IMG/VR virus record: IMGVR_UViG_3300043436_001717
Location: 1-26,902 of that record
DNA: 26,902 nt
Strand: one strand, 5' to 3'
Origin: a virus
Both the position numbers and the translations under genes were made by a program. Positions 1 through 26,902 of the stretch are shown piece by piece (position 1 is the first letter of the stretch; each line of letters opens with the position of its first letter). The notes below the pieces were generated by a model. The model was not told the origin of the DNA and made no database searches. It worked only from the letters and a program-made list of their open reading frames with translations.

Positions 1-1
1 C

Positions 2-1648
2 ACATCTATTAGGGCAGATAATGTTTCAACAATCTTACCTTCTGCTACAGGTACCAGTACATTTAGTGCAAATATTGTAACTGCTACTACAGTAGAACTT
101 GAGTGGTTGTTAAATGAACCTCTTGTATTAGAAAGTTCTACAATAGGTGCTTCCGTAGCATCTCCTGTAGAACTTGTAATTGTCTCGTCATCTACAGGAG
201 AACCTGTAACCATTAAAGATGGTTCTATAGTTTTAGAAATTTCTTCTCAAGCAAATTTCTCATCGTTTATAGATACCCCTAAAATCCTTGAAGGACGTTG
301 GGTTTATTATTCTTTGTTTGTTAGGTACCAAGCAGGGGTTGATTATTGGTACAACAAAGAGGCTTCTTTGTATATACAGATGCCAACTCAATATGAATCT
401 ATTGATTCTCTTTGGTCACATATTCCAGAGTATTACCGAACTTTAGATGAAGGACAAGAAGTGTTATCCGGTGGGTACACACCTCTTTATGGATTTCTTG
501 AATTATTTGGTAATGAGATTGACAGAACAAGAACACTAATTGACAGTGTTGCTCTTTCTAATGACCCAAGCATTGCAGTAACCCCTGCGTTAGAACAACT
601 TGGAATCCAAACAGGTTTAGAAATTGGAATAAATGATTTAGGGACTAGCAAGGCTCGGGCATTGCTTAATAATATTGGTTCACTACGACAACGTAAGGGA
701 ACAATTGGAAGTATTGTTTCATACATTTCCGGAATGTCTGGGTGTGGGGCATCATATGAATACAACCCCGCCGCCGCTTCTTTTCCGCACATTTTCCATA
801 TTAATGCACAACGTGTTAATTTTATCTCTGACCCAAAATTCCAACAAGCGGTAAGTTCTACAACTGCTGACACTGTAGGTAGTTACAACAGAACACGGAC
901 AACAACATCAACTTGGGGTATTGTAACTTCTACAACAGACTCTTTGCCCGGAAGTCCTCCGTACCTTTCAGTATCTCAAGATGCTGAAGGTATCAACATA
1001 ACGATGGACCCAGCATGGGGTTCTTCAGTAAACACTGTTCGGGTTTACCCTCAAAAAGCATTTCCGTATGATGCCTTGCAAACATATTATTGTTCCTTTG
1101 ACACAGCAGCATCTGCTGGTGCGTCATTTTCAGGAATACACACAATGACTTATGCAGATAAGCAAACAATGCAGTCGTCTTCTCCACCTTCGGGCTGGTT
1201 TACCGAAACCCATTATCAGGATGAAGATTGGGACAACACCTCACCAACGCTTTCTGATACACCCCAGCGCCGTGTGTTTGAGTATGCTCCACAATCAGGG
1301 GCAAGTGCCTCAGGATTAATAGATTGTGTACCTGTATTAGAATTTGAAATGACTGGTGGAAGTACTGTCCGTATTGCACGTTGGTTATGGGAACCTAGTT
1401 TTGTAGGCGAATACTTTGACGGTGATACCCGTGATGGCGGTTATATACCTTCAACATCGGGTGTTGCAGGAGAAGGTATTTTTGATTATTTTTGGGGAGA
1501 CATTGGTAGAAATAGTGACTTTTCATACTATCTGTTAGACCGTCAACGTACAATTGAAACTACTGAAAGAGTTTTATCTCAGTACGTTGTGCCTGTTACT
1601 ATGGTTAACCAGTACACTTTGGATTGGCACTACTACTCAGGAAAATAA
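2..1648 (+). CDS. Phage tail/baseplate protein (tail protein I-like), 5' end missing
   Basis: The reading frame is open from the first bases of the window, so the gene starts upstream; 548 residues are visible. The TTG at 107 is not a credible start because coding continues through it. Visible residues about 25-125 look like a fibronectin-III-type beta sandwich (VELEW near the start, WVYYSLFVRY near the end). Residues about 130-250 (SLWSHIPEYYRTLDEG, LYGFLELFGNEIDRTR, LRQRKGTIGSI) resemble the P2 gpI / TIGR02242 family of tail baseplate proteins. The C-terminal half, with EYFDGDTRDGGY and DYFWGD, resembles jelly-roll carbohydrate-binding modules in phage tail tips. The likely role is baseplate or host-recognition assembly at the tail end. 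Domain calls are from memory of the families, not a search. The next gene overlaps its stop codon. Confidence 0.75.
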   Translation, partial: TSIRADNVSTILPSATGTSTFSANIVTATTVELEWLLNEPLVLESSTIGASVASPVELVIVSSSTGEPVTIKDGSIVLEISSQANFSSFIDTPKILEGRWVYYSLFVRYQAGVDYWYNKEASLYIQMPTQYESIDSLWSHIPEYYRTLDEGQEVLSGGYTPLYGFLELFGNEIDRTRTLIDSVALSNDPSIAVTPALEQLGIQTGLEIGINDLGTSKARALLNNIGSLRQRKGTIGSIVSYISGMSGCGASYEYNPAAASFPHIFHINAQRVNFISDPKFQQAVSSTTADTVGSYNRTRTTTSTWGIVTSTTDSLPGSPPYLSVSQDAEGINITMDPAWGSSVNTVRVYPQKAFPYDALQTYYCSFDTAASAGASFSGIHTMTYADKQTMQSSSPPSGWFTETHYQDEDWDNTSPTLSDTPQRRVFEYAPQSGASASGLIDCVPVLEFEMTGGSTVRIARWLWEPSFVGEYFDGDTRDGGYIPSTSGVAGEGIFDYFWGDIGRNSDFSYYLLDRQRTIETTERVLSQYVVPVTMVNQYTLDWHYYSGK

Positions 1649-1902
1649 TGGATTATATAATTGCATCATTAGCCGTATACAAACTTGTACAACTTGCAGA
1701 CTCCTTAACCCCTAAAGAAGCAATGCCTTGGGTAAAGATTGTCTTTACCATCATACTTAGTTACCCCATAACGTTGTTATTGGGTACACCTGACCCGTAT
1801 ATTGATGGGCTAGCCGTAGCGACACTTGCAGGAGTGTGCCATGCGGTGGTACGTTTAGTGATGCTCTTCGGAGACAACATTAAGCGCAAAACAATACGAT
1901 AA
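1648..1902 (+). CDS. Small membrane protein, holin-like
   Basis: This 84-residue protein starts at ATG 1648, sharing one base with the upstream stop (TAATG) and preceded by AGGAAA. Two hydrophobic segments are visible at about residues 29-46 (KIVFTIILSYPITLLLG) and 52-74 (IDGLAVATLAGVCHAVVRL). The tail is short and basic (NIKRKTIR). Size, two membrane spans, a charged C-terminus and position after a tail gene fit a holin, which would open the inner membrane at lysis. No endolysin is next to it in the window, so the role is inferred from shape and place only. A structural membrane peptide is the main alternative. Confidence 0.6.
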   Translation: MDYIIASLAVYKLVQLADSLTPKEAMPWVKIVFTIILSYPITLLLGTPDPYIDGLAVATLAGVCHAVVRLVMLFGDNIKRKTIR

Positions 1903-1910
1903 GGATATAC

Positions 1911-2585
1911 ATGGCAACATATGGCATTTTAGGTGGCGGTTCATGCCCCAAGAACATCATTGAAGATGGTTTGAAAGAACTTGGAGTAGAGGGCAACACC
2001 TTCTACATTATTGGAACAAAGAAGCCTTCTTCCAGTGAAGAACGGGCTTTTGATTTCTTGTTAGAGAACGAAGCAGAGTTTCGTCTAGTCTGCCAGTCTC
2101 CTGACACATGTCCTAAGATTCTTTTGGATGCAAGTGAAGACATGGTCAAATCCGAAACTCCTGAAATTACAATTATCAAAACACTCAGTCAAATTGACGG
2201 TGTACTTCTTGTACTTTGGGATGAAGACGGTAACGAAAAAATGGACAACCTTGTAACAGTTGCCGCTGACTTAGGAGTGGCTGTGAAAGAACTATCTAAT
2301 GGACTTATTCCAATCATGGTGCAAGACAACCCAGTTTCATTTAGCAAAGAAGAATTTGAATCTATGCCTACGGCTATTCAAAAGCGCAATGAAACAAGCA
2401 ACCCAACAGTAGTTGCATCTGAAGTAAAAATTACAGTGCCAGAATACGTTGAGGAACGCACACAACTAGTAGCACCCGATGGCGATTGCATGGTTACAGT
2501 TGTGATGCCAAACGGTACCGTTATTAGTACACCAGCAACTATGGAAGAAGTGAGAGTCCTATTAGGACTTAGTGGAGGCAGTTAG
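1911..2585 (+). CDS. Rossmann-like phage protein, possibly SLOG-type
   Basis: This 224-residue protein has its start supported by AAGGATAT upstream. The N-terminal half alternates strands and helices: a glycine-rich YGILGGGSCPKN loop after the first strand, FYIIGTKK, then IDGVLLVLWDED followed by a helix and a GVAV...GLIPI ending. This is the usual look of a SLOG/DprA-like or other Rossmannoid nucleotide-binding fold. The C-terminal 55 residues (MVTVVMPNGTVISTPATMEE) look like a small separate beta domain. I do not recognise a named family and assign no reaction. It closes the plus-strand tail-end block and converges with the Dps gene, overlapping it by 24 bases. Confidence 0.6.
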   Translation: MATYGILGGGSCPKNIIEDGLKELGVEGNTFYIIGTKKPSSSEERAFDFLLENEAEFRLVCQSPDTCPKILLDASEDMVKSETPEITIIKTLSQIDGVLLVLWDEDGNEKMDNLVTVAADLGVAVKELSNGLIPIMVQDNPVSFSKEEFESMPTAIQKRNETSNPTVVASEVKITVPEYVEERTQLVAPDGDCMVTVVMPNGTVISTPATMEEVRVLLGLSGGS

Positions 2586-2999
2586 TTGCCAACGCCACTT
2601 CTTGTGCATGTCATCACGACCTGCTAGGAAGTCCATAATGCCTTGCTCGCCTGCTTTTTCGGCAGACTTAAAAGCCTTGTTGATTGTTTCAAGGACACCG
2701 TCATTAACTTTCAACAAGGCTTTTGCCATTGCCTGTGGCTCAGGCTTAACCTCTACTGATTCAACGGTGCGGAGGTCAGTAAACTTGCTGAGGGTAAATG
2801 GCGCATACTCATCCAATTTGCGAAGGTTTTCTGCAATGGGGTCAATACTGCTGTAAACATCTTCGTAGATATCCGCAAAAAGGTCATGGTACTGAGAGAA
2901 GTCTTGTCCTTCAACATTCCAGTGGTAGCCATGTGCCACAAAGTACATTGTAATGGCATCAGCCATCAGTGTTTTAAGGTCGTCAGTTAATGCGCTCAC
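2562..2999 (-). CDS. dps: Dps-like ferritin (starvation/DNA-protection protein)
   Basis: Starting at GTG 2999, which overlaps the upstream TGA (GTGA) and has AAGGTGA upstream, the protein has 145 residues; a TTG at 3020 is a less likely start. HWNVEGQDF, then H and F spaced as in Dps, then SIDPIAE match the Dps ferroxidase region. H26, H38, D53 and E57 fall on the known metal-ligand spacing. The position of the fourth carboxylate (Asp47 in Listeria Dps) is A42, with D43 next to it. The family forms 12-subunit shells that oxidise and store iron and often coat DNA. Here it could protect phage or host DNA from oxidative damage during infection. It is the last gene of the minus-strand operon. Confidence 0.85.
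   Translation of the reverse strand: MSALTDDLKTLMADAITMYFVAHGYHWNVEGQDFSQYHDLFADIYEDVYSSIDPIAENLRKLDEYAPFTLSKFTDLRTVESVEVKPEPQAMAKALLKVNDGVLETINKAFKSAEKAGEQGIMDFLAGRDDMHKKWRWQLTASTKS
2571..2599. terminator. Imperfect hairpin at the convergent gene ends (weak terminator candidate)
   Basis: AGTGG (2571-2575) pairs with CCACT (2595-2599) and GGCA (2577-2580) pairs with TGCC (2587-2590), around a six-base loop, with a one-base and a four-base bulge. It spans the stop of the upstream plus gene and lies within the last codons of the Dps gene. The base is followed on the plus strand only by TCTTG, so a classic T-run is missing. Confidence 0.25.
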
Positions 3000-3262
3000 C
3001 ACTTCACCTTGTCTGCCCAATAAGCGGCGCTCATCTTGCCCTTCTTAATGTTTTTAGCATGTCGGGCTTTAAAAGAATCATTACGTGCAGAACCATCGGG
3101 TGAACCTTGTACACCTTGTTGACCAAAGCGAATGGTTTTAACTTGGTCGCCTTCTTTGGCAACAACAATATGAGATTTAGTTGGATGGTCTGGAGTTGCT
3201 TTTGGCTTATTGAAACCAGAGACGCCAGCACGCTCTAAACGGGGGTCTTTCTTTGCAGGCAT
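2996..3262 (-). CDS. Conserved small phage protein of unknown function
   Basis: This basic 88-residue protein starts at ATG 3262, sharing one base with the upstream stop. The stretches KATPDHPTKSHIVVAKEGD, TIRFGQQGVQGSP and SFKARHAKNIKKGKMSAAYW match my memory of a small protein found in many marine and freshwater tailed phages, whose function is unknown to me. It has no membrane segment and no enzyme motif that I can see. It is translationally coupled to Dps (GTGA overlap), so both are likely made together. The N-terminus has KKDPRLER, which loosely resembles the KIDPRLM peptide at the ends of the two divergent replication proteins; this may be chance. Confidence 0.7.
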   Translation of the reverse strand: MPAKKDPRLERAGVSGFNKPKATPDHPTKSHIVVAKEGDQVKTIRFGQQGVQGSPDGSARNDSFKARHAKNIKKGKMSAAYWADKVKW

Positions 3263-3426
3263 TACTTCTTCGCTTTCTTGGACACAGCCATATTGTCCAC
3301 AAGATTTGGATAAGGGCGACCTGCTTTTTTAGCACGAGCCTTCGCTTCAGACTTTTGCTCAGGGGTCAACTTCTTGTCTTTTTTAGAGGGGTCTGGTGTA
3401 TCCCAAACTTCTTTTTTGGTAGCCAT
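3262..3426 (-). CDS. Small lysine-rich phage protein
   Basis: This 54-residue protein starts at ATG 3426 with AAAGAGA upstream; an upstream alternative start at 3456 has no visible ribosome binding site. The sequence is very polar and basic (DPSKKDKKLTPEQKSEAKARAKKAG), followed by RPYPNLVDNMAVSKKAKK. It resembles small highly charged proteins seen in other aquatic phages, but I know no function; nucleic-acid binding is possible from charge alone. It is the first gene of the minus-strand trio, expressed away from the replication module from the region at 3427-3526. Confidence 0.6.
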   Translation of the reverse strand: MATKKEVWDTPDPSKKDKKLTPEQKSEAKARAKKAGRPYPNLVDNMAVSKKAKK

Positions 3427-3458
3427 AAATCTCTTTCTGGTATAGGAGTTCAGCATCT

Positions 3459-3464
3459 ATCATA
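3459..3464 (-). promoter_or_regulatory. Candidate -10 box for the minus-strand operon
   Basis: TATGAT on the minus strand lies 32 bases before the ATG at 3426 and would give a leader of about 25 bases. No good -35 box is visible at 16-18 bases, so support is one hexamer plus position. Confidence 0.3.
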
Positions 3465-3472
3465 CGCCCCTC

Positions 3473-3500
3473 TTGACGACCCTGCATAAAGGTGTAAACT
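3473..3500 (+). promoter_or_regulatory. Sigma-70-type promoter for the replication module
   Basis: TTGACG (3473-3478) and TAAACT (3495-3500) are separated by 16 bases. Transcription would start near 3507 and leave a short leader carrying AAGGAG (3515-3520) before the ATG at 3527. The site lies in the 100-base divergent gap, the natural place for the promoter of the long plus-strand operon. Confidence 0.55.
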
Positions 3501-3526
3501 GCGAACCCACTCACAAGGAGCACCAA

Positions 3527-3985
3527 ATGGCAGACGGACCTTTTCTTCAGTACCCCAAATGGCTACGAGAGTACCTTAGAGGAGACGCTACAACTACGGA
3601 CGTATTGTTGGAAATGATTGGCTACATGAATGGCAAAACACAGGAACTGTGGACTACATATGACCATTTGGCAGCGCAGACTGGGTACCACCGAACAACC
3701 ATTATTAGGTCGGTTAACAAGTTGGTGGACCTAGGTGTCATCGTGAAACGGACCTCTTCTAAGAATGGTAGAAGCCTTCCAAACTCGTATTGGGTGAATT
3801 TTAATAACCCCAATTATGTAGGGGTAGCAGGAGAACTACCCCTGCCATTAGGGGTAGCAGGGGAGCCACCCAGTAGTAGCACGGGCGCTACCCCCGAGGG
3901 TAGCACGGGCGCTACCCAAATAAGAATAAATAACAAGAATAAACAAACTAGAAAGGGAAAAATTGACCCGAGGTTGATGAAGTGA
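3527..3985 (+). CDS. Winged-helix replication initiator-like protein
   Basis: Starting at ATG 3527 (strong AAGGAG upstream), this protein has 152 residues. Residues about 5-75 (FLQYPKWLREYL, then MNGKTQELWTTYDHLAAQTGYHRTTIIRSVNKLVDLGVI) match the HTH_36-type winged helix of phage replication initiators and replisome organisers. Residues 98-131 are low-complexity (GVAGELPLPLGVAGEPP, STGATPEGSTGAT) and are encoded by repeated DNA. The tail is basic and ends in KIDPRLMK, a peptide also found near the end of the next protein. As the first gene of the replication operon, just ahead of a helicase loader and helicase, it most likely recognises the origin. Lambda O is the functional analogy. A transcription regulator is the alternative. 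Confidence 0.7.
   Translation: MADGPFLQYPKWLREYLRGDATTTDVLLEMIGYMNGKTQELWTTYDHLAAQTGYHRTTIIRSVNKLVDLGVIVKRTSSKNGRSLPNSYWVNFNNPNYVGVAGELPLPLGVAGEPPSSSTGATPEGSTGATQIRINNKNKQTRKGKIDPRLMK
3819..3954. other. Candidate replication origin: repeats plus AT-rich tract inside the initiator gene
   Basis: GGGGTAGC occurs at 3821 and 3851, within TAGGGGTAGCAGGRGA repeats 30 bases apart. Reverse-complement copies are CTACCCC at 3836-3842, GCTACCCC at 3887-3894 and GCTACCC at 3911-3917. Shorter forward copies are at 3876 (GTAGC) and 3898 (GGGTAGC). Immediately after this GC-rich block, 31 of 37 bases at 3918-3954 are A or T. Repeats followed by an easily melted tract inside an initiator gene match the lambda O/ori arrangement. 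The repeats also encode the protein's low-complexity linker, so codon-level constraint or chance expansion is the alternative. Confidence 0.5.
3876..3917. repeat. Two GTAGC-ACGGGC-GCTACCC inverted-repeat units, 24-base period
   Basis: The 18-base unit GTAGCACGGGCGCTACCC occurs at 3876-3893 and exactly at 3900-3917. Each can fold as GTAGC/GCTAC around ACGGGC; the second extends to GGGTAGC/GCTACCC. No T-run follows on either strand, which argues against terminators. Confidence 0.8.
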
Positions 3986-4407
3986 TGAGCAAGTATCAAG
4001 ACGACTGGGGCAACGCCTATGGCTCGGACAAGGATTCCTACACTCCACCAGCACCTAAGAAACCCAAACGCAAGGACACCACCGCATCCTTGGTCTACGA
4101 GTTCCGTGACCAGTTAATGATGGACACCGGAAACTTAATGAATTCACAAGTCAATGGTCCAGCCATGATGAAAGCGTTTCGTAAAATCCTTGACACAGGT
4201 AGAACGTATGATGACATCAGAGCCATGATTGCTCAGTTCAATAAAGACATTCAAGCAAAGCCATTGACTGACGGCATACCTGCATGGAAGGCTTTCATTG
4301 GTCGCCTAGATACATTGGCGAACAAGGTGGGACGCTTTGAGACAGAATACGACTATGATGGCGACCCCAAGATTGACCCACGATTAATGAGAGATGACAA
4401 TGGCTGA
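3985..4407 (+). CDS. Replication-operon protein of unknown function with KIDPRLM tail
   Basis: Starting at ATG 3985 (TGATG junction with the initiator stop), this protein has 140 residues. Residues 1-32 are polar and Lys/Pro-rich (PPAPKKPKRK). Residues 35-120 look fully helical (ASLVYEFRDQLMMDTGNLM, TYDDIRAMIAQFNKDI). The end is acidic, then KIDPRLM at 129-135, the same peptide as at 145-151 of the protein encoded just upstream. No enzyme motif is visible. Lying between an initiator and a DnaC-like loader, it may be an accessory loader or primosome adaptor; that is inferred from position and the shared peptide. Confidence 0.6.
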   Translation: MSKYQDDWGNAYGSDKDSYTPPAPKKPKRKDTTASLVYEFRDQLMMDTGNLMNSQVNGPAMMKAFRKILDTGRTYDDIRAMIAQFNKDIQAKPLTDGIPAWKAFIGRLDTLANKVGRFETEYDYDGDPKIDPRLMRDDNG

Positions 4408-5050
4408 ATGGCATAGCAACAAATACTGGCAAAACCGTTCTAAAGAAGACCGCATTAAGAACCTGCGTATCCCTGCTCGGTACCGAGATAAGACACTTGA
4501 GAACTACGACAAGGCAAACGGTGATGAAGATTCGTTTGATGCCATCAACCATTGGTGTTCTTCAGTTCTACGCAACCGTGAAGAAGGCATGGGTTTGTAC
4601 TTGTACGGGCACACAGGCGTCGGTAAGACTCACTTGGCTCAGGGAGCAGCCCTCCAAGTTGTCGGCGCTCACAACGTCTCTGGCATCTTTATTACGGCAG
4701 ACCGTTACATTGAGATGGTCTACGATGAGATGAGGAATGATGGTGACTTGCCAGAGCCTTATTCTGACCCATTCCTTCTCAAGTACATGCGCCGCACTTT
4801 TGATATCTTGGTACTAGATGGTCTTGGTTCTGAACGTGCAACCACGGAGTTTGCTCGTAACGCAATTATCTCTTTGATTGACAATCGCTACGAAGAACGA
4901 CTTATTACAATTGTGACTAGTGTTCTTCCACCTGCTGAACTTTCTCGTGTGTATGGTAAGCGTTTGATGTCTATCCTTCAAGAGAGTTGCTACTTGATTA
5001 ATGTTGAGGGTCAGGATTACCGAAAGGTGATTAGTAATGCAGGGGAATGA
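4400..5050 (+). CDS. dnaC: DnaC/IstB-like AAA+ helicase loader
   Basis: From ATG 4400 the protein has 216 residues (an in-frame ATG at 4394 is also possible). The Walker A motif GHTGVGKTH is at residues 70-78, Walker B is DILVLDGLG with D140, and a sensor-1-like TIVTSV follows. This is the usual arrangement of DnaC-type ATPases, which open the DnaB ring and place it on single-stranded origin DNA. The N-terminal 60 residues, rich in aromatic and basic residues, would hold the helicase-contact region. The gene overlaps both neighbours and is followed one gene later by the DnaB-like helicase, its expected partner. Confidence 0.85.
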   Translation: MAEWHSNKYWQNRSKEDRIKNLRIPARYRDKTLENYDKANGDEDSFDAINHWCSSVLRNREEGMGLYLYGHTGVGKTHLAQGAALQVVGAHNVSGIFITADRYIEMVYDEMRNDGDLPEPYSDPFLLKYMRRTFDILVLDGLGSERATTEFARNAIISLIDNRYEERLITIVTSVLPPAELSRVYGKRLMSILQESCYLINVEGQDYRKVISNAGE

Positions 5051-5462
5051 CATCGGAGCCTTTGGTGACATCGGACAAGGCGTCATCTTTGAAGGTTTAC
5101 TTGCATCACCTCCAGTGCGTAAATTCTTTGAACGCTCTAGCAATGACTGGGACAAAGAGTTACGTAAATGGAAAGCCCATGAACTTCCACTAAAGGCTTT
5201 GATTGATACCTCTGACCGTCTGGGTGTAAATACAGAGGTTTATACATTCTTAGGAAGTGATGCTGTAGATGCAATTGAAGACTTTTTACTTCGTAAGAGC
5301 ATCTCTCTTCCAGTGTTCTCATACAACGACATAGAAGATTTAGCCTATGACTTGCGTTTTAAGCGTTCAGTGCGTACTATCTACGTCCCAGACCAAGAGC
5401 AAGCAGCAATCATTGGTCTTAGAGCAACCGTAGTAGACAACAAGAAAGCGTGGACCATCTAA
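5037..5462 (+). CDS. Unrecognised replication-operon protein
   Basis: This 141-residue protein starts at ATG 5037 with AAAGGTGA at good spacing, overlapping the loader gene by 14 bases. It is mixed alpha/beta with no membrane segment: VRKFFERSSNDWDKELRKW in the first third and RTIYVPDQEQAAIIGLRATV near the end. I see no catalytic motif and recognise no family. Its place between loader and helicase, with overlaps on both sides (TAATG into the helicase), suggests a role in helicase loading or replisome assembly, but nothing in the sequence shows this directly. Confidence 0.6.
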   Translation: MQGNDIGAFGDIGQGVIFEGLLASPPVRKFFERSSNDWDKELRKWKAHELPLKALIDTSDRLGVNTEVYTFLGSDAVDAIEDFLLRKSISLPVFSYNDIEDLAYDLRFKRSVRTIYVPDQEQAAIIGLRATVVDNKKAWTI

Positions 5463-6712
5463 TGGCAAATGCCGAACACCTTCTGATTAGTAAGGTTATT
5501 CAGACTGGTTCCGTATCAGAAGTTATTGAAGCAGGTCTTCGTCCTGACCACTTCACAGGCGACTACCAAAACATGTGGATTTGGGTTCTTGATTACTGGC
5601 GTAAGCATGGGACAGTTCCAACAGCACGAGTGTTCAAACAAGAGTTTGGTGATGTCACTGTTTACGATGCTGAAGCAGAACCATTCTCTGCGCTCGTTGA
5701 TGAGTTGTACCACGCTTACAAACGTGAGCACATTATTACTTCTATTGCAACAGCGATGCCTTTGCTCAATGACAATGACATTGATGAGGCATACCAAAAG
5801 TTGTCAGAGGGTTTGCAAAAAGCCTCACTTGAAACTGCACGTCTTCGTGACGTAGACATCATTCAAAACTGGGAATCACGTCTTGCTCGTTACGAAGAGA
5901 TGCGTAATATGCCTAACGCATTACGAGGTATTCCAACGGGGTTCATGGGTCTTGACAGGATTACAGCAGGCTTGCGACCACAACAGTTAATTACATTTGT
6001 TGGTGAAGCAAAGAAAGGTAAGTCAATGATGGCGCTCATCATGGCTAACTCCGCTCACCAACACGGCATCACGCCTATGTTTGTTTCGTTTGAGATGAGT
6101 ATTGAAGAACAAGAAGCCCGTTATGACGCTTTGCTTTCAGGTGTATCTCATACAAAGATTATTCGTGGCGACCTTACAAAAAACGAAATGGACAAGATTC
6201 AAAAGGCACTGCGTCTTCAAAAGAACATGCACCCATTCCGCTTTACAGAAGACTCTTCATCACTTACAACGGTAAGCGCAATCGCTGCCAAAGTACAGCA
6301 GTATCGCCCCGGCATTCTTTTTGTTGACGGTGTGTATTTGATGGACGATGAGAATGGTGAGCCTAAGGGAAGTTCTCAGGCTCTTACAAACATCACACGT
6401 TCTCTTAAACGCCTTGCTCAGAGGTTTGATATTCCAATCGTAGGAACCACGCAGGTACTGTCTTGGAAGTTGGGAAACAAGAAGTCTCGTCAAGTAACAG
6501 CAGACTCTATTGGCTACTCATCTTCATTTGTACAAGACTCTGACTTAGTGCTCGGTGTTGAATCAGACCCCGACATTGACAACCAATCAATCATCCGAGT
6601 AATCCTTGCTCGTACAGCGCCTAAGGGTGAAGTGCGAATCAAGTGGGACTGGGAACACATGGACTTTACGGAGGTGGACGAAAGTGGCGATAATGACAAC
6701 TGGTATTACTGA
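5462..6712 (+). CDS. dnaB: DnaB-like replicative DNA helicase
   Basis: Starting at ATG 5462 (TAATG junction; a GTG at 5450 is possible), the protein has 416 residues. Residues 1-125 resemble the helical DnaB N-terminal domain (AEHLLISKVI, LRPDHFTGDYQNMW). The RecA-like motor follows: Walker A GEAKKGKSM at 181-189, MFVSFEMS at 206-213, Walker B GILFVDG at 284-290, and a GTTQ segment consistent with motif H4. It would unwind the fork as a hexamer, loaded by the DnaC-like protein two genes upstream. At about 420 residues it is slightly shorter than bacterial DnaB, as is common in phages. Confidence 0.92.
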   Translation: MANAEHLLISKVIQTGSVSEVIEAGLRPDHFTGDYQNMWIWVLDYWRKHGTVPTARVFKQEFGDVTVYDAEAEPFSALVDELYHAYKREHIITSIATAMPLLNDNDIDEAYQKLSEGLQKASLETARLRDVDIIQNWESRLARYEEMRNMPNALRGIPTGFMGLDRITAGLRPQQLITFVGEAKKGKSMMALIMANSAHQHGITPMFVSFEMSIEEQEARYDALLSGVSHTKIIRGDLTKNEMDKIQKALRLQKNMHPFRFTEDSSSLTTVSAIAAKVQQYRPGILFVDGVYLMDDENGEPKGSSQALTNITRSLKRLAQRFDIPIVGTTQVLSWKLGNKKSRQVTADSIGYSSSFVQDSDLVLGVESDPDIDNQSIIRVILARTAPKGEVRIKWDWEHMDFTEVDESGDNDNWYY

Positions 6713-7601
6713 CCTATCCTCTGTACTTTCACAGTTAGGTGTAGACGTTCGCCGTATAGGTGAAAAAGAGATTTCAGGATGTTGCCCTGTCCATCTTAAA
6801 GTCACAGGTCATGTTGACCGCTCTCCATCATGGTCTATGAACGCCACCACAGGTGCATGGATTTGTTATTCATGTGGCGCACGTGGAAGCCTCTATGGTT
6901 TGGTGTCAGAGTTAACAGGTGATTACAAGTCCATTTGGGAAGTTCATTCTTTCCTCATTGAGTCTGGATTGAATCGTTTGACCGAAGTTGAACGTGAAGA
7001 ACCACAGCCTGACATTGACTGGATTACTTTTAACAAGTTTTCTGATGTGCCTGAGCGTTTGTTAGAGCGTAAAAGTTTAGATGCCACTGTTGCTCGCCGC
7101 TTCGGTATCAAATGGAACCCTGAAAACAAATCATGGGTTATTCCCATTGTCTCTGCTGAAGGAGAATTAAGCGGCTGGCAAGAGAAGAAAAAGGATTGGG
7201 TTCGTAACTATCCAATTGGTGTTAAGAAGAGCGAGTCCTTGTTTGGGGTTGAGCGCATTAAGTCAAAGGTGGCAGTGCTTGTAGAGTCTCCACTTGACGT
7301 AGTGCGTCTTGCAGGAGTTACCGAAGAGGTAAGCGGCTTGGCTACCTTTGGTGCATACGTCAGCAAGCAGCAAATACACCTTGCTAATGACATTGCCGAC
7401 ACCTTGATTGTTGCAATGGATAACGATTCAGCAGGTATTGAATCGGGTATGCGCTTGTGGAAAACACTTCCCCGTTTTAAGGGCGGTGTAAAATGGTTAA
7501 AGTACTCCCACACAAACGCTAAAGACTTAGGTGACATGACAGACGCTCAAATACTTACTGCTGTACGTGAAGCACAAGTACTCCCTTGGTGGTTGCAGTG
7601 A
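6684..7601 (+). CDS. dnaG: DnaG-type primase (zinc-binding plus TOPRIM)
   Basis: The GTG at 6684 has GGAGG nine bases upstream and is preferred; ATG 6693 is the alternative. Numbered from that ATG, C31, H34, C58 and C61 form the CHC2-type zinc site (CPVH ... WICYSC). The TOPRIM half contains VLVESPLDVVRL with the catalytic Glu and IVAMDNDSAG with the Asp pair. At 305 residues it is a compact primase with no helicase or DnaB-interaction domain that I can see. It makes RNA primers for the lagging strand. It overlaps the helicase gene before it and the SNF2 helicase gene after it. Confidence 0.88.
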   Translation: MAIMTTGITDLSSVLSQLGVDVRRIGEKEISGCCPVHLKVTGHVDRSPSWSMNATTGAWICYSCGARGSLYGLVSELTGDYKSIWEVHSFLIESGLNRLTEVEREEPQPDIDWITFNKFSDVPERLLERKSLDATVARRFGIKWNPENKSWVIPIVSAEGELSGWQEKKKDWVRNYPIGVKKSESLFGVERIKSKVAVLVESPLDVVRLAGVTEEVSGLATFGAYVSKQQIHLANDIADTLIVAMDNDSAGIESGMRLWKTLPRFKGGVKWLKYSHTNAKDLGDMTDAQILTAVREAQVLPWWLQ

Positions 7602-9145
7602 CCTTTACAGGAACCCTGTACCCATTCCAGCAAGAGGCTATGGAGCGCATGGTTGAGCGTGGTCAGATGCTTTTAGCAATGGTCATGGGTGCTGGTAAGA
7701 CTCCTACAACTCTTGCATGTATTGAAACTCTTCTAGACCAAGATGAGATTTCTAAAGTATGTGTTGTTGTTCCATCATCTCTTAAGTATCAGTGGTATAG
7801 AGAAATAACAAAGTTCACTACTTCTAAAGCAATTGTTATTGACGGCACACCTAGCCAACGTGAGAAGTTGTGGCGTCTTGCAATTGGTTGCCAATACGTT
7901 ATTGTCAACCCTGAAAGCCTCATTAAAGATTTACCTCATTGGGAATCTATGCGGTTCAACGCAATGGTTATTGACGAAGCCACAATCATTAAATCGTTTA
8001 CTGCCAAACGTTCTAAGATGTTAAAGAAGTTAGGTGCTAAGTGCCATTATCGCTTTGCTCTAACAGGTCAACCAATTGAGAACCGACCTGAAGAACTGTT
8101 TTCTATCATGCAGTTTGTTGACTCATCTGTGTTAGGTAAATTTGATTTGTTTGACCGCACCTTTATTGTGCGTGACCATTTCGGTAAACCAACTCGTTAC
8201 CGAAACTTAAAACAACTTAATGAATCACTTACAGAAGCAATGGTTCGTAAAACTCGTGAAGATATTCAAGACCAGTTACCACAAGTAATTAACCAAGTGA
8301 TTCCTGTGCAGTTTGATAAACATGGTGCACAGTTATATAAAATCATTTCGTCTGACCTTCTTAACGAGATTCAAAAAGCAATAACCCAGAATGGTCGTTC
8401 ATTTGACCTCTGGTCCCACTACCACGGAGGTACAGGAAATGAAGCACAAGGTCAAATCATGGCACGTCTTACTGTTTTGCGGATGCTTTGCGATAATCCG
8501 AACTTGGTTTTGGATTCAGCATCGGCTTACGATGACCCCGGAGTTACAGGAGAGGGGTCGGCGTATGCCTCAAAACTCGTCGGAGCCGGAATGGTTCCGT
8601 CATCAATAAAAGCACCAAAACTAGAAACAGTTATTGAATACATTACGGATGTCCTAAGTGAAGACCCAAATAACAAAGTGGTTTTATTCTCGTTTTTTAA
8701 GAAGAACCTACGGCTTATCCAACAAGCAACTAAAGGAATTACTGAGAGCGTACTATTCATGGGTGGTATGGGTGCGGATGAGCGAGACCGTGCTAAGCAG
8801 AAATTCCAAACCGATAGTAATGTTCGGCTCTTTTTATCCTCTGATGCGGGAGGTTATGGGGTGGACTTACCACAAGCCAATTACCTCATCTCTTACGACC
8901 TCCCTTGGTCGGCTGGCAAATTGGACCAAAGAGATGCCCGAATCATCCGTCTATCTTCAACACACCCCCATGTTACAATTACCTCCTTCGTAATGAAGGG
9001 GTCTATTGAGGAACGTCAATACGAAATGCTCCAACAAAAACGAGGAATTAACTCAGCCTTCCTTGACAAAGGGTATGACCAACAAGGTAAGTTTGAATTG
9101 AATTTGGGCACACTGTCCGAGTTCTTAAGCCACTCAGAGGTATGA
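7598..9145 (+). CDS. SNF2-family DNA helicase/translocase
   Basis: The preferred start is GTG 7598, overlapping the primase stop (GTGA), giving 515 residues; a TTG at 7586 is possible. Motifs in order are a Q-motif-like LYPFQQEA, Walker A VMGAGKTPTT (29-38), VVVPSSL, the DEAT box at 126-129, ALTGQPIENR (154-163) and, in the second RecA-like lobe, LFLSSDAGGYGVDLPQAN and QRDARIIR. ENRPEELFSIMQFV after motif III is typical of SNF2-type enzymes. Phage members are thought to remodel or translocate on DNA during replication or recombination; the precise role is not known. Confidence 0.88.
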   Translation: MTFTGTLYPFQQEAMERMVERGQMLLAMVMGAGKTPTTLACIETLLDQDEISKVCVVVPSSLKYQWYREITKFTTSKAIVIDGTPSQREKLWRLAIGCQYVIVNPESLIKDLPHWESMRFNAMVIDEATIIKSFTAKRSKMLKKLGAKCHYRFALTGQPIENRPEELFSIMQFVDSSVLGKFDLFDRTFIVRDHFGKPTRYRNLKQLNESLTEAMVRKTREDIQDQLPQVINQVIPVQFDKHGAQLYKIISSDLLNEIQKAITQNGRSFDLWSHYHGGTGNEAQGQIMARLTVLRMLCDNPNLVLDSASAYDDPGVTGEGSAYASKLVGAGMVPSSIKAPKLETVIEYITDVLSEDPNNKVVLFSFFKKNLRLIQQATKGITESVLFMGGMGADERDRAKQKFQTDSNVRLFLSSDAGGYGVDLPQANYLISYDLPWSAGKLDQRDARIIRLSSTHPHVTITSFVMKGSIEERQYEMLQQKRGINSAFLDKGYDQQGKFELNLGTLSEFLSHSEV

Positions 9146-9147
9146 AT

Positions 9148-9537
9148 ATGAATAAGCCAGAAGATTACTACGAAAGACTTGCACAAGAGTTTAAGAAGTC
9201 TAAAGAAGGTATTGAAGCCTTAACAAAACGACAGAACGAAATGAAGGCTGAACTTATTGAAGCCCTTCAAGCCAACGGCTACGAAGATGACAAAGGTCAC
9301 AAGTGGTACAAAGTTGGAAGCATTGAGTTAAAGTACGAACGCCGTGTTAGTCGTTCCTTTAACGCAGAAGCCGCAGAGCAGTGGGCACGTGAGCATGGTC
9401 TTTGGGAAGACCTTAGAAAAGTTGTAGAAGTTCTTGATGAGGACAAACTTCTTGGATACGCTTGGAACCACAAAGACGAAGAAGAAACTATTCAGGGTTT
9501 TTATACTGAGAAAGAAACTTGGGCTTTTAAGGCATGA
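9148..9537 (+). CDS. Phage protein with coiled-coil N-terminus, function unknown
   Basis: ATG 9148 is preferred because AGAGG ends seven bases before it; ATG 9142 would leave only one base. The protein has 129 residues. Residues 1-45 (YERLAQEFKKSKEGIEALTKRQNEMKAE starts here, in heptad-like order) form a likely coiled coil. A compact region follows: KGHKWYKVGSIELKYERR, then AEQWAREHGLWEDL, and the gene ends WAFKA. Similar proteins are common in actinophage replication modules, but I know no assigned function. Confidence 0.65.
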   Translation: MNKPEDYYERLAQEFKKSKEGIEALTKRQNEMKAELIEALQANGYEDDKGHKWYKVGSIELKYERRVSRSFNAEAAEQWAREHGLWEDLRKVVEVLDEDKLLGYAWNHKDEEETIQGFYTEKETWAFKA

Positions 9538-9971
9538 GAGACCCTTTAGAATTGTTTGGGGACCTTCCCGACTTTCCGGGAAAGCGACTACCTAAAAACA
9601 GACCAGAATCTAAAAAGATTGCTAACTCTCTTTTGCAAGACCGTTACAACGGCGCAAAAGGGAAAGAGTACGTAATCAATGGTGAAAAGCAAATGTTCTT
9701 TACTATTGGTGAAGTGTGTAAGGCATTGGGCAAACGCCCTGTTACACTACGGATGTGGGAAAGCAAAGGTTGGATTCCAAAACCTAGTTTTCGCACACCA
9801 CCCCCAAACAGTCCACAAATACCTGACAAAGCACAAAAGGGCAGACGACTTTATAGTCAACAGCAACTTGACACGCTTATAGATGGTGTGGAACAATTTG
9901 GGCTGAGCAACCCCCAGCAAGCAAACTGGGAAGCGTTCAAAACATATATCAAAAATACTTGGATACGTTAG
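9534..9971 (+). CDS. MerR-like helix-turn-helix DNA-binding protein
   Basis: This 145-residue protein starts at an ATGA junction with the upstream stop. Residues 56-82 (FTIGEVCKALGKRPVTLRMW) are a clear MerR-type helix-turn-helix, and GRRLYSQQQLDTLI (103-116) is the wing and following helix. The first 50 residues are polar. No effector domain is visible, so it may be a small transcription regulator or an excisionase-like architectural protein. It sits upstream of the ssDNA-binding and polymerase genes and may control this operon. Confidence 0.75.
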   Translation: MRDPLELFGDLPDFPGKRLPKNRPESKKIANSLLQDRYNGAKGKEYVINGEKQMFFTIGEVCKALGKRPVTLRMWESKGWIPKPSFRTPPPNSPQIPDKAQKGRRLYSQQQLDTLIDGVEQFGLSNPQQANWEAFKTYIKNTWIR

Positions 9972-9979
9972 GAAAAACC

Positions 9980-10627
9980 ATGAGCAAATATGATGAAGAC
10001 GAATTTACGTCAGAAGAAGAAGAATTTACCCCCAAGCCAGCAGGACGCACAGTCATCCGTGGTGGTTGGAATGCAGTAGAAGATGTGAAGAACGCTGACT
10101 CTCCATTCGCACAGCGTTTGAAGGTTTCAGAAGACCCCATCATCATTAAGTTCCTTAGTGACGAGCCATATGCTTCTTGGAAGCAGCACTGGATTGAGCG
10201 TCAAGGACAGAAGTCTTTTGTTTGTATTGGTGACATTGATGACAAGGGTTGCCCATTGTGCGACTCAGGTAGTCGCCCCTCAGTACGCATTGCATTTAAC
10301 GTTGCATTGTTGGTACCCGGCGAGGAGCCTGTTCTCAAGTCCTATGAAGTTGGACCACGAGTCATTGACCAGTTGAAGAACTTCCACACTGACCCACGTA
10401 CAGGCCCATTGTCTAAGCACTACTGGGCAGTGAGCAAGACTGGTAAGGGTGCTACTACAGCAACCGCACACCAGATTGTCAAGGAACGTGACCTTGAAGA
10501 GTGGAACATTGAAGGCATCACCGATGACTCCTTTAAGGTTCTTCGTAACAAGGCATACACGCCTGACATCATTGCAATCCCTGCTCGCAAGGACTTGCTC
10601 TCAGTCGCAGACGAAGACCTCTCGTGA
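9980..10627 (+). CDS. Single-stranded DNA-binding protein, gp32-like zinc motif
   Basis: ATG 9980 follows AGGAAAAACC and gives 215 residues; an upstream TTG at 9959 is unlikely. The N-terminus is acidic and disordered (DEDEFTSEEEEF). H70, C82, C91 and C94 form H-x11-C-x8-C-x2-C, nearly the spacing of the T4 gp32 zinc site. PIIIKFLSDEPYASWKQHW, SFVCIGD and CPLC match what I recall of actinophage proteins annotated as SSB. It would coat single strands at the fork; its gene overlaps that of Pol I. Usual SSBs carry the acidic tail at the C-terminus; here VADEDLS at the end is only mildly acidic. Confidence 0.65.
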   Translation: MSKYDEDEFTSEEEEFTPKPAGRTVIRGGWNAVEDVKNADSPFAQRLKVSEDPIIIKFLSDEPYASWKQHWIERQGQKSFVCIGDIDDKGCPLCDSGSRPSVRIAFNVALLVPGEEPVLKSYEVGPRVIDQLKNFHTDPRTGPLSKHYWAVSKTGKGATTATAHQIVKERDLEEWNIEGITDDSFKVLRNKAYTPDIIAIPARKDLLSVADEDLS

Positions 10628-12699
10628 CCGTGGGAGGCACAACGCCTCCTCGTGTAGATGTTGTCACCTCCCTTGATGAATTAGCAGAGATTGTTGAAAT
10701 CATCAAGGGAGTTGGCGCTTTTGTCTTTGACGTTGAAACACGGGGAATACTAGAGCGTCACCCCACCATGTTGGAAAACATGGAAAAGGCATGGAAAGAA
10801 CATGTTGCTTCTTTAAAGAATCCAAGTCCTGAGATTCAAAAGCGTGCACACGATAACTTCACAGACAAGTACCGTGGTCTTATTGCACTCAATCCTTTGT
10901 TGAATGACGTCTTTTGGATTGGTCTTGCAACTACAGGACACTCATGGGCTATCCCAATGGGTCATGAAGTTGGGGAGATTATTACTCCTGAAGAAACAGG
11001 TGATGGTTCTACTGTCCCACCAGAGGGTTACCGCAAACTTTTAAAGAGTGGTCAAGAATCAACCGCCAAGGCTAGGTACCACATCCCTGCCGTTATGTCT
11101 GAACCTCCTGCTCAACTAAGCAGGTCTGAAGTCTTTGAGGCTTTGCGACCTTTGTTCTTTAGTGACCTTGTTAAAGTTGGGCACAACGTTAAGTTTGATG
11201 CTCGCTCTATCAGTAAATACTATGGGGAGATTCCTCCCGGACCTTACGCAGACACTATGTTGCTTCAGCACATTGTCAATGAGAACTTGATGTCCTACTC
11301 ATTGGAGCAACTGATTGGACACAACTACGGTAAGCATGACGCTTACGCTCGTGACGGTAAGTTAGGCAAGATTATTACGCAGGTTCCTTTTAGTAAGGCA
11401 TCTCATTACGTACATCTAGATGTTCGTTGGACATGGATGCTATACCAGCGTTTGTGGAGCAAGGTAAAACTAGATACGACTTTAATGGATTGTTTCTACC
11501 AAGACTCAGAGGTTCTTAGAATCCTGATGCACATGGAGAATCAAGGTATCCCTGTTGCACAACGCAACATGAAAACCCTTGGTAAAGAACTAGATGGTCG
11601 TATGCGTGACATCTTGTTGGCACTTTCTGAGTACACACCTGCTGGGTTCAACCCAGACTCTACAAAACACAAACAGCAGTTTTTGTTTAATAAGAAGCGT
11701 GAAGGTGGTTTGGGGCTAAAGCCATACAAGTTGACAAAAGGTGGAGCACCCTCAGTAGATGAAGAGTCTCTCCGATTTCTAGAGGCAAAACACCCTGCTC
11801 TGTCCTTGTTAGTTGAGTGGTCTGAAACACAGAAGTTAAAGTCAACTTATGTTGATGGCTTGTTGCCTAAGTTGAATAACAGTCGCCTTCATCCATCGTT
11901 CCACCTTCACAGGACCACTACAGGGCGTATGTCCTCTAGTGACCCCAACCTTCAGAACATCCCCCGAGAGTCCAGTGTTCGCAGTCTGTTCGTAGCCCCC
12001 GATGACCACACCCTTCTTGTGGCTGACTACGACCAGATTGAACTTCGTGTTATGGCTATGTTCTCTCAAGATAAGGAGTTACTTAATGTCTTCAACAATA
12101 ATATTGATATCCATACTGGCGCTGCTGCTCTACTCTTTGGGAAGACTGTAGACGAGGTAACCAGCGAAGAACGTCAGATTGGTAAGGGTGTTAACTTTTT
12201 GACCGCCTACGGTGGTGGAGCAGGAAAGTTAGCCCGTACCACGGGCATCCCTTTTGAACAAGCCCAGCATATGATTCAGGAGTACTACCGACAGTTCTCA
12301 GGATTGACTGAGTGGAAACAAAAGATAGTGGCTACAGGTCGTAAGCAAGGTTATGTAACGACTATCTCGGGTCGTAGACGCCGACTGCCAGACCTTATGT
12401 CTTCTGATTCTGAGGCTCGTTCTCGTGCGGAACGGCAAGCAGTTAACGCTGTAGTGCAGGGGTCAGCCGCTGACATCTGTAAGACCGCCATGATTGATAT
12501 CTATAAAACCCTTGAAAACACAGGCGCTCACATGCTTGTTCAAGTTCATGACGAACTTGTGGTAGCGGTGCCCGACAGTCTTGTAGATGAGATTGTAGAA
12601 CCATTCTTAGTGGCTATGGGTGATGGTAAGGTATTGAACGGAGTACCAATCAAGGTCTCCTATCATCACGCCATCAATTGGGCAGAGGCTAAGGGCTAA
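10624..12699 (+). CDS. polA: DNA polymerase I (3'-5' exonuclease plus polymerase)
   Basis: GTG 10624 overlaps the SSB stop (GTGA); 691 residues. Exonuclease motifs are FDVETRG (D36, E38), GHNVKFDARS (D192) and YVHLDVRWT (Y262, D266). Polymerase motif A is ADYDQIELR (D468). Motif B is RQIGKGVNFLTAYG with R517, K521, F525 and Y529. Motif C is QVHDELVV (H642, D643, E644). F525 aligns with E. coli Phe762. There is no 5'-3' nuclease domain. About 90 extra residues lie between exonuclease motifs I and II compared with E. coli. This is the main replicative polymerase of the phage. Confidence 0.95.
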   Translation: MTVGGTTPPRVDVVTSLDELAEIVEIIKGVGAFVFDVETRGILERHPTMLENMEKAWKEHVASLKNPSPEIQKRAHDNFTDKYRGLIALNPLLNDVFWIGLATTGHSWAIPMGHEVGEIITPEETGDGSTVPPEGYRKLLKSGQESTAKARYHIPAVMSEPPAQLSRSEVFEALRPLFFSDLVKVGHNVKFDARSISKYYGEIPPGPYADTMLLQHIVNENLMSYSLEQLIGHNYGKHDAYARDGKLGKIITQVPFSKASHYVHLDVRWTWMLYQRLWSKVKLDTTLMDCFYQDSEVLRILMHMENQGIPVAQRNMKTLGKELDGRMRDILLALSEYTPAGFNPDSTKHKQQFLFNKKREGGLGLKPYKLTKGGAPSVDEESLRFLEAKHPALSLLVEWSETQKLKSTYVDGLLPKLNNSRLHPSFHLHRTTTGRMSSSDPNLQNIPRESSVRSLFVAPDDHTLLVADYDQIELRVMAMFSQDKELLNVFNNNIDIHTGAAALLFGKTVDEVTSEERQIGKGVNFLTAYGGGAGKLARTTGIPFEQAQHMIQEYYRQFSGLTEWKQKIVATGRKQGYVTTISGRRRRLPDLMSSDSEARSRAERQAVNAVVQGSAADICKTAMIDIYKTLENTGAHMLVQVHDELVVAVPDSLVDEIVEPFLVAMGDGKVLNGVPIKVSYHHAINWAEAKG

Positions 12700-13052
12700 T
12701 GGACGCTATAGACCAAAGAATGTTTTATCTGATGCTTTCCCCTACAGAGGGTCAAAAGTACGCAGACATTATGGGGTTCTCCCCACCGTCAGAAGAAGTG
12801 CAAGAAATGGAAATCATGGACGTAATGTCTAGATGGCTTACTTTGCATAAAACGGGGACACTCCAAGACATTGGAGAATCCGTTGAATGGTTTGTTGATT
12901 TCTTAAAGACATCAGATAAAATTAGTTCCCCTCCAGATGAGTTTAGTTCAGCCTTGACAGTGTTCTCTGCGGCGATGTTAAATAGGATGATGGATAGTGG
13001 GAAACTTGGTTTATTTTTAGACCCCGAAGACCTAGAGGACGAAGATGAGTGA
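12699..13052 (+). CDS. Acidic protein of unknown function
   Basis: This 117-residue protein starts at a TAATG junction with polA. It is helical (MFYLMLSPTEGQKYADIMGF, SALTVFSAAMLNRMM) and ends in an acidic stretch DPEDLEDEDE. No motif is recognised. Its coupling to the polymerase and its acidic tail could suit a protein-contact role, but this is only suggestive. Confidence 0.6.
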   Translation: MDAIDQRMFYLMLSPTEGQKYADIMGFSPPSEEVQEMEIMDVMSRWLTLHKTGTLQDIGESVEWFVDFLKTSDKISSPPDEFSSALTVFSAAMLNRMMDSGKLGLFLDPEDLEDEDE

Positions 13053-13410
13053 TTGGTGGACAAAGAAACTTGCAGGTGAGAAGCCATCGGTAGACCGTAC
13101 TGGTCTGCCACCTGTGAATGTTCCTATGCGTTTTGGGGATGTAACAGTAACTCCTCAAAACCCTCAGCCTGTACAACCACGTACCGAGAACCTTCCACCA
13201 CCTGAGTCATTGTCAGAGGCTTTACAACGTGGTCACTCTAATGGCGGTGAAGCAGCACGTAATGCAATGAACTGTCCTGACTGTGGAAGTGGTAACGTGT
13301 TCAACCGTTCAAAAGGAAACACCTTGAATGGTGCATCGCCGGCACCTCGTTGTTACGAGTGTGGTTGGAATGGTTTATATGACCAAGGGCAACAAGGCTC
13401 TTGGGGTTAA
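13045..13410 (+). CDS. Zinc-ribbon protein with disordered N-terminus
   Basis: This 121-residue protein overlaps the previous gene by eight bases. Residues 1-9 (MSDWWTKKL) form a short amphipathic start, followed by about 60 Pro-rich disordered residues. C77, C80, C103 and C106 (CPDC ... CYEC) form a four-Cys zinc ribbon ending in GWNGLY. Similar small zinc-ribbon proteins appear before recA in actinophages. It may bind nucleic acid or the replisome; no function is known to me. Confidence 0.65.
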   Translation: MSDWWTKKLAGEKPSVDRTGLPPVNVPMRFGDVTVTPQNPQPVQPRTENLPPPESLSEALQRGHSNGGEAARNAMNCPDCGSGNVFNRSKGNTLNGASPAPRCYECGWNGLYDQGQQGSWG

Positions 13411-13422
13411 ATAAGGAATAAA

Positions 13423-14454
13423 ATGTCTACAGACGTAACAAGAGAATCATTAGCATCCATCATTTCTTCTATTAAGAAGAAGTATGGAGACGACATTATT
13501 GTTAAAGGTAGTGATGTTAAAGAAGAGATGCCCCGAATTACCACAGGTGTTCTTGCGTATGACCTCATGCTCGGTGGAGGATGGCCCGTTAACCAGTGGA
13601 GTGAGATTATCGGGGAAGAGTCATCAGGTAAGACTGCTATGGCATACAAGACTATTGCGGCTAACCAAGCGTTGGACCCTAATTTCTGCGCTCTTTGGGT
13701 AGCGGCTGAAGAGTACGTCCCTGAATACGCAAAGGCTATTGGTGTAGACCTTGACCGCTTGTGGGTTGTAGAGACCAACCTCATGGAACAGGTGTATGAC
13801 CTTGTTATTCGTGTTATGGATAGTCGTGCAGTTGACATGGTTGTCATTGACTCTTTGCCAGCCCTTGTACCCGGTGATGAGGCTGAGAAGACAATGGAAG
13901 AGTTTACGATGGGTCTTGGTGCTCGTCTAACAGGTAAGTTCTTCCGCAAGGCTTCTAAGGCTCAGAAGCGTTCTCTTATTCATGAAGACCGTGGTTGTAC
14001 AGGAATCATGATTAACCAGTGGCGTGACAAGATTGGTGTGATGTGGGGTGACCCTCGTACCACTCCCGGTGGTAAGGCTAAGAACTTCCATTACTTCTGC
14101 CGTGTTGAGGTCAAGCGTGACGAATGGTTGAAGGCTAAAGATGAGACTGTTGGTCAGTCCATTAAGGGTCGCACTCTCAAGAACAAGACCAGTGCTCCTA
14201 ATAAGTCAGCCATTGTTGACTTCTACTTTACGCACGCCAATGGCTTTGAGTTTGGTGACTTTGATACTGTCAAAGACATGATTAACATTGCCGCTTCGGT
14301 AGACATCATCACACGTGCAGGCGCTTACTACTCATACAACGAACAGCGTTGGCAGGGTAAGGAAGCAATGCTCTTGGCTTTCCGTGAAGACTTGGACATG
14401 CAAGCACAATTGCGTTCTGAAGTCTTTAACCACTTTGAAATCCCTGCACCATGA
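13423..14454 (+). CDS. recA: RecA-like recombinase
   Basis: ATG 13423 follows AAGGAATAAA; 343 residues. Walker A GEESSGKT is at 64-71, Walker B is MVVIDSLPAL, and GIMINQWRDKIGVMWG with TTPGGKAKNFH matches the L2 loop and following segment of RecA. The ATP-contact region WVAAEE corresponds to the catalytic Glu segment. It would form filaments on single-stranded DNA and promote strand exchange in recombination-dependent replication. Two nuclease genes follow directly. Confidence 0.92.
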   Translation: MSTDVTRESLASIISSIKKKYGDDIIVKGSDVKEEMPRITTGVLAYDLMLGGGWPVNQWSEIIGEESSGKTAMAYKTIAANQALDPNFCALWVAAEEYVPEYAKAIGVDLDRLWVVETNLMEQVYDLVIRVMDSRAVDMVVIDSLPALVPGDEAEKTMEEFTMGLGARLTGKFFRKASKAQKRSLIHEDRGCTGIMINQWRDKIGVMWGDPRTTPGGKAKNFHYFCRVEVKRDEWLKAKDETVGQSIKGRTLKNKTSAPNKSAIVDFYFTHANGFEFGDFDTVKDMINIAASVDIITRAGAYYSYNEQRWQGKEAMLLAFREDLDMQAQLRSEVFNHFEIPAP

Positions 14455-14783
14455 CCCTAGGGGCTGATGACCGCAAGGACATCATGAAGAAGTCCCGTAA
14501 GCAAGAGAAACGTTCAGCAGATACCTACAACGGTAGTCGTAACGCTGGCTCTGGGTCTTTCTGGTTACGAAAGAACGATGTACGTTCTACCAAGTTTCTT
14601 ATTGAAAACAAGTTGACTATCGGCACAAAGAGCATTACGCTCAAAGAAGTAGACCTTAGAGAATTGAGAGAACGTGCGATTATTGAAGACCGTGTACCTG
14701 TTTTGCAATTTGACCTCAATAGCCGTAATTACGTTGTTCTTTTGGAAGATGATTTTTTAGCAATGATTGAAGACAATGACTGA
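14451..14783 (+). CDS. Small PDDEXK nuclease, Holliday-junction-resolvase-like
   Basis: This 110-residue protein starts at an ATGA junction with recA. RKQEKRSADTYNG, GSGSFWLRKNDVRS and FLIENK give E19, D43, E52 and K54 in the E...D...ExK order of PDDEXK nucleases. The order of a basic N-terminus, a GSG turn, the catalytic core and a C-terminal VPVLQFDLNSRNYVVLLEDDF strand pair resembles small phage Holliday junction resolvases. Position after recA supports a role in resolving recombination or replication junctions. Structure-specific cleavage is inferred. Confidence 0.7.
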   Translation: MTLGADDRKDIMKKSRKQEKRSADTYNGSRNAGSGSFWLRKNDVRSTKFLIENKLTIGTKSITLKEVDLRELRERAIIEDRVPVLQFDLNSRNYVVLLEDDFLAMIEDND

Positions 14784-15597
14784 TACGCCTTGGCACCTTA
14801 AAAACTATAAGAACACCTTAAACTCTCGGTTGCGTCTTGTACCTGTAGTAGAAGAAGTTCTTGTACGTGAACAACTTAATAGCACTCGTGACACACTCCA
14901 TCTCCATCCATCAGAGATTTGTAAGAAGGACTGGTGCCCACGTTCATCGTGGTACACCATTAAGGGATACGAAAAGGATGAGAAGCCTTTTGCTTTTCAA
15001 ACCCTAAACATCTTTGCAGAGGGTCACGCCATCCATGCTAAGTGGCAGTCTTGGTTACAAGAAGCAGGCGTCATGGAAGCAGTAGAGGCACCCATCTCTA
15101 ATGATGAGTACATGCTCCTCGGTCATGCTGATGGCATCATCAATGACAAGAAGGGTCGTGCCATTCTTGAGATTAAGAGTGTCGGCGCTGGAACCATCCG
15201 CATGGAGGACTTTGAACTGTTCTCAACTTCTTCTAGTCCTGATGAGATGTGGAAGAAGGTTCGCCAACCTTTCATGACTCATCTTCGTCAAGTGAACTTG
15301 TATATGTTCTGCTTGGACATTCATGATGCAGTATTCATCTATGAATGGAAGGCAACACAAGAAGTTAAAGAGTTCTCAGTTAAGTACCAACCACATTTGA
15401 TTGAAGGCATCCTTGCCGGTTGCAAGTCTGTCATTCGTGCGTTAGAGTCTGGCATCCCACCGATGCGTCCCATGTGGATAGAGGACTCATCAAACAAGGC
15501 TTGCAAGGCTTGCCCATATAAGAAAGTATGTTGGAAAGAAGATAATGACGCACCCACTAGCACTCAAGTCACCATTGATGGGGGACTTTTTCAGTAA
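14776..15597 (+). CDS. Cas4/RecB-like nuclease with Fe-S cysteines
   Basis: ATG 14776 gives 273 residues, overlapping the previous gene by eight bases. H84 in EGHAIHAKW, D119 in LLGHADG and E132-x-K134 in ILEIKSV form the RecB/Cas4 nuclease site. C49 or C54 near the N-terminus together with CKACPYKKVC near the C-terminus (C-x2-C-x5-C) match the four-Cys iron-sulphur site of Cas4/AddB-type nucleases. It would process DNA ends for recombination with RecA. Phage Cas4-like proteins are known without CRISPR loci, and no cas1 or array is present here. Confidence 0.82.
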   Translation: MTDTPWHLKNYKNTLNSRLRLVPVVEEVLVREQLNSTRDTLHLHPSEICKKDWCPRSSWYTIKGYEKDEKPFAFQTLNIFAEGHAIHAKWQSWLQEAGVMEAVEAPISNDEYMLLGHADGIINDKKGRAILEIKSVGAGTIRMEDFELFSTSSSPDEMWKKVRQPFMTHLRQVNLYMFCLDIHDAVFIYEWKATQEVKEFSVKYQPHLIEGILAGCKSVIRALESGIPPMRPMWIEDSSNKACKACPYKKVCWKEDNDAPTSTQVTIDGGLFQ

Positions 15598-16036
15598 GTT
15601 CTCGTTGCCTGATAAACCGGGCGATGTGCTTCCTGAACTTCCTCCCTACTTAGATGACATGCCAGATGCAGACCTTATGGAGTTGTATCGGGAATTCATT
15701 TCATGGGGTTCCTACGCTAAAGCCGAACTGGTTTTATCGGAGATTACTGAAGAACGTGCTGCTAACCAGCAGAAATTTAAGGAAGCCACAATCTTAATCT
15801 CTCAGTGGGGAGAAGGTTCAAAAGGCGATACAGTAACGCTTGCTAAGGCTCGCCGTGACACTGACCCATCAGTTGTTGAAGCCTTAGAGGAATACGCACA
15901 CGCACGTGCCGTGCGGAAATTAACAGAATCAGTGTTTGAACGCTGTGAACGTAGTGCCCAAGTTCTTAGTCGGGAACTTAGTCGGCGCATTTCAATGGCA
16001 CCACAAGAACGACGTCAAGGAAGATACACAGCATGA
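15545..16036 (+). CDS. Coiled-coil phage protein near recombination genes
   Basis: ATG 15545 has GGAAAG upstream and gives 163 residues; ATG 15578 would reduce the unusually long overlap but lacks a ribosome site. Residues 34-55 (PYLDDMPDADLMELYREF) precede a long helical, heptad-like region with many Glu, Arg and Ala. SQWGEGSKGDTVTLAKARRDTDP resembles actinophage proteins found next to recombination genes. The end is basic (RELSRRISMAPQERRQGR). No catalytic motif is visible; an oligomeric accessory role is plausible. Confidence 0.6.
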   Translation: MTHPLALKSPLMGDFFSKFSLPDKPGDVLPELPPYLDDMPDADLMELYREFISWGSYAKAELVLSEITEERAANQQKFKEATILISQWGEGSKGDTVTLAKARRDTDPSVVEALEEYAHARAVRKLTESVFERCERSAQVLSRELSRRISMAPQERRQGRYTA

Positions 16037-16308
16037 GTACAACTACAAAACCAAAGTTTCATATTAATGGAACCTCTATTAGAGTTCTGCGTTACGCACG
16101 CTTTGCTAAAAAAGAGATTACTCCTGAGCAAGTTCGTAATTTCTTTCCTCATTTCTTTAGACGCCCTTACCGTGCCCGTGAAACCATGCAACGCCTTGAA
16201 GCCCGTGAGTTACTGACATCTGTAGGACCAGATTCTTGGAAGATTACAGCACAAGGTGTCAACTACCTATACACCTCTGCCCCACGGTATCAAGGTGAGT
16301 TAAAGTGA
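16033..16308 (+). CDS. Small winged-helix-like protein
   Basis: This 91-residue protein starts at an ATGA junction. ITPEQVRNFFPHFF, then RARETMQRLEARELL and SWKITAQGVNYL have the helix-helix-wing pattern of a winged-helix DNA-binding domain, with TAQG as the usual turn after the wing. It is basic overall. The likely role is DNA binding or regulation; the family is not identified. Confidence 0.55.
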   Translation: MSTTTKPKFHINGTSIRVLRYARFAKKEITPEQVRNFFPHFFRRPYRARETMQRLEARELLTSVGPDSWKITAQGVNYLYTSAPRYQGELK

Positions 16309-16424
16309 GTGATTGCTGTTCAGAGTTACAAGAACAAACAAAACGTTTAAGAGACTATTGCAAGGAACTACTTCTTGAGATAGAAAGACTAAAAGAAGAA
16401 CTTACGAAATGGAGAGGATACTAA
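16305..16424 (+). CDS. 39-residue coiled-coil peptide
   Basis: Starting at GTG 16305 (GTGA overlap with the previous stop), the frame is open to TAA 16422-16424. It reads VSDCCSELQEQTKRLRDY and then CKELLLEIERLKEEL, a leucine-zipper-like helix, ending in WRGY. Overlaps on both sides (GTGA and TAATG) with coupled neighbours argue that it is translated. The Cys pair near the start and the zipper suggest a dimer. Function unknown. Confidence 0.55.
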   Translation: MSDCCSELQEQTKRLRDYCKELLLEIERLKEELTKWRGY

Positions 16425-16621
16425 TGAGTGAATTAACAAGACCAGTAGAACCAGCGTGCTACGGCAGTGACGGAACCTTTGGTTGGTTCTGGCGTCACAA
16501 CTTTGACAAGTTGATGACAAAGGCTCGCCAAATTGAAATTGAGCGCAACGAACTTAGGATTCAAGTACGTGCTTTAGAAGCAGAGTCAGAGCGTTTGGCT
16601 AAGGAGTTAGCCCGTGGCTGA
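16424..16621 (+). CDS. Small coiled-coil protein
   Basis: ATG 16424 shares a base with the upstream TAA and has GGAGAGG before it, so it is preferred over the in-frame ATG at 16409. The 65 residues contain YGSDGTFGWFWRHNFDKLM, then a long charged helix (IEIERNELRIQVRALEAESE). It resembles small phage coiled-coil proteins; function unknown. Confidence 0.6.
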   Translation: MSELTRPVEPACYGSDGTFGWFWRHNFDKLMTKARQIEIERNELRIQVRALEAESERLAKELARG

Positions 16622-16700
16622 TTTTATTATTCAAATAATTCAGTTAGTTGCAATCTTCTTTTGTGGTGTATTCTTTGGAGAGAAGTTCAGTGGGGAATAA
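16614..16700 (+). CDS. 28-residue single-span membrane peptide
   Basis: GTG 16614 lies seven bases after AAGGAG, the best ribosome site nearby. The product, VADFIIQIIQLVAIFFCGVF followed by FGEKFSGE, is almost entirely one membrane-spanning helix. It overlaps both neighbours, like the surrounding genes. Small phage membrane peptides can act in lysis timing or block host functions; which applies here cannot be told. Confidence 0.5.
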   Translation: MADFIIQIIQLVAIFFCGVFFGEKFSGE

Positions 16701-17055
16701 AGCAAAAGCCAAAGGAACTTCTTTTGAAGTATTAGTCAGAGATTATTTAATTGGTAAAGGTTTTATCCATGCTCACCGTCCTGCACTTTCTGGTGGCAAC
16801 GACACTGGGGATATTAATGGGATTGCTCGTAAGGCGACTCTTCGTAAAGTAGCCGTTCAGTGCAAGAACCAAAAGGCATTCCAACTTAGCCAGTGGCTTA
16901 ATGACACGGTAGAACAGGCTGCACGTCTTGGTGGTGCTGTTCCTGCGTTGGTTGTGAAGAGACCGGGCAAAGGTGAAAAAGCATTAGGTGACTCCTATGT
17001 TGTGATGAGGTTGGAAGACTTCACGGAACTGTTATCAGAGGCAGACTACAACTAG
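16690..17055 (+). CDS. PDDEXK nuclease, Mrr/Hjc-like with QxK motif
   Basis: GTG 16690 is preceded by GGAGAG and gives 121 residues. KGTSFEVLVRDYL supplies E13, GGNDTGDINGI supplies D41, and VAVQCKN supplies Q57-x-K59. The catalytic Glu of the ExK motif is replaced by Gln, a variant known in the Mrr group of PDDEXK nucleases. The core and the following amphipathic helix (SQWLNDTVEQAARLG) fit a Holliday-junction-resolvase-like fold. It is the last gene of the replication/recombination operon and the second small nuclease there, so it may act on different DNA structures from the first. Confidence 0.68.
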   Translation: MGNKAKAKGTSFEVLVRDYLIGKGFIHAHRPALSGGNDTGDINGIARKATLRKVAVQCKNQKAFQLSQWLNDTVEQAARLGGAVPALVVKRPGKGEKALGDSYVVMRLEDFTELLSEADYN

Positions 17056-17061
17056 TATTAA

Positions 17062-17089
17062 AGGGTACAAGTTTTAACAGGAGTACCCT
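17062..17089 (+). promoter_or_regulatory. Hairpin presenting the ribosome binding site of the SpoVS gene
   Basis: AGGGTAC (17062-17068) pairs perfectly with GTACCCT (17083-17089). AGGAG (17079-17083) sits at the loop edge and the ATG begins at 17090, directly after the stem. The stem covers the spacer between ribosome site and start codon, so folding could tune translation. Confidence 0.5.
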
Positions 17090-17380
17090 ATGTCTCAAGA
17101 ATTGAATACCACTATTGATGATGTTCTCAAAGTGTCTGGTTCCAGCAACCCTCAGTCTGTGGGTTCTATTATGGCTCGTGCCATCAATGCTGGACAGTTG
17201 CCTAAAATGCGTGCAATTGGGGCATCTGCTGTCAATCAAGCGGCTAAAGCAGCCGCTATTGCTCGTGGTTTTGTAGCCCCCCGTGGCACAGACCTTTCGT
17301 TCGTCATCGGATTTGATGACATCCTTGGAGAAAACGGGGAAACTATCTCCGCTATCTCTTTCAAACCCATTGTAAAGTAA
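17090..17380 (+). CDS. spoVS: SpoVS homologue (Alba-superfamily nucleic-acid-binding protein)
   Basis: This 96-residue protein matches SpoVS closely by eye: DVLKVSGSSNPQSVGSIMAR (11-30), MRAIGASAVNQAAKAAAIAR (40-59) and GFVAPRGTDLSFVIGF (60-75). The GA.A.NQA.KA.AIARGF core is characteristic. SpoVS proteins belong to the Alba-like fold and affect sporulation and septation in Bacillus and Streptomyces. In a phage it may bind nucleic acid or alter host development or division; the phage function is not established. It stands alone between the replication operon and the small-protein cluster, with its own short leader. Confidence 0.88.
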   Translation: MSQELNTTIDDVLKVSGSSNPQSVGSIMARAINAGQLPKMRAIGASAVNQAAKAAAIARGFVAPRGTDLSFVIGFDDILGENGETISAISFKPIVK

Positions 17381-17387
17381 GGTAGTT

Positions 17388-18080
17388 ATGGCAATTAAGT
17401 CAAACATGCGTGGTGGTTCAGGTGCAGGTCGTGGAGACAACGCACACTATGAAGGCACAGGACCTGTAAAGGGTACCGATGGTCAAGTAGCAGGCGGTAA
17501 CTGGGGAGACCCTGAGCGCCAAGCCGCAGCCCATTACGAAGCCACACGTCAGGGTTCTACTTCCCCCGGTGGTCGTACTCCTCAAGAAACTGCACAGCGT
17601 CAATATGACCAACACACAATTGCACATGCTGACGGTTTTATTGGTCCTCGTATTGGTGAAGCATACGGTGCCCGTGGGCAAGGAGTTGACCGAGCCACCA
17701 TGAAAGGTCTGGCTCCAACCTCTAAGGGTGGTATGCAACCTAGCCCATCTTTTGGTCGTGTTTATGGCGCAGGTTCGGCAGATACCGCAGGTCGTATGGG
17801 TCACTTAGACGACGTAGTTCCTGAAACAAAGCCTCGCATGATGCAACATAAAGAAACTGGCAACCTCATTGAAGTGCAAAAAATGCACGAAGGTGACCGA
17901 GTAAACGACTATGGCACTGATGCAAAAGGTCAATCCATGCAACCACGTGAGGATTACAACATGAACCCCGGTGGTCGTTATGGTAAGGGGATTGACCATA
18001 CTTCTGATGATTACACAGACGTTTCGGACGTTATTCGTAGTACCGAAACATACAAGACCCGTAAGCAACGTCCTTCTTAG
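17388..18080 (+). CDS. Disordered Gly-rich protein, first of the small-protein cluster
   Basis: This 230-residue protein starts at ATG 17388 with AAGGTAG upstream. The sequence is rich in Gly, Asp, Gln and Arg with few hydrophobic residues, so it is probably mostly unfolded. AHYEGTG and AHYEATR are a short internal repeat near residues 19 and 48. A slightly more ordered part includes MMQHKETGNLIEVQKMHEGD at about 150-175. No homology is recognised. A virion-internal or scaffold-like role is one possibility; there is no direct evidence. Confidence 0.6.
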   Translation: MAIKSNMRGGSGAGRGDNAHYEGTGPVKGTDGQVAGGNWGDPERQAAAHYEATRQGSTSPGGRTPQETAQRQYDQHTIAHADGFIGPRIGEAYGARGQGVDRATMKGLAPTSKGGMQPSPSFGRVYGAGSADTAGRMGHLDDVVPETKPRMMQHKETGNLIEVQKMHEGDRVNDYGTDAKGQSMQPREDYNMNPGGRYGKGIDHTSDDYTDVSDVIRSTETYKTRKQRPS

Positions 18081-18092
18081 TAAGTAAAGAAC

Positions 18093-18404
18093 ATGCCAAG
18101 ACCTAACGGACCTCAATTTACTGAGCACGCAGCAGGGATGCAAGTCGCCCCTGCTTCTGTTGAATACCTTGATGAACGTTTTACGACAGAACCTAAAGCC
18201 GCTCCTGCTGGTGGCGGTGGTGGTAAGGGACCTTCAGGACCTGACAATGGTAAGTACACCAACGTAGGTGACGAGCCAAACAACGACAAGTTTAAAAAGG
18301 GTCCTAAGAGTCCTGATTGGTCTTCCTATGGTGACAACCAAGGAAAGATGGGCAAAGGCACGGGAGATGACGAAAACCCAACATCTGAGGATTACTACAA
18401 ATGA
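18093..18404 (+). CDS. Disordered Gly/Lys/Asp-rich protein
   Basis: The 103 residues begin MPRPNGPQFTEHAAGMQVAP and then continue as low-complexity sequence (GGGGGKGPSGPDNGKY, DNQGKMGKGTGDDENP). Only the first 30 residues look able to fold. The ribosome site is weak. It overlaps the next gene by four bases (ATGA). Function unknown. Confidence 0.55.
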   Translation: MPRPNGPQFTEHAAGMQVAPASVEYLDERFTTEPKAAPAGGGGGKGPSGPDNGKYTNVGDEPNNDKFKKGPKSPDWSSYGDNQGKMGKGTGDDENPTSEDYYK

Positions 18405-18538
18405 GTAGTCGCAAGCCATCACGCCGTCCAACTGCTAGCAAGTACCGTAAGGCGCAGGAACGTCCACGTCCTGTTGGTCTTGTAGGTGGTGGACAAGGTG
18501 GCTTGCTTGGCGGTCCGTCTGCTGGAGGTTTGCGCTAA
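18401..18538 (+). CDS. 45-residue Arg-rich/Gly-rich peptide
   Basis: ATG 18401 overlaps the upstream TGA, and its TAA at 18536-18538 overlaps the next ATG. The product begins with SSRKPSRRPTASKYRKAQER and ends in a Gly-rich half (VGGGQGGLLGGPSAGG). The coupling on both sides supports translation. The basic half could bind nucleic acid or a capsid interior; this is inference from composition only. Confidence 0.6.
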   Translation: MSSRKPSRRPTASKYRKAQERPRPVGLVGGGQGGLLGGPSAGGLR

Positions 18539-18741
18539 TGTCTCGCAGAGGTTTTTTTGATGAAGGTCATGGAATGGACCATCACAAGGTTCGTAATGCC
18601 ATGTGGGTAGGAGCAGGCGCTCTTATTGGCGCACAAGTAATGGGTGGTCCAGTGGGTGCTCTTGCAGGTGCGGCGGCTTACCACGCTGTAAACAAGTTTA
18701 TGGACAGTAGACGTCCACAGGAAGATGAGGAAGATTACTGA
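18538..18741 (+). CDS. Small glycine-zipper membrane protein
   Basis: The 67 residues contain WVGAGALIGAQVMGGPVG and ALAGAAAYHAV at about 23-51, a run of small residues with a Gly-x3-Gly pattern typical of glycine-zipper membrane hairpins. The flanks are polar, with His-rich (DHHK) and acidic (PQEDEEDY) ends. It starts at a TAATG junction. It might be a membrane or virion-inserted peptide; function unknown. Confidence 0.6.
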   Translation: MSRRGFFDEGHGMDHHKVRNAMWVGAGALIGAQVMGGPVGALAGAAAYHAVNKFMDSRRPQEDEEDY

Positions 18742-19229
18742 TGGCTCAGCAATCAACGTTTACATCTTGGACTAACCCTTCAGATAATCCTAACTCTGAC
18801 CCTACTGGTGCGTATGGTCCAAGCCCTGTATGGCGTTCATCTAAAGATGAATTGCTTTCGGGCTACCGTTCTCAACCAGATACCGTCCACCCCGATGGTT
18901 ACCTAGGCACCATGTCGGCAAACCGCCGACAAGATAAGTTGCTTGGAACAATGAGCCGCATGAACGCTCGGCAGTACAGCCGTGGTGTTCACAAAGGAGA
19001 GCGCATCAATCCCGGAGATTACCTCTGGCCTGATGAGTTTAATATGTACACAGGTCTTGTCCTTGAGTCTCAAGGTAAGAAGTTTTCACCTCCGGGTGCT
19101 GAACCTGTGCGTTTAACAAATGATGGAAAGGTTGGACCACGGGGTATTCCAACCAACAAAGACACACCAGCAGAAATTAACCCTGTACGACGTTCTTATT
19201 TTAAGAGCCTAATGCCTGCTTGGAAGTAA
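18741..19229 (+). CDS. Unrecognised small-cluster protein
   Basis: This 162-residue protein starts at a TGATG junction. The first 40 residues are Ser/Pro/Asn-rich. The middle, RMNARQYSRGVHKGERINPG and DYLWPDEFNMYTG, looks structured and aromatic-rich. The tail reads NPVRRSYFKSLMPAWK. Its composition is more ordered than that of its neighbours, so it may be the best candidate in the cluster for a folded structural protein. I do not recognise it. Confidence 0.6.
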   Translation: MAQQSTFTSWTNPSDNPNSDPTGAYGPSPVWRSSKDELLSGYRSQPDTVHPDGYLGTMSANRRQDKLLGTMSRMNARQYSRGVHKGERINPGDYLWPDEFNMYTGLVLESQGKKFSPPGAEPVRLTNDGKVGPRGIPTNKDTPAEINPVRRSYFKSLMPAWK

Positions 19230-19232
19230 CCC

Positions 19233-19568
19233 ATGAAGAAACCAATTCCTTCAGTACATGGTAAGAGTCACGAAGACCGTGCGTACCACCCCGGACGCTC
19301 AGGTGGTCGTTCAGAACTCGCCCGTGCCCTAGACCCATTCTCTGGGTACTCAGAATCAGCCGCAGGTCGTGATGACGCATGGCAAGGTTACGAAGGTGCA
19401 ATCACCACAGAAGAAGACACCTATGACATGGGCGGTGGTCCACTGGACTTGACTCGTCGTAACCGTGGTGTTGAGTGGGAACCCACTGAGTACGAGCAAG
19501 AACAATCTCGTTTCAAGCGTGACACCGTGCTTGATGCAATTAAAGATGCTTTTGGTAAGGAACACTAG
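19233..19568 (+). CDS. Small-cluster protein with EDRAYHPGRSGGRS motif
   Basis: This 111-residue protein starts at ATG 19233 with GGAAG upstream. Residues 14-27 (EDRAYHPGRSGGRS) recur in altered form in the protein at 19843. The remainder is acidic and polar, ending in a short helix (DTVLDAIKDAFGKEH). It overlaps the next start by one base. Function unknown. Confidence 0.6.
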   Translation: MKKPIPSVHGKSHEDRAYHPGRSGGRSELARALDPFSGYSESAAGRDDAWQGYEGAITTEEDTYDMGGGPLDLTRRNRGVEWEPTEYEQEQSRFKRDTVLDAIKDAFGKEH

Positions 19569-19843
19569 TGCCAGATAATCACAGAGGTACGCCACTGAAT
19601 GGCAACCATACCCCAACACCTCGTAAGGGTAATCGTGTAACCCATAGTCAAGACACAGATGTGGCTCCTGCTAATGGTATCCCACGTCCATCTATTACAA
19701 ACATTGATACTGAAGGAGAACACTTATCTCCATCAGACCTTGCTGAAAGCAAATATTGGGAAGACCATTTTAAATACCACGGTATGGGTTACCCAAGAGA
19801 ACATTTTGAACAATATCCCGATTCATTTTTTGAGGAGAAATAA
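19568..19843 (+). CDS. Small-cluster protein with N-terminal HRG...NHxPTPR tag
   Basis: GTG 19568 overlaps the upstream TAG. The 91 residues begin MPDNHRGTPLNGNHTPTPR, nearly the same first 19 residues as two genes about 2.9 kb downstream, while the rest of the protein (SDLAESKYWEDHFKYHGMGY) is different. The body is acidic and aromatic. The shared N-terminus suggests a tag-like module. Function unknown. Confidence 0.62.
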   Translation: MPDNHRGTPLNGNHTPTPRKGNRVTHSQDTDVAPANGIPRPSITNIDTEGEHLSPSDLAESKYWEDHFKYHGMGYPREHFEQYPDSFFEEK

Positions 19844-20040
19844 TGTCAGGACATCGTGACGACGGCTCATACGCCGAAGACAGAGCACATCACCCTAATC
19901 GCAAGGTAGGTCGCAGTGATGTGTCCTACTCAGGTAGTTGTAGCCACTGTGATGAAAAAGGTCCAGTAACCCCAACAACTGCTTATGGTCGTGACGCAGA
20001 TTTGTGTTCAACTTGTACAAAATTGTATAACAACCGCTAA
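19843..20040 (+). CDS. Small zinc-binding-like protein with EDRAHHPNRKVGRS motif
   Basis: The 65 residues contain EDRAHHPNRKVGRS at 12-25, matching the protein two genes upstream. C33, C36, C55 and C58 (CSHC ... CSTC) follow, a probable treble-clef or zinc-ribbon site. It begins at a TAATG junction with GAGGAGAA before it. A short linear motif is thus joined to a zinc knuckle. Function unknown. Confidence 0.62.
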   Translation: MSGHRDDGSYAEDRAHHPNRKVGRSDVSYSGSCSHCDEKGPVTPTTAYGRDADLCSTCTKLYNNR

Positions 20041-20043
20041 ATA

Positions 20044-20352
20044 ATGCCTCAAGTTCCCTATAAGCCGTGGCAGTCCCGTCAGGAACAACTGACAGACCAA
20101 GCCTTGCAGAATGCAATTTCTGACCCTGATACCATCAGGCAGATTCGTCCTGTCGTACCTCAGGAATTGTTTCCTGAGTCACGAGGCTTTGCCAAGCAAG
20201 AGCAGGGAATTCGTGACATTCTTAATACGAGTAGGTATGCCCCAACCTACCGTTCTTGGATTTCTGGGGCGCCAGTCATGTTCCGTAATGGTTTCATGAA
20301 TGGAAACTTTGAAGGTTCTAGCCGATACTCAATGCAAGGATTGTGGTCATAA
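20044..20352 (+). CDS. Unrecognised small-cluster protein
   Basis: The 102 residues include SRQEQLTDQALQNAISDPDT, DTIRQIRPVVPQELFP and an aromatic C-terminal part (RYAPTYRSWISGAPVMF). Moderately ordered, with no membrane segment. It overlaps the next start by one base. No family is recognised. Confidence 0.55.
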   Translation: MPQVPYKPWQSRQEQLTDQALQNAISDPDTIRQIRPVVPQELFPESRGFAKQEQGIRDILNTSRYAPTYRSWISGAPVMFRNGFMNGNFEGSSRYSMQGLWS

Positions 20353-22247
20353 TGCCAACATGGGAAGAGGGGCAAGAAGAAGCCCAACGTAATAGTCGCA
20401 ACCGAGTATTCGGTGGCACTCGTAGTCTAGGTGGTGCCGTTGGTGGCACTCGTGACATGAGTGGTAACACTGGCGGTGAGCGCAACCCGTCCATCTTTGG
20501 AAACTTGCGTAACAATCGTGGTGGTAGTGTTAGCGGTGGAGTAACCCCTAACTATGGCATGGGTGGCTCTAGTCGTTATCCACAGAGTCAATTTGGTGGA
20601 GCCATTACTCAAAATGGTACTGGTGCTGTAACTAGTTCCGCAGGTAGCCGTGGTATGCGCCGTGGACGTGGTGGCGACGTAAGTGTTGATGACAGTTCAG
20701 GTTCGGGCAACGTTACTATTCAATTTGCCCCACAAGACAGCCGTTCAGGAAGCATTGGTGATGTTGCTGGAACAGGTGCCGTACAAGATAAGCGTCAAGA
20801 CAATAGTACTAACATTGATGCTTCAAGCCGTAACATTAATGGCAACGTAGGAAACTCACTACGGCAAGATGCTAGCGGTGGAGAAAGCCGTTCGGGAGAT
20901 GCCAGCAGCGAAAGCCGTGCCGGTGACTCTAGAGCAACTGCAACCGCAACTGCAACCGATGGTAGCGCCCCTGCTGAACCTGCAAAGAAGGCTCGCACTC
21001 GTCGTAATCCCGAAGATATTTCTCCTGACGAGCGAGCCAGAATGGACAAACGTAATGAAGGAGAGCGTAAGCGTCGTGCTGATAGAAAAGAAGCCGCTGC
21101 ACGTGAAACAACCGTTACGGCAGATGCAAAGGCTGCCAAGGGTGGTGACAGTGAATCCACTGCTACTACTGGTAATAGTGATGCCCGTGGCGGTAGGAAC
21201 GATGGCTCCGTTGGCGGTGACATTGACATGTCCAGTGGTCGCAGGGGTCCTTCAGTATTAGACGGTCCTCCTGCTGGCGGTGCTCAACCTAGCACACCTA
21301 GTGGCGACAACAACGACAACAGTACAAATGTTCGTACTGGTGATACTGGTGGTAACAACCAACAAGTTGGTGACAACCCAAGTACTAGCACTACTACAAC
21401 TACTAATACAACTACCCCTCCTCCAAGGGACCCTGATAGCCCCCCGTCACGAGGTGATTCCCCTCGTAGCACTGAGCGTCCAACGCCCAGTGGGGATTCA
21501 CCTGAGCGCCCAACCATCCCAATGACCGACCCCGGCACAGGAACAACTGGTACAACCCAGCCTCCTCGTAGCCGTGGTCGTAGGGGTTGGTTTGATGGTC
21601 GTGGGCCTGACCGAGCAACTCCAGCGGACGTTGAAGGTCTTGCAGAACGTATTGAACCAAGTCGTACTGGACGTCCAAGTATTCCTATGAATGATGTTGA
21701 ACCTACACAAGTAATGCCTACCACTCGTGGTGGTGCACCAACCCGTCGCACGGACCGTCCTAATGTTCCAATGGGTGATACATCAGATGATGGCGTCACT
21801 TCAGAAGATATTATGAACACTTTCTTTCCTCCGGGGACGTCAACTCCAAGTACGGAAACTCCTAAACCTGCTCCAGAACGCCCTGCTGGAACCCCTGAGG
21901 CAAGTGTCACACCTCCTGAGGGATTTCAAGGTCCTCGCAGTGTTCCTGAAGATAGGCAATTGCCAATGGGTGAGCCAAAGGTTGTTAACGACAACAAGCC
22001 AACCCCAGCCGCTGACCTTCCTCCAGCAGAGAAGCCTGCTAAAAAGGAGCGTGCTCCTCGGAAGTCTAAGGCTAAGGGTGAAAAGGTTGTCTTAGATGAC
22101 GTCAAGAAACCAAAGCCTGAGACAGTGACTTTGGATGATGTTAAAAAGCCTGAGACCAAGACCGAAACCAATGACAAGCCCAAGGAAAAGCCCAAGGGTA
22201 GCGTCAAAATCGTAGATGGTGTTCCCACCTTCGTCCCTGATAAATGA
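20352..22247 (+). CDS. 631-residue intrinsically disordered Gly/Arg/Ser/Pro-rich protein
   Basis: ATG 20352 (TAATG) is preferred over GTG 20343. Residues 1-210 are Gly/Ser/Asn/Arg-rich. A Lys/Arg-rich helical stretch follows (SPDERARMDKRNEGERKRRA), then Thr/Pro-rich linkers with a run of threonines. Imperfect repeats are RPTIPMTD, RPSIPMND, RPNVPMGD and RQLPMGE in the C-terminal half, and VVLDDVKKP/VTLDDVKKP near the end. Almost no hydrophobic core is visible. Length and composition suggest a multivalent scaffold, tether or condensate-forming protein rather than an enzyme. I recognise no homologue. Confidence 0.65.
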   Translation: MPTWEEGQEEAQRNSRNRVFGGTRSLGGAVGGTRDMSGNTGGERNPSIFGNLRNNRGGSVSGGVTPNYGMGGSSRYPQSQFGGAITQNGTGAVTSSAGSRGMRRGRGGDVSVDDSSGSGNVTIQFAPQDSRSGSIGDVAGTGAVQDKRQDNSTNIDASSRNINGNVGNSLRQDASGGESRSGDASSESRAGDSRATATATATDGSAPAEPAKKARTRRNPEDISPDERARMDKRNEGERKRRADRKEAAARETTVTADAKAAKGGDSESTATTGNSDARGGRNDGSVGGDIDMSSGRRGPSVLDGPPAGGAQPSTPSGDNNDNSTNVRTGDTGGNNQQVGDNPSTSTTTTTNTTTPPPRDPDSPPSRGDSPRSTERPTPSGDSPERPTIPMTDPGTGTTGTTQPPRSRGRRGWFDGRGPDRATPADVEGLAERIEPSRTGRPSIPMNDVEPTQVMPTTRGGAPTRRTDRPNVPMGDTSDDGVTSEDIMNTFFPPGTSTPSTETPKPAPERPAGTPEASVTPPEGFQGPRSVPEDRQLPMGEPKVVNDNKPTPAADLPPAEKPAKKERAPRKSKAKGEKVVLDDVKKPKPETVTLDDVKKPETKTETNDKPKEKPKGSVKIVDGVPTFVPDK

Positions 22248-22259
22248 TAGGATTATATT

Positions 22260-22454
22260 ATGGCTGTTAACGAATCTCGTTCATGTAACCAAGACTTGCG
22301 CCGAGGCGCTCGTGACGGTAAGTTCAAGTCTCTCACCCCAAGTCGTGGTGGTGAGGTTGACCCAACTGCTGCGACCATCCGCAAGGCTGAATTGAACATT
22401 CAATACAACGTGCAAGTTCCAAGCATGGACTTGCCAGAAGCCCACCTAGGTTAA
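22260..22454 (+). CDS. Small protein of unknown function
   Basis: The 64 residues start at ATG 22260 with AGGAT upstream. The sequence is basic at the start (CNQDLRRGARDGKFKSLTPS) and ends in a more ordered part (IRKAELNIQYNVQVPSMDLP). Not recognised. It sits between the long disordered protein and the tandem pair. Confidence 0.55.
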   Translation: MAVNESRSCNQDLRRGARDGKFKSLTPSRGGEVDPTAATIRKAELNIQYNVQVPSMDLPEAHLG

Positions 22455-22455
22455 G

Positions 22456-22746
22456 GATTAAATAATGCCAGATAACCACAGAGGAATGCCATTGAATGGC
22501 AACCACCGCCCAACCCCACGACTTGCACAACTGTTGGCTCGTCAGATGAGTACATCAGCATTTAAGAGTCCTTTCTCTTCTGAATATGCACAAAGTGAAC
22601 TTGACCATTACCGTTATGCACGAGACGAGCACGCTAAAGATGTGTCTACTGGGTACCTTTCGGAAGAAGAAGCAAATGAACGTACTGCTCCCGAACGAAA
22701 TGCCATCAACAAGGCTATTAGGAACCGTTAAGGATTAAATAATGGG
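22456..22746 (+). repeat. Duplicated gene leader TTAAGGATTAAATAATG
   Basis: The same 17-base stop-leader-start string lies before ATG 22465 and before ATG 22742. In each case it ends the preceding gene and supplies AAGGAT as the ribosome site. It supports tandem duplication of the gene between them. Confidence 0.7.
22465..22731 (+). CDS. Tandem paralogue A with HRG...NHxPTPR tag
   Basis: The 88 residues begin MPDNHRGMPLNGNHRPTPR, then LAQLLARQ and a helical body (SELDHYRYARDEHAKD) ending NKAIRNR. It is a clear paralogue of the next gene, and both have the same leader, AAGGATTAAATA before ATG. The N-terminal tag is also on the gene at 19568. The body looks like a small helical hairpin. Function unknown. 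Confidence 0.65.
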   Translation: MPDNHRGMPLNGNHRPTPRLAQLLARQMSTSAFKSPFSSEYAQSELDHYRYARDEHAKDVSTGYLSEEEANERTAPERNAINKAIRNR

Positions 22747-23011
22747 AACTACACACCGAGGAATGCCTACAGGCAGTAACCACCGCCCAACGCCACGTCT
22801 TTCTAGATTGATTGCGGAACAGTCCAACTCTCTGTATGGGGTAACACCTGAAAAAGCACAGGGTATGGTTGATAAGTATCGTTTAAATCGTGACTTTCTT
22901 AAAAAGATTGACGAGTCTCGTTATTCAAGCGATAATATTGCTCTTAAAACGCTAAAAAGTGGAATTACCGCAGACGAATCTGCGCTCAATAATTTTATTA
23001 AGAACCGTTAA
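22742..23011 (+). CDS. Tandem paralogue B with HRG...NHxPTPR tag
   Basis: The 89 residues begin MGTTHRGMPTGSNHRPTPR, then LSRLIAEQ, and end NNFIKNR, aligning along its whole length with the previous gene (YRLNRDF against YRYARDE). Spacing and leader are identical, indicating tandem gene duplication followed by divergence. It closes the small-protein cluster. Function unknown. Confidence 0.65.
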   Translation: MGTTHRGMPTGSNHRPTPRLSRLIAEQSNSLYGVTPEKAQGMVDKYRLNRDFLKKIDESRYSSDNIALKTLKSGITADESALNNFIKNR

Positions 23012-23040
23012 GGCTACTAGACAAACCCTGTAGTTATCAT

Positions 23041-23057
23041 GTAGGCTGTGTGCCTAC
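23041..23057 (+). promoter_or_regulatory. Short perfect hairpin in the leader of the gene at 23077
   Basis: GTAGGC (23041-23046) pairs with GCCTAC (23052-23057) around TGTGT. It has no T-run. A TAGACA (23018) and TAGGCT (23042) pair 18 bases apart might be a weak promoter, in which case the hairpin would lie at the start of the transcript; it could also be an operator. Confidence 0.35.
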
Positions 23058-23076
23058 GAACTATTAGGAGTATAAA

Positions 23077-23544
23077 ATGGCTGAGACCGGCTTTGACCGT
23101 ATCCTTGTTTGCAAAACTCATGGAATCATGTACAAGATGCGTCCCTACGATGGACCACCTGAGTATGACATGGAACTTCGTGAACTTTGTGACCGTCACA
23201 ACGCACAGGTGCAAGACCCTGACAACTGTCGTGCTCTCATCTTCCGTGTAGACCCAGATACTGCGTCCAACTTGGACATGGAAACTGCTTTGAAGAATGA
23301 ACTCAAAGAACAGGACGTCTATATCCGTGACTTCCGTGACGAGTTGAAGGTTGATGCTCTTCGTTGCTTTAACAAGCACAACCGACCCACCAATGGTTGT
23401 CCCGACTGGTGTGATGAGTCTAAGACAATTGGTCGCAAGACTGGTGTACCACCAGACAAGCGCCAATTCCTGTGCATGTATTGCCCAGCCGCTGCCCATG
23501 TTGCTCACGTTGAGCGCAAGGCTATGGGTATGTACGACGGATGA
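23077..23544 (+). CDS. Cys/His-rich conserved phage protein
   Basis: ATG 23077 follows TAGGAG; 155 residues. The C-terminal part has CFNKHNRPTNGCPDWCDE and then CMYCPAAAHVAHVE, giving five Cys and several His in an arrangement fit for one or two zinc sites. The N-terminal half (KTHGIMYKMRPYD) is mixed. RCFNKHNRP and CPDWCDESK resemble conserved actinophage proteins of unknown function. It starts a new transcription-like unit after a 65-base gap and overlaps the next gene (ATGA). Confidence 0.65.
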   Translation: MAETGFDRILVCKTHGIMYKMRPYDGPPEYDMELRELCDRHNAQVQDPDNCRALIFRVDPDTASNLDMETALKNELKEQDVYIRDFRDELKVDALRCFNKHNRPTNGCPDWCDESKTIGRKTGVPPDKRQFLCMYCPAAAHVAHVERKAMGMYDG

Positions 23545-24032
23545 TTATCATAACCTTTGACGCTCTTGCACTTCCAGCAGACGACTTAGGTGCGAGACAA
23601 CCTCGTAATGAGACACGCCGTTTGTGGAACGCTTTGTTCCCTTATTACCACGGGCGCATTATCATCCTTGCTGATGGCATCAACAAAGATGGACATCAAG
23701 GGGAGCAAATCCTTCTTGCGTGGCTCAAGCGTGAGGGGTTCAAAGCCTCTGCTGTAGACATTGTGCATGAAAAGGGTTCTGAGGTTCGCTATGACAGAGT
23801 CGTGTCGTTGAGTGCCGTTTACGGAAGACTTCATTGGTTCATTGACATAGACCCCGAGGCTATTGCTAAAGTAGCACGACACGGCATCCCCACCTTGCTT
23901 GTAACTATCCCCGACACTATCCGTCCTGAATGGAAGGAAGGTCGGGAAATGAAGGGGTGGGATGTGCTGGTAGAAGAAATTAACAATCAAGAGTTAGCAA
24001 AGAAAGAAAGAGACTGGGGCGAAATTGGATGA
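23541..24032 (+). CDS. HAD-fold-like protein, catalytic motif degenerate
   Basis: The 163 residues begin MIIITFDALALP. IIILADGINKDGHQ, VVSLSAVYGRLHWFIDIDP and ARHGIPTLLVTIP follow in the order of HAD-type phage phosphatases, whose late segment typically reads like FIDxDP...AGIPTLLV. The expected DxD nucleophile pair is absent (FDAL instead of DxDG), so it may be inactive or another Rossmannoid fold. Overlaps its upstream neighbour. Fold assignment is inferred by eye. Confidence 0.5.
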   Translation: MIIITFDALALPADDLGARQPRNETRRLWNALFPYYHGRIIILADGINKDGHQGEQILLAWLKREGFKASAVDIVHEKGSEVRYDRVVSLSAVYGRLHWFIDIDPEAIAKVARHGIPTLLVTIPDTIRPEWKEGREMKGWDVLVEEINNQELAKKERDWGEIG

Positions 24033-24033
24033 G

Positions 24034-24264
24034 ATGACGTTTGAAGAGTGGTTTAAGTACGGATTGGAAAAGTCCTTTTGTGGACCACCTGTATGTATAG
24101 ACCACGATGGTGTACCAAGCACTGAAGAAGAAGACCAGTGGACAGAAGAGCACGGAGAGATGCCATGCTTCTCTATGGTTCGCCTGTACGCAGATGACCT
24201 TGAACGTATGTTGGTTGAACAGAACCACTCCCCATCCATGTGGCGCAGGTCTGGCTGGGAATGA
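24034..24264 (+). CDS. Small acidic protein of unknown function
   Basis: ATG 24034 gives 76 residues; a TTG at 24025 is possible but weaker. The sequence is acidic (PSTEEEDQWTEEHGEMP) with a helical end (YADDLERMLVEQNH). No motif is recognised. It overlaps the next start by four bases. Confidence 0.55.
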   Translation: MTFEEWFKYGLEKSFCGPPVCIDHDGVPSTEEEDQWTEEHGEMPCFSMVRLYADDLERMLVEQNHSPSMWRRSGWE

Positions 24265-25697
24265 AGATTTACTTTGGTGGTGCCGAGAAAGGTTCCTATC
24301 GCAATCTACTACTGACAAATAATGTCACTAGATTTGGTATTAACCTTACACACTTCCCCATCCCTAAAAAGAAGGAACTGAATCTTTCAGAGGTGTTTGG
24401 TGGCGGTGAGGTTCTCCTATACTTGTCAGAGAATGACGAGGACGTGGCTCGCTACGATACTTTTATCCGTGAGCACGCTGACAGTCTGAGTGTCATCATT
24501 GGTCGCCCAGACTATGACGGCGCATGGCTTGGGGATAAGTATGTCCCCATTTGGAATGACGAGCAGGACATTGAGCGCCTTGCTTGGCTATGTCAAAAGT
24601 ATGGTCGTGTGGCTGTCAGTGACAAGGCTGTAAATGGTCGTAACGTCAGCCGTATTAAGCAGTTGTCAGAGCGTTGGGGAGCCAAGTTAATTGGCATCAC
24701 ATCTAAGCCTGACCTTATTGAAGCCATCAACTGGGAATCCGTTGTAGTGGTCTCGTGGACGTCTGTAATGCGCTATGGAGAGACACAGGTGTGGGATGGT
24801 CATGGTCTACGCCGATACCCCGCCCAACAAAAGGACAGTGCCCGTAAAAAGCATCGCAGTGACATCATCCGACTTGGTATTGATATAGATGACGTAATGG
24901 AAGACTCTGTGTCTGCTGTTGGTGCTCTTGCTATTGAGTCATGGAAGCAGTGGGAGAGTCGCACTTTTGGGGGCTATGACCCCTCAAATGTGGATGATGA
25001 AGCAGAGTTCAACCCCCCTGAAAACGATGAGATAATTGCTATTGCCCCTTCTACCCCTAGTGTGGGTACTCCGGATTTTAAGGGTACAGGTATTGCTATC
25101 AACGTGCCTGAGAAGCGTCACGAGGGTGAACGTGTATTACTACCAGTAATGGGTGTAGAGATGGTGACCTCTATGGGGTCGCAAACCCTTGATGAGCATG
25201 GGGAATCTATTGAAATCAACCCTACAACTACCCCTGTTTTAAAGTATAACGCCAACCCTTTACGGCAGTGCAATAATTGCTATCTGTCCTCTCGTTGTCC
25301 TAGTTTTAAGGAAAATGCGGAATGTGCATTTTCTCTCCCAATTGAGATTCGCACAAAGGACCAATTGAACGCAGCAATGCGTGCTCTTATTGAGATGCAA
25401 ATGGGTCGTGTGATGTTCGCTCGCTTTGCCGAAGAGATGGAAGGTCAAGGTATTGACCCTGCTTTATCGTCAGAGATGGACAGATTGTTTAACCTTGTAG
25501 ACAAGATGAAAAACATCTCTGATAACCGAGAGATGGTTAGCCTCAAGGTAGAAGCCAGTGGTTCTAGCGGAGTACTGTCCCGATTGTTTGGGCAAAAGGC
25601 TGGAGAGATGAACCGTATGCTTCCAAATGGTGGTATGGATTCAGGCGCTACAGATGCTATGTACGCCGACATCATAGATTTATCTCAAGAGGGTTGA
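24261..25697 (+). CDS. Conserved phage protein with C-x2-C-x5-C-x8-C cluster
   Basis: ATG 24261 (ATGA overlap) gives 478 residues. Residues 1-200 begin MKIYFGGAEKGSYRNLLLTN and look like an alternating alpha/beta domain (VLLYLSEN, AWLCQKYGRVAVSD). A long low-complexity linker follows. The C-terminal third carries CNNCYLSSRCPSFKENAEC (a zinc- or Fe-S-type cluster) followed by a helical region (QLNAAMRALIEMQMGRVMFA, then SSEMDRLFNLVDKMKNI). The pattern matches my memory of a conserved actinophage protein without firm function; a packaging- or DNA-related role is possible because of the metal site. Confidence 0.6.
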   Translation: MKIYFGGAEKGSYRNLLLTNNVTRFGINLTHFPIPKKKELNLSEVFGGGEVLLYLSENDEDVARYDTFIREHADSLSVIIGRPDYDGAWLGDKYVPIWNDEQDIERLAWLCQKYGRVAVSDKAVNGRNVSRIKQLSERWGAKLIGITSKPDLIEAINWESVVVVSWTSVMRYGETQVWDGHGLRRYPAQQKDSARKKHRSDIIRLGIDIDDVMEDSVSAVGALAIESWKQWESRTFGGYDPSNVDDEAEFNPPENDEIIAIAPSTPSVGTPDFKGTGIAINVPEKRHEGERVLLPVMGVEMVTSMGSQTLDEHGESIEINPTTTPVLKYNANPLRQCNNCYLSSRCPSFKENAECAFSLPIEIRTKDQLNAAMRALIEMQMGRVMFARFAEEMEGQGIDPALSSEMDRLFNLVDKMKNISDNREMVSLKVEASGSSGVLSRLFGQKAGEMNRMLPNGGMDSGATDAMYADIIDLSQEG

Positions 25698-25723
25698 CAG
25701 CCTCCTAATTTTGAGCATAGACT
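25694..25723 (+). promoter_or_regulatory. Promoter of leaderless type before the dehydratase gene
   Basis: TTGACA (25694-25699) is a perfect -35 box overlapping the upstream stop. TAGACT (25718-25723) follows after 18 bases. The ATG begins at 25730, about where transcription should start, and no Shine-Dalgarno sequence lies in between. This predicts a leaderless mRNA, common in Actinobacteria. Confidence 0.6.
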
Positions 25724-25729
25724 CACCCC

Positions 25730-26749
25730 ATGTCAAAAACTGTCTTAGTAACAGGTGGGTGCGGTTTCGCTGGACACCACCTTGTAGAGCACTTACTCGT
25801 CAATACGGACTGGGATATTGTTGTCCTAGATTCCCTTACTTATGCAGGTCGTGTAGACCGTCTTACGGACATCGCCACCTACGACCCATTCCGTGTCAAA
25901 GTTGTGTGGCATGACCTTCGGTCTCCAATTCCTGACAGTTTCCCAGAAGTTAATTACATTCTGCACCTTGCTGCTGAGTCACATGTTGAGCGGTCAATTA
26001 CTGACCCTGTTCCATTTATCCACAACAACGTGATGGCTACCACCAATCTTGTGGAGTGGGCACGACACCTTCCAAACATGGAACACTTTGTACAAATTTC
26101 TACAGACGAGGTGTACGGAGCAGCCCCTGAAGGTTACGCCCACCGAGAGTGGATTGACCCAATGCTCCCATCTAACCCATATGCGGCTAGCAAGGTGGCA
26201 CAAGAGGCAATCGCTATTTCTTACTGGCGCACCTACGGTCTTCCTTTGACCATCACCAACACCATGAATTTGTATGGTGAGCGCCAAGATGTTGAGAAGT
26301 TCATGCCAAAGACCATGAAGGCTTTGTTGTCCAAGACATCCGTTGTCCTACACGGTAAGGACACTCCTTCAAAGTTCTTGTTCTCTTCTCGTCATTGGCT
26401 CCACGCCCGTAACCATGCTGACGCCCTTCTTTGGGTTCTTCGTGAAACAAAGCCACTTGCCTACAACAGTGGTGATGGCAAGATTGAACCACGCCCTAAC
26501 CGTTGGCACGTTGCTGGAGAAGAGCGTGACGTTTTGCAGATGACAGATGCCATTGCAAAGGTACTTAACATTCATGGCTATCAATACGAGAAGGTGGATT
26601 ACCACTCAACTCGCCCCGGACATGACCACCGCTACGCTTTGGATAACAGCAAGATTATCTCTGCTGGTTGGGTTCCTCCCTACTCATTAGAAGAAGCACT
26701 GCAAAAGACCGTTAAGTGGACTATGGAGAACCAAAAATGGGTGAAGTAA
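25730..26749 (+). CDS. rmlB: dTDP-glucose 4,6-dehydratase (RmlB-like)
   Basis: 339 residues. GGCGFAG (9-15) is the NAD-binding loop, HLAAESHVERSI (79-90) is a hallmark of this family, T125-D126-E127 is the catalytic triplet and Y151-x3-K155 the SDR pair. RPGHDHRYALDNSKI near the end also matches RmlB. The enzyme turns dTDP-glucose into dTDP-4-keto-6-deoxyglucose, a precursor of rhamnose and other deoxysugars. In a phage it may help modify host surface sugars, virion glycans or DNA bases. No RmlA, RmlC or RmlD is visible in the window, so host enzymes or genes beyond the end would be needed. Confidence 0.88.
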   Translation: MSKTVLVTGGCGFAGHHLVEHLLVNTDWDIVVLDSLTYAGRVDRLTDIATYDPFRVKVVWHDLRSPIPDSFPEVNYILHLAAESHVERSITDPVPFIHNNVMATTNLVEWARHLPNMEHFVQISTDEVYGAAPEGYAHREWIDPMLPSNPYAASKVAQEAIAISYWRTYGLPLTITNTMNLYGERQDVEKFMPKTMKALLSKTSVVLHGKDTPSKFLFSSRHWLHARNHADALLWVLRETKPLAYNSGDGKIEPRPNRWHVAGEERDVLQMTDAIAKVLNIHGYQYEKVDYHSTRPGHDHRYALDNSKIISAGWVPPYSLEEALQKTVKWTMENQKWVK

Positions 26750-26902
26750 TTACTGACGTAGGAATTGACCTTGATGGGGTCATTTATCCTTTCGTAGATT
26801 CCTTTCGTGCTTACTGTCAAGAGAGGTTGGGTGTAGATAATTTAACAACTCCCACCCATTGGCATTTCTATGAGGATTGGGGTTTGGATTCTGAAACCTT
26901 TA
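26737..26902 (+). CDS. HAD-family phosphatase/nucleotidase, 3' end missing
   Basis: ATG 26737 lies eight bases after GGAGAA and overlaps the dehydratase gene by 13 bases. The 55 visible residues contain the HAD motif I GIDLDGVIYPF (D-x-D), then SFRAYCQERLGV and THWHFYEDWGL. This start resembles phage 5'-nucleotidase-like HAD proteins, but substrate cannot be told from a fragment. The gene runs past the window end. Confidence 0.7.
   Translation, partial: MGEVITDVGIDLDGVIYPFVDSFRAYCQERLGVDNLTTPTHWHFYEDWGLDSETF

Follow-up and report, generated by a model that had tools for sequence, protein, structure and literature searches.

The stretch of DNA analysed here (the window) is a 26.9-kb fragment, 26,902 nucleotides long, of the IMG/VR virus record IMGVR_UViG_3300043436_001717. 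It contains a block of small genes with a modular architecture, of which we are confident: core genes keep a fixed order, cassettes are exchanged around them, and short N-terminal tags are swapped between proteins and confined to this locus. These tags are probably address labels. The best explanation that we can offer for the whole, and one we hold tentatively, is a tag-and-cargo locus, with delivery in the virion as the best single mechanism.

Core and variable genes of the block

Thirteen + strand genes run from 17388 to 23011. That they are co-directional and tightly packed, as the sequence-only reading had claimed, was borne out by a separate gene caller, whose result agrees with the list of ORFs. 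Between neighbours there are at most 12 nt or an overlap of 1-4 nt; the last gene is followed by a gap of 65 nt. Counting the block from 17388 on overlooked the SpoVS gene, which lies 7 nt upstream in the same syntenic unit. Genes without a name are referred to below by their start positions.

17090..17380, + strand: SpoVS-family protein of 96 aa that opens the syntenic unit (PF04232, E=1.8e-19)
17388..18080, + strand: cassette, 230 aa, GGxGAGRGD-type N-terminus (dN/dS 0.3-0.5)
18093..18404, + strand: cassette, 103 aa, N-terminus MPRPNGPQF, body nearly unique
18401..18538, + strand: core protein a45, 45 aa, pI 12, fixed order in most loci
18538..18741, + strand: cassette, 67 aa, Gly-rich hydrophobic segment, single-gene exchange between lineages
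18741..19229, + strand: core protein a162, 162 aa, conserved, with IMG/VR relatives and BRock-group homology
19233..19568, + strand: cassette, 111 aa, HP-type tag HEDRAYHPGRSGGRS in a looser form
19568..19843, + strand: cassette, 91 aa, tag A DNHRGTPLNGNHTPTPR and an IPRP linear motif
19843..20040, + strand: cassette, 65 aa, tag B (AHHPNRKVGR) and a putative zinc body (CxxC/CxxC)
20044..20352, + strand: core protein a102, 102 aa, 30 invariant columns (19 homologues)
20352..22247, + strand: large disordered protein, 631 aa, conserved in position, diverged in sequence
22260..22454, + strand: core protein a64, 64 aa, matched by profile to BRock gp45
22465..22731, + strand: cassette, 88 aa, tag A, 41% identity with 22742
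22742..23011, + strand: cassette, 89 aa, tag A
23040..23058, + strand: stem-loop TGTAGGC-TGTGT-GCCTACG in the gap closing the block
23077..23544, + strand: Cys-rich protein of 155 aa at the downstream boundary, fixed order, homologous to BRock gp42 (E=2e-8)

A scan with a102 found 34 viral loci, and a scan with an a162 alignment found 205 IMG/VR relatives, 80 of which were kept. Because some contigs are represented among the 113 loci by more than one cut, counts were made on a non-redundant set of proteins. The order of the anchors is invariant in the 113 loci and the window: SpoVS, a45, a162, a102, the large disordered protein and a64, followed by the Cys-rich 155-aa gene. The block is no isolated case. 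Complete blocks (n = 77) hold 9-21 genes (median 13), with 5-17 variable genes (median 9), and the notion of a homogeneous set of 13 had to be given up in favour of a conserved core with exchangeable cassettes. A compact version is present in the distant locus L167 (SpoVS, a small gene, a162, one tagged gene, a small gene, a102, a disordered protein and a64), indicating that the core is old. Eight long genomes, of 70-94 kb, have the block after the replication genes, which in turn follow genes of head, tail sheath and baseplate type; the placement of the block between replication and later genes was correct for this clade. Four of the eight carry WhiB-family genes, which serve as an actinophage marker (PMC6802176). 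The clade is a large one of contractile-tailed phages, whose hosts are probably Actinobacteria.

For 11 of the 13 genes, dN/dS was below 1 against homologues from other loci, indicating that they are real genes under selection. Values were mostly 0.01-0.2 in the core (SpoVS 0.01-0.04, a45 0.1-0.17, a162 0.08-0.12, a102 0.03-0.17, a64 0.15-0.2) and 0.15-0.6 in variable genes. The large disordered protein has same-slot homologues of at most 39% identity and a dN/dS of 0.26-0.46. For 18093, a single weak homologue was found, with dS saturated.

Several properties ascribed to the proteins were also confirmed. By a charge/hydropathy test, 11 of the 13 are disordered; 19568, 22465 and 22742 have their first ~20 residues in common; 19843 has two CxxC pairs and 18538 a Gly-rich hydrophobic core. 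The tested members are indeed unrecognised, as none has a Pfam or PHROG match strong enough to name, and sequence searches of the block proteins against PDB, Pfam and PHROGs gave almost no matches. For representative members, PADLOC reported no noteworthy defence proteins, and Pfam, PHROGs and PADLOC gave no informative family match. Among the few recognisable block members in other loci is a cassette with a ParB-like domain (L155:7546-7989, PHROG 8071, 3e-8). In some lineages the block also includes basic small proteins of the WQRKEGKNPEGGLNAKGR and KxVWDKxNPKKKS families (L111:10965-11396, L121:12902-13347 and L157:7080-7340); in other lineages, VWDK-type genes sit between tail and replication genes.

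The first gene of the unit is a clear member of the DNA-binding-type SpoVS family, both by profile (69.7 bits against a curated PF04232 cut-off of 24; PHROG 'sporulation protein', 3.8e-16) and by its relatives of solved structure (PDB 2eh1/2ek0, E=1.2e-10). It differs from the family in being phage-encoded and linked to small phage proteins, and a role in sporulation is unlikely. In the literature searched, phage and virome SpoVS appears solely as a presumed auxiliary gene for sporulation (PMC8940887, PMC6172770). In a162, about 79 columns are invariant or near-invariant among 19 homologues. The AlphaFold models of a162 and a102 reached a pLDDT of 48 and 51, respectively, and for this reason no fold search was made with them. 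That neither is predicted to have a confident fold alone is as expected for parts that fold on assembly and suggests such a role; the alignments are also shallow.

The variable genes turn over quickly and move as single-gene cassettes. Cassette 18538 shares 99.5% DNA identity with locus L001 over exactly that gene, while the flanks are about 80-88% identical, which indicates that it was exchanged as a single gene. Its closest match has a dS of 0, which we read as recent exchange, and more distant matches give a dN/dS of 0.4-0.6. Two further exchanges of single-gene cassettes were found. Cassettes form 64 similarity clusters, 30 of which are singletons.

In front of the Cys-rich gene, 63% of loci have stems of at least 7 bp, versus 14% of shuffles. 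The stem-loop varies in sequence by locus; in most loci it precedes the ribosome-binding site of the Cys-rich gene, and it marks the end of the block. At the other end, a hairpin (AGGGTAC...GTACCCT, window:17056-17092) encloses the SpoVS Shine-Dalgarno sequence, as in some relatives, and is possibly a translational operator; in other loci a hairpin lies upstream of this sequence instead of around it. A common hairpin before SpoVS was rejected, as several different architectures occur and stems are hardly above shuffles. No late-promoter motif common to SpoVS and head genes was seen by eye. Downstream of the block, the window encodes a queuine tRNA-ribosyltransferase or DpdA-like protein (24261-25697, PHROG 887, 1e-37), homologous to BRock gp36, which possibly serves 7-deazaguanine modification of DNA or tRNA.

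Tags at the N-termini

Many cassettes, and not others, begin with a tag of 10-22 residues rich in H, R, G, N and P. The types include A (DHRGxPxGxNHRPTPR), B (GxDTxxHPNRKVxR) and C (FNGxPVFR), among others. In the window, tag A is found on 19568, 22465 and 22742, tag B on 19843, and a looser HP form on 19233. The same body can carry different tags: a body of ~125 aa occurs with five N-terminal types (L002_7234, L020_7705, L021_8936, L134_7446, L104_386), and further bodies are joined to tag A or to tag B depending on the phage. The body of 17388 is shared with a tag-A protein, L160_7060 (37%).

Tag types A-C occurred within the block only (8 genomes); matches marked as outside in G003 and G013 adjoin SpoVS and in fact belong to the block. 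Apart from one locus-edge artefact, none of 1050 outside proteins carried a tag. Among 2.9 million viral contigs, exact HPNRKVGR was found in this kind of locus, with the exception of one unrelated internal match; a second tag pattern scanned over viral contigs found nothing. The N-terminus of 18093 recurs elsewhere in related genomes, on proteins encoded by another cluster of small genes, host-directed in appearance, beside the tail-fibre end (L046:16654-20000 and L047:1-1943; 76.6-82 kb of genome G007). This cluster encodes a rifampin ADP-ribosyltransferase-like protein (Arr-ms, 1.5e-5), an ART-like protein and GNAT-like proteins; three members of the cluster have xGPQF/xGAQF-type N-termini that resemble that of 18093. 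As a usable tag, this type (tag D, MPxPxGPQF) was dropped because it is too rare.

The three tags have a core motif in common, [HFYL]x[GN][KRNQ]x[VI]x[RKGN], which was defined after inspection of the same data. Within their first 30 residues, 73 of 489 block proteins contain it, compared with 5 of 1013 outside proteins; the mean expected from shuffles was 1.4. When only dissimilar N-termini were considered, it was present in 26 of 236 block versus 2 of 479 outside proteins. The effect was real but smaller for held-out dissimilar N-termini (5 of 116 versus 1 of 235, p=0.016). Under the motif, fourfold sites of genes with unrelated bodies differed by 0.569, compared to 0.563 expected at random. 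Synonymous sites under the tag core are thus saturated, and the tags are not recent DNA copies. Selection at the protein level is the simplest explanation of why they persist.

Relationship to known phages

The nearest cultured relatives are the Streptomyces myovirus BRock and its group (GiJojo, Alone3, LuckySocke, pSt2308). The block gp51-gp45 of BRock contains homologous and syntenic SpoVS, a162 (gp48) and a64 (gp45) genes in identical order, and the three downstream genes gp42, gp38 and gp36 are likewise homologous and syntenic with the clade. Window SpoVS is 43% identical to gp51 and a162 39-43% identical to gp48 of the group, whereas a64 was matched to gp45 by profile (97.4% probability, E=1.1e-11). 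A tblastn search with SpoVS gave no match in cultured phages at 1e-3, although the pairwise similarity to gp51 is clear. Homology of a45 to gp46, with no match, is unsupported, and that of a102 to gp47 (10.5% probability) is not established. The blocks of BRock and GiJojo have 6-7 small genes conserved between them, not all of which are common to the clade. Both blocks lack tagged cassettes, with a single LRGRLVAK match, in gp49 at residue 29, and, unlike that of the clade, are followed by endolysin/cell-wall hydrolase genes.

A second comparison is offered by the T-even internal proteins Ip1, Ip2 and Ip3. These are small, highly diverse and variable among close relatives, have only an N-terminal packaging leader in common, and are injected with the DNA to inhibit different type IV restriction enzymes (PMC3012670, PMC12373910). 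Likewise, the diverse small proteins of the clade are related by a short N-terminal leader alone, as seen in tag swapping and locus confinement. T4 has three internal proteins, two loci and a capsid-targeting leader, whereas the clade has several tag types, 5-17 variable genes and a fixed core with SpoVS. Membership of the T4 type is not established: the 10 head-region proteins of G007 that were examined included no recognisable prohead protease, apart from an HslV/proteasome-like peptidase. The gene of this peptidase (L045:12525-13139, G007 52525-53139; PHROG 1040, 4e-26) lies between terminase and portal genes, and similar ones are present in some relatives, not all.

Possible function of the locus

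The most plausible reading of a short N-terminal segment that can be interchanged, is specific to one locus and sits on unrelated bodies is that of an address label recognised by a single reader. In the tag-and-cargo explanation, the core (SpoVS, a45, a162, a102, the large disordered protein and a64) would form or bind a phage structure; single-gene cassettes are inserted and exchanged in the gaps between core genes. Many of the cassettes consist of an N-terminal tag and an unrelated small body, mostly disordered and Cys-poor. One common partner, which might be the head scaffold, a162/a102 or SpoVS-coated DNA, would read the tags; the cargo would be loaded into the virion, enter the next cell with the DNA and act on host defences, the bodies being evolving host-directed proteins. 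The Cys content of the cassettes is 0.17%, compared to 0.4-0.7% in virion modules, 0.7-0.9% in replication and 1.6-1.9% in the early region; this is compatible with residence in the virion but also with disorder. Two of the three roles suggested by the sequence-only reading, a virion-internal set and an anti-host bank, would combine here, while the third, a replication compartment, found no direct support.

It is less likely that the block is a cytoplasmic host-takeover or anti-defence bank that is not packaged, in which tags dock the proteins on a phage-made hub (SpoVS, a162, the large disordered protein) or, alternatively, serve mainly as shared 5' ends for cassette recombination. The high turnover of variable genes, single-gene exchange and the ParB-like domain protein in L155 agree with such a bank, as does the neighbourhood, since the block adjoins replication and recombination genes, not head genes. 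However, fourfold sites under the tags are saturated, so recombination through shared DNA is not enough to account for the tags. The presence of two near-invariant core proteins, neither predicted with confidence to fold by itself, suggests an assembly more than free effectors, and the PADLOC result also argues against a bank.

Improbable as well is a DNA-organising or replication compartment, in which SpoVS, basic a45 and the disordered proteins condense around phage DNA and the tags recruit. SpoVS leads the syntenic unit, a45 has a pI of 12, some homologues of the large disordered protein end in lysine/alanine-rich tails, and the block is located after the RecA and nuclease genes; this makes a compartment possible, but the window's large disordered protein has almost no net charge and most cassettes are not strongly basic. 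Similarly improbable is an ordinary hypervariable accessory ('moron') region without common function, whose N-terminal likeness stems from old duplications: most cassettes have no recognisable domains, singleton clusters are many and the pair 22465/22742 is an obvious duplication, but the tags are swapped onto unrelated bodies, strictly locus-confined, N-terminal and saturated at synonymous sites, and the core has a fixed order partly common to BRock.

In its most specific form, which we consider rather doubtful, the tag-and-cargo explanation would amount to an actinophage address code unlike that of T4, with several interchangeable N-terminal short linear motifs loading disordered, fast-evolving cargo into a SpoVS-based virion or DNA-bound assembly with two near-invariant small proteins. 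The literature searched held no description of the locus or of a SpoVS-linked tagged bank. Leader-tagged diverse phage proteins as such are already known. The core is directly testable in Streptomyces by means of the BRock-group phages. If the explanation is true, the T-even principle of a common leader with diverse anti-host cargo would extend to an abundant group of uncultured phages, hundreds of small proteins would become candidate injected effectors, and short tags would be usable for sorting other 'hypothetical' proteins of phages.
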